Source of the DNA: Candidatus Thorarchaeota archaeon
GTDB taxonomy: Archaea; Asgardarchaeota; Thorarchaeia; Thorarchaeales; Thorarchaeaceae
Direction of reading: 5' to 3'
Assembly (NCBI GenBank): GCA_019057475.1
Contig: DXJO01000018.1
Location: forward strand, 62,001-126,000
DNA: 64,000 nt
Shown here: piece after piece, positions 1 to 64,000 of the stretch
Position numbering within the stretch: position 1 is the stretch's first letter
How the letters are laid out: each line of letters starts with the position of its first letter
Translations under genes and position numbers: made by a program
Notes under the pieces: generated by a model
Database searches by the model: none
Seen by the model: only the letters and a program-made list of their open reading frames with translations
Told to the model about the DNA's origin: nothing

Positions 1-413
1 TCCCAAATTTCCTGAGGGACAGTGCCGAGTCTGCGCAGTAGCTTTGTCTGTTGAGTGCCAAGCTTGTCAATTCGATCCTTAAATTCGCTGGCTGAGAACC
101 TTGTCTGTCCGAAATCTGACAGTGCATCAAAGAATGCCGACGCAGCAAGGCCCATGTCCGCAGCATCAACTAAGGAGGCCAAGAGCTTTGAGATAGCCTT
201 GAATTCACAATCATCACAATCTGGTTGGTTTCGTCGAATGCTGTAATAGCCGATTGCTTCCTCAATGACTTCGTTAATGCGCCCAGTTTCGCCGCTTAGG
301 GATTTTAGCAGATCTCTAGTTTGCGCTGACACAGTTGTATGGATGTGAACGCGAGGACCACCTTTCACATAACCACGAGGTGCTTCGTCCTGTGTGTTTG
401 AAGTTTTTTTCAT
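1..413 (-). CDS. Ribbon-helix-helix-like DNA-binding protein, partial
   Basis: An open frame starts with ATG at 413 and runs leftward off the window with no stop, so the C-terminus is missing. A GGTGA ribosome site lies 8 bases before the start. Residues about 19-53 (RVHIHTTVSAQTRDLL, then INEVIEEAIGYY) have the strand-helix-helix pattern of ribbon-helix-helix proteins, in which the strand binds DNA and the helices dimerise. A CDDC pair follows near residue 63, then a helical segment of unknown role. It could be a transcriptional regulator or an antitoxin; no toxin partner is visible because the downstream side lies outside the window. The fold assignment is by pattern only. Confidence 0.65.
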   Translation of the reverse strand, partial: MKKTSNTQDEAPRGYVKGGPRVHIHTTVSAQTRDLLKSLSGETGRINEVIEEAIGYYSIRRNQPDCDDCEFKAISKLLASLVDAADMGLAASAFFDALSDFGQTRFSASEFKDRIDKLGTQQTKLLRRLGTVPQEIW

Positions 414-547
414 GAACACACTCACCGATTCATGTTCAAGATGGCTCCTCTTAATGTGGCATGTGAACATAAGAGTTCCGTAGAAGTGCCAAGACTGACT
501 AGAAACGCCAAACGCCAGAGAATAATGCCAAATTCATATCATTCCCA

Positions 548-1303
548 TCAATGGGAAGTAAAGCCTCCATCTACTACGACCACGGCTCCGGTCATAAATG
601 TCGATTCATCGCAAGCCAAGAAAAGCGCTGCTTGAGCAACTTCTTCAGGTGTTCCAAATCGTCCCATAGGATATGATTTCGTTCGCTCGTCGCGGACTAG
701 CTCTGCATTGCCCTGCTTCTCCAGTACCCTGCGTAGCATTGGAGTTTCTATTGCTCCAGGACAGATGCAGTTTACACGGATATTGTCTGTAGCCAGTTCG
801 ACAGCCAAGGTCTTTGTCATCGCAATGACTCCGCCTTTTGAAGCCGAGTAGGCGGGAGAGAAAGAACCCACTAAACCCGCGACGGAGGCATTGTTAATGA
901 TGACCCCACCGCCATTCTTGATCATCTCTGGAATAGTATACTTGCAGCAGAGAAACACAGATTTGAGATTGACATTGATTGATCTATCCCATTCCTCCTC
1001 TGTTGTATCTTTCAGATTCTTGACAACTTCAACACCTGCATTGTTGAACAGCACATCGATTCTGCCAAATGCTAGTGCCTTTTCGACTAGTTTCTTGACT
1101 TCACTCTTTTCAGATACGTCAGTCTTAACAAAGACCGCCTCTCTTCCTGTTTGTCTAATCGCTTCAATAACCTCAAGCCCCTTTTCTTGATCAATGTCAG
1201 CTCCCACAATCCTTGCACCCTCTTGAGCAAAGAGCAATGCTGCGGCCCTTCCGATGCCAGAACTGATTCCAGTTATCAAAGCCACTTTCTCTTCTAGCTT
1301 CAT
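548..1303 (-). CDS. Short-chain dehydrogenase/reductase (SDR)
   Basis: A 251-residue classical SDR, the usual length for the family. It shows the nucleotide-binding TGISSGIG near the N-terminus, an acidic D at the end of the second strand (GADIDQ, suggesting NAD preference), the NNAG structural motif and the catalytic Ser plus YSASK tetrad. These enzymes oxidise or reduce alcohol and carbonyl groups with NAD(P)(H) in the cytosol; the substrate cannot be told. I place the start at the ATG at 1303 (MKLEEKVALITG) because it opens directly on the Rossmann fold; the longer reading overlaps the upstream gene. It lies 5 bases after the deacetylase gene, so the two are probably one operon. Confidence 0.9.
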   Translation of the reverse strand: MKLEEKVALITGISSGIGRAAALLFAQEGARIVGADIDQEKGLEVIEAIRQTGREAVFVKTDVSEKSEVKKLVEKALAFGRIDVLFNNAGVEVVKNLKDTTEEEWDRSINVNLKSVFLCCKYTIPEMIKNGGGVIINNASVAGLVGSFSPAYSASKGGVIAMTKTLAVELATDNIRVNCICPGAIETPMLRRVLEKQGNAELVRDERTKSYPMGRFGTPEEVAQAALFLACDESTFMTGAVVVVDGGFTSH

Positions 1304-1308
1304 CGTAT

Positions 1309-2133
1309 TCAGCCCATCCTCTTCTTCCAAAACTGACAAATCTCCAGAGGGGTTGCGAACCACACATCTTCTCGCGATTTCATGAGCTGGATTAGCTTCT
1401 CCAGCATCTTAGTTCTCGAAGGAATGCCGATTATTTGGGGATGCATTGCAAGCATAAAGTACAGCCCTTCGTCGTAAACCGCTTCGAATTCATCCGACCA
1501 TATTTCAAGGACCTTCCTGTGACTACTGATGCCGCTTTGGTATTCAAGAGGTGGGAAGTAGTTGAATCCAAAGTAAACCCAATCATCCAGTATCCAGCGA
1601 ATGGGAAGCTCTATAATCTTCTTATTTTCCGTCGCAATGGCGTACGGAACATCATCGCCCATCATGCTGCTATCGTAGATTAAGCCGTGCTTGGATAGCA
1701 GGTTAAGGGTGTTAGCACTCATGTCGGCTGCCGGCGCTCTGTATCCCATTGGCTTTTTGCCTGTAATCTCTTCCAGAACTTCAGTACCCTTCTCAAGTTC
1801 TTCCTTCTCCTCTAGAAGACTGCAGCTTGCAGGGTTTCTGTGGGAATATCCATGGTGTCCGACTTCATGTCCGTCCCCACTGATTTCCATCACGGTTTCC
1901 GGATATCTCTCGGCCACCTCTCCAGGGATGAAAAAGCCTGCCTTCAAATTGTGTGTCTTCAACAATCGCAGAATGCGGGGAACGCCTGCTTTGGGGCCGT
2001 ATTCCCCTTGTGACAACACCACGGGGTTATCACGCTCAATCCTGTGACGCCTTAAGATGTTACGCCATGAAATATCGGCATCTAGATCAAAGGTTAAGCA
2101 AACAACGCACCTGGCTCCATCCAACCATTCCAT
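1309..2133 (-). CDS. Polysaccharide deacetylase (NodB-homology) family protein
   Basis: A 274-residue protein with the carbohydrate esterase 4 / NodB layout. It has TFDLDAD near residue 14 (catalytic base and metal Asp), then HEVGHHGYSH around residue 90 (the metal-binding H-x-x-x-H motif), and GYRAPA near residue 130 (the arginine motif). Members remove acetyl or formyl groups from N-substituted sugars or, in related PuuE-like proteins, hydrolyse small cyclic amides. No signal peptide is present, so a cytosolic, possibly non-polysaccharide substrate is likely. A GGAG site sits 8 bases before the ATG. It is the first gene of an operon with the following SDR, which hints at a shared small-molecule pathway. 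Confidence 0.88.
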   Translation of the reverse strand: MEWLDGARCVVCLTFDLDADISWRNILRRHRIERDNPVVLSQGEYGPKAGVPRILRLLKTHNLKAGFFIPGEVAERYPETVMEISGDGHEVGHHGYSHRNPASCSLLEEKEELEKGTEVLEEITGKKPMGYRAPAADMSANTLNLLSKHGLIYDSSMMGDDVPYAIATENKKIIELPIRWILDDWVYFGFNYFPPLEYQSGISSHRKVLEIWSDEFEAVYDEGLYFMLAMHPQIIGIPSRTKMLEKLIQLMKSREDVWFATPLEICQFWKKRMG

Positions 2134-2342
2134 TTCTTCAGCTCCGCTTCTCTATCTCACCTGCTCTTCCTTTTATTTGGCCCGCTATTCAGTCTCCAGT
2201 CCATTGTTTCGTGTGAGATGTCACTTTATGCAGTTGCAGCAGACGATGCCCAGTATTTCAAGATACACTGTATCTGCACTAGCTTGCAGTCATTGAAACA
2301 CTCCTATTGATTGTACGAAGTTGATATTGGTCTTCAGACACA

Positions 2343-3461
2343 TTGAATAACCCGCACTTCACAAAGGAATATCCAGGAGATTGGGTCTTGACTGAGATAG
2401 TGCTTGAATACGAAGCCAAAGATAGCAGGAAGAAGGAATCACGCTTCGACGAGGAGGAAACAACCTTCAACCTGAGTCGTAACGGCATCAAGACAATCGA
2501 TTTGACACCACTTCTAGGCAATACTGTAATTGAGACCCTGAACTTGGGGTCCAACAAGCTTGAGAGATTGGATCTCACACCGATTGACCAGTGCACTAGT
2601 CTCAAGATTCTAAACATTTTCAAAAACCAGTTAACAGAAGTTGATTTGGAACCTCTTGAAGGATGTCCTGAGTTTTTGGAACTGAATCTGGGAACGAACG
2701 AGCTTCAAGAAATCACCTTGAAACCACTAGCCAAGTGCCGGAAACTCCAGCGATTAAGACTATTCAACAATCAGCTTGAAACAATTGACCTCAAACCACT
2801 AGCGAAATGTCAGAATCTAGGGTCACTCGAGCTGGAGAATAACTCGCTGACGAAGGTCGATCTGACCCCTATCGCCAAGTGCACCGGGCTTATACAGCTG
2901 AACCTCATGTATAATGCACTGGATAACCTTGACATCTCATCGCTTGCCAAGTGCGAGCAGCTCAAGTTCCTCTACCTGCATCATGCTCAATTAACATCAA
3001 TAGATCTCACCCCCCTGGCGAAATGTCTGGACCTACGGATGTTGCGACTTGGAGGTAATCAGCTAGAATACATCGACCTGCGGCCATTGGAAGCCTGTAC
3101 TCAGCTGAGAAGGCTCGGACTTGCTATGAACCTGCTGGAATCTATAGACCTAGAACCGCTGAGACCATGCCGACATCTGTTTAGCCTCGATTTGGCAAGG
3201 AATCGCCTAAGCACCATCAACCTTAGCCCTCTGGCAAAATGTGGCAAGCTTGAAGAGCTTTATCTCTACAGCGAACACAAAGAGGAGCAGAATGACTTCA
3301 AGACTATCGATTTGACACCGCTCTTCTCTTGCAAGTCTCTGGAGGACGTGACTGTTGCGGAAACCACTGAATTGACGGCAAAGAAAAATCTTCGCCGCGC
3401 TGCTAGTATTCCAGAAGGCATCGAAGAGCTAATCTCAGATGATCGAATAACTTGGGTCTGA
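2343..3461 (+). CDS. Leucine-rich-repeat protein with 24-residue Cys-containing repeats
   Basis: This 372-residue protein is almost entirely leucine-rich repeats. About twelve consecutive units of 24 residues follow the pattern L-x-x-I-D-L-T-P-L-A-K-C-x-x-L-x-x-L-x-L-x-x-N-x, starting around residue 48 and ending near residue 345. A cysteine occupies the same place in nearly every unit, as in cysteine-type LRRs. Such solenoids bind other proteins; nothing in the sequence names the partner. There is no signal peptide or membrane helix, so it should be cytosolic. The start is a TTG without a clear ribosome site; a stop lies just upstream in frame, so little alternative exists. It is transcribed divergently from the deacetylase operon. 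Confidence 0.88.
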   Translation: MNNPHFTKEYPGDWVLTEIVLEYEAKDSRKKESRFDEEETTFNLSRNGIKTIDLTPLLGNTVIETLNLGSNKLERLDLTPIDQCTSLKILNIFKNQLTEVDLEPLEGCPEFLELNLGTNELQEITLKPLAKCRKLQRLRLFNNQLETIDLKPLAKCQNLGSLELENNSLTKVDLTPIAKCTGLIQLNLMYNALDNLDISSLAKCEQLKFLYLHHAQLTSIDLTPLAKCLDLRMLRLGGNQLEYIDLRPLEACTQLRRLGLAMNLLESIDLEPLRPCRHLFSLDLARNRLSTINLSPLAKCGKLEELYLYSEHKEEQNDFKTIDLTPLFSCKSLEDVTVAETTELTAKKNLRRAASIPEGIEELISDDRITWV

Positions 3462-3528
3462 GTCCAAGGCTGAATGCGACCAAAGCAAAGCGATTATAAC
3501 GGAGCGTGTTCAACCGACTTGAGGGTTA

Positions 3529-4176
3529 ATGACTATGGTAGTTGAGATAGACGATTCAATGAAAGCACAGGTCATTGAGATGTTCCAGAACCTTGACAGC
3601 GATGTCAAGATACATCTATTCGTTAAGGACCACGACTGCTTATACTGCAACGACACCACGGCACTGGTGACGCAAGTCGCAGAGCTCTCCGACAATGTGG
3701 AAGTTATACCCCACAAGGAAGACACGGTCACCATGGATGCGCTTGGAGTGAAGTACCATCCGGCTGTCGTGCTCCACGGTAAGGGGGAATACAAGGTCAG
3801 ATTCTACGGTATTCCGTCCGGACACGAGTTCAGTGCTCTTGTCGGGGGAATTGTTGATGTTTCTACAGGTATGCCTGCACTCCCGCCTGATATTGTTGAA
3901 GACATCAAGGCGATCGACAAACCTATCCACATTAGGGTCTTCACCACACCCCAATGCCCTTACTGTCCAGGCATGGTTAGGCTGGCGCACCAAGCTTCGA
4001 TAATAAATCCGCTAATCGAGGCGGACATGGTTGAGGCATTGGAATTCCAGGACCTAACCACAAAGTACGAGGTGTTCGGGGTGCCGAAATCCATCTTCAA
4101 CGAAACTGTTTCGGTCGAAGGATTGACGCCACCCGAGTTATTCGTTGAGAAGCTGTACGAAGCGATTGACAAGTAG
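3529..4176 (+). CDS. Protein disulfide oxidoreductase, two-domain glutaredoxin/thioredoxin fold
   Basis: A 215-residue protein with two tandem thioredoxin-fold halves, as in archaeal PDO. The first half carries CLYC (in DHDCLYCND, about residue 43) and the second carries CPYC (in TTPQCPYCPG, about residue 146). Both pairs are intact, so both redox sites should be active. PDO proteins reduce or form disulfides in cytosolic proteins and take electrons from a thioredoxin reductase; such a gene lies just downstream on the other strand. A GAGGG site at 3521-3525 is only 3 bases from the ATG at 3529 but 9 bases from the in-frame ATG at 3535, so the true start may be two codons later. Confidence 0.88.
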   Translation: MTMVVEIDDSMKAQVIEMFQNLDSDVKIHLFVKDHDCLYCNDTTALVTQVAELSDNVEVIPHKEDTVTMDALGVKYHPAVVLHGKGEYKVRFYGIPSGHEFSALVGGIVDVSTGMPALPPDIVEDIKAIDKPIHIRVFTTPQCPYCPGMVRLAHQASIINPLIEADMVEALEFQDLTTKYEVFGVPKSIFNETVSVEGLTPPELFVEKLYEAIDK

Positions 4177-4309
4177 GAGGAAACCCAAACCTATCCAGTC
4201 CTTTGCAGTGGAGCTGGTCATAACACTATTGCAGAGTGAATGCGTATTCGGAATAGCCCTGCTTCTTGCGTGAGTCTATTGCACCATTTGGCGGAACTAA
4301 CCTAGGCAA

Positions 4310-5248
4310 TCACTCGTCTTGTTGACAAGTGAACACGAACTCATTCTCGTTCACGTAGCGATAGGCCTGATAGGCAGCATGGACTCCTTCAGCCACGCCA
4401 GTTATCGCCTGCTTGAATTCAGTATCTACAACATCGCCAGCTGCAAACACACCAGCCACATTCGTGCGGCTTGATCGGTCAATGATGATTTCGCCCTTCT
4501 TGTTGACCTCTACGCCCACCTTCTTCGCCAAGCCGGACATCGGTATTCCTCCAATTGCTACGAATACCCCGTCCAGCTCAAGCGTATCCGAGCCGTTATG
4601 AGGACGATCGAGCTTCACACCTGTGACTCGGTCATCGCCCATGATTTCAGTAATGTTGGTCTTCGTGATGACCTCTATCTTTGGCTCGTTTGCAATCCGT
4701 TTTGCATTGACTGGTTCAGGGCGTATCTTTTCTTTTCGATAGATGAGGTACACCTTGTCACTATACTTCGCAAGCAGTAGAGCCTCCTTTGCTGCACTAT
4801 CACTTCCGCCTACGACAGCAGACACCTTGTTCTTGAAGAGCGGGCCGTCACAGAGAGCACAGTAGCTCACGCCCTTGTTCTTCAGCTTCTCATGACCAGG
4901 AACCTCTAGTTCCCGTTCTTTCATTCCGGTCGCCACAAGAACGCTCCTGGCAAGGTAGGTCTTCTTGTCAGTAACAACATAGAAGCAGTTCTCTTTGCAC
5001 TTGAAGAGGTCCTGAACAGTTCCAGTTTCAAAGTAAGCTGGATAGTCAAGAGCATGAGCCTTGAGATTCTCAGCAAGCTCTTTGCCTGTGAGTTGGCTGA
5101 ATCCAGGGTAATTAGAAACATCATCCGTGAGAGTAATAGTTCCTCCTTCCAAGTCGCCAATAACGGCTACCTCAAGCTCGAGCCGTGCTGAATACATGGC
5201 AGCACTATACCCAGTGACTCCGGCTCCAATGATAACTAGATCGTACAT
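4310..5248 (-). CDS. trxB: Thioredoxin reductase (FAD/NAD(P)H, CxxC)
   Basis: A 312-residue flavoprotein of normal thioredoxin reductase length. The N-terminal GAGVTGYSAA binds FAD, CALC (in SYCALCDGP) is the redox-active pair, a second Rossmann motif GGSDSAAKEA binds the nicotinamide cofactor, and the C-terminal AAGDV motif completes the FAD site. The second Rossmann region lacks the usual HRRD-type basic NADPH motif and has YRKEKIRPE instead, so cofactor preference is uncertain. The ATG at 5248 is chosen because GGAGGT sits 8 bases upstream; an earlier in-frame TTG overlaps that site. It follows the glutaredoxin gene by 4 bases and is probably co-transcribed with it. Confidence 0.93.
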   Translation of the reverse strand: MYDLVIIGAGVTGYSAAMYSARLELEVAVIGDLEGGTITLTDDVSNYPGFSQLTGKELAENLKAHALDYPAYFETGTVQDLFKCKENCFYVVTDKKTYLARSVLVATGMKERELEVPGHEKLKNKGVSYCALCDGPLFKNKVSAVVGGSDSAAKEALLLAKYSDKVYLIYRKEKIRPEPVNAKRIANEPKIEVITKTNITEIMGDDRVTGVKLDRPHNGSDTLELDGVFVAIGGIPMSGLAKKVGVEVNKKGEIIIDRSSRTNVAGVFAAGDVVDTEFKQAITGVAEGVHAAYQAYRYVNENEFVFTCQQDE

Positions 5249-5252
5249 CTTG

Positions 5253-5495
5253 CTAACCTCCAAGTCTGCGACCTAGCCGTCGCTCTACGCGTCTGTCAAA
5301 CCCGACGAAGACATCCTCACCCACTACAGTCACGGGGATTGCCTTATGCCCAGTGACCTTAGCAAGCTCCTCGAAGGTTTCAGGATTTGTTAAAACGCAC
5401 TTCTCTTCATATTGCACACTCTTCTCCTTCAAGAACTCCTTGAGTTTCTTCGAGTGGGGGCATTCAGGTGCAGTGTAAATTACAGCCGTTGCCAT
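5253..5495 (-). CDS. Glutaredoxin-like protein with CPHS site
   Basis: An 80-residue single-domain glutaredoxin or NrdH-like protein. The active site reads APECPHSKKLKEFL, that is C-P-H-S: the first cysteine is kept and the second is serine, as in monothiol glutaredoxins. The conserved cis-proline stretch (AIPVTVVGED) and the glycine-aspartate end (FVGFDRR) are present. It probably carries electrons or handles glutathione-like mixed disulfides, paired with the thioredoxin reductase encoded just after it. The start at 5495 (MATAVIYTAPEC) is supported by TGAGG about 9 bases upstream; the longer frame would add 48 residues unlike any glutaredoxin. Confidence 0.88.
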   Translation of the reverse strand: MATAVIYTAPECPHSKKLKEFLKEKSVQYEEKCVLTNPETFEELAKVTGHKAIPVTVVGEDVFVGFDRRVERRLGRRLGG

Positions 5496-5777
5496 TGTAT
5501 TGAGCCTCACGAAATCGCTGTTGCGCAGCGGAAACAGCGAAATGCGACTAGAAACCAATAGGGAAAGCCCACCCACATATAGATTGTGAAAGGACTCTGA
5601 GAGCGCAATTGCAGAACGAAGAATCCCGACCAAGTACACATAATAAAGCTCCTAGCCATCCTAGTATGGCCCAAAAAATTCCCTACCACTCATTAGCATG
5701 CCCCCCAGCAAACGTATCGATATCAGGACTGTCAACAATTCAAGAACCGATAGCTTGGATTCAAAGGAGACGGTGAA

Positions 5778-8339
5778 GTGGCAGAAGACGCTAAAACACA
5801 GGCTTCATTGAGGGAGAGCGAGGAGAAGTTCAGACAGCTGTTCCATCACTCCAATGACGCAATCTTCATCCATGACCTTTCTGGGAAGACTATTGACGTG
5901 AATCAGAGGGCATTGGAACTCTTTGGCTACACAAGAGAAGAAGCCCTCAAACTGAACGTTTCCGCATTCGTGCCTCCAGAGTACATGAACGACTCAGAAG
6001 ACCCTTACGAAGAGATAGCGAAGAAAGGATTCCTGAGAATCGAGGCGAACTTCAGAAAGAAGAATGGAGATGTTTTCCCTGGAGAGCTGTCTGCAAGTCT
6101 GTTTCAGATTGCAGGCAAACCTGTAATCCAGGGGATTGTACGGGATATATCTGAGAGGCATCAGTCTGAACTAGCACTCCGAGATAGTGAGGAGCGGTAC
6201 AGGACTATCATAAGCTCGATGTCTGATACTGTGTTTGTCTACGACAAAGAGAATCGTCACGCCCAGATTTACGCTTCCGAAGAGAGTCTACTTTATGCCA
6301 AACCGGAGGACATCCTCGGCAGGCGCGTTGATGAGGTGTTACCAGGAGAAGTAACCAGTCTACTCGTAAGCTGCTTGAAGAGAGTAAGAGAAACGGGCGA
6401 TAGTGAGAGTGTTGATTATTGTCTTGAGTTGGAAGGAGTAGAGCATTGGTTCTCAACACGCATGAGTCTTCATGAAGACGGTGAGAGCGTTGTTGCAGTC
6501 GCGCGAGATATAACGAAACGAAGACAGGCGGAAGATGCTAGAGGTGAATCTGAGAAGACGTATAGAACTCTCTTTGAATCCGCCAACGATGCCATCTTTC
6601 TAATGAGGGATGACATCTTCATCGAGTGTAATGACAAGACCCTTGAGATGTTCGGTTGCACTAGGGAACAAATCATTGGTGAACCACCATACAGGTTCTC
6701 CCCAGAACACCAACCTGATGGAAGGAACTCAAAGGAGAAAGCATTAGAAAAAATTGGTGCGGCCTTCCATGGAGAGCCTCAGAGATTCGAGTGGCAGCAT
6801 ATCAAGTACGATGGCACTCCCTTTGATGCTGAAGTTAGTCTGAATGTTATTGAAATTGAGGACAAACCCGCGTTGCAAGCCATTGTGCGAAACATCTCGG
6901 AACGAAAGCGTGCTGAAATGGCTCTTCAGGAGTCAGAAACGAAGTACAAGTCGCTACTAGAGCAGGTGACTCTCGGAATAGTAATTCTCCAGGGGACTCC
7001 ACCACGTGTCCGCTATACTAATCCAGAGATATTCAGAATAACTGGCTACGCGCCTGACGAATTACTCGAATTCTCGGACAAAGAAATGGCCCGCGTTATC
7101 GACCCCACGGAATTGCAGCACCTCTTCCAGCGCTTCGAAGACAGATTAGACGGAAAACCAACACCTCAAAGATATGAGATTCGCATGACTCGGAAAGACG
7201 GCAAAGAGATTTGGGTCGATTTCACTGCAAGCCTTATCGAGTATGATGGACAACCGGCCCTTCAGGGAACGCTTATCGACATAACAGAGAAAAAGATCGC
7301 CCAAGATGCTCTAAGAGATAGCGAAGAACTATACCGGCTCCACTTCGATAATGCATCCGACGTAATTCTTTCGCTCGGTCTTGATGGAACAATACTGGCT
7401 GTTTCTCCTTCTGCAGAGGTCCACGTGGGCTATGTTCCGGATGAGCTTGTCGGAAAGAAGCTCCAGGACATCGACATTCTAGCTCCTGAGTATTCGGATA
7501 CAGTCATTTCAGACATGGCCAAGGCCATCACGAACCGGCAAGGCGCTCGTGCTGTGTACGAGTTCATTCATAGGAATGGGAACAGGTTATGGGGTGAGGT
7601 AAGCGCATCACCACTTATCGTTGATGGCAATGTAATTGCCATCATAGCTGTCATCAGGGACATAACGGACCACATCGAGTCGGAAAGAGAACTGCGAGAG
7701 TCAAGCAGAGACCTCGAGCTCTATACATCTCTTCTCCGTCACGACCTGGGAAACGATCTGCAAGTGATACTTACTCAGACGAAAGCAGCTCAGGTGCTGC
7801 ACGCAGATGATATTCGGCTCACAGAGCTAGCTGAAGCTGTCAGCGCATCTGCACTTAGAATGTCACAGGTGCTTGCCCTCTTTGAACCCCGAGAGAAGAA
7901 GAGTGAAGAAAACATCGTGGCAATGCTAGAAACCTGCGCGCTGCAAGCAATGAAAGCTCACAGGGGTATGGAAGTCATGATCCAAGCCAATCCCTTGGCC
8001 CGGAAACAAGAAATTGCTGGTGGCAGATTACTCCCGATGGTCTTCGACAACCTGTTGCGTAACTCTGCGCAATTCACAGAAACAGATGTCAAGGTCCACA
8101 TCGCAGTCACGCGAAAGAAGGACTACGTGCAGATTGACGTGTCTGATGATGGGCCCGGAATTCCTAAGGAGATTCAATCGAAACTCTTTGAGCGGGGCAC
8201 CTCGACGAAAGGAGGAGGACTTGGGCTATACCTCAGCAAGCGTGTTATTGAGCACTATGGCGGATCAATAGAACTACTATCTAGACAGAAGTCAAAGAAA
8301 GGGGTAGTTTTCCGCATCAAGCTCAAGAAAGTCCAGTGA
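5778..8339 (+). CDS. Soluble sensor histidine kinase with five PAS domains
   Basis: An 853-residue kinase without membrane segments. Five PAS/PAC units follow one another (roughly residues 12-130, 138-252, 260-380, 388-510 and 518-640), each ending in a phrase such as IVRDISERH or VIRDITDH. The dimerisation/phosphoacceptor box is [11 protein letters not shown], with His655 the likely phosphorylated residue. The ATPase part has the N box ([11 protein letters not shown]), [10 protein letters not shown] and the [14 protein letters not shown] lid. It should sense a cytosolic signal and phosphorylate a response regulator, none of which is encoded nearby. AAGGAGA precedes the GTG start at 5778. The H box resembles that of kinases common in methanogens and haloarchaea. 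Confidence 0.93.
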
Positions 8340-8414
8340 AGCCAACCTCCATTTGTGAACAGTCTTAAGCGAAAAACTCGTCAGCTCGCACAGCCATATT
8401 TGGGAGATATCAAG

Positions 8415-8891
8415 ATGGACAAGAAAGAAACTCTCGAATTCATTGACAAACAAATCAAACTAGAGATGCGCATTATTGAGTTGGTCGAGGAGAACACGTC
8501 AAAGCTTGGCAACGCATTCGTGAAGGATTTGTTGCTTGGAATCTCGCAAGACTCGAAAAAACACGCAGCCCTGCTCAAATCTCTGAGGAAAGCCGTAGAT
8601 GGGCCAACTCCATTCATCAGCGAAGATGAGAGGGATAAGATTGCTGAGGGCATCAAGGAGCATATCAGACTTGAAGCAAGTGCAGTCAAGACCTATGGCG
8701 AGCTAATTGAGAAGAGCGACAATGATCAGGTAAAGACTATAGCGGCCATGATTCGTGAGGATGAGATACGACACCACAGCCTTCTTCATGAGTTTCACAA
8801 AACAATGATCGAACCAGAAACACTGACTGAGGACATGATTTGGGATGTTCTTTGGAAGGATTCCCCTTGGAAGGGCAGTCCAGGCGGTTAG
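8415..8891 (+). CDS. Ferritin-like four-helix protein, paralogue of the gene at 12553
   Basis: A 158-residue all-helical protein. Pairs of acidic and histidine residues are spaced as in ferritin-like diiron proteins: E at residue 18 and E25 in the first helix, DSKKH in the second, EHIRLEAS in the third and EDEIRHH in the fourth. Such proteins bind iron or reduce peroxide, though many archaeal members of this subgroup have no assigned activity. The start at 8415 (MDKKETLEF) follows a GGGAGAT site; the longer frame adds 20 unconvincing residues. It has the same length and layout as the protein encoded at 12553-13029 and probably arose by duplication. Confidence 0.75.
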   Translation: MDKKETLEFIDKQIKLEMRIIELVEENTSKLGNAFVKDLLLGISQDSKKHAALLKSLRKAVDGPTPFISEDERDKIAEGIKEHIRLEASAVKTYGELIEKSDNDQVKTIAAMIREDEIRHHSLLHEFHKTMIEPETLTEDMIWDVLWKDSPWKGSPGG

Positions 8892-9292
8892 TTCCATCGT
8901 ATCAAATGGCAACCGGCGTCCACAAGATGCTCCTCGCATCACTCCTTTCAAGTCCTACAGCACAGGCTTTTTAGCCATAGTTATCATTGATTTTTTGGCT
9001 TCATTTCGTCAATAGACGCATTTCCCAGCACATAGGGACAATTTGACGAATTTCAGAGTTATCATAGGTACGCAAGTTATCATTCCATCTACAATGAGAA
9101 CTATTACTGCGCACAAGCATCAATCCTCAGGAACACGCTTGCGTCTTAGAAGCCTTCGTAACAAGCGTTCTGTTGGACTGATCTTGATTCTGAAGCTTTA
9201 CATCTTGTTCAGAATGTAGAAAATGAAGCACATAGGTTTGCTCAGCGCCATCATCACAAGCTGAGAGAGAAGAAAGTGAGATAAAGGAAACG
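8892..9292. other. Gene-free stretch of 400 bases
   Basis: No convincing gene on either strand. The only structure I see is an inverted pair, TTCGTCAA at 9005-9012 and TTGACGAA at 9043-9050, 30 bases apart. T-rich runs near 8970 and 8990 may end transcription of the ferritin-like gene. Confidence 0.5.
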
Positions 9293-9592
9293 ATGTCAAC
9301 ACCTAGTACATCGCGAAAGACTCTGAGAATTGACAAGAAGAAGGAAATCGTTCGGATTGATATTTTCGATGATTCTGATGCTAAGCAGACAAATTCTGAA
9401 GTAACGATGGAGCCTTATATGATAAGAGGATACGAAGAAGGGACCATGCAGGAAGAGAAAGCAAGTTTCAAGGAAATCTTAGATTGGATCCATGACGAGC
9501 CCAAAGACGAGATTGATCATTCTCATCAAGCCGCTCTTGGTCAATCTGTGGATGTGGGAATCGCTGAGCGTAGGGAACACTACTATTTATGA
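9293..9592 (+). CDS. Small acidic hypothetical protein
   Basis: A 99-residue frame from ATG at 9293 to TGA, with AAGGAAA about 6 bases before the start. The protein is charged and has no cysteine or membrane segment. A strand-like N-terminal part (KTLRIDKKKEIVRIDIFDD) is followed by an acidic helical part. I do not recognise the family. It ends 10 bases before the dehydrogenase gene at 9603 and might be co-transcribed, but base composition changes sharply between the two: this gene resembles the surrounding DNA and the next one is AT-rich. That junction may therefore mark the edge of a transferred segment. Confidence 0.5.
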   Translation: MSTPSTSRKTLRIDKKKEIVRIDIFDDSDAKQTNSEVTMEPYMIRGYEEGTMQEEKASFKEILDWIHDEPKDEIDHSHQAALGQSVDVGIAERREHYYL

Positions 9593-9602
9593 GGAAATGA
9601 TA

Positions 9603-10907
9603 ATGATAAAAGATTTCAAAGGAAAGGTTGCAGTCATAACAGGAGCAGGGAGTGGCATTGGGCGAAGTCTTGCTCATGCCTTTGCAAAAAGGGGAATGAA
9701 AATTGTAATTGCAGATATAATTGAGAATAAATTGAATTCTGTTTCACAAGAATTGGAGAAAATGGGAGCTGAAGTATTATCTTTGGTTATCGATGTATCC
9801 AATCGTGATGATATCAATAAATTAGCAAATACTGCCTATGAACGATTCGGCAAAATAAACATCTTGTGTAATAATGCTGGTGTTGGAGGTGGTAGCCATA
9901 TGCAACTTTTAACCTTAGAGGATTGGGATTTTGTGTTAGGAATTAATCTATTTGGTGTTATTTATGGGACTAAGGCTTTTTTGGCTCATATGTTAGCACT
10001 TGGAGAACCATGTCATATTGTAAATACAGCTTCAGTTGCAGGTTTGGCGCCAGCAGAAAGTGGTCCATATTCTGTTTCAAAATTCGGTGTAGTAGCACTT
10101 AGTGAAATGCTTCTAATACAGAATTATAATACAAATATTGGTGTGTCAGTTCTTTGTCCAGGTTTTGTTGATACAGATATAATCAACAATTCAGAGATTA
10201 TTGCACAAACACGTTCAGGATTGTTTCAACCTACCCCCGAGATGGTTGAAGCAGGTAAAATTCAGTCAGAGAACCTTACAAGACTATTCAAATTTGGTAT
10301 GTCTCCCGATACTGTTGCGGAAAAAGTGATTAAAGCAATTGAAGAAAATATCTTTTATATAATTACTCACCCAGATTATTTACCTCATATACAAGAAAGG
10401 TTTGATAGAATTAATTCTGATTCGGTGCGATTGAATAAACATTTTCCTGAAAAAAAGACAGGAATTATAACAAAAAGATTTGATCAAATCACACCGACAT
10501 TTTCAATCACTTATCCTGATAAATGGATTGAAATGAAACCACCATTGATTTTTTACCCAAATCTAATTTTCGCCACTTCATTTCCTGGACAGAATCTAGA
10601 GGTCTGGGTTAGAGATGTTCCACCCAATATGCTTTTAGAAAATGCAACAAAAATTTGGTCTGATGCGTTAAAGAATTTTGTAAAAGAAGTAAAAATTATT
10701 TCTGATAACCAGACAAAATTAAAGGATGGAACTCCAGCTAACGAAGGATTAACTGAACATCTAACATTTGGATACAACATTAAAATGAACGGTATACATC
10801 TTTCAACATTCAAGGAAAATAAATGGATTAGTGTATATCTATATACTTTAGCCAGTATCTATAACGAAGATCTTAAAAAAATCGTATATTCATTAGAATT
10901 TAAATAA
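9603..10907 (+). CDS. SDR dehydrogenase fused to a C-terminal PsbP-like domain
   Basis: A 434-residue protein. Residues 1 to about 265 are a classical SDR: TGAGSGIGRS cofactor motif, NNAG, and the Ser/YSVSK catalytic tetrad. It closest resembles the SDRs that also carry a long substrate loop after CPGFVDTDI. Residues about 285-434 form an extra domain beginning FSITYPDKWIEM and continuing through alternating strands (LEVWVRDVP, TFGYNIKMNGIHL, KWISVYLYT), a pattern like the PsbP/Mog1 fold. The gene is visibly AT-rich against its neighbours. The start at 9603 has GAGG 8 bases upstream; 9597 is a possible alternative. Fusion and composition both suggest acquisition by transfer. Confidence 0.85.
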   Translation: MIKDFKGKVAVITGAGSGIGRSLAHAFAKRGMKIVIADIIENKLNSVSQELEKMGAEVLSLVIDVSNRDDINKLANTAYERFGKINILCNNAGVGGGSHMQLLTLEDWDFVLGINLFGVIYGTKAFLAHMLALGEPCHIVNTASVAGLAPAESGPYSVSKFGVVALSEMLLIQNYNTNIGVSVLCPGFVDTDIINNSEIIAQTRSGLFQPTPEMVEAGKIQSENLTRLFKFGMSPDTVAEKVIKAIEENIFYIITHPDYLPHIQERFDRINSDSVRLNKHFPEKKTGIITKRFDQITPTFSITYPDKWIEMKPPLIFYPNLIFATSFPGQNLEVWVRDVPPNMLLENATKIWSDALKNFVKEVKIISDNQTKLKDGTPANEGLTEHLTFGYNIKMNGIHLSTFKENKWISVYLYTLASIYNEDLKKIVYSLEFK

Positions 10908-11091
10908 CTGATTAGAATTCTTTTTCTTCCGACCGGATACAGATATCCAACCTGAGCCGCTGACGCCTTCAGATCGTATTCTCGTTTTTGTTTCTTTGAT
11001 TTGCTCATGTCAATCAACTCGATGTATCTGCGTTATACAGCGACACAGGCACACCTAAGGTCTCTTACCTAGTCATTGCTTATTTGTCCGG

Positions 11092-11163
11092 TTGTGGGTG
11101 ATAACCACGAATGACAATCTTGATGCGCTGCGCTTCTACCAAAGGCGGGGCTTCAGACGGGAA
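11092..11163 (+). pseudogene. Fragment of a GNAT acetyltransferase C-terminus
   Basis: The short stretch reads WVITTNDNLDALRFYQRRGF, the highly characteristic C-terminal acetyl-CoA-side motif of GNAT acetyltransferases. Neither the upstream frame (stop at 11056) nor the downstream frame continues as a GNAT domain. The frame remains open to 11418 with unrelated residues. It is best read as the remains of a deleted acetyltransferase gene. The 10908-11455 interval holds no other convincing gene. Confidence 0.6.
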
Positions 11164-11411
11164 TCAAATCAAACGAAACTCTGGTTCAGATTGTTCTGCA
11201 CATTCAACAGGCTAGTTGCTCGCCTTCGTGGTTCTGTCGGTTGGGGTCCTATGGGATACCTGTTCAATCGCACCTACAATGTTCAGAATCTCTTTAGTGC
11301 ATGGTGGAGGCATTCATGTTCAAATGGAAATCATTATAGATGCTCTGATGCAGCGTTATCGCCAGAGCAGCAAGAAACTGCGGAACGGGTTAGTTCATGG
11401 CTGATAGTAAC

Positions 11412-11438
11412 ACTATAATTCAGCCATAGTTAATTATG
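11412..11438 (+). promoter_or_regulatory. Putative promoter and operator of the flavoprotein gene
   Basis: A TATA-like ACTATAAT at 11412-11419 is followed by the near-palindrome CATAGTTAATTATG at 11425-11438, placed where transcription should begin for the gene starting at 11456. Its core ATAGTTAAT recurs in the palindrome before the ferritin-like gene at 12553. Confidence 0.4.
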
Positions 11439-11455
11439 ACAACTAAGGTGACATC

Positions 11456-12469
11456 TTGGCTTCTTCAAAGACTTATGACACGATAATCATTGGCGGTGGT
11501 CCCGCAGGTGCTTCAGCCGCGCTGCATCTTGCATATCACAAACGGTCAGTCTTAGTTCTGGATCGCGGGACAAGCCCCATGCATTTCCATACAAACAGCA
11601 TCTACAACTTTGCAGGTTCTGGCACATACAATGAGGGCAGGTCTCTGCTTCGTCAGATGGAGGGAGTTGCGCAATCCGCAGGAGCAAAACTCAAGGCAGC
11701 GAATGTAGTGGAGGTGTCCGGTCGATACCCGAAGTTTAAGGTCACCACAGACTGGAGTCCTCGAGCCAGGGATAAGTCTGAATACATTTCCAGGACCCTG
11801 ATATTCGCAACCGGAACTGCGCGCAAACATCCACTCGTAAACGGCGAATGGATGAATTGGCTGCCTGTCGCCAATGTCGGAAATGGTGCATACTACTGCC
11901 CAGACTGTGAGGCACCACTATGCAAAGGTAAGGATGTTCTGGTGGTCAATGCTGGGACGGTGGGTAGCGCTCTTCATGTTGCCAACACACTGACACGGTT
12001 TGCCAAGAAGATTCGCATCCTGATGACCGAAGATGCCTATGCACCGATAGAGGGTCAGGACCTCACTAAGCTAGACAAGTCACCGTTCGAATGGGTCAAA
12101 GGCACAATCAAGTCGATAAGTTTTCTGCGACCGAGTAGAGTGCAATCAGTTACCCTAACAAATGGTGAAAAAATACGAGCGAATGTCTTCTTTGTGGCTC
12201 ATGTGGCAGTTCCAAGGTCTGAGCTTGCACAGCAGATTGGAGTGGAAGTGGACCCGCGAGGGAACATTCTCACTGACAAGCGGGGCAAGACCAACAAAGA
12301 AGGAGTCTGGGCAGCTGGTGACTGTCGCCCAATAACACAACAAGTGGCAATGGCAACAGGAACTGGCAATTACGCAGCACTCATGATAAACCAGTTCTTG
12401 GGCAATGAGTACGAGAAGGACCGATTATTCGATCATCCTGATTGCCGCGGACTCATTCATCCCGATTAG
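11456..12469 (+). CDS. Thioredoxin-reductase-like FAD-dependent oxidoreductase
   Basis: A 337-residue pyridine nucleotide-disulfide oxidoreductase. It has the FAD-binding IIGGGPAGASAAL at the N-terminus, a CPDC pair at residues 148-151, a second dinucleotide stretch (VVNAGTVGSA) and the AAGDCRP motif near the C-terminus. The CxxC placed between the two Rossmann motifs is typical of thioredoxin reductases, but the sequence is divergent and the substrate may be another thiol protein. The start is TTG with AAGGTGAC upstream. The ferritin-like and thioredoxin-fold genes that follow on the same strand suggest a common role in oxidative stress or disulfide handling. Confidence 0.85.
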   Translation: MASSKTYDTIIIGGGPAGASAALHLAYHKRSVLVLDRGTSPMHFHTNSIYNFAGSGTYNEGRSLLRQMEGVAQSAGAKLKAANVVEVSGRYPKFKVTTDWSPRARDKSEYISRTLIFATGTARKHPLVNGEWMNWLPVANVGNGAYYCPDCEAPLCKGKDVLVVNAGTVGSALHVANTLTRFAKKIRILMTEDAYAPIEGQDLTKLDKSPFEWVKGTIKSISFLRPSRVQSVTLTNGEKIRANVFFVAHVAVPRSELAQQIGVEVDPRGNILTDKRGKTNKEGVWAAGDCRPITQQVAMATGTGNYAALMINQFLGNEYEKDRLFDHPDCRGLIHPD

Positions 12470-12494
12470 TCCAATCTCGACCCCAAAAGATATG

Positions 12495-12529
12495 CTTAAA
12501 AACAAGTTGCTTCACTATAGTTAATAGTG
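12495..12529 (+). promoter_or_regulatory. Putative promoter with palindromic operator
   Basis: A TATA-like CTTAAAAAC at 12495-12503 precedes the palindrome CACTATAGTTAATAGTG at 12513-12529 (six-base perfect arms). The gene start is at 12553 with GGAG 8 bases before it. The palindrome would overlap the transcription start, a usual place for a repressor. The core matches the site before 11456. Confidence 0.45.
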
Positions 12530-12552
12530 TGAATCTTTTTGGAGTGCTTAAT

Positions 12553-13029
12553 ATGACAAACAACGACAAACTCCTAGCAATACTAGAAAAACAGATTGAG
12601 GTGGAGAAGCGCACCCTCGACATGCTCATTGAGGCCGAAGAGAGCTTTGGGGAAACTGCAGTACGTCTCGTCTGTATGGAACTTCGCCTAGACACTTTGA
12701 AACACGTGAAGTTTTTGGAAGGCATGACAGAGATGCTAACGACTGCTCCGTGCAATACATGGTCTGCAAAGATACAGCGCTACGTGGACAGAGTCAAGTT
12801 GGAAAGAATGATTGGCAACCTTGTCCAAGAAGAGGATATGATGGCTGACCTTTATGGGGAAGCACTCGCTGAAATCAATGACCCGATTGCAGAGCTGCTT
12901 CTATTGCACCTCAAGGAAACTGAAGAACGGCATAGTCAAGATCTGAAGAAGATTATTCGCATTATTCAGACGGCCCCATTGCAGTCAGTGAAAGCTGAGA
13001 AGGGAAGTGACATTGTCTGCGAGGATTGA
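12553..13029 (+). CDS. Ferritin-like four-helix protein
   Basis: A 158-residue helical protein with ferritin-like spacing of metal ligands: E in the first helix (EVEKRTLDMLIEAEE), RLDTLKH in the second, QEEDMMADLYGEAL in the third and KETEERHSQDL in the fourth. The final ExxRH is typical of rubrerythrin/ferritin-type diiron sites. No rubredoxin domain is attached, so it is not a full rubrerythrin. The ATG at 12553 has GGAG 8 bases upstream, and the longer reading frame lies across the promoter. It is a paralogue of the protein at 8415. With the thioredoxin-fold gene 40 bases downstream it likely forms an oxidative stress operon. Confidence 0.78.
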   Translation: MTNNDKLLAILEKQIEVEKRTLDMLIEAEESFGETAVRLVCMELRLDTLKHVKFLEGMTEMLTTAPCNTWSAKIQRYVDRVKLERMIGNLVQEEDMMADLYGEALAEINDPIAELLLLHLKETEERHSQDLKKIIRIIQTAPLQSVKAEKGSDIVCED

Positions 13030-13069
13030 GAGGAAGCCACATCCAAACCATTAAGGAGAACCATGGAAA

Positions 13070-13579
13070 ATGCAGGCAATTGAAGTGAACCCAATGCCAA
13101 CACTCAATGATGTGACAAAAGATGCCCCGACTGTGAATCAATATATCGACAGAATGCCGATAGGTCATCGCGGCGGCTTCGTTAGACAGCGTGATAGCTA
13201 TGAGCTTGACATGAGCATTGTTGAGAAACTAAGGATACATGCTAACGACCACGAGGTTGTGGCCCTGTTCGCAAACTGGTGCAGTGACTCGCGCAAAGCC
13301 ATACCCGTGCTTGCTCACCTAGAAGACAAGATAGGGCTGAAGGTTCGTGCTCTTGGGGGAATGACAAAGCCATCCTGGGAGGAGAAGAGAAAGAACCCGG
13401 GCATGAACTGGGCGATTCCTCCTAGTCCAAGAGAGGTTGAAACACTAAGTGTAACAAGTAGCCCGACTATCATCATCTTCAATAGCTCCGGAGAAGAAGT
13501 GGGCAGAATCAAGACAAGGCCCAAGGTTGAGAAGACCGTTGAAGCAGAGATTCTCAGAATCATTGAAGATAGCGAATAG
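13070..13579 (+). CDS. Thioredoxin-fold protein with single active-site cysteine
   Basis: A 169-residue protein whose middle reads VVALFANWCSDSRKAIP, the thioredoxin active-site helix start, but with C-S-D-S in place of CxxC, so only one cysteine remains there. The later SSPTIIIFNSSGEEVGR carries the cis-proline and the last strand pair of the fold. With one cysteine it could act as a monothiol or bacillithiol/CoA-type reductant, or as a binding protein. AAGGAGA ends 10 bases before the ATG. It sits 40 bases after the ferritin-like gene and is probably in the same operon; about 70 residues precede the usual domain start. Confidence 0.8.
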   Translation: MQAIEVNPMPTLNDVTKDAPTVNQYIDRMPIGHRGGFVRQRDSYELDMSIVEKLRIHANDHEVVALFANWCSDSRKAIPVLAHLEDKIGLKVRALGGMTKPSWEEKRKNPGMNWAIPPSPREVETLSVTSSPTIIIFNSSGEEVGRIKTRPKVEKTVEAEILRIIEDSE

Positions 13580-13596
13580 AGGGTAGTAAACAGCTG

Positions 13597-13754
13597 GTGC
13601 AAAGTTGGACATACCTGGACAATTCCATTGAGGGCTTTATATAGACCAATACGACATTGATTTCTGAGGAATACGACATACCTGTAAAGGTTCCTCACGG
13701 AGTAGTCCAGTGCCGTTTTCTGGACGTACTAGACTTCGGTGTCCAACTTTGTAC
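13597..13754. repeat. Inverted-repeat-bounded 158-base element, MITE-like
   Basis: The ends read GTGCAAAGTTGGACA (13597-13611) and TGTCCAACTTTGTAC (13740-13754), which are reverse complements except for one base. The interior codes for nothing recognisable. It begins 17 bases after a stop codon. The terminal arrangement suits a miniature transposable element, but I see no target duplication and no second copy in this window. Confidence 0.4.
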
Positions 13755-13859
13755 AACCTACAATGAACCGCAACCTAAAGTTGACAGTTTACATTTTGAA
13801 CTGATATCATTGTTCGCGTAGTTCTTTCCTACTCGCTACCACTTCTTCTCACGCTCCCT

Positions 13860-14027
13860 CTACTCTACATCAAGAACCTCAAACTTGACTCTGCCGCACT
13901 CCGGACAGCGCCAGGTTGACGTAAGACTCGGCGGATCATCCATTGTTTCAGTTGACTCTCTTTTCATCTGTACTCTGCAGTCGTCGCAGAGGAACGCCTC
14001 GGGATCAGAGGCATCTCTCACTTCCAA
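13860..14027 (-). CDS. Small zinc-ribbon protein
   Basis: A 55-residue frame with two cysteine pairs, CDDC and CPEC (in TWRCPECGRVKFEV), spaced 25 residues apart as in a zinc ribbon. It starts at a TTG (or a GTG two codons later) 13 bases after the stop of the nuclease-like gene and reads on the same strand, so it is likely translated from the same message. No strong ribosome site is visible. It may bind nucleic acid or act as a partner of the upstream protein. Confidence 0.5.
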   Translation of the reverse strand: MEVRDASDPEAFLCDDCRVQMKRESTETMDDPPSLTSTWRCPECGRVKFEVLDVE

Positions 14028-14040
14028 GGCATATTGAGAA

Positions 14041-14781
14041 CTAAAGCTTCAGATCATGCATCTCTAACCATTTCTTTCCAAGTCGCTCTCCTGTTTTCTC
14101 AACTTCTTCTAATGTGGGTTCCCTGCCGGACCTACGGGCATTTCTTTGGAAGGCCTGCCGAATGAGAACTGGAATTGTCTTTCTCCACAAGTCAATGTCT
14201 GAATGATACTTGAAATCGGGGAGGGCTTCTGTCTGGAAATTCTCAGACAAGATGCGAGCCGCGTGCCATATTTTGCCAATATTCTTTATGTCCTCCTTCT
14301 CATCCCGACCAGTGCTAAAATCTGTGAAGCCAATCATGTATGGCTCTGCTAGCTGCATTAGAATGAAGTTCTTACCATCATATACAGCATAGTTTGAACA
14401 ACCAATCATGACTGTGTAATTGTATGCTTGCCTAAGATATGCGCCATAACTCACTGATAATCTTGAGAATTTTCTAGTCTTGATCTCTATTACAAGAGCT
14501 GGTTTGATCTTAACGCGGTCGAATTCAAGCTGTAAACTTGTTAGTAAGACAATATCTGCTTCCTTGGTTTTGCCATCATCACGAATTGTTGCCTCTATTA
14601 GCACATCCTTTGCGCTCCAGGCAGGAACAGGCCCTCTGGGTATTATGCGTTGGAGGTGTATTGCTTTGTTACGAAGCAACCGATACAACTCTGCTTGTAT
14701 GTAGATCTCTTTGGCCTTTGTTGCGCTTATGTCTAGCAAGTTTAATCCCCTCTGATTGTTCCCCCGTTCATTGAAACTCAT
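14041..14781 (-). CDS. Predicted PD-(D/E)XK-type nuclease-like protein
   Basis: A 246-residue protein. Its core reads EADIVLLTSLQLEFD, then PALVIEIKTRKF, with D...E-x-K spaced as in the restriction-endonuclease fold; a YGAYLRQAYNYTVM helix follows, where such enzymes often have a conserved Q or Y. The N-terminal 60 residues are helical and basic. No homologous family name comes to mind. It is followed by the zinc-ribbon gene. It could be a nuclease of a defence or mobile element; the call rests on motif spacing only. Confidence 0.55.
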   Translation of the reverse strand: MSFNERGNNQRGLNLLDISATKAKEIYIQAELYRLLRNKAIHLQRIIPRGPVPAWSAKDVLIEATIRDDGKTKEADIVLLTSLQLEFDRVKIKPALVIEIKTRKFSRLSVSYGAYLRQAYNYTVMIGCSNYAVYDGKNFILMQLAEPYMIGFTDFSTGRDEKEDIKNIGKIWHAARILSENFQTEALPDFKYHSDIDLWRKTIPVLIRQAFQRNARRSGREPTLEEVEKTGERLGKKWLEMHDLKL

Positions 14782-14822
14782 GATTCATCACGGATTTACA
14801 TTAATATGTCTTCATGTTCTAA

Positions 14823-14942
14823 GACTCACTTCTGGGTTGGTTACATGAGGAGGTTGCGGACCAGGTTAAAATTGAGAAAGCTCTCGTCACAGAAGAGTTT
14901 GGTGAGTCCCAGGAGTCCATCACAACTGTTGCCGTCGGGTGA
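14823..14942 (+). pseudogene. Possible gene-tail fragment
   Basis: A 39-codon open frame between two stops reads LGWLHEEVADQVKIEKALV and onward in a protein-like way, but has no start codon of its own. It looks like the tail of a gene whose front is gone. It lies at the distal end of the helicase operon, so it may be a scar of that element's arrival. The family is unknown. Confidence 0.25.
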
Positions 14943-14978
14943 GACGCTCTCCTAGAGGAGCCGGGTCTTGACTTTTGT

Positions 14979-15191
14979 CTATCTCCTCTCTTCCTCTCTT
15001 TCCCTCAAGGCCTTTCTGAGTTCCTCTAAGTCTAAGTTGACTCTTTGTTCATCGTACTGCGGCTCAGGCTTCTGACGAACACCAGTCCTTAGTCTGGTGT
15101 TGAGGTGTCTGAGTGTGAGTCTTCTCCTCTAGCGCCTGAGTTCCCTCTTGAACTCACGCCAGACTTCTCTCTGTCCCTCGAACCTCATCAT
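14979..15191 (-). CDS. Small basic protein with an in-frame TAG
   Basis: The ATG at 15191 overlaps the TGA of the previous gene as ATGA, the same 4-base overlap used by the other genes of this operon. The frame gives 20 Arg/Glu-rich residues (MMRFEGQREVWREF...), then TAG at 15129-15131, then 49 more residues of the same basic/acidic character (ending LEELRKALREREEERR) before a second TAG. The continuity of composition across the first TAG suggests one gene of 70 codons. It could be read through, recently broken, or truly only 20 residues long. The function is unknown. Confidence 0.4.
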
Positions 15192-16498
15192 GCTCTGCCC
15201 TCCTCTATGAGTCTGTCAAGGTCAGCTGCCAGAGTTTCGGGACTTGTGTTGGTTCCCTTATTGGAATTTAGGTGCTGAGTCTCAGAACCGTCCAATGGAA
15301 ACAGGACCATCCTTAGAGACTTGGATATGACCAGCAGAACCCAAGCAAGGCCGCCAGCTCTGACGACCTCGTTCTCAGGCGTGACCTCATAGATCCGATT
15401 GACGTGGGGCTCTGAAGAAAACTTGACGTTTAGTGCATAGAACGAATCAGGATCATCTCCATTCATTCCAGCAATGTCATTGACTCGACAACTCTTCCAA
15501 GATGAAATATCGCAGTGTCCCTTGCCTGAGCTTGACCCGAGATACCAATCACCGCGCCCATGTAGAGAACTATGCGTGAACTCTTCGACCACTCGGCCGA
15601 TGTCCGAATTCGACAGTTGTCTTGTTCTGGTCCTTATGCGTTCGTTGAAGGTCACTATTAGCATCTCCGGGATAATGGCAGCTTCAACCATACAGAACAA
15701 CAGGTCAGTCCTTCGCATCCTCGACTCCGGTGGAACTAAGTTCCAACTCACGAGGTGCGCGTCACGTTCGGGAATCCCTTTTCTTATGCAGAGGTCATAG
15801 AACATCTGACGCAGACCCAACCATCCCGATGATACTTTGACAGCCTCTTCACCGGGCTCTGGTGGCAGACCGAACGGGGCCAGCTCCCTGAACGCCTGCT
15901 TAATCTCCTTATGATACCGCATGATTCGGCGCTGACTTGGCTTAAAGTGTACGATTCCTTTAGTCTCCACGGGGTTGCGCTTCCATAGTAAAACATCAGA
16001 TTTACCATCATCAATCGGCGTCAGCAAGGCATCATCTACTTGAATCACCACGAGGTCACTCCAGTCAATGAATTTGACAGACTCCTGAGTCGAGGCCTGT
16101 CTTGGCCGCTCACCTATCTCAAAGAGATGTCTTGCTACTTTCATCCCGATATACTCAGACAGAGCACTGACATCACCCCAGTCAACAGACATCCATCTGA
16201 GATTTGGTCGTGGTGACTTGGACTGACTTGACTCCATTGTGAAGTAGTACCCTACGTCAAACGCAACCTCGTCTTTGACCATATCTGACCAAGTACATAT
16301 CTTCTTTGTCGCCTCGGTCACGACCTCTTGAACGCCGGGGCCAGTTGACTTCACGAACTTGACCCAAGGACATCCTGCCTCTATCTTGAAATGTTTTGCA
16401 TTCGGCCCGGTCACGAAAATCTTGCCTGATAGTGCATTTTTGTTATAACCCCAATAGGGGAACTTCCATGTCCCTTCTACAAACCGCTCTGAGCTCAT
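15188..16498 (-). CDS. Hypothetical protein of the D5-helicase operon
   Basis: A 436-residue protein that I do not recognise. It is soluble, with one conserved-looking aspartate-rich area (FIDWSDLVVIQVDDALL, about residue 145) and a GRGDWYLGSSSGKGHCD stretch near residue 325. It starts inside the stop of the 68-residue gene (ATGA) and ends in the start of the small basic frame, so all four are one translation-coupled operon. Given the partner helicase, it may supply initiation, priming or another replication function, but no primase motif is evident. Confidence 0.7.
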   Translation of the reverse strand: MSSERFVEGTWKFPYWGYNKNALSGKIFVTGPNAKHFKIEAGCPWVKFVKSTGPGVQEVVTEATKKICTWSDMVKDEVAFDVGYYFTMESSQSKSPRPNLRWMSVDWGDVSALSEYIGMKVARHLFEIGERPRQASTQESVKFIDWSDLVVIQVDDALLTPIDDGKSDVLLWKRNPVETKGIVHFKPSQRRIMRYHKEIKQAFRELAPFGLPPEPGEEAVKVSSGWLGLRQMFYDLCIRKGIPERDAHLVSWNLVPPESRMRRTDLLFCMVEAAIIPEMLIVTFNERIRTRTRQLSNSDIGRVVEEFTHSSLHGRGDWYLGSSSGKGHCDISSWKSCRVNDIAGMNGDDPDSFYALNVKFSSEPHVNRIYEVTPENEVVRAGGLAWVLLVISKSLRMVLFPLDGSETQHLNSNKGTNTSPETLAADLDRLIEEGRA

Positions 16499-16701
16499 AG
16501 TCCAGCCTCCTCTATCATCTTGATTGCTTCCGGAGTTAGGAATAATAGGTCGCCCTCACGGAGCACATATCCTTGGAACATCCCGTCGCTGAACTCAAGT
16601 AGTTCTTCGAGTCTGTCAAACAACTTCTCAAACAAGTCCCTCAGGTCGGGGTGTATCTTTGGGTCAACGACTCTGCGTATGGTTGTTATTGTATCACTCA
16701 T
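16495..16701 (-). CDS. Small hypothetical protein of the D5-helicase operon
   Basis: A 68-residue protein, mostly helical (HPDLRDLFEKLFDRLEELLE) with a short strand-rich end (YVLREGDLLFLTPEA). Both ends overlap neighbours by 4 bases (ATGA), which argues that it is translated. No family is recognised. It might be an accessory or DNA-binding subunit of the helicase module. Confidence 0.7.
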   Translation of the reverse strand: MSDTITTIRRVVDPKIHPDLRDLFEKLFDRLEELLEFSDGMFQGYVLREGDLLFLTPEAIKMIEEAGL

Positions 16702-18752
16702 CTGGCCGCCACCTCCTTGCCTTTAGTGGTCAGCACAATCCACATTGGATTGCCCCGTTCCACGACCCAGCCCTTCGACATGAATTCAATCTTCAACATA
16801 CGGTCTTCGCCTGTGAGTCGTTTCACTTCTATTGCATCATCTAGACTCTCAGCATATCTGAACCAGAACTTAGCCAATCGGTGTGTTTTCTTCTCAGACT
16901 TCTGGTCAGTGAATCTATCCAGTTCTAGTGAAGCAGGTGAAACGACTGAAGCAGCCTCTTCGGAATCCTTTTCTTGGTGAGTCTTTTTATCCTCATTTTC
17001 ACTCCCAGAACTACTCCGTGAAAAGGATTCCAGAACAGGTGCTTCAACCGCTTCACCTGCTTCAGTTTTCACATCATATTCGTCTAATCTAGTCTGAGTA
17101 TCATCATACTCATACTTGAATCTGATGTTATCTATATCAACGCCGAGTGCCCTGAGGCCTACAAGGTCTATATCCAGACCTGAGTACGCTCTGACCTGTT
17201 TCCCTCCCTCAATACGAGGCTGACTCTCATTAATGAATGGTGCATATCTCTTGAGCTGTTTATGAAACCATGAGGTTGAGATGGGTTTCAAATCCTCAGC
17301 AACGCAGTACTTCAAATGCAAGTCGTACAATGAACTCTTCACGAATAGATCAGACTCGTGGTCCGGCATGATGAATTTCTCAACCATATACTGGACCGGG
17401 TTGCTCACTCGTAGATACTCAAGTCGCTCGACCTCCCAGCCTCTGTCACCGGTCAGCTTACCGTTCTTCCTCAGTCTTGACCATCCATCAAGTGCCTGAT
17501 TCAATATACCGCTTAGCTCTGTCGACGTTGTCAGTCGAGAGAGCAGCTTGTCACGCGGAACCGTGCCCTTCTCGCCCTTGAGAAAAGTATTTGGAAAGTT
17601 GAACACACGGAGTCTGCGCCACACGCCTGTAACGTCGTCATAAATTGGTGGTGGATTGTTGGATGAGAATATCAACACAGCTACGCTGTAGAAGCTAAAG
17701 CTCTCACGGAACTTATACTCCCCCTCTATGATACCTCCGCCTGTCAAATCTTTGATTCTGTTAGTATGGATGATAGGGGTATTCGGAATCTCCCCGGCTA
17801 TGTTCGCCAGTTTGCCACGGAGTCGACTTGACGCAAACCTGTTCTCAGCAAGTTGCTGAAGCGTCACGGCTGATACATTGGTCTTGCCCAAGAATGAGGT
17901 CATGACATCCAGCAGGACTGACTTACCGTTTGCTCCGGCCCCGACAAGAATGACCATCATATCGTACGGCCAGCCCTTCCACAGACAGTATCCAATCAAC
18001 TCGAAAATCGATTGAATGTCTTGGTCGTTCTCCAATACCTCTGACAGGAACTGCTTGAACGCTGGACAGTCTGCATTTGGATCATAGTCAACTGGAATAG
18101 CTGCAATCTGATATTCCTCAGGGTCAAAACCCTTCAAATGTTTCTTGGTGGTGAGGTTCAGGCGACCGCCCTTGAGGACCAGAATTTCTGCTGGACCTCC
18201 AAGCTCAATGCTCTTGTCATACGAGAGGTTTTGAATCATATTGACAGTTTCGTTGCAGATATGCGACCTGTAGTCAGCATTTGTCATCTGGGTGACAATC
18301 CTGCGGATGAAGTCCTCACCGTCCTTTGTCCAGACCCCTATATCTGGGTCATACCGCCAGAGATGGAAATGTTTGCCCTGTGTGTGGAATCTTTGCTCAC
18401 TCTGAAGCCACTCTGCTATCATTGACACCTTCCTAGGTGTGCCTTTCGTTTTCTGAATGGCAGTCGTAAGCTGTTCCAACGTCATACCAGTGACCTTGAC
18501 TCTCTCATGCTCTGGTTCCTTCTTCTTGGTCTTGACCTTGCCCTTCATCGATTTCTTCGGCGTTTTGGCTCTTGTCATTTCTAACACAAAGTCAACATGC
18601 ATTTTCTTACAGGCACCTCTAACAAGATGATTCTGAATCTGAAGAAAATGCTCTGCGTTAATCTCGGACTGAATCGGTTTTCTGTAACTCTCGATTGCGT
18701 CTATGATCTCACTCATGGAACACAACCATAATTCCGGGTCAAGTTCGTCCAA
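16698..18752 (-). CDS. D5-family SF3 helicase of a mobile element
   Basis: A 684-residue protein. A D5_N-like region (about 160-260) precedes an SF3 AAA+ core: Walker A GAGANGKSVLLDV near residue 270, a motif around NIAGEIPNT, and FSSNNPPPIYDDVTGVWRR, matching poxvirus D5 and archaeal plasmid or virus replication helicases. A C-terminal winged-helix region follows, then an acidic low-complexity linker. No AEP primase domain is seen at the N-terminus, unlike many primase-helicase fusions. The TTG start at 18752 has GGAGGT 7 bases upstream. It is the first gene of a four-frame overlapping operon and is good evidence for an integrated plasmid or viral element. Confidence 0.88.
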   Translation of the reverse strand: MDELDPELWLCSMSEIIDAIESYRKPIQSEINAEHFLQIQNHLVRGACKKMHVDFVLEMTRAKTPKKSMKGKVKTKKKEPEHERVKVTGMTLEQLTTAIQKTKGTPRKVSMIAEWLQSEQRFHTQGKHFHLWRYDPDIGVWTKDGEDFIRRIVTQMTNADYRSHICNETVNMIQNLSYDKSIELGGPAEILVLKGGRLNLTTKKHLKGFDPEEYQIAAIPVDYDPNADCPAFKQFLSEVLENDQDIQSIFELIGYCLWKGWPYDMMVILVGAGANGKSVLLDVMTSFLGKTNVSAVTLQQLAENRFASSRLRGKLANIAGEIPNTPIIHTNRIKDLTGGGIIEGEYKFRESFSFYSVAVLIFSSNNPPPIYDDVTGVWRRLRVFNFPNTFLKGEKGTVPRDKLLSRLTTSTELSGILNQALDGWSRLRKNGKLTGDRGWEVERLEYLRVSNPVQYMVEKFIMPDHESDLFVKSSLYDLHLKYCVAEDLKPISTSWFHKQLKRYAPFINESQPRIEGGKQVRAYSGLDIDLVGLRALGVDIDNIRFKYEYDDTQTRLDEYDVKTEAGEAVEAPVLESFSRSSSGSENEDKKTHQEKDSEEAASVVSPASLELDRFTDQKSEKKTHRLAKFWFRYAESLDDAIEVKRLTGEDRMLKIEFMSKGWVVERGNPMWIVLTTKGKEVAAR

Positions 18753-18834
18753 CCACCTTACCTCCGTCGCTGTCTGTTTCTTCCTTATTCATTCTGATTA
18801 CACTCCTAATAATGAGAAAAACAGTCAGACCCCC

Positions 18835-18950
18835 CATTGTCCGATTGCAAGGGTTAACCCTATCCCCGATTGCAATGGCTAATGGTCATTACAGCTTTTT
18901 GTGCTCTCTCGTTGCTTTCGCAACAACGATAATAACATCCATTTAAAAAC
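18835..18950 (-). promoter_or_regulatory. Promoter and repeat-rich leader of the helicase operon
   Basis: Reading leftward, a TATA-like GTTTTTAAAT (18941-18950) is followed by a hairpin GTTGC/GCAAC (18911-18924). Next come two direct copies of CCGATTGCAA (18841-18850 and 18866-18875) framing the palindrome GGGTTAACCC (18851-18860), all inside a CCATTG/CAATGG pair. This could be an operator, iterons or a replication control site. An open frame of 17 codons (18739-18792) lies just before the helicase start. Confidence 0.4.
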
Positions 18951-19384
18951 TTTCCTTTTTCGACGCTGTTCAGGATTTTTCGTGACCCCATCAATCATGG
19001 CTCGCAGTCGATAAGGAGTTGGCCTTTATGCTGGTAAAATGGCGAGCCAGCCGAAAATAACCAAGGAGAATAGTCTGAATTCACCCAGCTCAAGTGACAG
19101 GAAATAACAACCAACTAACGATGGCCACTGAGTTTACACCAAGGTGTGGAATCCAGCTAGTCAGTCATGTGCACTTCTTTGTAGTACGGAGTCAGCCTAA
19201 GAATACCCCTAGAATGCAAGGCATTCGGCATATCTACTCCCAATCAAGTGTACTGAGAGCCATTAGATAGATACAGAGAGCCAGAGCTTAGAGGCACACG
19301 TGTTCAATGAACAGTGGCGAAGGTAGTGGCAATTCAGTTGGGATGGTCTGCATCAGTGCTCACCAGCAGTCTTCAATACTCCAA
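18951..19384. other. Gene-free stretch beside the helicase element
   Basis: No gene seen. It contains an 8-base inverted pair, TGGCTCGC at 18998-19005 and GCGAGCCA at 19042-19049, with a 36-base loop. This is too short for a tRNA, but could be a structured transcript or a recombination site. Confidence 0.35.
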
Positions 19385-20494
19385 TCATTCCAATTTCCAG
19401 CTATAATCAACCATATCCAGTAGTTCAATCATATTTCCCATCCAAACTACCAATGCAATTACCACTCGATCGACCATCCCTTTCGTTGCATATTTTATAT
19501 CGGGTTCATGAATGGGTTTGTTTACAAGTTTCAGCAGAGTTGTTGTATGAGAATCGAGGAAATCCAGTGTCTTACGGATTGCTTTTCGTTCTACTTCATA
19601 TTTTCTACCGAACTTTTCTTGTGAACGCTGCTTTATCCACTTCAGAATCTTATCCAACTTCGTTTTTACAGCGCTTTCACCTGGCATAGCTTCACTATCC
19701 GAAAGCATCGTAGATCTCAATACTTCCCCAGTGAACCTTCGGATGATTGTTCTAACATTATCTAGAACCTGTTTCCACTCTAGAGGATCTTTTCCTCTTT
19801 CTTGTTTACTAACTGTTTCCTTTAGTAGTTCTATAAGAACAGGATTTAGATTTCCAAGTTTGATGGCAATCAGATTCTGGGTTTCATCAAAAATGCTTGC
19901 AAAAGCATTCCCAAATTGGAGCGCAACGAAATGCCAAGTAGCGAAGTCATGAACTTTGGCTCTAATGGAATAACTCATTCCTCTCATTTTCTCTACTGGA
20001 AGAATAGCTTCGAGTGACACTACCATATCTTGCTTTTCTCTGAAGTATGATGAGGAATCACTTTCATTTTCAACTACTTTCGAGAAAACTAGCTTCTTGG
20101 GTTGATTAGCCGTTTCAAGTTCCATACAAGGATAGGTAATCAAGAAGGGAGTTGGCAAAGGTGCTGCTGAGAGTTGTAGTTGTAGCATTGTATGGGGGTA
20201 TCTTGGATCTGCAAATGGCGGCCTGGGCGATTTGGCTGGTAGAATCACATGTCGATACGCTGGAACTCTGAATTTCTTATTTAGCTTCATTTCTTCCTCT
20301 ATTGGGATTTTTGGGTATCCAACTAGCTCAAGATTTATCCACAGAGTTTCAGACTCATCCAAGTCTAGTAATTTTGATGCTTTCTGACACCTGTACAGAA
20401 GCGCGGTTGTTGTGACATTGGAATCTTCAATATCATTGAGTATTGATTCGAGTATTTCTAAAGCCTTCTCTTTTCTTGATGAGATGTCAATCAA
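19385..20494 (-). CDS. AbiTii-domain abortive-infection-type protein
   Basis: A 369-residue protein. The first ~100 residues match the AbiTii pattern: a helical start, ALLYRCQKASKLLDLDESE, then TLWINLELVGYP and a proline-rich VPAYRHV segment. AbiTii domains occur in genes linked to phage abortive infection. The rest is helical, with a C-terminal region that may dock to another factor. The start appears to be TTG at 20494, almost touching a GGAG, so the real start is uncertain. The gene is somewhat AT-rich and stands alone next to the helicase element, fitting a cargo or defence gene. Confidence 0.65.
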   Translation of the reverse strand: MIDISSRKEKALEILESILNDIEDSNVTTTALLYRCQKASKLLDLDESETLWINLELVGYPKIPIEEEMKLNKKFRVPAYRHVILPAKSPRPPFADPRYPHTMLQLQLSAAPLPTPFLITYPCMELETANQPKKLVFSKVVENESDSSSYFREKQDMVVSLEAILPVEKMRGMSYSIRAKVHDFATWHFVALQFGNAFASIFDETQNLIAIKLGNLNPVLIELLKETVSKQERGKDPLEWKQVLDNVRTIIRRFTGEVLRSTMLSDSEAMPGESAVKTKLDKILKWIKQRSQEKFGRKYEVERKAIRKTLDFLDSHTTTLLKLVNKPIHEPDIKYATKGMVDRVVIALVVWMGNMIELLDMVDYSWKLE

Positions 20495-20570
20495 CTCCGT
20501 TGATCTTTATAGATTCAATACATGATTTCAACTAGTTTTCTATAAAAGGTTACAACATTATGTATCGTCA

Positions 20571-20665
20571 TGGAACGGGAGATATTTGGTCCTGAGTTCC
20601 TTCCTTACCGTCAAGAGAAGCAGAAGTAGTTCTAACTTCATTTCGAGAGAGGCCAGTCCTCTCTC
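20571..20665 (-). repeat. Dispersed hairpin element, copy A
   Basis: One of four related stretches (others near 23.4, 24.2 and 26.4 kb). On the minus strand it shares AGAACTAC-TCTGCTTCTC (20611-20633 region) and a nearby GGACCA. The perfect 8-base stem GAGAGAGG/CCTCTCTC at 20645-20665 lies at the position where copy D has a different stem. It lies just after the end of the acetyltransferase gene. Confidence 0.45.
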
Positions 20666-20700
20666 CATCTCTCTTTTTCCCACCCACCCCAGTACTAATC

Positions 20701-21345
20701 TCATTGCTTCTCGAAGATCTGCTTCGGCGTGTATGATTGTGGATGATACAGTGGATGTGCAATGCATGTAGTTATGCCTTCTAGCAACTTCTGTTGATTC
20801 CATGATGGTTGTTGTGCACCTTTCGTTATTGGCATCCACATGAGGTAGATATTGAAAGCACTATCTCTATGCTTGGTCTTATGTGTAACACTTATTGATT
20901 CCAATGCTTTGAACCCAGGTTTTTCCATTTGCTCTTTTCTAAACCATGGACTCCAATGTTCTGTCAAAGCTATAGTAGCGAAACCATTAGCTTCTCTTTC
21001 GCTTTCTATCATATCCTTTACAAGCATTCTCCCAAAATCGTGTCCTTTTGCTTTTCTTAACACCCAGATGCAATTCATCACGATTACACCGTCACCAACT
21101 ATGGGATAATAGGAAACTTCTGAAGGTGAATACTCGATCGTCCCAATGACGTTTCCCTCGAAAATGAGAATCTTTTTGTGGAATCCTTTCGGGATTGCTC
21201 TTTCCAAGTATGATGTCCTTTTCTTGTAGCGTTTAGATGGCGGACCCGTCAGACATCTGTGAAGATATATCTCGTACTTACTGCTTTCTGTAATGTCAAC
21301 GATTCTAGCCTTAGAGGAAAACTGCATGTGTAACATTCTTTCCAT
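20701..21345 (-). CDS. GNAT family N-acetyltransferase
   Basis: A 214-residue protein with a GNAT core. ILIFEGNVIGTIEYSP forms the central strands, GVIVMNCIWVLRKAKGHDFG the acetyl-CoA-binding loop (R-K-A-K-G-H-D-F-G in place of Q-x-x-G-x-G/A), then MLVKDMIESEREANGFATIAL. The C-terminal ~60 residues resemble the tail of YoaP-like acetyltransferases but are not diagnostic. It transfers an acetyl group to an unknown amine. An internal ATG at 21327 (MQFSSKARIV) is a possible later start. It stands alone between the AbiTii gene and the ABC exporter. Confidence 0.75.
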   Translation of the reverse strand: MERMLHMQFSSKARIVDITESSKYEIYLHRCLTGPPSKRYKKRTSYLERAIPKGFHKKILIFEGNVIGTIEYSPSEVSYYPIVGDGVIVMNCIWVLRKAKGHDFGRMLVKDMIESEREANGFATIALTEHWSPWFRKEQMEKPGFKALESISVTHKTKHRDSAFNIYLMWMPITKGAQQPSWNQQKLLEGITTCIAHPLYHPQSYTPKQIFEKQ

Positions 21346-21496
21346 TCCCGATATGTACCTTGCTCAGGATGATCATGTATCTTCGAGGTACTAACTAAAT
21401 TCTATTCATGACACGCGAAACATTTGGGCCAGAGTATCTGGCCCAAAGTTTAGTTAGTAGTGTGTTCAGACATGAATGTCATGCTGAACGATGTCA

Positions 21497-22234
21497 CTAC
21501 TTCAAACTACGTTTCAGCACCCGCTCACAGGCCGCTAGCATGAGAAACAAGAACACGACCATCGCTCCGACATTGGCCAGGGGACCCAGCAGTCCGGATG
21601 CTTCAGTAGTAGCCATTCTCAATGCGTTCACTGAGTATGTCAGAGGCAAGAAATGCGCGACGACTTGGAGGACCAACGGCATGGCTTCAATAGGAATGAA
21701 AACTCCGCAGAGAAATATCATAGGAAACCGGAAGAAGTTCGAGAGAGTCTGAGCCTCGAAAACCTCTGTTACCGATACTGCTACCAAAGCGCCAAGCGCC
21801 GATAGTGTCAGGAGGGTTAGAATAAGCGTACCTAAGAACAGTAAGGGGTCGACAATCTCCATCCCGAACATGGTAGTCGTAATGAGCACCATTACTCCTG
21901 AGATCATTCCCCCAAAGATTGTTCCGCCCAAAATCTTTCCTGCCAGAAGTGACCTGATCGATATCGGAGCCATCAGGAGGCGTTCAAAAGCACCATTGCG
22001 CCTCTCGAAAGTTATGACTATTGCTTCCATGCTTGTTGTGCCAAAGACGGCAGCCATTGCGATGAGACCAGGGGCGAGTTCAACAAGCCCTGTTGGGTTT
22101 CTAAGCAAGAACGCAAGAGTGAGAACGAGTGGGAAGAGGATGCCCCAGCTGATGTTAGGCGGCTTGAAATAGTATGCTTGCAGGTCCTTCCTGAGGATGT
22201 AATAGATCCCACTGAGCTCATTCCTCAGACTCAT
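21497..22234 (-). CDS. ABC-2 type transporter permease
   Basis: A 245-residue membrane protein with six predicted hydrophobic helices and the ABC-2 signature region TTSMEAIVITFERRNGAFERLLMAPI between the first pairs, as in DrrB/NodJ-like permeases. It starts within the last codons of the ATPase gene (4-base ATGA overlap), so the two form one exporter. Such pairs export drugs, lipids or polysaccharides; the substrate is not visible in the sequence. Confidence 0.9.
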   Translation of the reverse strand: MSLRNELSGIYYILRKDLQAYYFKPPNISWGILFPLVLTLAFLLRNPTGLVELAPGLIAMAAVFGTTSMEAIVITFERRNGAFERLLMAPISIRSLLAGKILGGTIFGGMISGVMVLITTTMFGMEIVDPLLFLGTLILTLLTLSALGALVAVSVTEVFEAQTLSNFFRFPMIFLCGVFIPIEAMPLVLQVVAHFLPLTYSVNALRMATTEASGLLGPLANVGAMVVFLFLMLAACERVLKRSLK

Positions 22235-23196
22235 TCTCGAGATCCCCCCTTTTCTGCTCGCATTCTATCTGGCGACATTCCTGTCAGCTCCATGAAGACC
22301 TCCTCAAGCGTCGGTCGTCCTGTCTCCAGTGCTTCCACAGATACCCCCTCACTAGATGTGAGGTTGATCAGGGCACTCAGGGACTCGCCAGGGTTTTCAA
22401 CACGTAGGTGTATGAACCGGCCCTCATGTTCTAGCTGTCCAATCTTATTCAGCCCGTGAAGCAGTGGTCCGTCTGGCACACGAGAAAGCTCAGCCCGAAT
22501 GATCGGCTGGGCGCGTACTCGTTTCTTGATATCCTCAGGTGTGTCTAGTACTACAATCCTCCCCTGCACGATTATGGCAATCCTATCACAAAGACGGTCA
22601 GCCTCCTCAATATAGTGCGTTGTCAGGAAGACCGTTGTATCGTGAGTGCCTAGTCGCTCGATGTACTCTCTCAGGGAGTGAGCACTCACAACGTCGAGTC
22701 CGACGGTTGGCTCATCTAAAAAGAGAATCTCTGGGGAGTGGACTAGCGAGGCAGCTATCACTGCTCGCCGTTTTAAGCCCTTTGAGAGCTTGCCGAACTT
22801 CGTTCCCTTCCTGGACATCAGGTCAAAGGAGTGGAGGACTTCTTCAATCCGGTTGGCACGCTCATGTCTTGAGACATGATAGAGTTGGGACATGAAGAGC
22901 AGATTATCCCATACGGAAAGCTCGTCGTACAAGTTTGAAACCTCGGGCACCAGACCAACACGGCGCTTGACCTCCACGATGTCATCCGTGATGCTGTAGC
23001 CTGCTACTGTTGCGGTGCCATTGCTGGGTCTGGAGAGGCCAACAAGCATCCTAATAGTAGTCGTCTTCCCAGCCCCATTTGGCCCGAGAAATCCAAAGAC
23101 CTCCCCCTTGTTGACTTCGAATGAAATGCCATCAACCGCTAGAAAATCATCGTAGTACTTGGTAAGCCCGTTAATCTTAATGGCTGGCATATTCAT
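22231..23196 (-). CDS. ABC transporter ATP-binding protein (DrrA-like)
   Basis: A 321-residue ATPase: Walker A GPNGAGKTTTIRML, signature LSKGLKRRAVIAASLV, Walker B EILFLDEPTVGLD and the H-loop TTHYIEEAD. The C-terminal ~90 residues are the extension typical of DrrA-type exporters. The signature reads LSKGLKRR rather than LSGGQ, a variation seen in this group. I chose the ATG at 23196, which has AAGGAG upstream; the longer frame adds a hydrophobic, unsupported N-terminus. It couples to the ABC-2 permease encoded directly after it. Confidence 0.93.
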   Translation of the reverse strand: MNMPAIKINGLTKYYDDFLAVDGISFEVNKGEVFGFLGPNGAGKTTTIRMLVGLSRPSNGTATVAGYSITDDIVEVKRRVGLVPEVSNLYDELSVWDNLLFMSQLYHVSRHERANRIEEVLHSFDLMSRKGTKFGKLSKGLKRRAVIAASLVHSPEILFLDEPTVGLDVVSAHSLREYIERLGTHDTTVFLTTHYIEEADRLCDRIAIIVQGRIVVLDTPEDIKKRVRAQPIIRAELSRVPDGPLLHGLNKIGQLEHEGRFIHLRVENPGESLSALINLTSSEGVSVEALETGRPTLEEVFMELTGMSPDRMRAEKGGSRE

Positions 23197-23365
23197 CTCA
23201 ACTCCTTCAGGCAGTGTCAGATTGGGTGTGCTGCTTAAAACAAATTCCAATAGTACAAGAAAGGATACTGGCACCACCTAAACGCAGGCTCGCTCTCAGC
23301 CAGGAAAGCTAAGGAGTCCATTCTCTCTGATTAAGCTTGGCACCTAATAATCTAAGCTCAATGGT

Positions 23366-23465
23366 GAGATATCATATCTCGTGCTCATGGCCTGAGAACC
23401 TGCCGTACAGGCAAGAGAAGCAAATGTAGAACCAATCCTCAAATTGAGAGATGCTCGTCCTCCAT
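23366..23465 (-). repeat. Dispersed hairpin element, copy B
   Basis: Contains the perfect palindrome GAGATATCATATCTC (23366-23380), a short stem CCTG/CAGG and, on the minus strand, the shared box TTCTACATTTGCTTCTCTTG. It lies between the ABC exporter operon and the divergent winged-helix gene. Confidence 0.4.
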
Positions 23466-23642
23466 TATCTGCAAAGTCAACTTGGAGACAAAGCTCAATT
23501 GATGGTTTGTGTTTAGTCTTGGTGTTGCATTCGTCTGTTTCAAGACGAGTCCATGAGCGCGACAAATGTAGGGGACTATCGGGGATCTAGCTCAAGACCG
23601 ATAGTAGAGTGTTGTTCGAGATGTGTATCAGAAGGGATTATC

Positions 23643-24125
23643 ATGACCAATGATGAAGCTTCACCAACTCTAGTGCCAACCTCTGGTGTTCGATTCCAAG
23701 ATCAAATAAGAGTCGTCAGGGCTTATGTTGTACTGAGCAACAATGGAAATGAACCTGTTCATCTCAAAGAGGTTAAGGGGATAACGAGATTGGCACGGTC
23801 CCAAATCTCTGGTCTCAATTCATTCATGGTCATGCTTGGTTTATTAGAGCATGTGAGTAGAGGACACTACAAGCCAACTACGGCTTCAGTGAACTTATGC
23901 AGCAGTGACCCTGGCGAGGAGGATTTCGGTCAAATCACAACAGTCCTTGAGAGATCGGCCCTTTTTTCATTTGTTGAGCAGTACTTGAGAGTCCATGGTG
24001 GCGGGTCATGTCAAGGACTGATTGAGTACATTATGGAGAAAGCAGGAACAGAGGAAACATATCGAGTACAGAGCGCAGTGGAATGGCTTATCAGATCCGG
24101 GTTGGTTGAACGGGGCCAAGACTAG
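23643..24125 (+). CDS. Winged-helix protein, paralogue of the 24275-25267 N-terminus
   Basis: A 160-residue protein that aligns along its length with the N-terminal half of the minus-strand neighbour. Both begin with LVPTSGV, share DQ..V.RAYVVLSN.GN.PVH and then SQISGLNSF or TQISGLNSF, which looks like the recognition helix of a winged-helix domain. No catalytic domain follows. I chose the ATG at 23643, since the 30 residues before it are not conserved in the neighbour. It is arranged convergently with its paralogue, with hairpin element C between them. It could be a regulator or adaptor of the system encoded by 24275-26035. Confidence 0.65.
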   Translation: MTNDEASPTLVPTSGVRFQDQIRVVRAYVVLSNNGNEPVHLKEVKGITRLARSQISGLNSFMVMLGLLEHVSRGHYKPTTASVNLCSSDPGEEDFGQITTVLERSALFSFVEQYLRVHGGGSCQGLIEYIMEKAGTEETYRVQSAVEWLIRSGLVERGQD

Positions 24126-24191
24126 GACTTCAGAATGGAGGATTGCTAATCCCGTAGACCTTTCATCGAACTATCTATCCCTCGTACTTTG

Positions 24192-24262
24192 AGGGCCAAT
24201 CACTCTTGGTATAGTTGAACTATACGTCTAGAGAAGCTGATAGAACCCTTTGGATTAGACGG
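24192..24262 (-). repeat. Dispersed hairpin element, copy C
   Basis: Carries the perfect palindrome GTATAGTTGAACTATAC (24209-24225) followed by CTAGAGAAGC; flanking GGCCAATCACT matches copy D (GGCCAGTCACT). It lies between two convergent genes. Confidence 0.5.
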
Positions 24263-24274
24263 AGGTCTGATTCT

Positions 24275-25267
24275 CTATTTCTCATCCTTCTTTGCTTGCT
24301 TCAATATCATGTTCCAGTCGTCTAACAAATCAAGAGCAGAGTCCCACCATTCATCAAAAGGAGGGTGATACTCAGTATCCTTTATTTCCGCATACTGTCC
24401 TATCAGAATCGTGTCTACGGAGGGTAGGTTCCAACAAGCATCCTTGGTGATAATCCAACGGTCATGAATGCTTCCAAGAATCTCTTTGTTCACAATCACC
24501 CTTAGCGAAGTGGATTTCCCCAAAGCGTCCAATTCGGATGCAAAGCGACTGAAGTCTTTGCGAAAGCGTTCGTTTATCTTATCACCCATGCCAGTTAGAA
24601 TCTTTATCATCGAAACCGAGCTCTCTTTCATTGAGTCAATTGTGTACTCCAGTCCTGAAATGCTGAAGTACTTGTCAAACCAGTAAACATAGTCCTGACA
24701 TCTGAGAATGATACTTCGTAACTGTATCACATTGCTGAACGGACGACCGGGACTTATTGCAGTGTCTTCCAGTTTGTGATGTCGTTTTGGTTGGGATTTG
24801 ATGCTTAATGTGTTGGATAGCGTCAGCCATTCCAATGCTCTTTCAGCTCTTGAGGATACACTCGTATGCGTCTTTCTGAGAAGAAAATCCACTAGCTCTT
24901 CCCAAGTCTGTTCACCATGGATTAGTACGTGATTCCGTATTGCAGCATTGAGTAGTGAGTTCTCTATCGCGGGCTGAAGCTCCTCAAAATGCTCTTGACC
25001 AAGCAAAGGATCAAAGAACCTCACGGCGACCTCAGTTGGCTTGTAGTTCCCTCTCTCCTGTAGTTCAAGAAAATTGAGTGTGGTGAAGAAGGAATTAAGG
25101 CCTGAGATTTGTGTTCTCGATAGTCCAGTTTCCTCCATTACTCTCTTATAATGCACAGGCACGTTGCCGAAATTGCTCAACACGACATAAGCGCGTAGAA
25201 CCAGCACTTGGTCTCTAAAAGCAACTCCAGAGGTTGGTACAAGAGCAGATTCAGAGTCCTCCCCCAA
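24275..25267 (-). CDS. Winged-helix protein with C-terminal HDR (PLD-like) domain
   Basis: A 330-residue protein. Residues 1 to about 165 hold two helical, winged-helix-like units (RTQISGLNSF is the likely recognition helix). Residues about 180-325 form a separate domain with LRVIVNKEILGSIHDRWII near residue 260. An H-D-R motif after a hydrophobic strand is found in phospholipase-D-like domains such as MIT_C, where the histidine belongs to the catalytic site. The start is TTG with AGAGGT 9 bases upstream. It follows the 250-residue gene by 15 bases and is probably co-transcribed. It may be a nuclease or nucleic-acid sensor; the assignment is by motif only. Confidence 0.6.
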   Translation of the reverse strand: MGEDSESALVPTSGVAFRDQVLVLRAYVVLSNFGNVPVHYKRVMEETGLSRTQISGLNSFFTTLNFLELQERGNYKPTEVAVRFFDPLLGQEHFEELQPAIENSLLNAAIRNHVLIHGEQTWEELVDFLLRKTHTSVSSRAERALEWLTLSNTLSIKSQPKRHHKLEDTAISPGRPFSNVIQLRSIILRCQDYVYWFDKYFSISGLEYTIDSMKESSVSMIKILTGMGDKINERFRKDFSRFASELDALGKSTSLRVIVNKEILGSIHDRWIITKDACWNLPSVDTILIGQYAEIKDTEYHPPFDEWWDSALDLLDDWNMILKQAKKDEK

Positions 25268-25282
25268 TCTAGTCTACCTCTC

Positions 25283-26035
25283 CTAGTGATTTGCTTCCAC
25301 TTTGAAGCTAAGTGATTCGAGCAAAGTTCGGATGTCTGCAAGGATTTGTACTCTCTGAACTTCATCTAGAAACCCCTCTATTGTAAAGCTCACGTGGATT
25401 GTCACACCCTCATCTTTTTTCCCACCTGTCTTCTTTGCACTCATGAAACCGACTTGGATTTCTCGTGATTCTTCCGGAGCGATCTCATCTGCGGCCTCTT
25501 GGCCCAAATCAATTTGCTTATTGAAGCTCACGACATTGTCAGGGTCAATCGAAACAATTTGAACTAGTATTAGGAGTTCAATCAGAGTTGTTGCACCCAT
25601 AACTGCATTAGTCGTATCCACCGACTTTCCCGAATCCTCAACGACGCGTCTGATCACGTTCTCTCTAGTTTCCTGTTCAACGTGGAAGAGATAATCGAGT
25701 AATGGACGCCCTTCGGTCCATTCTAGAAGAAGGCTTCGCAAGATTTCATTGAACTTCTCATCTTTTCGATAGTCAATCATCTGCGCCGCCTTCTGCCCAA
25801 TATCGGTTAGACGATTCTGTTGTCCTTCTTTCCTAAGTATACCAATCTGGGTAAGGAAGGAACTCTGGTTGGATACTACCTTCGCCTTGCTTTCGAGTTT
25901 CGCATCACTACTTATTCGAGATGCCACCTCTTTGGTCGTACGTGCACTCTCATGACCCCTAGCACGGTTCCATGCGGCAATGACATCAAGTAACCCACTC
26001 AAAGAAACACCATATGGGATTGCCATTTTGTCCAT
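25283..26035 (-). CDS. Hypothetical DNA-binding-like protein (DUF5343-like)
   Basis: A 250-residue protein. Its first ~110 residues (MAIPYGVSLSGLLDVIAAW, then SNQSSFLTQIGILRKEGQ and RLTDIGQKAAQMI) look like the winged-helix arrangement of DUF5343-type proteins, which often neighbour defence genes. The C-terminal ~60 residues are a beta-rich VTIHVSFTIEGFLDEVQ segment that could oligomerise. GGTGGAG lies 8 bases before the ATG. It is the first gene of a two-gene unit with the HDR-domain protein. Confidence 0.6.
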   Translation of the reverse strand: MDKMAIPYGVSLSGLLDVIAAWNRARGHESARTTKEVASRISSDAKLESKAKVVSNQSSFLTQIGILRKEGQQNRLTDIGQKAAQMIDYRKDEKFNEILRSLLLEWTEGRPLLDYLFHVEQETRENVIRRVVEDSGKSVDTTNAVMGATTLIELLILVQIVSIDPDNVVSFNKQIDLGQEAADEIAPEESREIQVGFMSAKKTGGKKDEGVTIHVSFTIEGFLDEVQRVQILADIRTLLESLSFKVEANH

Positions 26036-26361
26036 GCTTTGCTCTCCACCTCGTACTCCTGTTGTTCATATTCATTTTCTATGATTTCTTAATAGCATTG
26101 CGGAACTAAACGAGCCCAGATATGGCTAGTGATACAATGGCTGCATTTCTGCAATAAGCGTTTCTCTTGCAGGGCGCATGCTCCAAGTACGGTATGCTTA
26201 ACTTGACTATTAATCAATTATAGTTGTAGGCCTTGACTCAAAGGTGGAATCAGGAATCTGTTTCGACCAGAAACGCATGAATATGAACATGACATGCATG
26301 GCCAATTGACTTGGATTGATACCTTCAGTGAAAAACGGCTCTGAGGTTTCAAAGTATCTGT
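26036..26361. other. Gene-free stretch upstream of the winged-helix operon
   Basis: No gene seen. An ACTAT/ATAGT inverted pair at about 26204-26222 resembles the arms of the redox palindromes at 11425 and 12513, but the match is short. Confidence 0.3.
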
Positions 26362-26447
26362 GGATGGCCAGTCACTGCTTGTATAGTTCAACTATACATC
26401 TGGAGAAGCAGATGTAGTTCTGACCATCAGACGATGAGAGGCTCATC
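26362..26447 (-). repeat. Dispersed hairpin element, copy D
   Basis: The best-formed copy. It has the perfect palindrome GTATAGTTCAACTATAC (26381-26397), the box GGAGAAGCAGATGTAGTTCT, and a second stem GATGAG/CTCATC (26433-26447). It lies just after the end of the 26489 gene on the minus strand. Confidence 0.5.
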
Positions 26448-26488
26448 TTCTCGCCCACTCTTTCTTTCCAACGAAGGGAAAGTAGGGC

Positions 26489-26830
26489 CTAATCCTTCGC
26501 CTTTTCCGAGAAGTAGCCTTCCCTCGTCATTATCTCTTTTGTAGCTCTGCTGCTAGGTCCATCACCTCTGGCTACAAAGACACCAACATCCTTGCCAACC
26601 TCTTTAGCTATCTCTGCAACATCAGCGTGCCTGAACCCTGGGCAGAGGAGGATCGAATGAATACCCTCTTCTTTCACAAGATTTCTACTCACTTCGACCG
26701 CCTGAGCCTGATTTCTGACCACCCTCACATGAAGGCTGTACATGGATGTTTCCACTTTGCATTTGTGTTTCCCTGGCTCTGCATCAGGAGCATGGGCAAG
26801 AAAGAGCACTTTGAAAGCCAAATTCATCAT
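26489..26830 (-). CDS. DUF6506-like protein
   Basis: A 113-residue protein with the pattern of DUF6506. An N-terminal strand (FKVLFLAHAPDAEPGKHKC) is followed by a strand and helix (LHVRVVRNQAQAVEVSRNLV), then EGIHSILLCPGFRHADVAEIAKEVG, where family members usually have an ELCGGFG phrase. It then ends with GVFVARGDG. The role of the family is unknown. AGGAGG lies just before two consecutive ATG codons, so the start may be one codon later. It stands alone. Confidence 0.65.
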   Translation of the reverse strand: MMNLAFKVLFLAHAPDAEPGKHKCKVETSMYSLHVRVVRNQAQAVEVSRNLVKEEGIHSILLCPGFRHADVAEIAKEVGKDVGVFVARGDGPSSRATKEIMTREGYFSEKAKD

Positions 26831-26992
26831 CTCCTCCTGTAATCTACTCGTTCAATCCAATGGATAATGGAACTGATGATATAAAATAGTCTATGCAGCA
26901 ATCCCCGATAATGGTGAGTTGTCAAAGAAACGAGTAACTTGCAGATGCAAAAGCTTGATCTCATCACATTGTGATTGTGTTTCTTATGAAGA

Positions 26993-27124
26993 CTAACCGA
27001 ATTTTCGGTCCACCCACACGACGAGCGGATCCCACGCACCATCAGGAAATTCAGCGTGTTTCGCACCTTCAGCGACATAGAACTCCTTCGAGTCCGAGGG
27101 AATCCCCTCATGACAACCAACCAT
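26993..27124 (-). pseudogene. Fragment of an unidentified gene
   Basis: The minus strand reads MVGCHEGIPSDSKEFYVAEG, then AEFPDGAWDPLVVWVDRKFG and a TAG stop. The frame remains open upstream without a good start, and the text looks protein-like. It is probably the C-terminal remnant of a lost gene; the family is not recognised. It begins a 1.8-kb zone of decayed sequence. Confidence 0.35.
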
Positions 27125-27177
27125 TGAAGATTCACAGTAGTCACGCCAATGGAGTCTGTAGCAGCCATTAAGGGTTA

Positions 27178-27435
27178 TTGGGCCTTGTTTCCCTTTTCCT
27201 TTCTTTTCTCTACTTGCTTGCCAGTCTAATCTTTCCCGCGATTCTGTGTCTACTGATTGCCTGGCCAGCTGTGGTTAGTGGTACTCAGCAATATGTCGGT
27301 CCTCTGCCACATCAATTCATCTTGGGGATTTTGCTTGTGTGGTCAACCAATCGACGGCGAGAAACCTCCACCTGGAATGAATCGAAGGAAAAGGAATCAT
27401 GGTGGAAGAAAGACAGGCGGACATTCTCTGAATAG
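27178..27435 (+). CDS. Possible small membrane protein
   Basis: An 85-codon frame from a TTG start. The first ~55 residues hold two hydrophobic helices (LFLSFLYLLASLIFPAILCLL and FILGILLVW) and the tail is strongly basic. No ribosome site or family supports it. An overlapping frame contains a CLCGQPIDGEK stretch, so the region may instead be a frameshifted remnant. Confidence 0.25.
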   Translation: MGLVSLFLSFLYLLASLIFPAILCLLIAWPAVVSGTQQYVGPLPHQFILGILLVWSTNRRRETSTWNESKEKESWWKKDRRTFSE

Positions 27436-28152
27436 TGGATAGATCGTACGGCGTCCGAGTATCAGGCACATTGGTCAGTCAGTGGAAGGGTGAATCTTGG
27501 TGGGCAAAGCGCACAGTTACGAACGGTCAGTAAGGGTGTCTATTGGCGGGTTAGTAAGCGTGTTGTTAGAGTGATAAGTCGTGGATGGTCATGAGATTCA
27601 TGGGGGTGCTCTAACAGACACGCCCTCTTCGAGGGTCTTGTGGGTTCTCGGAGCATAGACCTCCCCGGCTGGGCCATATCTACATTGGCGTTGATGCCTC
27701 GTAGTACAATGCTCGGTCTGACGGATTCTTCTTATTGGACTGACTTGACATTTGCGAGCCCATGAAGTTTCTACCATGAGGCATAGGAAGCCGTGAGCCT
27801 TATCATGATGTGTTTGGTCGCGGGCTTCATTGTCCTCAGGGCTCGTGTGAACTCCCCATATCATGTCGCTCGAATAGCATCGACCAACATAGTTGATACT
27901 CACGCGGGACATCATTCCCTTTGGCGAGAAACAAAGAGGAAGAAGGGCAGGAAGAAGAAATGAATAAACATGCTGTACCTGCTTGAAAACTATAGCGTAT
28001 GCATGCTTGTGTAGGGTATTGTAGAACTAGTGAAAAACGCGAAAACCGCGAAAAACAAATGATATATGATATCTAAAAGTCTGGTCGCGATGGGGACTAC
28101 ACCCTCTATCGAGAACGGACACGCGCAGACGGCCTCAGAAGATGTTATCTCA
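27436..28152. other. Gene-poor stretch
   Basis: Only a weak minus-strand frame of 105 codons at 27598-27915 is present. It is basic, with scattered Cys and His (HCTTRHQRQCRYG), and I cannot support it as a gene. Around 28030-28060 the short unit GCGAAAA is repeated. Confidence 0.3.
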
Positions 28153-28255
28153 GAGTCGCGATCACGCTACACAGCAATGTTGCTGTGTCCGCCGCGACTC
28201 GCCAAGAGTAGGACTTTATCAACTCTTCAGAAAGCGAGTCTGATAAAGCATTTTT
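28153..28255 (+). other. Two strong tandem stem-loops, candidate structured RNA
   Basis: First structure: outer arms GAGTCGCG (28153-28160) and CGCGACTC (28193-28200) enclose inner arms ACACAGCAA/TTGCTGTGT separated by TG. Second structure: CTTTATCAACTC (28214-28225) pairs with GAGT-C-TGATAAAG (28236-28248) with one bulged C. A T5 run follows at 28251. Such nested pairing is unlikely by chance in 100 bases. Confidence 0.45.
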
Positions 28256-28273
28256 CCGGCGGCGACAGTGTAG

Positions 28274-28600
28274 TCATTGGATTCGTGTCTGTGATACCCC
28301 AAGTCTTCGAGCCAGTTCTGCTTGACCCGACTTAGATGCCTTCAGGAATTGAAAAGGCAATTGGATAGTCGTGCTTGATTAGTTTGAATAATTGCACATC
28401 AAATTTCAAATCAGCAACTCTAGCACTCAGGCTTTGAGGAAATCCAGTATCAAGCCACCATCGTTTCTTTCGTGGAAGGTCTTTGACAAGTTCAGTTTCA
28501 AGAACCTCACGAACTGGACAAGTTGCTCAGCGATGGCCTCGATGTCAGTCTAATGCATCTCTTCTATGGCTTCACACTCCTCCGTGACGACCTGTTGGAA
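28274..28600 (-). pseudogene. Decayed gene with frameshifts and a HTH remnant
   Basis: The minus strand carries protein-like text in successive frames. EECEAIEEMH is followed by a TAG, then TDIEAIAEQLVQF. In a shifted frame comes REVLETELVKDLPRKKRWW through FDVQLFKLIKHDYPIAFSI to a TAA at 28332. In a third frame GQAELARRLGVSQTRIQ, a clear helix-turn-helix recognition sequence, ends in a TGA at 28274. No frame has a credible start. It is best explained as an inactivated DNA-binding protein gene. Confidence 0.5.
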
Positions 28601-28653
28601 AACGAAATAAGCAAAGAAGAGAGATAGAAAACACCGAACGGAGAATTTCAAGG

Positions 28654-29847
28654 ATGCATCAATACAACCTCCTAGCTACTGTAGATATTTCCAGAGTAGC
28701 AGACACCTTCGCCCGAAATCAACTACCTAACATAGTTCTTGTTGGAAGAGAGATTCTATTACTTGAAAGGATGCGTCGCAGTGAGAAAGATGCAACCCTC
28801 TCGAAGAAAATGATTAGTCTTCACGCAAGTCATTTGAATTTAGACCAATTGCAATATCGACTAAGCTTGCAGGTTTTCCAGGACTTTCGAATGATTTCCT
28901 CATATGATGAATCAAAATTCCAATTAGAATACACAATATCCAAAGAAGTCTATGATTATGGCTACAAACGATTAGAAGGAATCGCTTCTGCAAGAGAACT
29001 AAGATTGGTTGATTATGTTGCTAGATCAATGAAGAAGCCCCAAGATATGAGTGAATTGGATGAGATTATTGATACATTCGACAAAGAATTCAGAGCGGGT
29101 TTGAAAGCTTTTGTCATTGAAACAGTAATGTCCCCGATTTTTGCAAAGAAAGAAGAGTATGCTGTGTCTTCAAGAATTTTCCGTGAAAAGAAAATCTTCA
29201 AGGAAGCAATGGATATTCTAGATGCAAATGAAGTTGGGACAATAATATCAACTCTTCAGAATAATCCTGGACTTCCTGCCCAAGAAACAGCTAAACGATT
29301 AAACCTTAAACCTTCTGATCTAGATTTACTTAGCAAATCTGGAGTAATCGATCCTTTAAATCTCACTATCTCTGGAAACACCAAAACCTATCTTTTCGGA
29401 GCCGACCTTCTTTGTGAGAAGACCAATCAAGATCATCTTGATCTTGTAAAAATGACTCTTGCTAATTTTAGGTATGCTGAACATTACTCAATGATTGCTC
29501 GCCTTCGGAGTTTGGAGAAGTTTTTCAGCTATCTACTTGATCATGGATACGCAGGAAGAGCAACCCCCATTTTGACGGATTATACTAATTTGGAAACAAC
29601 TGGTGTTCTTAGAGTGCAGAAGCTATCTGATGGGAAAGGCAGATTCTGGCTACTAAAACGTGATGTGATTCAGGATGCGTTGGATGTAATCGAAGGTTAT
29701 ACCCCTTTTCACATCGGTCCCCGCGAGGAGGGTCTATCAAGATTGGATGATGTAATTACATCTCGTATTGCTATCAAGGTGAAAGAAAGGGACACTCAGA
29801 AACGTGTAGCTGATGCAAAGCGAGAGATTGAGGAGGGTATGGTATGA
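28654..29847 (+). CDS. Hypothetical protein with winged-helix-like segment, nuclease partner
   Basis: A 397-residue, mainly helical protein that I do not recognise. A segment near residue 200-225 (NNPGLPAQETAKRLNLKPSDL) resembles a winged-helix recognition unit, and the last 120 residues include two further helical units (GRATPILTDYTNLETTGVL) that could form another. It ends in an ATGA overlap with the PD-(D/E)XK gene, so the two are translationally coupled. Both genes are AT-rich compared with neighbours, suggesting joint transfer. A plausible reading is the DNA-binding or sensor half of a two-gene nuclease system; that role is inferred. Confidence 0.7.
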   Translation: MHQYNLLATVDISRVADTFARNQLPNIVLVGREILLLERMRRSEKDATLSKKMISLHASHLNLDQLQYRLSLQVFQDFRMISSYDESKFQLEYTISKEVYDYGYKRLEGIASARELRLVDYVARSMKKPQDMSELDEIIDTFDKEFRAGLKAFVIETVMSPIFAKKEEYAVSSRIFREKKIFKEAMDILDANEVGTIISTLQNNPGLPAQETAKRLNLKPSDLDLLSKSGVIDPLNLTISGNTKTYLFGADLLCEKTNQDHLDLVKMTLANFRYAEHYSMIARLRSLEKFFSYLLDHGYAGRATPILTDYTNLETTGVLRVQKLSDGKGRFWLLKRDVIQDALDVIEGYTPFHIGPREEGLSRLDDVITSRIAIKVKERDTQKRVADAKREIEEGMV

Positions 29848-30902
29848 AATCACACGAACTGCTACAGGCACTAAAACCAGAGTTAGAAGTAGCAGATTTG
29901 TTCAGACGGCTTGGCTATTTTACGCGAGCCCATATAGATCTCTATCCTTCCGATACTTTTAGTAAGGTTTCAGATATTGATGTTTTTGGAATCCGATTTG
30001 ATGCACAACTCACCCCATCAAGAATTGTTGCTGAGGTTAAGAAAAACGAATGTGGTACAACTAATATTCTCAAGTTACATGGATTAGGGTCATATCTAGG
30101 TCGCTGTGATTGCTACTTTATTACCGGGGGAGGGAGTACGCACTGTCGTAGGGTTGCTCGTGAACTTGACATTCGGGTCGCTTCTCGTGAGAAAATTATC
30201 AGCGTAGTTGGAAAAGCACCAAGTGGATTTATTGCATCAAATCCAAAATCAATTGCCACTACATTCTCCCATCTCGAGGTGCTTAAGAAGAAAATTGATC
30301 GAGATCTCTATTGGCGGTATTTCTATCTCTGGCTTGAAAAAGACCCATATCAAAGATTATACCATCAACAAGATTTGTTTGAGTCCGCTTTAGAACATTT
30401 GGAATCTGATGAAACCCAAGCAGCTGCGAAATGGTTCAGACGCGAGTTGTTTTTACTATCTCAAATCAGCATTATGGAAGTTGCATCGGATTGCGTTGGA
30501 GTCCCTGATACAATAATTAAAAGCTATATTGAAGGCAGATTCATGAATTTAGGAACTCCAAGAAAAAGCAAGGAGAAGATTAAATCTGGAGTTGAAAAAC
30601 TGCTTTCTATCATTGATGAATTAAGTGGGAATAAGATAGAGTTTCCTGAAATTGAGATATTACCTCGATATCTACCAACATTGACAAAATTAATTCAATT
30701 TGTTTTAACCTCAGCTCGTTTTGCTCAACAATATTTACTCAGAAACAATGAACTAAACCTGCTTATGCTAGATGGAAAAGATATCGACATATCAAAAATG
30801 GTTAGCCCAGAACAGATAAAGTACATCCGCGAGTTCAATGATTTACTTGGACGAGTTATGCATAACGGACCTATCAAAGATGATTTTCGAAATTTCCTTT
30901 GA
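29844..30902 (+). CDS. PD-(D/E)XK nuclease-domain protein
   Basis: A 352-residue protein. The N-terminal domain has the restriction-endonuclease pattern: ELEVADLFRRLGYFTRAH (the leading helix of restriction-type nucleases), then VSDIDVFGIRFD with the catalytic Asp, and RIVAEVKKNE with E-x-K about 20 residues later. A further ~200 helical residues follow with no clear family. It begins 4 bases inside the upstream gene. It would be expected to cut DNA or RNA under control of its partner. The motif is intact, so the nuclease is probably active. Confidence 0.75.
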   Translation: MKSHELLQALKPELEVADLFRRLGYFTRAHIDLYPSDTFSKVSDIDVFGIRFDAQLTPSRIVAEVKKNECGTTNILKLHGLGSYLGRCDCYFITGGGSTHCRRVARELDIRVASREKIISVVGKAPSGFIASNPKSIATTFSHLEVLKKKIDRDLYWRYFYLWLEKDPYQRLYHQQDLFESALEHLESDETQAAAKWFRRELFLLSQISIMEVASDCVGVPDTIIKSYIEGRFMNLGTPRKSKEKIKSGVEKLLSIIDELSGNKIEFPEIEILPRYLPTLTKLIQFVLTSARFAQQYLLRNNELNLLMLDGKDIDISKMVSPEQIKYIREFNDLLGRVMHNGPIKDDFRNFL

Positions 30903-30983
30903 TATTGTCCCGTCAGCAATTGGGCTTGCAATGTAGTACTGGTTTCTGAATGCACTATAGGTAGTCCACGTCACAAGATCGGA

Positions 30984-31208
30984 TTGATGAAGACGGCTCT
31001 ATCGAGTCTTTCCAATCGTGCCAAAGGACTGAGATTTGTAGGCGTTGTATTCACAAGTAAGTCGACAAGTGATCCAGAGCGCCAAGGAGCTCTCAAAGAT
31101 CATGTAATCACAAGGGATGCATCGGATATCAAGTCGCTAGTGCAAATGGCCGCTGAAGCACCTAATCCAAGAAAGGTATATGCTTGGTTAGGACTTGACG
31201 TAGCCTGA
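30984..31208 (+). pseudogene. C-terminal remnant related to the 34668 nuclease-like protein
   Basis: A 74-codon frame whose text parallels the last ~70 residues of the protein at 34668-36068: LRFVGVVFTSKS against YTGIVFTSSI, the same spacing to VITRDASDIKSL against VLLDGNNLKQL, and AAEAPNPRKVYAWL against AARSPNPAAILNTL. No nuclease core precedes it. It is either a small stand-alone homologue or, more likely, the tail of a deleted gene. Confidence 0.5.
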
Positions 31209-31263
31209 TTGGAATAACCGAGTCAAATTTAGTCTGTCCGCTGAGATGTCAAGGAATGCAATT

Positions 31264-31704
31264 TCAATGGGTAGCATTTCTTAGTAGGTGCTCAATCCTG
31301 GAAATAAGCCCTTCATAGTCTGCTATTCTGTCCTCTGGCTCCTCCTCATCTCCGAAGTACGCCTTCACAGTTCCTCTGATCTGTCTTTCAGCGTAATCGA
31401 GTGTTTCTTCAACGTCATTTCGAGTGGGCACTGTCACCAGTATCCAGCTGTATACCTGATCGCCTGTCTTATCAGATCGAGCACTGAGCTGAATCTCTGG
31501 CTTGAACTTCAGTACAGGACAGACCAACTTTTCTTCATCCATCTCAAGATAGCTGCCAGCTCGGATTGCCCTCAGGCCTAGCTCCCTCGCGATTTGTCGG
31601 CTCTCTCTGAACACTATGCCCTCTCTAGTCGTGGGGTCTGGAACGAACTCAAGCGTGAACTCGCACCATGTATTTCCGAGAGATGCGCTTTCTGCCGACA
31701 ACAT
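31264..31704 (-). CDS. Hypothetical protein
   Basis: A 146-residue protein with alternating strands and helices (NTWCEFTLEFVPD, SWILVTVPTRNDVEETLDYAE) and an acidic C-terminus. No family is recognised. It starts 35 bases after the 102-residue gene on the same strand and is probably expressed with it. No cysteine pairs or membrane segments are present. Confidence 0.55.
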   Translation of the reverse strand: MLSAESASLGNTWCEFTLEFVPDPTTREGIVFRESRQIARELGLRAIRAGSYLEMDEEKLVCPVLKFKPEIQLSARSDKTGDQVYSWILVTVPTRNDVEETLDYAERQIRGTVKAYFGDEEEPEDRIADYEGLISRIEHLLRNATH

Positions 31705-31739
31705 TGCAGATATTTCCGAGTCGCCAAGCCCAGTCCAGA

Positions 31740-32048
31740 CTAGATCTCTTCGGATATGATGACCTCTAGCACATCAGAGGTTGTGGTTCCGCCAGTTGAC
31801 ACTATATTGAGTCTGCATTCCTCTTGTTGAAGGCGTTCCAGTAACTCACGAGATACTGTTTCCTTCTCGCACACGAAGATAAGGCTGCGTCTTGCAGTGA
31901 CCTCTTTTTTGGTATCTCTGCCGACTAGAAACGGTCTGTCCGCTCTCTCACACACAGCCTTTGGTTTTGCCCATATGTTCAAGGTTTCGCTTTGGATTCC
32001 GTCGTAACTAAATAACACGAAGCGGACTGATGAGGGAGAATCATGCAA
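31740..32048 (-). CDS. Hypothetical protein
   Basis: A 102-residue frame from a TTG. It contains short strands (VRFVLFSYDGI, RRSLIFVCEKE) and a Thr-rich STGGTTTSDVLEV turn. I know of no family. Its 5' end overlaps, in the opposite direction, the first copy of the gene-tail repeat, so its original N-terminus may have been altered by that insertion. Confidence 0.45.
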   Translation of the reverse strand: MHDSPSSVRFVLFSYDGIQSETLNIWAKPKAVCERADRPFLVGRDTKKEVTARRSLIFVCEKETVSRELLERLQQEECRLNIVSTGGTTTSDVLEVIISEEI

Positions 32049-32150
32049 CTAGATCCTAGAGCGCGAAAGACATATCTGGTCATCACTGACAAGGGGCGAC
32101 GTGTGGCGCAGAAGATCAGGGAGATTCAGGAGATCCTCGAGGATCCCTAG
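32043..32150 (+). pseudogene. Gene-tail repeat, copy 1: tail of a winged-helix-type regulator
   Basis: Reads KTYLVITDKGRRVAQKIREI then QEILE and a TAG, the C-terminal wing and last helix of a PadR/MarR-like regulator. It lacks the DNA-binding part. The same nucleotides recur in copy 3 (41945-42028) and, shortened, in copy 2 (34393-34433). Confidence 0.6.
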
Positions 32151-32211
32151 CAAACGATAACACAGAAGAAAGACGCCTGAGTGTCAATATGGGTTCTGTG
32201 GGAGTGATCAT

Positions 32212-32880
32212 GTGAAAGATACCGTCGAGATGGACTCACTCGGATTCCGTAGATGGCAGGACGAGTTAAGGCAAAGATTGTTTTCAACAGAGAAGGGAAT
32301 CCGAGTCCTGCTGGCGTTTGCAGGCCTACTAGGGTTTGTAGCAAGCTCGAGCGAGTTGTGGCTGACATCTTCGCTTTCATTCTTCTCTAGAATTCCTGAT
32401 TTGCCAGATGGGCTCTTGACCCCGGTCATTCTATTCTTTGTGCTCGTTATTCTCTATTGTGAGAACTGGAAAAGGATTTGTGAGCGGTGGGATTGGAAAT
32501 CAGGTATTGGGTATGGTCTGATCAGTGCAGGAGGGGATGTTCTAATCATGTGTCTGGTGACTTATGGGCTCTATCTAGGCATCGGAGAGTTGACGAGTGT
32601 GACTCTCCCCATATCATGGAAATTGTTATATCTTGCAGTCCCGCTGTCAATAGGGGAGTTCGCCTTGACCTCGATGATTTCTAACCTCTTGCAGAAAATC
32701 ATCTCTCTTGAAAAGGAAATTGATGAGGCTGGTAGAAGTTTGCAGGAGTTAGGTCAACGGGCAAGTAGAATCCCTCAGGAGGATCTGCGTACTTCTGAGC
32801 GCAGCCAGATAATCCGCGATTTTGTGAAGGACACTTCAGAACAACAGGGGGGGGAAGATGATGACAAAGAATCAGGCTGA
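32212..32880 (+). CDS. Membrane protein with C-terminal coiled coil
   Basis: A 222-residue protein with about four hydrophobic helices (around residues 26-45, 60-82, 98-122 and 125-150), then a helical, charged coiled-coil-like tail (LLQKIISLEKEIDEAGRSLQ) ending in an acidic QQGGEDDD stretch. GGGAG lies 6 bases before the GTG start. Its last 23 bases overlap the start of the TPR gene, so the two products are likely partners at the membrane. The family is not recognised. Confidence 0.65.
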   Translation: MKDTVEMDSLGFRRWQDELRQRLFSTEKGIRVLLAFAGLLGFVASSSELWLTSSLSFFSRIPDLPDGLLTPVILFFVLVILYCENWKRICERWDWKSGIGYGLISAGGDVLIMCLVTYGLYLGIGELTSVTLPISWKLLYLAVPLSIGEFALTSMISNLLQKIISLEKEIDEAGRSLQELGQRASRIPQEDLRTSERSQIIRDFVKDTSEQQGGEDDDKESG

Positions 32881-34375
32881 AGAAATCGAAGAAACGATTG
32901 CAAATTTGGTGCGAATGGTTGAAAAGCTGAAGAGTCAAGGCATTACGATCCAAAGCGATGTCATGGCCAAGATCCTCTCACGTATTGAGATTCTAGAGGG
33001 CAAGTTGAGATCTCTTGATACGTCTAGCGTTGATATGCAGAAGGCGATGGAGGAGATTCTTCCCAGGTTCGAGAAAATGGAAGTCGACTTCGGGAAATGT
33101 AGGGCCGTGTGTGAGCTAGGACAGGTGAAAAGGCCCTCGGGGAAGACCAAGAAGCTCTTTTCGAAACTGGATAAGCTTGCGAAGAAGGGCTCCATAGCCA
33201 AGGCTATCGATCTTGCCCAGGAATATCGTATCGAGTTTAAACAAGACCCTACTTTCTGGTACTATTTTGGGACCCTACACCTAGCCAATGACAATCCAAC
33301 GGAAGCTCTCAACTTCTTCGACAAGTCGGTGAAGCTAGACCCGGAGATGTTTGAGCCTCATTGTAGTTCTGTTATGGCATTGGCCGATCTTGACCGCCTA
33401 GACGACGCCAAATCGTACATTGTCAACTTGATAAAGAGCCATCCGATTCCGCCCTGCCATGGATTCTATAGTTTCGTTGGAAACATCCTGTGGAGAAAGG
33501 GATCCGTTGATGATGTGAACCAGATTGTTGAGAGTGTTACTCATCCACTGAAACCAGGCTGCACTCCATGTATCAAGGCCTTTCTGTACCTCAGTGTAAA
33601 GGAGGGGCAAAAGGCCCTTGATGCGTTGAAGGACGTCGAGGGAGTAAAATGTCCGGAATACAGACTGGTTCGTGCTGCTGCGCTAGGTAAGGCCGGACAT
33701 GCTGATGACTTTGTCGCTGAGATTGAATCCGTCAAACTGAAATTCGAGATTGACCCAATGATGTACCTTGTTCTGACACAGGCCATAAAAAGCTTCGATT
33801 CGAAAAGCCAGTGTGAAACCTTGAAGACCTTTGCAATGAAGATTATGAAGAAGATCAAGTGGAGAAAGGTGCTTGAGCCAAAAGGCAGACTGTTGGAGGC
33901 CGCAGCATACAAATCCTACAATCTGCGGTGTCCTGATGTGGACTTTCGTCTTCGTTTGCTCAAAGAAGCCGCAAAGCATCACGATTGTCCAGCCCTGCGC
34001 AATAACCTGATAATCACCTTAACTGACATCGGAAAGCCCGAGGAGGCCAAGAGAACTGCCAGGGAGGCAATCCGGAAGTACCCTGAAGACAATGACCTAT
34101 TGATTGGAGCGGCATGGGTTTTCTCCAAGGTTGGCGAAAGAAACCTAGCGTCAAAGGCAGTTGATGATGCGTTGAAGCGAGAGAAGATTGCAGGTGACTC
34201 TGATGACTTGGTCAGGCTTGCCGCAATAGCGAGAAATTTACAGCTTGGCTCCTATGACAGCATTGTTAGAAGTCTATACGACATCGTTGAGAAGGAGCAG
34301 CCGGAGATGCTTGAGTCTATGCGAGAGCGATTTCCGATGGGCGAAGATGAAGACATTAAGGCGTCAGAACCATAG
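32858..34375 (+). CDS. Tetratricopeptide-repeat protein with N-terminal coiled coil
   Basis: A 505-residue helical protein. Residues 5-75 form a coiled coil (EEIEETIANLVRMVEKLK). TPR-like helix pairs run from about residue 95 to the C-terminus, for example WYYFGTLHLANDNPTEALNF followed by FDKSVKLDP, and later TLTDIGKPEEAKRTAREAI. No enzymatic domain is seen. It begins inside the membrane-protein gene after a G-rich ribosome site. TPR arrays scaffold other proteins; with its membrane partner it may form a signalling or defence sensor, which is inference. Confidence 0.8.
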   Translation: MMTKNQAEEIEETIANLVRMVEKLKSQGITIQSDVMAKILSRIEILEGKLRSLDTSSVDMQKAMEEILPRFEKMEVDFGKCRAVCELGQVKRPSGKTKKLFSKLDKLAKKGSIAKAIDLAQEYRIEFKQDPTFWYYFGTLHLANDNPTEALNFFDKSVKLDPEMFEPHCSSVMALADLDRLDDAKSYIVNLIKSHPIPPCHGFYSFVGNILWRKGSVDDVNQIVESVTHPLKPGCTPCIKAFLYLSVKEGQKALDALKDVEGVKCPEYRLVRAAALGKAGHADDFVAEIESVKLKFEIDPMMYLVLTQAIKSFDSKSQCETLKTFAMKIMKKIKWRKVLEPKGRLLEAAAYKSYNLRCPDVDFRLRLLKEAAKHHDCPALRNNLIITLTDIGKPEEAKRTAREAIRKYPEDNDLLIGAAWVFSKVGERNLASKAVDDALKREKIAGDSDDLVRLAAIARNLQLGSYDSIVRSLYDIVEKEQPEMLESMRERFPMGEDEDIKASEP

Positions 34376-34392
34376 TGACGATTAGGAATTCG

Positions 34393-34600
34393 GAAGATCA
34401 ATGAGATCTAGGAAATCCTCGAGAAGGACTAGCGGATGAACCAGGTACGAAGGCGCGTTTCAGCAGCCTCATCCATCTCGGTCTCGAGAGCCTTCTTCAC
34501 TTTCCTGGAGAGGGCTTCGACATCTTTGCCCTCGGACATCGTTCGAATGACAAGCTCATCAATAGCATTCAGAGTATCAATGCGCACCTGATTGGCAAAA
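34393..34600 (-). pseudogene. Gene-tail repeat, copy 2
   Basis: The left 40 bases are the degraded plus-strand regulator tail. The remainder, read on the minus strand, encodes QVRIDTLNAIDELVIRTM, then a helical acidic stretch and AAETRLRTWFIR before TAG. The two convergent stop codons share one CTAG. About 175 bases match copy 4 (44534-44708) with roughly ten differences. Confidence 0.7.
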
Positions 34601-34667
34601 GCTAATGAGCAACATCTTCTAGAGCTCATCGACCTTGTGCTATCAGTCTTGCAGTAGGTGTGGGTAG

Positions 34668-36068
34668 ATGAATGAATCTGAACCTCAAGTACCAGATATA
34701 TCAGAAACAAACCAAGAACTGATTGATCTAATGAGTACATTCTACAAATCCTATAGGATGCGTTGTCTGGCTGTTCTCCACGAGGATAGTTATCACAGTA
34801 TTCATCTTTCAAAAACCTGGCAACCATTCGAAGTAATCGACTCTGTCATGGGAGAGTACAAAACCAACTCTTTGTTATTCATCGAGATGGAAGTTAATCG
34901 AAGGAACGATGAGCCGAGAAGCATCTTTGCAGAATCCAAGATTGAAATTGGGTCCCATGAAATATCACTCAAAACCTCAGGACACCCTCAGACGCTTCGA
35001 ATTGACCAGCTGTATCGAAATTCAAGAGTAGCTGCAGTAGGATATCTCTGTGAGTCACCAGGAATCGTATTGAAAACAACGGAATCTCTCCCGCCCTCAT
35101 TGAAGGATACAACAGAGAGAATAGATGAGGAAATAAGATACCATCCAACAGTGCCTTTTCAGAACCTAGAGCACTTTCTTCGCGGCTTGGGCATATATGG
35201 AACAAGGGATCTTAAACAATCGGGCGTTGATGAGTACATACCATTTTGGGCATGGATTGATGAAATGGAGGTTGAAGGAATGAGAGTGAATGTCAGATTC
35301 AAATATCATTCCAGCATGGAACCTAGACTTGCCGCCTATCTCTCAATTGAAACAGTGGATGGTCATCTTGAAACACAAGAAAAGGGCATCACAGGATTAG
35401 AGAGAGAGGAGATTGATCGAGGTATTGTTGTTGCAGCAGGAACATACATGCTACCCACGACCAATTCGCCAGCAGCCACCGCACGGATTGCTTTGGCAAT
35501 TGACAAGAAATACTCGTTGCACTATGATAGTCAAGAGATAAGTCCACCAAAATTGGATTTGTGGTCCATAATACATCGACTCGAGAAGAAAGAGGGACGA
35601 CTTCTTCAAATGTTAGAGGGGGAAACTGGTCAAGTTAATGTTGACAAACTTGAATTCAGTGTGGGGATACTTTTGGCAAGTTTAGGATTCAGGACTCTAT
35701 ACACAGGTAGAATTCTGGAACCTGGTCCTGACCTTCTCGCGATAGCTCCTAATGATAAAGACATACTTATTGTGGAATGTGGACGGGAGAAAATTGAGCA
35801 AAAACTGTCTGTTTGTGCAGAGAGAGTTGACGAATTTGGGAGGGAATTTTCTCAATACAAATATACTGGAATCGTTTTCACATCCTCTATAGTCCCTGAT
35901 CAAAGAAGATCGAAGCTAATGACTCCTGGAGTTGTCCTACTAGATGGAAATAATCTAAAGCAGCTACAGGAGATAGCAGCAAGAAGTCCCAATCCTGCGG
36001 CCATACTTAACACTCTCCTCCGAGCTAGAGGTACTGGATGGCCTGTTTCTTTTGAGAGTAAATGGTGA
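34668..36068 (+). CDS. Restriction-endonuclease-like protein with altered active site
   Basis: A 466-residue protein. The first ~320 residues are of unknown type and rich in strands. The C-terminal part matches the nuclease fold: VDKLEFSVGILLASLGF (leading helix), GPDLLAIAPNDKDILIVEC with P-D and V-E-C, then REKIEQKL. The lysine expected two residues after the glutamate is glycine here (E-C-G), so catalysis may be lost or may rely on another lysine. AGGTG lies about 7 bases before the ATG. A related tail survives at 30984-31208. It leads the McrBC module and may recognise a nucleic acid or modified base. Confidence 0.65.
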   Translation: MNESEPQVPDISETNQELIDLMSTFYKSYRMRCLAVLHEDSYHSIHLSKTWQPFEVIDSVMGEYKTNSLLFIEMEVNRRNDEPRSIFAESKIEIGSHEISLKTSGHPQTLRIDQLYRNSRVAAVGYLCESPGIVLKTTESLPPSLKDTTERIDEEIRYHPTVPFQNLEHFLRGLGIYGTRDLKQSGVDEYIPFWAWIDEMEVEGMRVNVRFKYHSSMEPRLAAYLSIETVDGHLETQEKGITGLEREEIDRGIVVAAGTYMLPTTNSPAATARIALAIDKKYSLHYDSQEISPPKLDLWSIIHRLEKKEGRLLQMLEGETGQVNVDKLEFSVGILLASLGFRTLYTGRILEPGPDLLAIAPNDKDILIVECGREKIEQKLSVCAERVDEFGREFSQYKYTGIVFTSSIVPDQRRSKLMTPGVVLLDGNNLKQLQEIAARSPNPAAILNTLLRARGTGWPVSFESKW

Positions 36069-36140
36069 TTAGAGACACCTTCGAGAAACTTGGGTAGAGA
36101 AAAAGTTGTTCGAGTGCGCGCGAAAAGCGGAGGAATTGAA

Positions 36141-37025
36141 ATGGAGAACAATGGACTTGAAAGGATAAGTAAGATGCTAGAGATAGCACATACTGACGCC
36201 GCTGTATTTCCACCTACGGACCTTTATAATGAGGGTTGGATGCTAAGGATTTTACTATCAATCCAATCAGAAGGGGTAGAATGCTTCCCTTTTACTTTTC
36301 AGCCTGGAGCAAGATGGTTTTCAGAAGCACAAATCGGTTCTCCGTTTCTTCCTCGTTTCCGAGGAGATCCACTAGCTGAGCGTCATACACATCTTGATGG
36401 AGCAATTGGGCATTTTGCTTTTCAGTCTGGAACGAAGACAGGGTTAACACTCACAGCTGATTCAAAGCAATTCGTGGTTACTGAAGCGAAGATGTTCAGC
36501 CCCTTATCCAAGGGAACAAAGAATGCCAAGTACTATGACCAAGCCACTCGAACAATTGCATGCATCGCTTGGGCAATTGGCCTATCAAACAGGTTTGTGG
36601 ATGATTTCGTGTCCCTTGGCTTTTATGTTATTGCCCCACATGAGCAAATTACAGGAGGCATTTTCTCATCGCAGGTCAATAAGTCAAGTATTAGAGAAAA
36701 AGTCAAGCTTCGCATCAGTGTTTACTTAGACGACGATAAAAAATACGATGAGTTGCAGATGTGGTAGAAGGATTTCTTCATTCCCGCTCTTGAACATATT
36801 GATATCCGCAGGTTCTCACTGGTCGAAACGGAATTCGAAAAGAAGGCGCGTGGGGGTAAGAGAAGAAGAGAAATCGGTAAAACTGACTATCAGGCTAGAG
36901 GAGTGATGTACCTCCCAGAAGAGTTTCGATTCTCATATCTGATGAAATTGCCTGAGAAGAGCGATATTGGGAAGGAGTTTGGTGTTACTTCCTGCAGCTT
37001 CATGATTCTCAGAGAAGAAGTGTAA
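36141..37025 (+). CDS. PD-(D/E)XK nuclease-like gene interrupted by an in-frame TAG
   Basis: GGAGG lies 7 bases before the ATG at 36141. The first 208 codons include LDGAIGHFAFQSG and, some 20 residues later, FVVTEAKMFSPLSKG, a D...E-A-K motif followed by YYDQATRTIACIAW (the Q-x-x-R helix of many restriction enzymes). A TAG at 36765-36767 follows ELQMW. The same frame then continues for 85 clearly protein-like codons (KDFFIPALEHIDIRRFSL, later FGVTSCSFMILREEV) to a TAA. It is either a recent nonsense mutation, possibly TGG to TAG, a sequencing error, or amber decoding. It sits 70 bases before mcrB and may belong to that operon. Confidence 0.65.
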
Positions 37026-37095
37026 CTGCATTAGGACCCCTCTTTCCCTCCATGGCATTCGGTACTTCAGTTGCCAGTAGTGCCGTTCGACATTG

Positions 37096-38826
37096 ATGGT
37101 AGTAAAGAACAGAAAAGCTCAAATCTTGGGTGATGGATGCTCGCACGAAGGAACCATGGTCCACATCACGGCTGACTACATCAAATCCGTCTTCAATGAA
37201 ACAATACGCAAGAATGTTTTTGTCGATCTATCAGGCAGGACATCTCTTTTAATTCCGACATATCTGATTCTCAAGATGATTGGCGTCAACAAGCATAGCG
37301 CTGTGCCGTACAATGAAAATACCGCCAGAGACGCAGCGTTTCTCTTGCATACACCCTATCTAAGTACTGAGGCCCATCCGCTAGAGAAGTACCTAATCAA
37401 TCCATTCCACAAGTCCTACCTGAAGGCATTCGGAAGTAAAGCCTTTTGGCGGGCTGAATCTCTCGACGATTATGTGAAGTTGGGAAGACACGGGCTCTGC
37501 AACAACTACGTTGGTGGTGGCACAATCTGGGATCGGATACTTGCAACAAGCGAGAAGACTCCTATTAGATTCCGAGCGAACTACATCGAAGCAATCAAGA
37601 AGGAGTGCGGGATATCCTACTCGAATCGGATTGACATCACCCAACTAGCTGCTTGGTGCTTCCGGGAGCTCGATTTCGACGGCGCACCTTCTGCTTCGAG
37701 GACAACGCAAGACGTAATTGAAACGTTTCTTGGAACATTCAACATAACGGAAGAAGAGCAAGATGCGCTCTTTGAGATAACAGGAGAATCGATTCAATTT
37801 AATTTGGCACCCTTAGACATGACCGAGGTACGAAGGGAATGTTTCAATCTCGATTCAAACGCGGATATTGTCATGGAGCCCCTCCTTCAACAGAATGAAA
37901 TCAACATAGAAAGGCGAGTGCATTTTATGAGTATCAACCCAAGCATCGAAGTCATAAGCGAATTACTCAGGATTAAGAAACAGATTATCCTTTTCGGACC
38001 TCCGGGTGTCGGAAAGACATGGATAGCAATGGAAATCGCAAAGGTGTCGGAATGGAACGGAAATGTAGAAGTCGTTCAATTTCATCCAACATATGGGTTT
38101 GAGCACTTCATTGGCGGATTCTTCCCTGCAAGTGACACCGAGATTACAAAGGCAGACGGAGGAGAAGTGGCTGCTGATACGGGAGCTCCACTCAAAATCA
38201 TCTACAAAGAAGGGGTCCTACCTAGGCTTGCCAAGGTTGCGGAAACTAACCCAGCTCTCCTCATCATTGATGAGATTAACCGCGGCAATTTATCGCAAGT
38301 ATTCGGGGAAACCATCATGGCACTTGACAGAGACTACAAAGTCGTCATAAGTTCCCACCCACGAGAATGCGAACTGCAACTCCCAGAGAATCTACATATA
38401 ATTGGCACAATGAATTCGACCGATAGAAGTATCGCAATTGTGGACTTTGCAATTCGTCGGAGATTCGCGTTCATTAGGCTGGAACCAGATGCTAGGATCA
38501 TTCGGGAACACTATAATAACAAGACAAAAATCGAAGAGGATAGTCAGAGTTTTGATCTTGTCGATCTGTTCGAAAGGATCAACTCCAGAATCTTGCGGAG
38601 CCCTGCACTGGGGAGAGACTTCTTGATAGGTCACTCCTACTATTTGCTACCTGACAAGGATTTTAGGTCGCTCGAGCGGACATTCAACTTCTCGATTCTA
38701 CCACTAATTGAAGAGTACTCTTATGGGAATCCATCACTTCTAGTTGAGCTGCTTGGGGAGAACCTGCCAAAGAGACTGACTGGCGAAGTCCTTCTAGGGG
38801 CGATTATGGACTTCCTGGAGGAGTAA
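37096..38826 (+). CDS. mcrB: McrB-like AAA+ GTPase/ATPase subunit
   Basis: A 576-residue protein. The AAA+ core begins near residue 300 with GPPGVGKTWIAMEIAK, followed by VVQFHPTYGFEHFIGG, the Walker B region LLIIDEINRGNLSQ and the MNSTDRS and FAIRRRF sensor motifs, all typical of McrB. The first ~290 residues are unlike the DUF3578 or EVE/PUA target-reading domains I know and probably give a different specificity. McrB hexamers translocate DNA and drive the McrC nuclease against modified DNA. A TTG codon directly before the ATG is an alternative start. mcrC follows by 25 bases. Confidence 0.9.
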   Translation: MVVKNRKAQILGDGCSHEGTMVHITADYIKSVFNETIRKNVFVDLSGRTSLLIPTYLILKMIGVNKHSAVPYNENTARDAAFLLHTPYLSTEAHPLEKYLINPFHKSYLKAFGSKAFWRAESLDDYVKLGRHGLCNNYVGGGTIWDRILATSEKTPIRFRANYIEAIKKECGISYSNRIDITQLAAWCFRELDFDGAPSASRTTQDVIETFLGTFNITEEEQDALFEITGESIQFNLAPLDMTEVRRECFNLDSNADIVMEPLLQQNEINIERRVHFMSINPSIEVISELLRIKKQIILFGPPGVGKTWIAMEIAKVSEWNGNVEVVQFHPTYGFEHFIGGFFPASDTEITKADGGEVAADTGAPLKIIYKEGVLPRLAKVAETNPALLIIDEINRGNLSQVFGETIMALDRDYKVVISSHPRECELQLPENLHIIGTMNSTDRSIAIVDFAIRRRFAFIRLEPDARIIREHYNNKTKIEEDSQSFDLVDLFERINSRILRSPALGRDFLIGHSYYLLPDKDFRSLERTFNFSILPLIEEYSYGNPSLLVELLGENLPKRLTGEVLLGAIMDFLEE

Positions 38827-38851
38827 CGCGACTTGCAAGAGGGACAGTTCA

Positions 38852-40090
38852 GTGCTGAAAATTGACACATACCTAGACAATCAGACAATTCCTTTGACTG
38901 AGGCGGAATCGCAGGAGCTCAGAGAAATCGGCAGAAAGCTTGAGATTAATCTGACCTTAGAGAATACGGATCAAGGCGTTGTCTTCTCACCTAACGGTCT
39001 GGTTGGTTCTGCGGCCCTTTCGACTCGCACAATAGTCATAGCTCCGCGCTATAGGGTTTTTGATTTCGATGTAATACTCCGGATGTGGCATTATGTTGGC
39101 TTTGGAAGGCTTGATGTGCCCAAGTCAGAAGTGGGTGCCACCATCAGCGATTTCTCCAAGTACGTCGTTTCCCTGTTCCTTTCCGAGCTTGACCGCTTGG
39201 TTAATCTGCGGGGTAGTTACATACAACATCAAGAGGAGATATCACATTTCAGAGGTCGAATGAAGTTCCCTGAGCAAGTAGTCATTAGATCGCTAAACCC
39301 CTCTCGCTTCTTCTGTGTATTCGATGAATTCACACTTGATAATCCAATGAATCAGCTACTTCTTCTGGCCCTAGAGAAGGTTTTCCTCTCTGGTCTGGCC
39401 GATGACAGGCCGCATGTGATCGCTAGACTTCTCAAGCGATTCGCCTTCATCAGAACGAGCGCACTACCCTTCAGCAGGGCTGAGATTGATGCTGTAATCA
39501 ACCAGGCCAAGAGTTCCGCGCTGGATCGGCACTATGAATTCGCGCTATCACTGGCCAGGATTATAGTCTTGGATATGGCCTCTGCTGCAAGGGGTGAAGG
39601 GGGCCTAACACAAGCCTTTCTACTGAACTACAATCTACTCTTCCAAGATTTCGTCACAAGAATCCTAGTTCACTTCACGAATCTCGATCTCAAATCCGGT
39701 CCCGACGTGGACTACTCATATTGGACAGACGAGAACGATGTTGATCACAGGCGTTTCATACGACCCGATATCGTTCATGGCTACAACGCAAAGGAAAAGG
39801 TATGCCTGAGTGTCTTGGATGTTAAGAACAAGGTCCCACCTCAGAAGGGGGATTACTTCTCGCCAAGCGACATCTATGAGGTTTTTTTCTATTCCCGTAT
39901 ATTGAAGGCGGAAAACATACTCCTAATCTACCCCATCAACATGGCACGTGACCATTACACACTCAATCTAGTAATGGATGATCAAGCAGTCAGAGTAACG
40001 GCTGTTTTTATTAACCTGCGGCAAGACACATCGGCCAACTTCCACCATGAGGTTAAGAGATTCTCTAGCGCGGTTGAGGCGCTGCTATAA
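38852..40090 (+). CDS. mcrC: McrC-like nuclease subunit
   Basis: A 412-residue protein with the McrC layout: N-terminal SPNGLVGSAALSTRTIVIAP, the central ISHFRGRMKFPEQ and LDNPMNQLLLLALE segments, and a C-terminal nuclease with RPDIV at 304-308 and LDVKNK at 322-327, giving an intact PD...D-x-K site. GAGGGA precedes the GTG start. With McrB it should form a restriction complex that cleaves modified (for example methylated) foreign DNA in the cytosol. The nearby methyltransferase does not contradict this, since McrBC targets only certain modified sequences. Confidence 0.9.
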   Translation: MLKIDTYLDNQTIPLTEAESQELREIGRKLEINLTLENTDQGVVFSPNGLVGSAALSTRTIVIAPRYRVFDFDVILRMWHYVGFGRLDVPKSEVGATISDFSKYVVSLFLSELDRLVNLRGSYIQHQEEISHFRGRMKFPEQVVIRSLNPSRFFCVFDEFTLDNPMNQLLLLALEKVFLSGLADDRPHVIARLLKRFAFIRTSALPFSRAEIDAVINQAKSSALDRHYEFALSLARIIVLDMASAARGEGGLTQAFLLNYNLLFQDFVTRILVHFTNLDLKSGPDVDYSYWTDENDVDHRRFIRPDIVHGYNAKEKVCLSVLDVKNKVPPQKGDYFSPSDIYEVFFYSRILKAENILLIYPINMARDHYTLNLVMDDQAVRVTAVFINLRQDTSANFHHEVKRFSSAVEALL

Positions 40091-40110
40091 TTCATTGGCA
40101 GCAACTGAAA

Positions 40111-40290
40111 CTAGGTCTTCTCCAAAACTCTAAGGACAGACTGGATGCTTCCTTCCAGCGACTTCACCCTTAGCTGAAGAGCCAATACTTCCTCCATTAG
40201 GTAAGTCAGCTTCTCTTCAATCTCCATTATCCCGTCAGAAGTCATCGGGAAGCCACTTGAATCCCTGTCAGCTTTCTTCCACTTTGGCAT
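40111..40290 (-). CDS. Small coiled-coil protein after the methyltransferase
   Basis: A 59-residue frame: a basic N-terminus (MPKWKKADRD), then a long heptad-like helix (IMEIEEKLTYLMEEVLALQL and on to SVLRVLEKT). It starts 11 bases after the methyltransferase stop on the same strand. It is probably a co-expressed oligomerisation or partner subunit. The composition and the regular hydrophobic spacing make a real gene likely; the function is unknown. Confidence 0.6.
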   Translation of the reverse strand: MPKWKKADRDSSGFPMTSDGIMEIEEKLTYLMEEVLALQLRVKSLEGSIQSVLRVLEKT

Positions 40291-40301
40291 TTTCTTCCGT
40301 C

Positions 40302-41723
40302 CTACGTTTCTTTTTGGAAATAGAGAATGCTCTCTCTAAGGGCAAATGTGCGTCTGATTCCAGACCGTCTTGTGCGGTCAATCTCTATGCCAGTTGGGCG
40401 GTATCCAATCTTCTGCGCTATCATCATGGTAATCAAATCGGTTGGAACATAAACGTCGAGGATTAGCGAGTCTCCTACGACCCACGCCACTCTGGCACCG
40501 TCATTAATGGACTTGTACATATTGCTGAGAACCAAGTGGATATCCTCAAAGTACTTCCTAAGTAACATCGGATAGTCCTTTCTTCTGATACCGATTCTCT
40601 CTCTCATTCTTGGTTTGCTGGCTGCAATAATATAGTCGAGCCAGTCAATCGAGAGGAGGGGGGGTTGTTTTGCGTATGACTTCATCATTGATCTGGAAAC
40701 GTTGTCACACAAGACCATACGGTCGCGGAGTTTGCTAAGGTCCTTTGTGGAAACAGCATCCTCCATCCAGCCTATCTCTAGCTTGTAGTTTCCAACGTAG
40801 TCGAAGCTATTGAGGTACGGTGGTGAGGTTATGACTGCATCAATTGCGATATCCTCAGGCAAAGCAAATGCCTTAGAGTCTTCACAAAACGAAATGGACC
40901 TTCCCTGTTTCTCCACCTTCGTCTGCACGAACTGAAGATCTCTGACGATTTCCTTGATCTTCTCTCTGAACAGCTGGAATGGTAGGTCTGGGTACAGCTT
41001 CTTGGATTTCTTCTTATCGTAGCCGATTGACGGTGATCTTCTCAAGTTGCTTGATGGCAGAAGGACACTCGCAAACGCCAGCTCGAAGTAGCATCTAAGG
41101 CGTGGGTCATCCACCAATCCTACCTGTTCCTTTATCCTTAAGATATTCTCAAGTATCTCAGGCTGAAATTGCCTTTCTGTTTTGAGGAAGGCAGGAGGTT
41201 CCACTGACGCCTTCTTTGAGAAGTCCATCGCGTCATACTGGCGCTGTATCTCTCTCGGATCAGTATCCCATGATGTCTTTGTCAAGAGCACTCTGAAGAT
41301 TGTAGGATTGATTTCGATACCAACAGAATCTATGCCTTTCATCATGGCAGCAACGTTGACGGTGCCAGATCCAGCAAAAGGGTCAAGTATCCGGTGATCG
41401 GAAGATAGCCCGAACTGCTCGATTATGTCATAGACGAAGCTCTCAGAGAAGCCTTCTAGGTAGCTGGTCCAACGATGAATTGGCCTCTGTTTGTTGTTTG
41501 CGAAATTCAAACCGCGGTTCAATAACCGATGAGATATCTCAATGTCAGGAAATCTAAGCTTGAACTCATGGAGGTAAGTGTCAGGCGTCTTGAAATGATG
41601 ACCGATTTCCTTCCAAAGGGTGTAGTTGCGACTGTAGAACGACATGACATCTCTAACTATCGAGCTCGTTTGGCCCTGTCCTGTGTCCATGAAATCCTCC
41701 AGCGTTTTCATGTTGCTAACCAC
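40302..41723 (-). CDS. DNA methyltransferase (DPFAGSGT / TSPPY type)
   Basis: A 473-residue AdoMet-dependent methyltransferase. The AdoMet motif ILDPFAGSGT lies near residue 115 and the catalytic ITSPPYLNSFDY near residue 300. S-P-P-Y is usual for N4-cytosine or N6-adenine enzymes. The long stretch between the two motifs may hold target recognition. Target sequence and partner nuclease are not evident; it may protect host sites or be a solitary enzyme. It is transcribed towards mcrC. The GTG at 41723 and the ATG at 41711 (MKTLEDFM) are both possible starts. Confidence 0.88.
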   Translation of the reverse strand: MVSNMKTLEDFMDTGQGQTSSIVRDVMSFYSRNYTLWKEIGHHFKTPDTYLHEFKLRFPDIEISHRLLNRGLNFANNKQRPIHRWTSYLEGFSESFVYDIIEQFGLSSDHRILDPFAGSGTVNVAAMMKGIDSVGIEINPTIFRVLLTKTSWDTDPREIQRQYDAMDFSKKASVEPPAFLKTERQFQPEILENILRIKEQVGLVDDPRLRCYFELAFASVLLPSSNLRRSPSIGYDKKKSKKLYPDLPFQLFREKIKEIVRDLQFVQTKVEKQGRSISFCEDSKAFALPEDIAIDAVITSPPYLNSFDYVGNYKLEIGWMEDAVSTKDLSKLRDRMVLCDNVSRSMMKSYAKQPPLLSIDWLDYIIAASKPRMRERIGIRRKDYPMLLRKYFEDIHLVLSNMYKSINDGARVAWVVGDSLILDVYVPTDLITMMIAQKIGYRPTGIEIDRTRRSGIRRTFALRESILYFQKET

Positions 41724-41859
41724 GGTGTTATTCTACTAAGCTACCTGTCCTATATGATGTTTCGAAAAATGGCATTTAAACCCATAAGTCGCACCAGCAG
41801 ATAGCGATTGCATACGATTTATTACATGCAGGTAGTGTCTGTGCTTTGGTGGGTTGAAG

Positions 41860-42064
41860 ATGGCAACTTCAAGGATTGAAGCTCTACGGAACAATCTATT
41901 GGATTCTACGACAAGTTTGTACCTTGAGAAACCTGTCTGCCCCCAAGACATTCCTGGTCATCACTGACAAGGAGCGACGTGTGGCGCAGAAGATCAGGGA
42001 GATTCAGGAGATCCTCGAGAAGGACTAGCGGATGAACCAGGTGCGAAGGCGCACTTCAGCAGCC
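41860..42064 (+). pseudogene. Gene-tail repeat, copy 3, with a frameshifted upstream part
   Basis: From 41945 the DNA repeats copy 1 almost exactly (KTFLVITDKERRVAQKIREI, QEILEKD, TAG at 42026-42028) and runs into the last ~12 codons of the convergent minus-strand gene up to 42064. Before it, an ATG at 41860 opens MATSRIEALRNNLLDSTTSL, but a one-base shift at the junction puts it out of frame with the tail. It is therefore a remnant, not an intact regulator. Confidence 0.65.
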
Positions 42065-42121
42065 ACATGGAGCATGACGATTCATAGACTACATGCTGAT
42101 AAATCATTTAAGTAAGGGCAA

Positions 42122-43243
42122 ATGATGGCGGAACGGGACTGGGCCGTGTCGTATGATCATGCTGCATTCTCAGGAAGAATACACACAGCCTACAAGCATA
42201 AAATCCTGAGAAAGTATTTACATCCGTGGATGGTGATACTCCGTTCGACAAGCCCCACGATTGCTTATGTTGATTGCTATGCAGGTCCAGGAATCTACCC
42301 TGATGGGACTGAGGGGTCCCCTCTCATTGCACTGCAGATAGCCGATGATGTCATGTCGAAATACGGTTGTAGAATCTGGTGCATATTCAATGACCGGGAT
42401 GAGAGGGTCATGGAGCAGCTACGGAACTCTTTGCGAGATCGCTATGAATGCGAACAGGTGCTAGTATTCTCATCTCAGACTGATGCGAGAGATTGCGTGG
42501 ACCAAATACTCAATGATGAACGGTTCGCAAGTAACGGAAGACTCAGTGTACCGATGTTCTTCTTCATAGACCCTTTTGGATTGAATGTACCCATGCAGAT
42601 GCTCAAGAGGATCATGGAGCAACCAAAGACAGAGATACTTGTCACGTTTATGGTCAAGGACGTAGTTCGATGGGGAGAAACTCATGCGTACGAACAGACT
42701 ATGAAAGAACTCTTCGACCATCCAAGTCCACTAGATTTGATTGAACAGGCTGATGGCAGGGACTTCGAGCAGCAGGCAATCAATGCGTTCGTAGGCAGGC
42801 TGCATACTCATGCTGGCGTCAAGCACGTAATCAAATACAGAGTCTTCAATGAGCAGGAGCGCAGGACTCTGTTCTATCTTGTTCACGGGAGTAACCACTT
42901 CAAGGGCTTCAAGTTGATGAAAGACATCATGTACAAGATTGGACTTCTTGGTGCTTTTGCATATCTCGGTCCAGACCATCCAGACGAGGCGCAGACATTC
43001 TTGGTGCCATCGTTTGGAGATCCAGAGCTTGAGCAATTGAAGAGGCTTCTGGTAGAGAAGTATCCTGGCATGAGCACATCCTTTGGAATAATCCTTGAAG
43101 ACATGTACGCAGAGGTCCCGTTCATTGAGAAGCACTTCCGTGCTGCACTTCTGGGTCTTGAAGAGGACGGGAAAGTTGAAATCTTCGGATTCAGACGTCG
43201 TAAAGGGACTTTGAAGAAAGGCCACGGAGTGAATTTTCTGTGA
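42122..43243 (+). CDS. tcmP: Three-Cys-motif partner protein TcmP
   Basis: A 373-residue protein with the TcmP hallmarks: KHKILRKYLHPWMVIL, then IAYVDCYAGPGIYPDGTEGS (a Rossmann-like AdoMet-binding start), WCIFNDRDERVM, and FFFIDPFGLNVPM. TcmP proteins resemble methyltransferases and regularly accompany a three-cysteine, radical-SAM-like protein, here encoded 116 bases downstream. Their function is not established, but they are common in mobile and defence islands. AAGGG lies a few bases before two ATG codons; the second (42125) could also be used. Confidence 0.85.
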   Translation: MMAERDWAVSYDHAAFSGRIHTAYKHKILRKYLHPWMVILRSTSPTIAYVDCYAGPGIYPDGTEGSPLIALQIADDVMSKYGCRIWCIFNDRDERVMEQLRNSLRDRYECEQVLVFSSQTDARDCVDQILNDERFASNGRLSVPMFFFIDPFGLNVPMQMLKRIMEQPKTEILVTFMVKDVVRWGETHAYEQTMKELFDHPSPLDLIEQADGRDFEQQAINAFVGRLHTHAGVKHVIKYRVFNEQERRTLFYLVHGSNHFKGFKLMKDIMYKIGLLGAFAYLGPDHPDEAQTFLVPSFGDPELEQLKRLLVEKYPGMSTSFGIILEDMYAEVPFIEKHFRAALLGLEEDGKVEIFGFRRRKGTLKKGHGVNFL

Positions 43244-43359
43244 CCGGAACGAACAGAAGCCCTGTTGGAATAACTGGTAGTCAAGAGAATCCGACACATC
43301 TTTGGGTGAAAATGGGTGGTTCAAGTACGCTGCAGATACACGAGGATAGGGTGTCCTGA

Positions 43360-44436
43360 ATGAAGGCCGTAGAAACGAAGGAGAATCCCGACCATGAGAG
43401 TCTGGCTGAAGACCTCATGGAGCAATACCATCATCAAGGAGTTCCAGTCATCGACCTGATCAAAGACTTGGCCAAGTCAGTCGAGTCACACATCATTGCA
43501 ATGGCAGTTGTACTCTTGGAGCAGCAGGCGCGAGTCTATGTGGAAAGACATCCTGTTCTTCATAATGGGAAGCTCCGACGCGACCTTCTCTCTTCAGACA
43601 TCGTATACTTCGATACGTTCCCGAGCATCCGTCGGCGCACGCTGCTATACAAAACTGCAGTCGAGTACGGCGATTTCACCATCAACCATGTGCTTGGCTG
43701 CATGCATGGGTGCCAATACCCATGTTATGCAATGCAGATGTCCAAGCGCTACGGGAGAGTCAAGAATGAGGAAGATTGGATGCATCCCAGGATTGTCGGG
43801 AATGCACTGGACCTGCTTGAGAAGGAGATTCCGCGTAACAACCATCAGGTTCGATTCGTTCACTTATCCTTCATGACTGACCCATTCATGCATGACCCGG
43901 TCAACTGCAGAGTAATCCCCTGGATTCAGGAGCTCACACTGAAGATCATCGATAGGTTGAATCAGGAGGACATCAAGGTGACAGTGCTCACGAAGGGTCT
44001 GTTACCTGAGGTCTTGAAGGAATCTTATTTCAACACCGACAACGAATACGGCATCACACTGGTTTCCATGGATAGAGAGTTCCAGGATAAGTATGAACCA
44101 TTCTCAGTGGATGCCACCAAGCGTCTTGCAGCCTTGAAGGAACTCCATGATGCAGGACTGAAGACATGGGTGAGCATTGAGCCGTATCCAACACCCAACA
44201 TCGTGAAACAAGACTTTGACGGGTTGCTTGAGAAGATTTCTTTCGCTGACAAGATCATCTTTGGCAAGTGGAACTACAATCCGATAGTTAACGGCTACTC
44301 GGGCCAGACGGAGTTCTACACGACTTGTGCTGACAGAGTTATTGAGTTCTGTAATGAACGTGACATTCTCTATCACATCAAAGAGCGCACGCCAAGAAGC
44401 AGCATTGAAACTCAGGACTTGTTTGCTGAGGAATAA
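43360..44436 (+). CDS. Three-Cys-motif (radical SAM/DUF5131-like) protein
   Basis: A 358-residue protein. The motif NHVLGCMHGCQYPCYAMQ places cysteines at 114, 118 and 122 (C-x3-C-x3-C), close to the cluster-binding motif of radical SAM proteins and of Gp37/Gp68-like (DUF5131) proteins. HLSFMTDPFMHDP, VTVLTKG and WVSIEPYPTPN follow, as in those TIM-barrel proteins. It is the expected partner of TcmP. An iron-sulfur cluster and AdoMet chemistry are likely; the substrate is unknown. It closes the module lying between repeat copies 3 and 4. Confidence 0.82.
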   Translation: MKAVETKENPDHESLAEDLMEQYHHQGVPVIDLIKDLAKSVESHIIAMAVVLLEQQARVYVERHPVLHNGKLRRDLLSSDIVYFDTFPSIRRRTLLYKTAVEYGDFTINHVLGCMHGCQYPCYAMQMSKRYGRVKNEEDWMHPRIVGNALDLLEKEIPRNNHQVRFVHLSFMTDPFMHDPVNCRVIPWIQELTLKIIDRLNQEDIKVTVLTKGLLPEVLKESYFNTDNEYGITLVSMDREFQDKYEPFSVDATKRLAALKELHDAGLKTWVSIEPYPTPNIVKQDFDGLLEKISFADKIIFGKWNYNPIVNGYSGQTEFYTTCADRVIEFCNERDILYHIKERTPRSSIETQDLFAEE

Positions 44437-44533
44437 CCCGTACGCGTCAGTTCTGGTGTTCAGGCAGTGGACAAATGATCCTGTGATATCTCCATCCCAT
44501 TGCTCGACCACGCCATCATTCTTCAAGCCTTCT

Positions 44534-44708
44534 AGGACTAACGGATGAACCAGGTGCGAAGGCGCACTTCAGCAGCCTCATCCATCTCGACCTCGAGAGC
44601 CTTCTTCACTCTCCTGGAGAGGGCCTCGACATCCTTGCCCTCGGACATCGTTCGAATGACAAGCTCATCAATAGCATTCAGAGTATCTATCCGCACCTGA
44701 TTAGCAAT
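44534..44708 (-). pseudogene. Gene-tail repeat, copy 4
   Basis: The minus strand encodes the last ~57 codons of the same convergent gene as copy 2 (QVRIDTLNAIDELVIRTM through AAEVRLRTWFIR and stop), without its front. The plus-strand regulator tail is reduced to GGACTA. It directly follows the radical-SAM-like gene. Confidence 0.7.
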
Positions 44709-44730
44709 TCACTGTAGATGCTCGAAATCG

Positions 44731-44865
44731 ATGATCGGTTTTCTTGTTCGCAAAGTACTCAAGGATGATTCCTGCACTGGGCTATTTGGTTTCATGCTGA
44801 CGAGTCCGTATGCCTTCCTCGTGGAAAGTCTGGACATTCAAGAGTTAGCGCACGCGAACTTCTAG
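44731..44865 (+). pseudogene. Possible small gene or gene-tail fragment
   Basis: A 44-codon frame from ATG to TAG reads MIGFLVRKVLKDDSCTGL and on to VESLDIQELAHANF, protein-like but unidentified. No ribosome site is seen. Its position right after a repeat copy suggests a truncated gene. Confidence 0.3.
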
Positions 44866-44971
44866 GACGCCACATTCACTTCCAAGGGCCATGTCTGCCC
44901 GAACTAATGTTGGAAATCAAGATTAGAAAAAACAGATTAAGAACTCAGGACGATGAATACAAGATGTATTC

Positions 44972-45523
44972 ATGACAGAGTTCTATCTTGATTTCGAAAC
45001 GGTTGGGCTTGACCCAACTCACCACAAGATCATTACAATCCAGTTTCAGGAGCTCGACACAAGAACAGGGAATACTCGAGGACCCTTGCAAATTCTGAAA
45101 GAGTGGGAATCTTCGGAAGAAGAGATTCTGAAGAGCTTCATTGAGATTCTGAACACAGCCGATCCTTGGAACTTTGTTCCAATAGGCTATAACCTACGGT
45201 TTGAGCTCTTCTTTCTGCAAGTTCGAGCCAAGAAGGTGCTTGGACATGAACTAGCAAACAGATGGTTGTACTATGACCTGGCTAGGTTGGACATCCAGAG
45301 TGTCCTTGTAATGATCAATCATGGGATGTTCCGGGGGGCGACACTGGATTGGTTCACTAGAAAGAAGGCATCTGGCAGAGATGTGCCGAAATGGTATAAT
45401 GAGAAAGATTACGAAACGATTGAGGAGTACATTGCCGATGAAGCGAGAAGATTCATCCATGCTTACCAATTCCTGAAGAAAGCGCTTCCTCCGCTGATCA
45501 ACGAGTATACACCACTGCCATAG
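44972..45523 (+). CDS. DnaQ-like 3'-5' exonuclease family protein
   Basis: A 183-residue protein with the RNase H-like exonuclease start MTEFYLDFETVGLDP (D-F-E motif, metal ligands), then IGYNLRFELFFL where the family has the second motif, and YYDLARLDIQSVL. The final D/H motif (DEARRFIHAYQF) is not typical, so activity is uncertain. It resembles the predicted 3'-5' exonucleases of the RNase_H_2 group. The start ATG at 44972 has no strong ribosome site and may be leaderless. It neighbours the recombinase gene convergently. Confidence 0.75.
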   Translation: MTEFYLDFETVGLDPTHHKIITIQFQELDTRTGNTRGPLQILKEWESSEEEILKSFIEILNTADPWNFVPIGYNLRFELFFLQVRAKKVLGHELANRWLYYDLARLDIQSVLVMINHGMFRGATLDWFTRKKASGRDVPKWYNEKDYETIEEYIADEARRFIHAYQFLKKALPPLINEYTPLP

Positions 45524-45649
45524 CTGTTTACCTCCACTGCTGGGTACATGTCATGGTCGAAATTCCTAATGGCACATGATGTCCCAAGGATATAGAGTTC
45601 CGTGAGCGTGTGGCTTTCAATGAAAAGAGAGAGAGTCCCAGACTTGACT

Positions 45650-46819
45650 CTAGGACTCATCATTCATCTCGGCGTATACTTCTTCAGCTGGTTTTCCTTC
45701 TGCTGACTCGACGATATAATCAACAAACTTACGAAGGGTCTTGACCTCATCCCGCAGTATCGCTATATCTCTCTTATGAGCAGACTCGGCCTTCTTGATT
45801 CCCTCTACAGTCAGTGGGAATCCACACGAGGGACAGAATGATGCTCCCATGTCGATACCATCCATGCCGCAGCTCATACAGTTCAGATAGTCGAGCATCT
45901 GCCTTCTCGGGACCTCAACCTCCTTGCCGTAAATCTTTTCCGCGACCTCGTTCTCAACGTCATGAGTCGAGAGGTGGACATAGACCGGCTGCATGATTGT
46001 GGCATCCTTCCAGCCGACAAGTTTGGCGAGGGTCATACCCAAAACTCCTAGCTTGACAAACTCAGTAATCCGAGTGTGTCTGAACATGTGGACAATCCGT
46101 TTCTTCCCCGTGATGCCAGCGTCCTTCAAGACTGTCTTGACAATCGAGTACAGATGCGACTTGGTCAGAGGAGATACGTCACCCTGCATTGTGGTCCAGA
46201 GTGGACCCTTGCCAGTGGGATGGATGTTGAGCCAAGCCTGTAATGCCCTCAGTGACTTGCCCATAGGAATCACGCGGACGCCTGTCTTACCCTTCACGAC
46301 TATCTTGTAGTCTGCGGGTCCGCCATTGATTGTGACGCCCTCGCAAGTCATGCTGAGTATCTCTCCCTGACGGCAGCCTGACTCATATAGGACTTCAAGT
46401 ATTGCCCTGTCGCGGGTGTTCTTTGTTGCATTGAACATCCGCAGTAGTTCGTCGGCTGTGTACAAGTCCTCTACTGTAACGGTAGAGCTCTTCCTGTCAA
46501 TGCGTGGCATCTCGACCTCATCCAAGTCGTGCTCGATGCCATAGTGCTCCAGAGCACGCTTGGCAATCCCGTACCTCTTCCAGAGAGTGTAGGGCGACAG
46601 CGTCTTCATCAGACCTCGGAAGTACTTTGCATTCAGGCTCTTGATTGGTGGAAAGTTATTAAGAATCAGGCGAACATCCTCCTTGGTGGATTCCGCCTTC
46701 ATGCTGTCCTCGTACTTGTTCTGGAAAAATTCCTCATAGTGGATGATTGTTTTTCTCTTCTCGTCCGACCCTTGCGTATTATTCGAGTCTTTCACGATTA
46801 TACTAAGGGACTCAATCAT
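45650..46819 (-). CDS. Tyrosine recombinase/integrase with zinc ribbon
   Basis: A 389-residue site-specific recombinase. The N-terminal SAM-like binding domain is followed by a catalytic domain with the first Arg in LYESGCRQGEIL, a Lys in VVKGKTGVR, the H-x-x-R box HMFRHTRITEF, and the nucleophile Tyr in QPVYVHLS. After the catalytic part comes a zinc ribbon (CMSCG...CPSCG) and a coiled-coil tail. This C-terminal zinc ribbon is unusual against bacterial integrases but known in archaea. It may mobilise part of the island to its left. The start lies at the island edge, next to the inverted repeat at 46853. Confidence 0.9.
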   Translation of the reverse strand: MIESLSIIVKDSNNTQGSDEKRKTIIHYEEFFQNKYEDSMKAESTKEDVRLILNNFPPIKSLNAKYFRGLMKTLSPYTLWKRYGIAKRALEHYGIEHDLDEVEMPRIDRKSSTVTVEDLYTADELLRMFNATKNTRDRAILEVLYESGCRQGEILSMTCEGVTINGGPADYKIVVKGKTGVRVIPMGKSLRALQAWLNIHPTGKGPLWTTMQGDVSPLTKSHLYSIVKTVLKDAGITGKKRIVHMFRHTRITEFVKLGVLGMTLAKLVGWKDATIMQPVYVHLSTHDVENEVAEKIYGKEVEVPRRQMLDYLNCMSCGMDGIDMGASFCPSCGFPLTVEGIKKAESAHKRDIAILRDEVKTLRKFVDYIVESAEGKPAEEVYAEMNDES

Positions 46820-46852
46820 TTATAATGCTTGTTAAACTGTACAATTTGAAAT

Positions 46853-46871
46853 ACCGTTTACAATGAACGGT
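46853..46871. promoter_or_regulatory. Inverted repeat before the recombinase gene
   Basis: ACCGTT and AACGGT flank a 7-base spacer, 34 bases before the recombinase start. It could be an operator or an arm-type recombinase site. Confidence 0.35.
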
Positions 46872-47018
46872 TTTGAAAGACAATGGTAGCTCGGCCGATG
46901 ATTCAGATAGACGAGTAGAAGTGCAATAGCTGAATCTGGCAAGAAGATACCAGTACGAACCTACATCATCGGGGTGCGAGGCGCGACTAAGGCCGTACTT
47001 TAGATATCTGGGATGTTA

Positions 47019-47903
47019 CTAGAATCCCATCCGATGCAGTTCCTGCTCAATGAAATGCTTAGTTTGGTTGAGATTGTGCCAGCGCTCAGCGAAATTCGCC
47101 GCGTCAATGTTTCGCTTCTTATACATGAGCTGAAGGTCTGAGATCTCAATGTTAGTCTCTGCCAGTCGGTCCTTGTACATTTGCGCCATCAAGGCGGCAC
47201 TGGCCGCTGCTGATTCGCTTGGCTTCTGCATGGATATGATTGCGCCATCCATGATGCGATAGATTCTATCGGTCTGTCTTGCAGTCGAAGGATCGTGTGT
47301 GACAACGAGCACTGTTTTGCCCATCTCCTTGTTGACCTCGTGAAGATACCGTACTATCTTGGCGCCCGTTTCAGTATCCAAGTCGCCTGTAGGTTCATCA
47401 CATATGAGAATCGGTGGGTCATTCGCAAGTGCTGCAATAATCGCAACGCGTTGCTTTTCACCGCCGCTGAGTTCATCGGGTTTGTGCTTTGCTCGGAGGG
47501 TGAGACCAACACGTTCGAGAAGGTCCGTGGTTCGTTTCTTCCGTTCGTTTGCAGGTGTATTGACTGCAAGCATTGGAAGCTCCACATTCTCGTACGCGGT
47601 CAGCGTTGGAATAAGGTTGAGTGATTGGAAGATATGCCCAACAACTTTTTGTCTCAGCTTGCCTAGCTCCGCATTGCTCGCATTAGTGATATCTCGACCA
47701 GCGACCCAAGTTTTTCCAGCTGTTGCTCTCGCGAGACCTCCGATGATATTCAACAGCGTAGTCTTGCCTGATCCCGAGGGTCCGACTATTGCAATCATTT
47801 CACCTTGTTCGATCTTCATGGAGAGACCACGAAGTGCCTGTACTTCGAGGTTACCGAGCTTGAAAACTTTCATGAGATCGTCACATTGAATGTAGCTTAC
47901 CAT
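47019..47903 (-). CDS. ABC transporter ATP-binding protein (MacB/LolD type)
   Basis: A 294-residue ATPase with Walker A GPSGSGKTTLLNIIGG, the LolD/MacB phrase GHIFQSLNLIPTLTAYENV, signature LSGGEKQRVAIIAALA, Walker B ILICDEPTGDLD and H-loop VVTHDPSTA. The normal domain is ~225 residues; a 60-residue helical extension follows. It starts 10 bases after the FtsX-like permease gene and forms a MacB-type complex with it. Such complexes usually perform mechanical work on lipids or exported peptides at the outer face of the membrane. Confidence 0.93.
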   Translation of the reverse strand: MVSYIQCDDLMKVFKLGNLEVQALRGLSMKIEQGEMIAIVGPSGSGKTTLLNIIGGLARATAGKTWVAGRDITNASNAELGKLRQKVVGHIFQSLNLIPTLTAYENVELPMLAVNTPANERKKRTTDLLERVGLTLRAKHKPDELSGGEKQRVAIIAALANDPPILICDEPTGDLDTETGAKIVRYLHEVNKEMGKTVLVVTHDPSTARQTDRIYRIMDGAIISMQKPSESAAASAALMAQMYKDRLAETNIEISDLQLMYKKRNIDAANFAERWHNLNQTKHFIEQELHRMGF

Positions 47904-47913
47904 CTTTTACACC

Positions 47914-50694
47914 TCATTCGCGTAGAACGTCCACCTTATCTTCCGTAAATCTTGATGTCATTAGCACCGGTATAAGCGCTGAAATCAAGACAGCAATCGC
48001 AATTGCCGCCATGCAAAGGATAGCAAGCGGTGACAGGACAATTTGCGGCCGGACCAATATCTGAGTGTTCTCGCTCACATTGGCAATATCACCAAATAGC
48101 TGGATGAAGCCAGTGAGCAGACCTAGTAGAAGGGAGAACAAAACCATAACCAGCACTTCGCCTGCGAGCACCTTGAGGGTCTGTCCACGAGTGAAGCCTC
48201 TTACGCCAAGAAGCGTGGTTTCGTACTCCTTTTCCTTTAGCGTAAGCCCTACTATTAGCAAGGTTCCAACGACAGCGAGCACGCCGCCGAACAGTATACC
48301 TACCCATCGTGCACGGGTACCGCCCACTTCGAATGTATTCTCTTGCGATGCCGCAACTCTTGTCGTCGAGGAGTCCGTATCAACAACCTCGGGGAATGCT
48401 GTGAAGATTTCCTGTTCAAGGAGCGTGCCGTTGGTGCCTGGAATTGTTTGTAGCAACAGATGCCCAGTCGATATGTCTTCGAGGCCGGTTTCCTTGAGGT
48501 AGTCGGAAGGCACGTACGAAGGGTAGGATCCACCGAAGGCAAACTCCCCGACCATATCCGCCATCAAATCCTCTATTGGGCTCACATAACCAATCAACGC
48601 CACAATATCCATCCTGTGGAGGTCACTTGAACCGGTTCCCCTGAGAGTTATGGAGTTTCCAACACGAAGTTCTAGCTGTCTTGCTAGAGAAACTGACAAT
48701 ATGATCTTGTTGCCAGTGAAGTTCGAAAGAACATCCTCTAGAACCGCGCCGGAAAACCAACTGGTTTCGTAGAAGGCCGCTTCAGTCCAGGTTGCGGGTT
48801 CTATTCCTCTGACGTCAATCCCGCCCCGAGTGCTAGTCATCGTGAGTCGGTATTCGACAGTCAGGTCTGTAACCCCCTCGAAATTCTGCACAGACTCCTG
48901 GATTTCTGTCATATTCGATCCAGTGAGGAATGATGCGCTCACGTCAGAACCCACATAGTAAAGGTTGGTCCTTTCAAGCCTATCCTGCTCCGCAAACAAG
49001 CTGCCTACGCTGAATACGCCATAAGACACAATGAGGGCCACAGTAAAGACGAGTGCCGCATTTCTTACAGGATTCCGTTGGACGTTGCGAGTAGCCAGTG
49101 CTCCAAAGGGCCCAAAGAATCTCCCGCCAACACGAACTACAAATTCCTGAAACTTCTGAGAGCCACTCAGCAGTATCTTCGTCAGGCCATACAGAAACAG
49201 TATTGGTCCTATGAAATTGAGAAGGGCATCTATGGGGGTCCAGAGCGCAATTGCAATAAGAACGATGAACCCAGAGCTCATGGCAGTAGCTAGCATGGTC
49301 TGCATGCTGATTCCCAAGAGCCACACTATAATTTTGTAAGTGCCCAATAACAGAGCTATCCGAGGCAAGAGATTCTTGTATTCGCGCTGCTCTTCGATGT
49401 AGATATACTGCTTGAGACTGTCTAGAGGGTCCAGTTTTGCTGCACGGTCCGCAGGTCCACGCACTGACCATAAGGCGATGATGAGACCAAAGCCGATGAT
49501 GACAGAAGTATTGATTGGGTTCGCACTCAGCGCGATGAACGGGGTTTCCATGCTCACATCAAGAATCAAATGGGCAATGGTCGTCCCAAGGAATAGGCCG
49601 GCTACCCCTCCAATCAGCCCAATTATGGCTCCCTCGAACATCAACATACGTTTGATTGTCTTCGGACCGAATCCCTTGGTCTGTAGTAGGCCAAATTCCC
49701 GTCTTCTTAGATTGTAACTAACATCACTCAGCATCGTTGAGGAGTACCAGCTCATGAAGATAATCGGTGCTGCCAAGCTCACAAACGCCAGAATTAGAAT
49801 TCCTGACATTAATGATAGCATCTGCAAGGTAGAACCAATGAGGTTGGTAACCTGAGTGTTGAAGTGAGCTGTTCTGTCCTCCACCCTTGCTAGGGTATCA
49901 GCGATGTTCGCGGCTGATGCTCCTACATCATATGGATTTACTAGAACATCTCGGTCCAGTCTGCATAGGAAACCGCTGGACATGACCATGCTGGTCACAT
50001 TCTCCTGCTGGTCGAACCACTGAATCACAGGTCGTATCGTCGACTCCCAGTCCACAATCAACAGGTCATAAATTCGCCAATCACCTATCGGAATCTGAAT
50101 GAAGCCTAAATCAATAATTTGCGCAGGATTAAGCAACTGGGCGGTTCGCGATGGAATGTCGATGAATCCAGCAATCGTTAGATTGATTTCCACTGATGAG
50201 AAGTACGGAAACTCCGTGGTCATAATAGGTATGGATGTCTGAATGATCTCACCAGCTTTCAAGAGCGATGCGTTCGCAGAACTCGCAACTACCCATGTTT
50301 CATTTGCAGCCAGTGACACTGACCCATTGATATGTTCGAAAGTATTCCAAAGCGTACTCTGTGGATCAGCCCCCACAATGTCAAAGGTTTCACCTCTACT
50401 TGCATTACGGTTGTATGTGTACTTGCTATAGACATCTACGCTCGTGACATCAGGTATATCCTCCATGAGCGTTCTAAGATCGGTGAAGTTCTGGTTCGAC
50501 CAAGTGACGTTGTTTGCCGAAATTCGTGCATCATAGTCAAGCTCGTCAAGCGCGTTCAATAGAGCCTCCTTGGTCATAACATCAGCGGAAACAATCATGC
50601 TTGAGAAAAACGTGGTCGCAATGAGCACTCCGATTGTGAGTGCAATGAACAGCTTATAGCCTCTGAGAACCCTCTTGATGGCGTACTTGAACAT
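47914..50694 (-). CDS. FtsX/MacB-like ABC transporter permease
   Basis: A 926-residue membrane protein. A first N-terminal helix (residues 15-38) leads into a large extracellular domain (about 40-270). Two FtsX blocks follow, around 285-420 (SLAAPIIFMSWYSSTMLSDV, LLQTKGFGPKTIKRM) and 770-920 (LLGVRGFTRGQTLKVLAGEV). Between them lie further helices and a second external domain (about 560-750). Ten or so membrane helices in total. The paired ATPase is encoded immediately downstream. Confidence 0.9.
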   Translation of the reverse strand: MFKYAIKRVLRGYKLFIALTIGVLIATTFFSSMIVSADVMTKEALLNALDELDYDARISANNVTWSNQNFTDLRTLMEDIPDVTSVDVYSKYTYNRNASRGETFDIVGADPQSTLWNTFEHINGSVSLAANETWVVASSANASLLKAGEIIQTSIPIMTTEFPYFSSVEINLTIAGFIDIPSRTAQLLNPAQIIDLGFIQIPIGDWRIYDLLIVDWESTIRPVIQWFDQQENVTSMVMSSGFLCRLDRDVLVNPYDVGASAANIADTLARVEDRTAHFNTQVTNLIGSTLQMLSLMSGILILAFVSLAAPIIFMSWYSSTMLSDVSYNLRRREFGLLQTKGFGPKTIKRMLMFEGAIIGLIGGVAGLFLGTTIAHLILDVSMETPFIALSANPINTSVIIGFGLIIALWSVRGPADRAAKLDPLDSLKQYIYIEEQREYKNLLPRIALLLGTYKIIVWLLGISMQTMLATAMSSGFIVLIAIALWTPIDALLNFIGPILFLYGLTKILLSGSQKFQEFVVRVGGRFFGPFGALATRNVQRNPVRNAALVFTVALIVSYGVFSVGSLFAEQDRLERTNLYYVGSDVSASFLTGSNMTEIQESVQNFEGVTDLTVEYRLTMTSTRGGIDVRGIEPATWTEAAFYETSWFSGAVLEDVLSNFTGNKIILSVSLARQLELRVGNSITLRGTGSSDLHRMDIVALIGYVSPIEDLMADMVGEFAFGGSYPSYVPSDYLKETGLEDISTGHLLLQTIPGTNGTLLEQEIFTAFPEVVDTDSSTTRVAASQENTFEVGGTRARWVGILFGGVLAVVGTLLIVGLTLKEKEYETTLLGVRGFTRGQTLKVLAGEVLVMVLFSLLLGLLTGFIQLFGDIANVSENTQILVRPQIVLSPLAILCMAAIAIAVLISALIPVLMTSRFTEDKVDVLRE

Positions 50695-50748
50695 CTCTGG
50701 TCACTCTCTTTGTCGCGATTAGAATTCAATAAAAGTTCCTTGTAGGAT

Positions 50749-50865
50749 TCATCCAGCCATTCCGAAACCCGCAAGGAAGAAAGTAAGAAGATTATCACCT
50801 GTAAGTCTAAGACTTGTCATTATGTCGTCAGTTATCGTGTTGAAATTAGTCTTTGAGTTTGACAT
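50749..50865 (-). CDS. Possible small peptide gene upstream of the permease
   Basis: A 38-codon frame (MSNSKTNFNTITDDIMTS, then a hydrophobic LLTFFLAGFGMAG end) with GGTGA 7 bases before the ATG and a TATA-like TTGTATAGG about 50 bases upstream. It precedes the permease gene by 54 bases on the same strand. It could be a small membrane-associated subunit or leader peptide; the evidence is modest. Confidence 0.4.
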   Translation of the reverse strand: MSNSKTNFNTITDDIMTSLRLTGDNLLTFFLAGFGMAG

Positions 50866-50969
50866 TGTCGTTTCACCATGTGATTGTTTCGTGAAATCGG
50901 AAGTGTAACCTATACAAAACACAAGCGAGTCTGCCTATAAGTAGTTTGGTGTTTGCCAAACAACAAACA

Positions 50970-51584
50970 TCAAACATCAGATGATGCGACTTGTCCTTCA
51001 TCTGGCGCGGACTCAGTGGGCTCGAGTAGTTCCTCCCAAGCCCTCCTCTTGTCGTACACTACAGCCACGCATATTACCATTGCCGTCAGAGCAAGGCTAG
51101 ATGACACCACAGTTGGCATCGTCGCCCAAGGATCGATTGGCGTATAGGTGGACTCAATCAAATTCACTGTCAGGTGGTAGGTTGTAGCCGAATTGTTCGC
51201 CATGTCATAAGCCAGAATCCAGAGCTCATGACTCCGATTAGATTGTAGCCTGTCAATGGATGCCACATAGTAGCTCCCGTTGTGAAGCAACTCATATTCG
51301 GTACGATTCATAGCCGAATCCTGAATTGTTAGTGAAACATTTCTTACGCCTGAAACCGGGTCTCTTACGTCGGCCCATGCGGTGAAAGGCGCGCCCTCAT
51401 AGGCGGACCTTGAGATGTTCCACACTTCTATTGTAGGGCGGAGGGTATCTTGCAGACTTGCAATTCCCCGTTGCTGCGGATTCGCCGCCGCTGATGTTTT
51501 AACAACGACGCCGTGAGCGAGAACCATCACTGCAACCAGAATGACAACCATATGGAGAACCTTTCTGCCGCTCATAGTAGTCAT
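50970..51584 (-). CDS. Secreted, membrane-anchored protein
   Basis: A 204-residue protein with an N-terminal signal or anchor helix (LHMVVILVAVMVLAHGVVV), an extracellular beta-rich domain of about 110 residues with N-glycosylation-type sites (NVSLTIQDSAMNRTEY, NGSYYVASI) that looks like an Ig-like or CARDB-type fold, and a second helix near residue 160-180 (VVSSSLALTAMVICVAVVY) with an acidic cytoplasmic tail. A TATA-like TAATTAAG about 20 bases before the ATG suggests a leaderless transcript. It lies before the ABC genes and might be an accessory protein. Confidence 0.7.
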   Translation of the reverse strand: MTTMSGRKVLHMVVILVAVMVLAHGVVVKTSAAANPQQRGIASLQDTLRPTIEVWNISRSAYEGAPFTAWADVRDPVSGVRNVSLTIQDSAMNRTEYELLHNGSYYVASIDRLQSNRSHELWILAYDMANNSATTYHLTVNLIESTYTPIDPWATMPTVVSSSLALTAMVICVAVVYDKRRAWEELLEPTESAPDEGQVASSDV

Positions 51585-52176
51585 TCAGGTCACTCATTCG
51601 ACCTTAATTAGGTGCTCTGTTAATGCATCCCATCTGGATAACGCGCAGCAGACGTGGACCAACCATGCGAAAATGAAGAAGGAAAAGGTGGGCACAGTGA
51701 TCAACAAGCAAAGCGACGCTTGCCGCGCCACCACCATATCTATTTCGCGTCGCCTTCCGATGTACTCATTTTGGAGTACGCGCAAGACTCTCAACCGCAC
51801 GCCATAGTTGATGAATCGGCTTGTTTACGATACCTGTGCCCTTGCTAGAATGCACCTATGTCATTGCGCTTTATGTCCTTATAGCTTTTGGTTCCTGCCT
51901 GGTTCCCCCATTCTTGATGGCGGCGCTAAGCTCAGGGTGTCCGTCTGCAATGAAAAACTATTAGGATATATTATGTTTGGCCTCTATTGTATAAAAGTCA
52001 TCCGGGGGTATGCAGGTTCTGGGGAAATTAATTGGTTTCACAGTCTGCCGACACATTGCCGCCATTATCTGGCAGAGGAGGCAATAGAGGAAGTACGGAA
52101 TCGAGAACGCACGAGTGAATGGAGAGCATGACGCGGATTCGTGCCCTTTCTATATCCAAAGTAAGCATTATCGTGT
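51585..52176. other. Gene-free stretch
   Basis: No supportable gene. Frames at 51594-51800 (minus) and 51808-52131 (plus) lack ribosome sites and protein-like composition; the former overlaps the promoter of the secreted protein gene. Confidence 0.4.
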
Positions 52177-52332
52177 ATGACTGAATGGACATCAGCAAAG
52201 CTGATTCGTTTCGTCCGGAGCCAGCTCGAGAACAACCAAGACCTTGATGTCAGACCGAACTTCGAGGTCCATACTGGGATCCTGATTCGTCAGGGCAACA
52301 CCGAGTGGAGACTCAACCTGGAATCAATTTAG
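52177..52332 (+). CDS. Small hypothetical protein
   Basis: A 51-residue frame from ATG to TAG (MTEWTSAKLIRFVRSQLEN, later VHTGILIRQGNTEWRLNLES) with balanced, protein-like composition. A TATA-like TATATCC at 52151-52157 lies about 25 bases before the ATG, as expected for a leaderless archaeal transcript. The family is unknown. Confidence 0.45.
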   Translation: MTEWTSAKLIRFVRSQLENNQDLDVRPNFEVHTGILIRQGNTEWRLNLESI

Positions 52333-52415
52333 TGACCCTTGGCAGATCGATTACTAAATCACTTCATTGCCGCTTCGAATCGACGTTTCGGATATGAGCT
52401 CTAGCACAGTACTAG

Positions 52416-53852
52416 CTAGATTCTCCGAGAAGACAGTGTTTCATAGTACTTGCAGACCCCAGAAAGTGCACCAACTGCCTCACTGATGTTTCTGAAGACG
52501 GGCAATCCTGCTTCAACGAACTTTTGCCATGCCGTTTCTCTTGCCTCAGGGTATGCTACTTCCGGTATTGCCACCAGAACCGGCTTCTTCTCTTTCTCCA
52601 CGACTTCGCTTCCTGCTTCAGCCATGATTTCCCACAGACCCTCAACAACGTCAGCGGCTCCCATGATTGAAGCAACTTGATGGATGTTATGAACGTCCGC
52701 CTGCAAGATGATTGAATCGAACGCGGGGTCTGCACCAGCAACACGGATTGCTTCTGCCATTGTTTGGTCGTTGTAGTAGTCTGCGGCGAGATCAATAGGA
52801 TTCGCTACGGAATTACCAACGCCTCTTACCAGGGTTCGCAGCTTTTCGACAGTTTCGGGCGAAGAGGGGGGTACTCGAAGTCCACGATCTACACACAGGT
52901 CAGTGTAGATTACACTGGTTCCGCCGCTTATTGCAATGATGCCAACGTTCGATGAGCGTGGTTGAGGACTTTTCGAGAAAACACTGAGAGTCGCTTCTAG
53001 GTCTTCCAATGTGTTAACTGCGACAACGTTTGCCTGACGGAATGCCGCGTCCCAGATTTCGTCCCTGCCAGCCAAGGCGCCTGTATGAGATGAAACCGCT
53101 CTGGACCCCTCAATCGAACGTCCGCCCTTAACAGCAACAACAGGCTTCTTCTCAGTAATTCGCTTGAGAGACTCAAGAAGGTGTTTTCCATCACTTGTTC
53201 CCTCAATGTACACGCCCACGACATCCGTTTCTTGGTCTGTTTCGAGGTAGTCGAGAAGCTCAGAGGGAGAGATATCCACTGCATTCCCAAAGCTGAACAT
53301 CTTGCTGAAGCCAACGCCCGCGTGCACAGCTGCTGTATAGACTGTAATCGCAACACCGCCGGACTGTGAAACGAATCCAACATTTCCTGGAAGTCTATCC
53401 ACTGTTGGCATGAACGCAAAGCCAATCTTTGGATACATAAGCCCCATGCAATTCGGTCCAAAGACTCTGAATGGCATTGAGTGAATGAGGTCTTTGACTT
53501 CCTTCTCGCGCTGCCTACCCTCCTCCGTGCCGAGTTCTGAGTAGCCGCTTGTGAAGATAGTCGCTCCTTTTACACCCTTCTGGGCGCATTCCTTCAGTAC
53601 TACAGGGACTGCTCTCAACGGCACTGCAAGGATGACATAATCAACAGGTTCCGGTATATCCAGAAGGCTCCGGTATATCTTATGGCCCAGAACCTCCTCC
53701 CCCGACTTCGAAACCAACCATACCTTGAGGTCGTGATCCCATTGAAGCATGGAATGGGGCCAATAGTAGCCCATCTTGGCTGAGACACCAACAATCGCGA
53801 CTGACCTGATCTCAAGCATCTCTGATATTTTGGGCCGAACTATGGAGTTCAT
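52416..53852 (-). CDS. ADP-forming acyl-CoA (acetyl-CoA) synthetase, alpha-type subunit
   Basis: A 478-residue protein with the CoA-binding domain (AIVGVSAKMGYYWPH), the succinyl-CoA-ligase-like flavodoxin domains (NVGFVSQSGGVAI, MFSFGNAVDISPSELLDYL) and the phosphohistidine loop VSSHTGALAG near residue 265. This is the alpha part of NDP-forming acyl-CoA synthetases, which conserve ATP when releasing acetate or other acids from CoA. The ATP-grasp beta part is not fused to it and not encoded nearby, so the partner must lie elsewhere. It stands alone. Confidence 0.88.
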   Translation of the reverse strand: MNSIVRPKISEMLEIRSVAIVGVSAKMGYYWPHSMLQWDHDLKVWLVSKSGEEVLGHKIYRSLLDIPEPVDYVILAVPLRAVPVVLKECAQKGVKGATIFTSGYSELGTEEGRQREKEVKDLIHSMPFRVFGPNCMGLMYPKIGFAFMPTVDRLPGNVGFVSQSGGVAITVYTAAVHAGVGFSKMFSFGNAVDISPSELLDYLETDQETDVVGVYIEGTSDGKHLLESLKRITEKKPVVAVKGGRSIEGSRAVSSHTGALAGRDEIWDAAFRQANVVAVNTLEDLEATLSVFSKSPQPRSSNVGIIAISGGTSVIYTDLCVDRGLRVPPSSPETVEKLRTLVRGVGNSVANPIDLAADYYNDQTMAEAIRVAGADPAFDSIILQADVHNIHQVASIMGAADVVEGLWEIMAEAGSEVVEKEKKPVLVAIPEVAYPEARETAWQKFVEAGLPVFRNISEAVGALSGVCKYYETLSSRRI

Positions 53853-54099
53853 GAGGATATCTCCGAGCTAAGCCTCGGGGACTGTCAATGCCGATTTAAA
53901 GACTACCGTCGAGGGCTATTCACCTGCTGCAGCACAAGGCTTTTCTTTGATTGAAACTCCGCAGGATTCGGTTGCTGAAAGAACCGCTAGCGAAAGACCT
54001 TAATGCTAGGTGAAATAAACTGGCAGTTCTGTAGGGTTCTGCGGGTCCTCAAGCGTTGCCCTTAGCTGTAGCATTGCAAAGAAACGGAGATAAAACTAC

Positions 54100-55911
54100 A
54101 TGCGCATATATCTTGATGCCAATTTCTTCATATCCGGATTCAGTGACAGACCTAAAGACGTACACGAGATCAAGAAGGCTGCCGATAAAATCGGGATGGA
54201 GCTCTGGATTAGCAGACAGGTCTTCCATGAGCTTCGTTGGTATCTTCGAAGAGAGGTTGAGCAAATGATCCAGATAGATGAAACTCTATCGAAGGATATC
54301 AAGGCGCTTATCGCAGACATCAACAGACCTGAGGGAGCACTCCCTCAACCCAATGATATGTCCCTCATCCTTGCTGCCATGCGCGTCAAAGGTTCCAAGA
54401 TTGTGACCAGTGACCTCAAACTCTTGAACACCATCGAGGACCTCAACATCGAGGTTGAAGGAATAGTTGGATCTGCTTTCGCCTTGCAGCTAATGGAATC
54501 GGTTGACGATGAAGGTCTTGTGAAAAAGCTCAGCACAATACGTGAGCGAATCTACACACAAGAAGTCAGATACAGCATATCTCGTCAGGAAGCCTACGAT
54601 CCAGTAACCAGAATACGCATTATCGAAGAACATGCTATGCGAGTTCTTAGAGAAGTGAAGCGGCCAGCTCGGGTCGATAAGTCTCTCTCGCAGGGCCAGC
54701 CCCTCTTTGTGCTCGATTTCCTTGAGGACATCAAGGCAGGTATTCCTACGATGTTCGATGACTTCAGAGAGATGAAGTACGATACACTAGCAAAAGAAAT
54801 CGAAGCTGTTCAGAACGAGATTGAACGCCTTCTCATTATGTCAACACTGACTGAATCCAGTGAAACCCACAAGCGACTTGTCACACATGCCGCTGACATC
54901 ACCTTATTTCTGTATTATTTAGAGATGCTGTGTCACCTGTACCGTGGAACCAGAGAAGGCATCAACGATGCCCTCGGAATCTCAGATGAGTCTTTCAGGC
55001 TGTTGATGTTCACAGGTGTGGAGAACGACGCTCTCAAGGCATCAGTTTTCTTCGTAAGAATCATCTTGGCACTCATTCTAGAGGATTATGAAGAGATTGA
55101 CTACTACTACAGTCTGTATGATTCAATGTTGGAAAGAGTGGGACTTGACGACATGAAAGAGACCTCAGAAGGGTTCTACATTACAATGCAGATTCTCAGG
55201 AAGTTCATGGGTGGATTCTCTCTGACACAGTCCAAGCTGCGATATCCTGATGTTACCATAGCCATGTTGAATGACATAGCAAAGTACAGCCTGTTGTTCG
55301 ATGACCATGATAATGCTTGGCAGCTCTCAGTCAACGCGTACAAAATAGGGGTGGCTTACGGAAAAGAAACTGGAGCATTGATGTCATTCTTGCAGCTCTA
55401 CAAGGTATCGTCTTCATCACACGATCGACTAAACCCCGCATTGGAGAAGATAGCAGAGCATGCTCTCAAGGTATTCGTAAAGAAGGGCTGGAAAACTGCA
55501 CAGATTACTCCGATACTGAATGAGATTCAGGGGAATATGCCTCCTCTTGAGGAGATGACAACCGAGAAGCCAGTTCCACTGGAGAAATTGCCTGAGTCAC
55601 TTCGAGGACGAATGGATGTTCTTGCGGCTTACGAGATTGATGGCGCGGATATCCTAGTTGTTAGGAACGATACACTCCAGGGGCGAGTAGGCATCCTTCT
55701 CGAGAAACACCCTAGCTTGAAGAACCTGAAGACTGGTCACAAGATTGCGCTAACAAAAGGTGATTTCAAGATTAGTAACGCTTCTCCGAATCTTGTCAAG
55801 AAACACTCTATCGTCCTAACTATTGTACCAGATGAAGGTTCAGAAATTTCTTACGAGGGCGAATACGGGTTTAGCTGCCTGAAAGTAGCAGCGCCCAAGG
55901 TGGAAGTTTAG
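54100..55911 (+). CDS. PIN-domain protein with long helical region
   Basis: A 603-residue protein. Residues 1-135 form a PIN nuclease domain: MRIYLDANFFISGF (first catalytic Asp), ISRQVFHELRWYL (Glu) and IVTSDLKLLNTI (Asp), so the metal site looks intact. The middle 350 residues are helical and TPR-like, and the last ~90 residues are beta-rich with paired Lys/Gly turns (KTGHKIALTKGDFKI), perhaps an OB or S1-like fold. PIN domains cut RNA; the added parts may select targets. It is followed by a two-helix membrane protein gene 23 bases downstream. I know no name for the full architecture. Confidence 0.78.
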   Translation: MRIYLDANFFISGFSDRPKDVHEIKKAADKIGMELWISRQVFHELRWYLRREVEQMIQIDETLSKDIKALIADINRPEGALPQPNDMSLILAAMRVKGSKIVTSDLKLLNTIEDLNIEVEGIVGSAFALQLMESVDDEGLVKKLSTIRERIYTQEVRYSISRQEAYDPVTRIRIIEEHAMRVLREVKRPARVDKSLSQGQPLFVLDFLEDIKAGIPTMFDDFREMKYDTLAKEIEAVQNEIERLLIMSTLTESSETHKRLVTHAADITLFLYYLEMLCHLYRGTREGINDALGISDESFRLLMFTGVENDALKASVFFVRIILALILEDYEEIDYYYSLYDSMLERVGLDDMKETSEGFYITMQILRKFMGGFSLTQSKLRYPDVTIAMLNDIAKYSLLFDDHDNAWQLSVNAYKIGVAYGKETGALMSFLQLYKVSSSSHDRLNPALEKIAEHALKVFVKKGWKTAQITPILNEIQGNMPPLEEMTTEKPVPLEKLPESLRGRMDVLAAYEIDGADILVVRNDTLQGRVGILLEKHPSLKNLKTGHKIALTKGDFKISNASPNLVKKHSIVLTIVPDEGSEISYEGEYGFSCLKVAAPKVEV

Positions 55912-55934
55912 AAACTCTCTTGGAGGTGATGACC

Positions 55935-56345
55935 GTGGACCCATTCATCGGGTTCGTAATTGTAATTGGTGTACTGATCGCAGCTGCGTTCAACTACATT
56001 TTGAATCGGGCTCCCGGTTCAGACCCTGAAGATTTTCAGGTTGGCCCTCCGCAGTTAGGAATCAGATGCGATTGTTTTCTTAATACGCTCATCATTGGAA
56101 GCATTCTGGTTCTCGCTCTCTCTGCTTCCTCTTATGTCTTCGAAACCAGAACTGAACTCCATATTGTAGGATTCATTGCATTTACTATCATCACTGCAGC
56201 GGGCATCTATGGGCGAACCATACGACATCGCGAGTGGAGAGAACTCGGGGAGATCCTTGAGAGAGCAGTCCCTAAGCCTCCAGACCGCCCTTATCCTGAA
56301 TCGTTTGATATTTTGATTGAGGATGAAGACGAAGAGTATGACTGA
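55935..56345 (+). CDS. Small membrane protein downstream of the PIN gene
   Basis: A 136-residue protein with three hydrophobic stretches: FIGFVIVIGVLIAAAF at the N-terminus, LIIGSILVLALSASSYVF and VGFIAFTIITAAGIY. A cytoplasmic, acidic tail ends in EDEDEEYD. GGAGGT lies 7 bases before the GTG at 55935, which I take as the start over the ATG two codons earlier. It begins 23 bases after the PIN gene, so the two may be co-expressed. The family is unknown. Confidence 0.65.
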   Translation: MDPFIGFVIVIGVLIAAAFNYILNRAPGSDPEDFQVGPPQLGIRCDCFLNTLIIGSILVLALSASSYVFETRTELHIVGFIAFTIITAAGIYGRTIRHREWRELGEILERAVPKPPDRPYPESFDILIEDEDEEYD

Positions 56346-56510
56346 TTCTAGAGAGTGTAGGCATAGTCCACTTCATTTTCTGCCTTCTCAATATACAGGA
56401 AGTTTTTGAAATTCTATAGGGCATTTCCTATATCACCTCATATTGAACGGAATTGCGTGAAGCCTTTGGACGGAAAAGCGTACAAAAAGACAATCGTGTT
56501 TGAATTGTTT

Positions 56511-56768
56511 TCATTTGTGTCTATCTTTTTTCTCTCTTCTTCTTGGCTCCTTAAATGTAGCAGTCCTCTTTCTCTCTTGTCGCAGACCTACTGGATATGC
56601 TTTTCCACGATTCACGTAGGAATAATCATAAGCTCGAATACCACCCATCCCATCAACGTTCTTCTCTGATGGTCTAGTAACTGTCGTTTTACCAGAAGGC
56701 CGACCACGACCATATGTTATACCCGCACAAAATACTATAACAAGAACAAGCAAGGCCAACTCGATCAT
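56511..56768 (-). CDS. Small single-pass membrane protein
   Basis: An 85-residue protein with one N-terminal hydrophobic helix (MIELALLVLVIVFCAGITYG) and a strongly basic tail (RQERKRTATFKEPRRREKKD). GAGG sits about 9 bases before the ATG. The basic tail may bind nucleic acid or acidic lipid. No family is recognised. Confidence 0.55.
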   Translation of the reverse strand: MIELALLVLVIVFCAGITYGRGRPSGKTTVTRPSEKNVDGMGGIRAYDYSYVNRGKAYPVGLRQERKRTATFKEPRRREKKDRHK

Positions 56769-57076
56769 CAGGATTCCCTCAATTCGCTATCTTGTAAACA
56801 TTCGTTGCCTCCTGCAACTCTTCAAACTTATTATGTGGTGACAGCCTATACAAGAGATAGGCAGGATAATATACGCGATAAACTATGTAAGTTTTGCCTT
56901 CAAATTCCAAAAACTCTGGAACCTTGGATGCTTTCTTATTCTAATATCCTTCCTATATCTAACACCCAAAAAATAGCCATTTGTAAGTAATCACTTAGAA
57001 AGCGTCCGTTCTCAGACATAGTTTCAACGCGTATATGAAAGTCCTGCATAGAAGAAGACGCATAATCTGTCAACCT
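56769..57076. other. Gene-free stretch
   Basis: AT-rich and without a supportable gene on either strand; probably the promoter region of the minus-strand small membrane protein and the end of the cupin transcript. Confidence 0.4.
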
Positions 57077-57451
57077 TTACCTTTGGAAACTTGTCATCTT
57101 GTCGTCTTTCAGGTTCGGGAACTTAATTGCTATTACGACCACATCGTCCCCCTGGGGGGTCTCAAACCAATGAGCCTCTCCGGGCTCCACAAGCACCACA
57201 TCTCCTTCATCGACATCAAGGAGCTGATCTCCTACTCCCATCTTTGTCTTATTCATGATGATGAAGATCTCTTCAAGCGTTCCGTGTGCGTGGGGATCTG
57301 TCTTCATTCCTCCTGGAATCCTTACATAGATGAAGCCACCATTTTGCAGGGATTTCTTGAACTTGACATCTGCTACATACTTCCTGCCGTAACCTGCCAG
57401 TCCAATCATCTCAACATCCGATGCACGCCAAACCTTGACCAAGAATCTCAC
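57077..57451 (-). CDS. Cupin-domain protein
   Basis: A 124-residue single-domain cupin. Motif 1 reads KTDPHAHGTLEEIFIIMNKT (two His and a Glu as metal ligands) and motif 2 reads VDEGDVVLVEPGEAHWFET (third His), so the metal site is complete. Such small cupins act as isomerases, dioxygenases or ligand sensors; nothing indicates which here. The start appears to be GTG at 57451. A small gene with a strong ribosome site ends 58 bases upstream on the same strand. Confidence 0.85.
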   Translation of the reverse strand: MRFLVKVWRASDVEMIGLAGYGRKYVADVKFKKSLQNGGFIYVRIPGGMKTDPHAHGTLEEIFIIMNKTKMGVGDQLLDVDEGDVVLVEPGEAHWFETPQGDDVVVIAIKFPNLKDDKMTSFQR

Positions 57452-57509
57452 AACCGTACATTTGAGTCTAATAGAATGCCACGAGTAGAAAGGAAGCTCA
57501 CCAGTATGC

Positions 57510-57638
57510 TCAGGAGAGGTTTTTGTTGCCGGGGTCTATCTTCTGCTGATCGAGTTCGATAATCTCTGGAAAGTCATTGAACTTCTCACTCGCTGTGGTT
57601 CCTACACGTAGTATGTGCTTGTTGAACTTACTCTTCAA
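57510..57638 (-). CDS. Small protein upstream of the cupin
   Basis: A 42-residue frame from TTG (MKSKFNKHILRVGTTASE, later DFPEIIELDQQKIDPGNKN) to TGA. A perfect GGAGGT ends 8 bases before the TTG, which is strong support for translation. It precedes the cupin on the same strand. It has no recognised family. Confidence 0.55.
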   Translation of the reverse strand: MKSKFNKHILRVGTTASEKFNDFPEIIELDQQKIDPGNKNLS

Positions 57639-57839
57639 CTGGTCTTACCTCCCGGCGGTAGACATTCCTCTTCAGGGAGGGTCGATTGCAGCGGACTGCC
57701 TATATCACTTGCGGAAGAATTGCGATAGAGTTGAGAGCTGCGGAGACCCCAGCTCAACATAGTAGCCTATTTAGCCTCCCTTTGAGAAAGGAGTTGATGT
57801 AGTTCAATGTACCAGACATCAAGGCGGTGACACTTGGTT

Positions 57840-58343
57840 ATGGCGATGAGAATCATATCAGTGATTGGCGGGGCGGACAGCAATCAGAAAACCCTAAAGC
57901 TTGCTGAGAGCATTGGAGAAGAGATTGCGAGGAGAGGTATCGTTCTCCTATGCGGGGGTCTCGGAGGAATCATGGAAGCAGCATGCAAAGGCGCAAAGAA
58001 GCACAATGGGCTCACGATTGGAATCCTGCCAACAGACGCCAAAGAACATGCGAATCAGTACGTCGATATTGCTATACCCACAGGTCTGGGTTATGCTCGC
58101 AATTTCTTAGTGGCCAAGGGTGGGGACGGAGTAATAGCTATTGATGGCTCTGCCGGAACGTTAAGTGAGATAGCCATCGCGTGGTTCTCTGACAAGCCGG
58201 TTGTAGCGCTAGCTCCAACCGGTGGATGGGCTGGAGAACTTGCAGGCAAGAGAATCGATTCGCGTCGTTCTGACGTCATCCATTCCGCATCAACTCCTGA
58301 GGAAGCAGTCAACGCTGTGTTCAAAGCCCTTGGCTGGGACTGA
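57840..58343 (+). CDS. LOG/lysine-decarboxylase-like Rossmann protein (TIGR00725 type)
   Basis: A 167-residue protein with the nucleotide-binding fold of the LOG/DprA-like superfamily: SVIGGADSN at the start, LLCGGLGGIMEAACKGAKK (the GGxxGxMEA phosphate loop) and AIDGSAGTLSEIAIAW (the GxxGTxxE catalytic loop). The PGGxGT form of true cytokinin-activating LOG is changed to GSAGT, fitting the TIGR00725 group, whose substrate is unknown. The ATG at 57840 has GGTGA 9 bases upstream. It precedes the phosphatase gene by about 10 bases. Confidence 0.88.
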   Translation: MAMRIISVIGGADSNQKTLKLAESIGEEIARRGIVLLCGGLGGIMEAACKGAKKHNGLTIGILPTDAKEHANQYVDIAIPTGLGYARNFLVAKGGDGVIAIDGSAGTLSEIAIAWFSDKPVVALAPTGGWAGELAGKRIDSRRSDVIHSASTPEEAVNAVFKALGWD

Positions 58344-58352
58344 TTCGAGGGG

Positions 58353-59201
58353 ATGCGTTCTGTGAAACTTGTCAAAGATGTTCTTGGAGGAAAGAAGGAC
58401 ATCTCGGCAGAGAATGTCAAACAGCTTGTCGGAATGATGTGCGATTTGTATGATTCCCAGCCTAATGTGATAGAGATTCCTGAAAGACGCGTGATCTTTG
58501 TTGGCGACCTTCATGGAGACCTCGATTCTGCTTTGGCGGTCCGAAACTACTTCCTAAAGTCGAAGGACTACTCCATGATCTTCTTAGGGGATTACGGCGA
58601 CCGGGGACCAGCTCAAGTTGAAACGTTTAATCTCGTTATGGCGCTTGCACTGCAATTTCCGGACCGTGTCGTAATGCTCAGGGGCAATCACGAGTCAGAT
58701 GAGGTTGCTACAAGGTACGGCTTCTATATGGACATCAGTCGTAAGTATTCTCACTCCATGTACGAGCATTATCTGAACGTGTTCACGGTTTTACCTCTTG
58801 CTGGATTTAGCAGCAATGGAGTCTTCTGTTGTCATGGTGGTGTTCCAGAAAATGTCACCAGTCTGAGCCAGATTCTTGCAATCGATAGATGCTTCCCCAA
58901 CTTCCCGGATGATATCGCCTTTCAGATGGTCTGGAATGACCCCAAGGACCGTGACTTCGATTTCAGACCAAGCTGTAGAGGTAAGAGAATGAAGTACTTT
59001 GGCCAGGTCGCCTTTGATAGGTTTGCGGCTGACCTAGGCATAGAGCTCATGTTAAGAAGTCATGAGGTTTTTGAGGAAGGTTTCAAGATCTTCTTTGGAG
59101 GAAGGCTATTCAGTGTATTCACTGCAACAGCCGGAGGGGCAGTGAAGCCGAAAATGGCACGACTGAAGGATGACCTCATAATCAAACCTGTTCCGATATG
59201 A
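58353..59201 (+). CDS. PPP-family (PP1/PP2A-like) Ser/Thr protein phosphatase
   Basis: A 282-residue phosphatase carrying every PPP motif: FVGDLHGDLDS, FLGDYGDRGPAQVET, LRGNHESDEVA, a CCHGGVP histidine and LRSHEVFEEG. These residues bind two metals and remove phosphate from serine, threonine or sometimes tyrosine. The sequence is close in layout to eukaryotic PP1/PP2A catalytic subunits, a feature also found in archaea. GAGGGG abuts the ATG at 58353; a GTG at 58362 has a better 9-base spacing and could be the true start. It lies directly after the LOG-like gene. Confidence 0.9.
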   Translation: MRSVKLVKDVLGGKKDISAENVKQLVGMMCDLYDSQPNVIEIPERRVIFVGDLHGDLDSALAVRNYFLKSKDYSMIFLGDYGDRGPAQVETFNLVMALALQFPDRVVMLRGNHESDEVATRYGFYMDISRKYSHSMYEHYLNVFTVLPLAGFSSNGVFCCHGGVPENVTSLSQILAIDRCFPNFPDDIAFQMVWNDPKDRDFDFRPSCRGKRMKYFGQVAFDRFAADLGIELMLRSHEVFEEGFKIFFGGRLFSVFTATAGGAVKPKMARLKDDLIIKPVPI

Positions 59202-59352
59202 GCGCTTTGAAAGATAGACAGCAATCAGTGCGAAGGAAAATCCCCGGCACAGGCATTGTTTATCGGCCCGCAGAATTTACTGAAACTATGGGCCGCGTAG
59301 AAGATACTAGTAATTAATGAAATAGCTCAATTGAAGACGGGTATGAAGTCTT

Positions 59353-59946
59353 ATGGAGTTTTCAAAACAAAAGATAGGAGCTCTTCTGATCTACCTCGGT
59401 GGAATCCAGTGGACTCTAGGATTGCTTCTTGCAGAAGCTTGGCATCCGACGTACAATAGCCGAATTGATTATGTCAGCGACCTTACTATAGGCCCTACAG
59501 CTCTAATATTCAATGTAACTGTATTTTTTCTCGGATTATGCATTGTTCTTGGGGCGTATCTCCTAACTGATTCATTCAGATTTCGGCTACTGACTTTGTT
59601 TCTGTACTTATCAGGAATTGGTGCAATGGGCGTTGGGCTGTTCTCAATAGACACGCAACCTATACACAGTATCTTCACACTTCTTGCGCTTCTCTTTGGA
59701 GGGCTTGCAGCTCTTGTTTCATTCAAGGTTCAGAAACCTCCCATCTCATATGTTTCAGTCATTCTTGGTCTTGTTTCATTGGCTGCAACATTTCTATTCA
59801 TGCCTTACTTGGGTCTACCAGTTGGATCTACTGAAACCTTTCTAGGTATGGCAAAAGGTTCAATGGAACGATGGGTAATCTTCCCGGTCATAGCTTGGAT
59901 TATTGGATTTGGAGGATATCTTTCAAATCAAGATCCTGAGAGCTGA
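59353..59946 (+). CDS. DUF998 family membrane protein
   Basis: A 197-residue protein with six hydrophobic helices and the DUF998 outline: GGIQWTLGLLLAEAWHP after the first helix, YVSDLTIGPTALIFN, then LFSIDTQPIHSIFTLLALL and a final RWVIFPVIAWIIGFGGYL. The function of the family is unknown. It stands alone with its own promoter region. Confidence 0.8.
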   Translation: MEFSKQKIGALLIYLGGIQWTLGLLLAEAWHPTYNSRIDYVSDLTIGPTALIFNVTVFFLGLCIVLGAYLLTDSFRFRLLTLFLYLSGIGAMGVGLFSIDTQPIHSIFTLLALLFGGLAALVSFKVQKPPISYVSVILGLVSLAATFLFMPYLGLPVGSTETFLGMAKGSMERWVIFPVIAWIIGFGGYLSNQDPES

Positions 59947-60108
59947 TTCATGGCTTTGCCAGTGTTTCCTACACTTCGTAAGAATAACCTTCAATATGAC
60001 GATGGTTCACATTGAGGAAACTTCTTAACGTCTTCAAATGGCAAACATATTCGTGGGTGTTTTATAGGCCGAGAGTGCCGTGAGTCTTCGCCCTAGGATG
60101 ATACAGAG

Positions 60109-61191
60109 ATGCCAAAGGTAGCCGTCGTCAAGACCTCTCCAAAAACAGTCTATGATGACATTGCGCGGCTTATGGATTTCGCGGACTATGACAAATTCGT
60201 ATCAAAGGATGTCATGACGACAATCAAGCTCAATCTCTCTTGGAGCAAATTCTACCCAGCATGTTCAACGAATCCCTACATCTTCGATGGTTTGTTAAGA
60301 AAGCTCATCGCAGATGGCTTTGATAATCACAACATTCAAGCTGTTGAGAATGAAACAGTTGTGACCAACATCTATGCAGGGACTAAGGGGAATAACTGGT
60401 ACCCGGTTATGAAGAAACACAGGATCAAGTTCCTGCCGCTAATCAATGCAACTTACGTTGATGTAAAGCTTCCAAGGAAGACACTTGTTCTCGAGGATAT
60501 CTTCGGTGAAATTATTGCTCCTAAGGAAATCTTTGGCACAAATATCATTCATTTACCAACGATTAAGACTCATGGTCATACTCAGATTACTGGCGCCCTC
60601 AAAGATTCCTTTGGCCTATATTTAACCAAGAACCGACATCTAGCTCACTTGAAGATACACGAAGTTCTAGTTGACCTTCTACTGCTGCAGAAGACGATTT
60701 CACATTCTGAGTTCGTCATTACTGATGGCAGTGTTGTTGGCGATGGACCAGGTCCGCGCACCATGGTACCCAAGATCGGGAACGTCCTTATAGCAACCAG
60801 TGATATGGTTGCTGCAGATACTGTTCAGACCCGCTTGATGGGCATTGACCAAAGATTGGTTCTCAAGCTTCAGATGGCCAAGGAGCTTGGCCTTGGGGAA
60901 TCTGACCCAGAGAACATCGAGCTTACAGGCGACTTTGAGTCATGGGATGACCTCCCGAACTTTCACCTTAGTCCGGGTAAGAGTCCTGTCATAACTTGGA
61001 ATCGAGGCTTCCTGAAGTTTCCAGGGATGGAAACATTCCTATTCAAGTCCCCGTTGATGTGGCTGCCCACTCAGCTGTCGGGTCTATATCACGACGCGTT
61101 CTGGCTGCCAATAAAGGGCAAGAAGTGGGTTCGTTGGTTCCTTGAGGAAACGGAGTGGGGTGAACTCTGGAAGTCTTACTCAACAGAATAG
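60109..61191 (+). CDS. DUF362 domain protein
   Basis: A 360-residue protein. It has the DUF362 pattern: VAVVKTSPKTVYDDIARLM, TTIKLNLSW, NIIHLPTIKTHGHTQITGAL (family phrase P-x-x-K-x-H) and FVITDGSVVGDGPGPR with VAADTVQTRLMG. No ferredoxin-type cysteine cluster follows, unlike some members. The family role is unsettled. It is the first of four closely spaced genes (next at 61204, 62167, 62834) that look like an envelope-lipid or polyprenol operon. Confidence 0.88.
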   Translation: MPKVAVVKTSPKTVYDDIARLMDFADYDKFVSKDVMTTIKLNLSWSKFYPACSTNPYIFDGLLRKLIADGFDNHNIQAVENETVVTNIYAGTKGNNWYPVMKKHRIKFLPLINATYVDVKLPRKTLVLEDIFGEIIAPKEIFGTNIIHLPTIKTHGHTQITGALKDSFGLYLTKNRHLAHLKIHEVLVDLLLLQKTISHSEFVITDGSVVGDGPGPRTMVPKIGNVLIATSDMVAADTVQTRLMGIDQRLVLKLQMAKELGLGESDPENIELTGDFESWDDLPNFHLSPGKSPVITWNRGFLKFPGMETFLFKSPLMWLPTQLSGLYHDAFWLPIKGKKWVRWFLEETEWGELWKSYSTE

Positions 61192-61203
61192 GAGAAGATT
61201 GGA

Positions 61204-62157
61204 ATGGCAGTAAAAGATTACATCCGGCTTATGCGACCTCATCAGTGGTACAAGAATCTCTTGGTGTTCCTAGCGATAGTCTTCGTAGAGATACCATCTG
61301 AATGGCCATGGGAGACCTTGCCGGCGGCGTACAACATTTGGAACTACCCCCCGCTGATTGTGGGATTTCTGGTGTTCTGTGCTGTTTCCAGTGCGGGGTA
61401 CATATTGAACGACATTACAGATCTAGAGCAGGATGCAGTACACCCAGAGAAGAAGGAACGGCCATTGCCATCTGGTCGCGCATCGAGCAGGCCCGCCAAG
61501 GGACTAGCTGTCATCCTTCTGGCAATTGGTTTTACTGTGGCATATCTTGAGAATGGATTTTTCTTCATCATCGTCGTAATGTACTTCGTCAACTCACAAC
61601 TCTATAACTACTTCTTGAGGAAGTGGGCCGTTGTTGACGTTGTCGATATCGCTTTTGGTTTCATCTTAAGGGCTATTGCTGGAACCGCCATCCTACTAGT
61701 GCCATTCACATCCTGGCTAGTGATTGGGGTCTTCTTCTTTGCTCTTATCCTAGGATTTGGTAAGCGAAAGAACGAACTTCAATACCTTGGAGAGGATGCT
61801 GCAAAGCACAAGCCTGTTTTCAATCAATACACTGAAGCGATGCTTGACCAAGGTATAACAATGTCAGCCACTTGGCTGGTTCTCTTCTATGCACTCTATA
61901 CGTACAATAATTTCCCCGGGGAGATGATGGTGTACCAGCCAGTGATGATGACCGTGCCGATTGTTGCGGGGCTCATCCTTCGCTATGTCTACCTCATCCA
62001 GACAGGCAGTCCTGTAGGCAGAAAACCGCACCTTGCTCTAAAGGACAAGGGTATTCTGTTCGGCGTTGTGATTTTCGTCATAGTGCTTGGTGTAGCGCTA
62101 TTCTTCTGGCGAGGAATTCTTGAGTTACTCCTGACTATGTTTCCGCCAGTTCCGTAG
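61204..62157 (+). CDS. UbiA-family prenyltransferase, decaprenyl-phosphate phosphoribosyltransferase-like
   Basis: A 317-residue membrane protein with about eight helices. The N-terminal RLMRPHQWYKNLLVFLAIVF is characteristic of decaprenyl-phosphate phosphoribosyltransferase (Rv3806c type). NDITDLEQDAVHPEKKERP is the first Asp-rich UbiA motif. In mycobacteria the related enzyme attaches phosphoribose to polyprenyl phosphate for cell-wall arabinan; in archaea it may make a polyprenyl-phospho-pentose for surface glycans. That role is inferred. The neighbouring flippase-like and PHP proteins fit such a pathway. Confidence 0.88.
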   Translation: MAVKDYIRLMRPHQWYKNLLVFLAIVFVEIPSEWPWETLPAAYNIWNYPPLIVGFLVFCAVSSAGYILNDITDLEQDAVHPEKKERPLPSGRASSRPAKGLAVILLAIGFTVAYLENGFFFIIVVMYFVNSQLYNYFLRKWAVVDVVDIAFGFILRAIAGTAILLVPFTSWLVIGVFFFALILGFGKRKNELQYLGEDAAKHKPVFNQYTEAMLDQGITMSATWLVLFYALYTYNNFPGEMMVYQPVMMTVPIVAGLILRYVYLIQTGSPVGRKPHLALKDKGILFGVVIFVIVLGVALFFWRGILELLLTMFPPVP

Positions 62158-62166
62158 GTGCTTACT

Positions 62167-62847
62167 ATGAACGACAGGCTTTCCGCCTTTGACTTACACT
62201 TTCACACCTATTACTCTAAGGACGGCCTGAACAACCCCCGAATGCTCTTCAAATACATGAGGCGACACGGTCTCAGAGGAATCGCCCTTACAGAGCATTG
62301 GAAACCATCCATCCTGAAGGTCATCGAAAGAAATGGGCGATTTCTATTGCCAGCTTGCGAGTACAAATGCTCTGACTATGGAGAGCTCATTGGATTGTTC
62401 ATATCCGAACCAATTGAGAACCGGTCATTTGTCGAGATTGCAGAAGATATCCATGCACAAGGCGGAATAACGATTCTCCCACATCCCATGGATCCCTTGA
62501 GAAAGCACACCGCGCTAAGGCGTGGCTTGCCTGAGGAGCTTGTAAAGAAACACGTGGATCTGATTGAGGGAATAAACTCCCGATGTGTGGTGAACCTGTT
62601 CAATACGTGGGCGCAGAAGCTAGCTAAGCGCCTTGGCAAACCAATGACTGCAGGAAGCGATGCCCATTCCTTCCTAGAGATAGGACATGCAAGAACTTGG
62701 CTTCAAGATGTTGAAACGGCAGATGATATCTATGGTGAGCTGAGGAAAGGTAGGACTCAGATTGCCGGCTACTGCTCATTTCCCTTGGTCCACCTTCCTT
62801 CCGTATTCTGGCAAAGAGTGAGGAGAATTGCCTATGACGAATGGTGA
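62167..62847 (+). CDS. PHP-domain metal-dependent hydrolase
   Basis: A 226-residue PHP protein: FDLHFHTYYSKDGLN (first His pair), GIALTEHWKP, CEYKCSDYG, ITILPHPMDPLRKH and TAGSDAHSFLEIGHART near the end, together giving the metal ligands of a phosphoesterase. It could act on a sugar phosphate or nucleotide of the surrounding pathway. The GTG at 62158 is an alternative start; I chose the ATG at 62167 since AGGTG then lies 7 bases upstream. It overlaps the flippase gene by 14 bases. Confidence 0.85.
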   Translation: MNDRLSAFDLHFHTYYSKDGLNNPRMLFKYMRRHGLRGIALTEHWKPSILKVIERNGRFLLPACEYKCSDYGELIGLFISEPIENRSFVEIAEDIHAQGGITILPHPMDPLRKHTALRRGLPEELVKKHVDLIEGINSRCVVNLFNTWAQKLAKRLGKPMTAGSDAHSFLEIGHARTWLQDVETADDIYGELRKGRTQIAGYCSFPLVHLPSVFWQRVRRIAYDEW

Positions 62848-63874
62848 GGAAATTTCAACACAGACAGGAAATGAATTCATCAGTATCAGAAAGCTGATAG
62901 CATTCGTACTCATAGGAGCTGTCGTCTATCTTGCTATACTATTCTATGTTCAGATCGACCCGGTAATTGCTGCGATTAGCTCCCTTCCGTACTGGATTCT
63001 GCCTGCTATGATTACCCTGTCGTTCTTGAACTACTTGATTCGGTATGTGAAATGGCAGTACTACCTGCGCCGCATCGACATCAACCTTGGTCACGCTGAT
63101 AGCCTCAGCATTTTCCTGGCTGGTTTCTCGCTCACAACAACTCCGGGCAAGATGGGGGAGGCCGTAAAGGGCGTCTTCATCAATGACATAGACGGAACAC
63201 CCCTGGCTAAGACCGCTCCTGTAGTAGTTTCAGAGAGAGCGACCGATCTCATCGCGATGGTTATTCTGGCGCTGGCAGGTTTTAGTATTGGTTTTGCAGG
63301 CGGAGATCAGCTTTACCTTGTTGTGTTGCTTGGAGCTGCGGCAGTCGTAGGCGCAATAATTCTGGGTCGTAGTGAATTCTATAACGGAATCCTGCAAAGA
63401 CTCACTTCTTTTGGACCACTAAAGAGATTCTCGAATAACAGCAATTTGATTGTCGATACTATGACTAAGACGATGTCTCCGAAGCCAATGGCAGTAAGCA
63501 CGGCGATTAGTGTTCCGGGGTGGTTCATGGAATGCATAGCACTATGGCTACTTCTCAGCATTCTATCTGGTGCGGGGTTTCCATCGCTTACTCAAGCCTC
63601 GCTGTTTCTGCTTTTGCAGGCAACGTTCATTCACGCAACAGCGTCCGCCATCGGAGCAGTTTCCTTCTTGCCAGGAGGGCTCATTGCCTATGAGGGTACA
63701 GCTGGCATACTCATTCCACTCTTGCTCGGTTTCACCGAAAGCCAAGCCGGAGTTGCAATAATCATCATAAGATTCGTAACTCTCTGGTTCAGCGTCATAG
63801 TTGGATTCGTGGCTCTTGCAGTTGTCGAGAGAAGACGTCGTGTGCGGGAGCAGCGTGGTTCCCACCAAGCTTAA
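62834..63874 (+). CDS. Flippase-like (lysylphosphatidylglycerol synthase TM / UPF0104) membrane protein
   Basis: A 346-residue integral membrane protein with about eight helices and the UPF0104 phrases ILPAMITLSFLNYLIRYVKW, FLAGFSLTTTPGKMGEAVKG and VVVSERATDLIAMVILA. Members are proposed to flip or transfer lipids. GGAG lies 8 bases before the ATG at 62834. It overlaps the PHP gene and ends 36 bases before the synthetase gene. With UbiA and DUF362 it probably handles a polyprenyl-linked precursor at the membrane. Confidence 0.9.
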   Translation: MTNGEEISTQTGNEFISIRKLIAFVLIGAVVYLAILFYVQIDPVIAAISSLPYWILPAMITLSFLNYLIRYVKWQYYLRRIDINLGHADSLSIFLAGFSLTTTPGKMGEAVKGVFINDIDGTPLAKTAPVVVSERATDLIAMVILALAGFSIGFAGGDQLYLVVLLGAAAVVGAIILGRSEFYNGILQRLTSFGPLKRFSNNSNLIVDTMTKTMSPKPMAVSTAISVPGWFMECIALWLLLSILSGAGFPSLTQASLFLLLQATFIHATASAIGAVSFLPGGLIAYEGTAGILIPLLLGFTESQAGVAIIIIRFVTLWFSVIVGFVALAVVERRRRVREQRGSHQA

Positions 63875-63910
63875 AACCGAAGGAGAACAAAGCTCCGGCT
63901 GTGAGTCTAG

Positions 63911-64000
63911 ATGAGCAGTCCACTCGAAATGGCAGAGAGTAACGCCGAAGAAATAGTTACCAATGAGGAATTGAAGCACATTCTCGAATCCAAGCCCGGC
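63911..64000 (+). CDS. tyrS: Tyrosyl-tRNA synthetase, N-terminal fragment
   Basis: Only 30 codons lie inside the window. The frame MSSPLEMAESNAEEIVTNEE followed by LKHILESKPG matches the N-terminus of archaeal/eukaryotic tyrosyl-tRNA synthetase (E-E-I-V-T-x-E-E-L-x-x-L-L before the YIGFEPSG signature, which would come next). The gene runs off the right edge. It is the single housekeeping marker here and supports an archaeal origin. Confidence 0.7.
   Translation, partial: MSSPLEMAESNAEEIVTNEELKHILESKPG

Follow-up and report, generated by a model that had tools for sequence, protein, structure and literature searches.

The window, a 64-kb stretch of one contig of a Thorarchaeota genome, was compared with itself by blastn. 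Four related pieces (J1 to J4) with identities of 84–96% were recovered, the same four copies that an earlier sequence-only reading had claimed. At E<1e-5, the comparison gave no other repeats in the 64 kb except one 46-nt inverted pair near 17 kb. The pieces were placed in the coordinates of a composite of about 250 nt, consisting of the tail of a regulator gene and a partner gene. Each of them sits between gene modules, again in agreement with that reading. The features are as follows.

16698..18752, minus strand: D5-type primase-helicase, with 41% identity over 533 aa to the one encoded close to the intact regulator in genome G004
32067-32141, plus strand: J1, composite 1-75, winged-helix regulator tail alone (KTYLVITDKGRRVAQKIREIQEILE), without the partner part
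32212..34375, plus strand: cargo A, a 222-aa protein without Pfam match and a 505-aa TPR protein, between J1 and J2
34393-34598: J2, composite 45-250, degenerate last 31 nt of the regulator tail plus the partner
34668..41723: cargo B, a 466-aa and a 225-aa protein, an McrB-like AAA protein, McrC and a type II-like DNA methyltransferase (the latter on the minus strand)
41945-42068: J3, composite 1-124, full 75-nt tail plus the first ~44 nt of the partner 3' end
42122..44436, plus strand: cargo C, TcmP (three-Cys-motif partner) and a radical-SAM/DUF5131 protein
44534-44707, minus strand: J4, composite 77-250, partner piece alone (71-aa protein) with one in-frame stop
45650..46819, minus strand: tyrosine integrase with C-terminal zinc ribbon, 0.9 kb beyond J4

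Both gene ends are present in J2 and J3 only, J1 being a regulator tail and J4 a partner tail, and most of the window copies are pseudogene fragments. The partner share of J2 is the 3' part (170 nt) of a minus-strand gene, with overlapping stops at 34429-34432, and in J3 the stops overlap on the CTAG at 42025-42028. Such an overlapping CTAG had been claimed for all copies and was found in these two; J1, which has no partner, ends on its own TAG at ~32148-32150 (in a CTAG of its own), and J4 has CTAA and no regulator. J4 is 93% identical to J2, with weaker similarity running on to ~44810. Because the copies differ by 4–16%, exact repeats in the window are short. Modules A, B and C have flanking direct repeats of 31, 80 and 48 nt, respectively. 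The 466-aa and 225-aa proteins of cargo B gave no match in Pfam or PADLOC. The TcmP of cargo C matches TIGR04474 and, in PADLOC, PDC-M30A, and has one distant relative (27%) across 46 other genomes of the family. In the whole genome nine junction-type matches were found, five of them outside the 64-kb stretch.

The plus-strand tail corresponds to the final ~25 codons of the gene for a winged-helix regulator of 95 aa, which is present intact on contig 22 of the same genome. This regulator is weakly PadR/HxlR-like and divergent from a small gene, a pair also present in G010 and G004. The last 60 nt of J1 match the intact regulator of contig 22 exactly, and both tails found in genome G008 are likewise identical over those 60 nt. 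A profile search of 228 Asgard genomes recovered close relatives of the regulator in the Thorarchaeota family only and weak ones in two other families. The viral collection searched held no relatives of either the regulator or the partner. The 95-aa protein is probably the repressor of a mobile element.

A perfect palindrome, TAGGATA-NN-TATCCTA, follows the stop of the contig 22 regulator (L019 8275-8290) and one tail in genome G020 (L023 3598-3613). It is a candidate operator of the cargo promoter, and TAGGATAGTTATCCTA is a putative binding sequence for the contig 22 regulator. The palindrome was rejected as an operator common to the joint: it occurs on contig 22 and at a single G020 tail and is missing from the window copies, and so does not belong to the joint in general.

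The minus-strand part belongs to the gene of a 71-aa helical protein, which is intact on contigs 22 and 32 and twice in G008. Differences between the partner copies are mostly synonymous (synonymous against nonsynonymous-type differences of 11 to 2, 5 to 1 and 13 to 6 in three comparisons), which argues that the partner is a working gene under purifying selection, or was one until recently. Its predicted fold (two helices, mean pLDDT 70) was too plain for a fold search. The partner genes of contig 22 and G008 differ at 4 of 72 third positions, against 204 of 372 for RNA polymerase. This near-identity of partner and tail points to transfer between genera, provided that the short G008 contig on which it depends (G008:C361, 7.3 kb) was binned correctly. 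In the partner alignment 26 of the 78 site pairs were incompatible, without clustering. Local duplication of one scar within the island is not favoured, because J2 has three sites in common with the copy G008b and others with J4, although the PHI recombination test on the same alignment was not significant (p=0.39).

An intact regulator/partner pair, for which the sequence-only reading had advised a search, is present on contig 22. The order is intact regulator, nuclease-like protein (no family match), DNA methyltransferase, DUF262/NsnA-type protein, HEPN protein and, in the opposite direction, intact partner. Since contig 22 holds this cargo between two intact genes, the cargo slot is directly visible there, and the cargo fills exactly the interval between the regulator stop and the partner stop. 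A loaded slot with both genes intact is known this once. The unit has a tail at one end only, with no second tail before the partner and no duplication. Genome G020 has a TIR-like effector gene with a tail on either side. A further G020 tail precedes a 286-aa protein, behind which stands a tail attached to a broken partner. The defence-like cargo at the tail/partner borders differs between the window, contig 22 and G020. The copies are found mostly among defence genes or genes of mobile elements, in support of the earlier reading; some tails precede genes without defence annotation (contig 43, G008).

Related convergent pairs were found in three other genera. In G030, G034 and G039 a related winged-helix gene and a small partner converge with a 4-nt stop overlap (TTAG in G030 and G034, CTAG in G039) and without cargo. 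The partner proteins of these three genomes are mutually related (30–60%), and their link to the 71-aa protein comes from position and size, that by sequence being weak. Because adjacent convergent pairs of like kind occur in three other genera, the convergent junction appears to be ancestral, with partner homology between the two groups weak. Empty junctions occur in G008, where tail and full partner gene abut twice on the 7.3-kb contig. The single-contig genome G006 has a fragment of a regulator convergent with a partner (37% over 54 aa), and the partner is present once more at a distance of 1.1 kb. In this genome, flanked by housekeeping genes, a unit made up of the partner gene and a membrane protein of 167-170 aa is repeated (L102 8596-10584). 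Genomes of the same genus gave no junction match, and no close relative or strain with an empty version of the window locus was found.

The window integrase is one of only eight integrase matches in the genome and is 44% identical over 156 aa to a partial integrase beside the tail at C51:10414. Two of the eight matches lie within 2 kb of copies, because the window integrase adjoins J4 and the partial integrase adjoins that tail. The latter stands directly behind the partial integrase, downstream of ParB_N and primase genes, and intact regulators are located near ParB-like (G010) and D5 primase (G004) genes. The genome encodes three D5 primase-helicases, the window one included. Genomes G010 and G039 have a further membrane protein in common (E 4e-25). 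The D5 primase-helicase and the integrase suggest that much of the 14–47 kb region is a remnant of one or more integrated elements. No tRNA genes were found in the window, no transposase was recognised among the border ORFs read or scanned, and no inverted repeats of at least 25 nt were present at 28–48 kb. No intact multi-copy transposon, the alternative raised alongside the original claim, explains the copies.

Further repeats were observed on these contigs. An inverted repeat of 189 nt with 90% identity is shared by window positions 13580-13768 and G000:C51:31107-31295, just behind a thioredoxin-like gene, and may be an element boundary. A second convergent junction with overlapping stops is present on G000:C51 (L022 9807-11021), between an integrase tail and a small 138-aa protein, and its flanking pieces recur on contig 43. 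A zinc-ribbon tail, CPFCGAKTEQGLLKCQNCRADL, ends different membrane/secreted proteins adjoining the partner (L019 12493-12816, L020 4731-5759, L018 6209-6550) and is another recurring gene tail. A repeat of ~145 nt lies at or near the ends of contigs 22, 32 and 43 and also occurs in G008 (L019 18176-18320, L020 23-167, L021 11771-11915, L018 4547-4706).

Ten tails were compared by pairwise local alignment. They fall into six left contexts, and pairs from different contexts mostly lose similarity 72–79 nt before the end of the tail (67 in two comparisons with G008a), with the exception of the class of C51:10414 and G008b, in which similarity is lost at 60–66 nt. The left edge lies 73–78 nt from the tail end in four of the five truncated context classes. 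With truncation points scattered randomly along the gene, it would be very unlikely for four classes to fall within a span of 6 nt (an estimate of ~1e-4 or less, in which independence is assumed and unproven). The right contexts are few as well and combine variously with the left ones. One left context is joined with the partner gene (G008b) and with the integrase tail (C51:10414), the partner is found behind two different left contexts, and the contig 22 promoter region stands behind the intact regulator and behind a truncated G020 tail; the left flank of J3 is common to G008:C361. This reassortment, together with the near-constant left edge, is the strongest support for exchange at the scar, and the edge is the fact least explained by simple decay. 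A profile match first suggested that the G008 tail continues into a decayed regulator; this was rejected, as the upstream 200 nt score no better than shuffles. An RNA element at the joint was likewise discarded, with no Rfam match.

The scars are best explained, with a probability of about 0.6, as the flanks of a defence-cargo slot beside the regulator of a mobile element, joined by recombination at short homology. A family of integrated Thorarchaeota mobile elements would carry the slot, and the window pieces would be its worn flanks. In the elements the 95-aa winged-helix protein, probably the repressor, would meet the 71-aa helical protein tail to tail with a four-base stop overlap, and defence genes would enter between the two stops, oriented like the repressor gene, as seen once on contig 22. 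Repeated arrival of loaded units may have enlarged the island. Under selection the cargo would have been retained as the genes of the element fell into decay, so that the final 75 nt of the repressor gene remained at one flank and the partner gene at the opposite one. From the reassorting contexts we infer that cargo entered by recombination at the flanks, new cargo being joined to old at short identical stretches, most likely by homologous recombination. The exchange at a repeated scar, homologous or site-specific, that had been proposed originally is supported in part, by the real gene pair, the cargo between both genes on contig 22 and the reassorting neighbours.

Alternatively, the fragments could be passive. 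Loaded elements would then have been inserted side by side at an integration-prone locus, for which the nearby integrase and D5 primase suffice, and the fragments would have hitchhiked with no role in joining cargo. The pseudogene state of most window copies, the in-frame stop of J4 and the degenerate tail of J2 fit this, but not the reassortment of left and right contexts around the 75-nt tail, its near-constant left edge in several genera, or the identity of the last 60 nt in four tails, which suggests that the tail takes part in joining. We consider passive scars unlikely.

At the other extreme, the 75-nt tail could itself be a unit devoted to recombination, with defined edges, at which cassettes are joined as Thorarchaeota build up and exchange their defence genes, and which is kept as DNA even without its gene; this is a doubtful proposition. 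Under site-specific integration, the 3' end of the regulator gene would contain an attachment site, either the tail or the overlap around CTCGAG...CTAG, and tandem integrations would leave a tail at every border of cargo, much as islands that target tRNA genes leave 3' gene ends at theirs. The near-constant left edge of 73–78 nt, the two integrase matches near copies and the tail-cargo-tail layout of G020 are all as expected of such integration. The last codons and the downstream bases, however, vary between the tail copies, which have no common cargo-end sequence, and neither a recombinase recognition sequence nor conserved cargo ends were found at the copies. The single-strand fold of J1 is no better than chance against shuffles (z of -0.6 and 0.1); that of J3 is better (z of -2.2 and -3.2), but this can be put down to a hairpin located within the coding sequence of the partner, and the hairpin is weaker in J2 and G008b. 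The contig 22 cargo, moreover, has no second tail before the partner. Site-specific integration is accordingly judged improbable.

Insertion with long target duplication, in which each defence unit entered the regulator/partner junction and duplicated 31–80 nt of target, has little to recommend it. The direct repeats around A, B and C and the restriction-modification-like nature of B are in its favour, as is a published precedent in H. pylori (PMC3031569 and Nobusato et al. 2000 cited there), which has restriction-type cargo and direct repeats of tens of nt from a target gene in common with the window. In the present case, unlike that one, the target is a gene pair that is mobile and multi-copy in its own right. 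The empty junctions of G008 are not at the window locus, and the one loaded slot, on contig 22, lacks a duplication. An artefact of assembly or binning of this metagenome-assembled genome is hardly credible: contigs 22, 32 and 43 and those of G008 and G020 are short and several break at repeats, but the window copies differ by 4–16% and the regulator/partner arrangement recurs in independent genomes, the single-contig G006 included.

The defence-cargo slot can be set beside several known systems. In Rhs/CDI orphan cassettes, short homologous gene (anchor) fragments precede exchangeable cassettes; here, in contrast, the fragment is a regulator tail unfused to cargo, and no expression-site switching was seen. 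Integron cassette arrays have a repeated sequence between cassettes, as does the island with its repeat of ~75 nt. Unlike in integrons, the repeats here are remnants of coding genes of variable completeness and there is no integron integrase, the window integrase reaching 15.5 bits with the integron integrase model, the cut-off of which is 265. Integron and insertion-sequence explanations each fail at least one tested feature. Aloposons and HeimV1 (PMC8813620) are also integrated elements in Asgard archaea, but aloposons integrate at tRNA genes, which the window lacks, and carry giant genes.

The closest likeness is to the defence hotspots of phages and satellites, one of which lies between repressor and integrase (PMC9122126). 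In the hotspots of P2-like phages, P4-like satellites and other prophages, a fixed slot flanked by conserved genes of the element takes up antiviral cargo that varies (PMC9122126). Here, in contrast, the host is an Asgard archaeon, the slot lies between two convergent stops and several worn flank copies stand along one island. The slot is empty in G030, G034 and G039 and loaded on contig 22, with weak partner homology between the groups. By this layout the slot would belong to the hotspot class, the element being judged from nearby ParB, D5 primase and integrase genes.

Most accounts of how defence islands grow are drawn from the genes that they contain. Here the joints can be read directly: one lineage of Asgard archaea, a group with poorly known mobile elements, shows the ancestral junction without cargo, a slot with cargo and several slots in decay. 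Further defence cargo can be sought with the tail and partner sequences as probes. By analogy, the defence-cargo slot in Thorarchaeota would work like the known phage and satellite hotspots.
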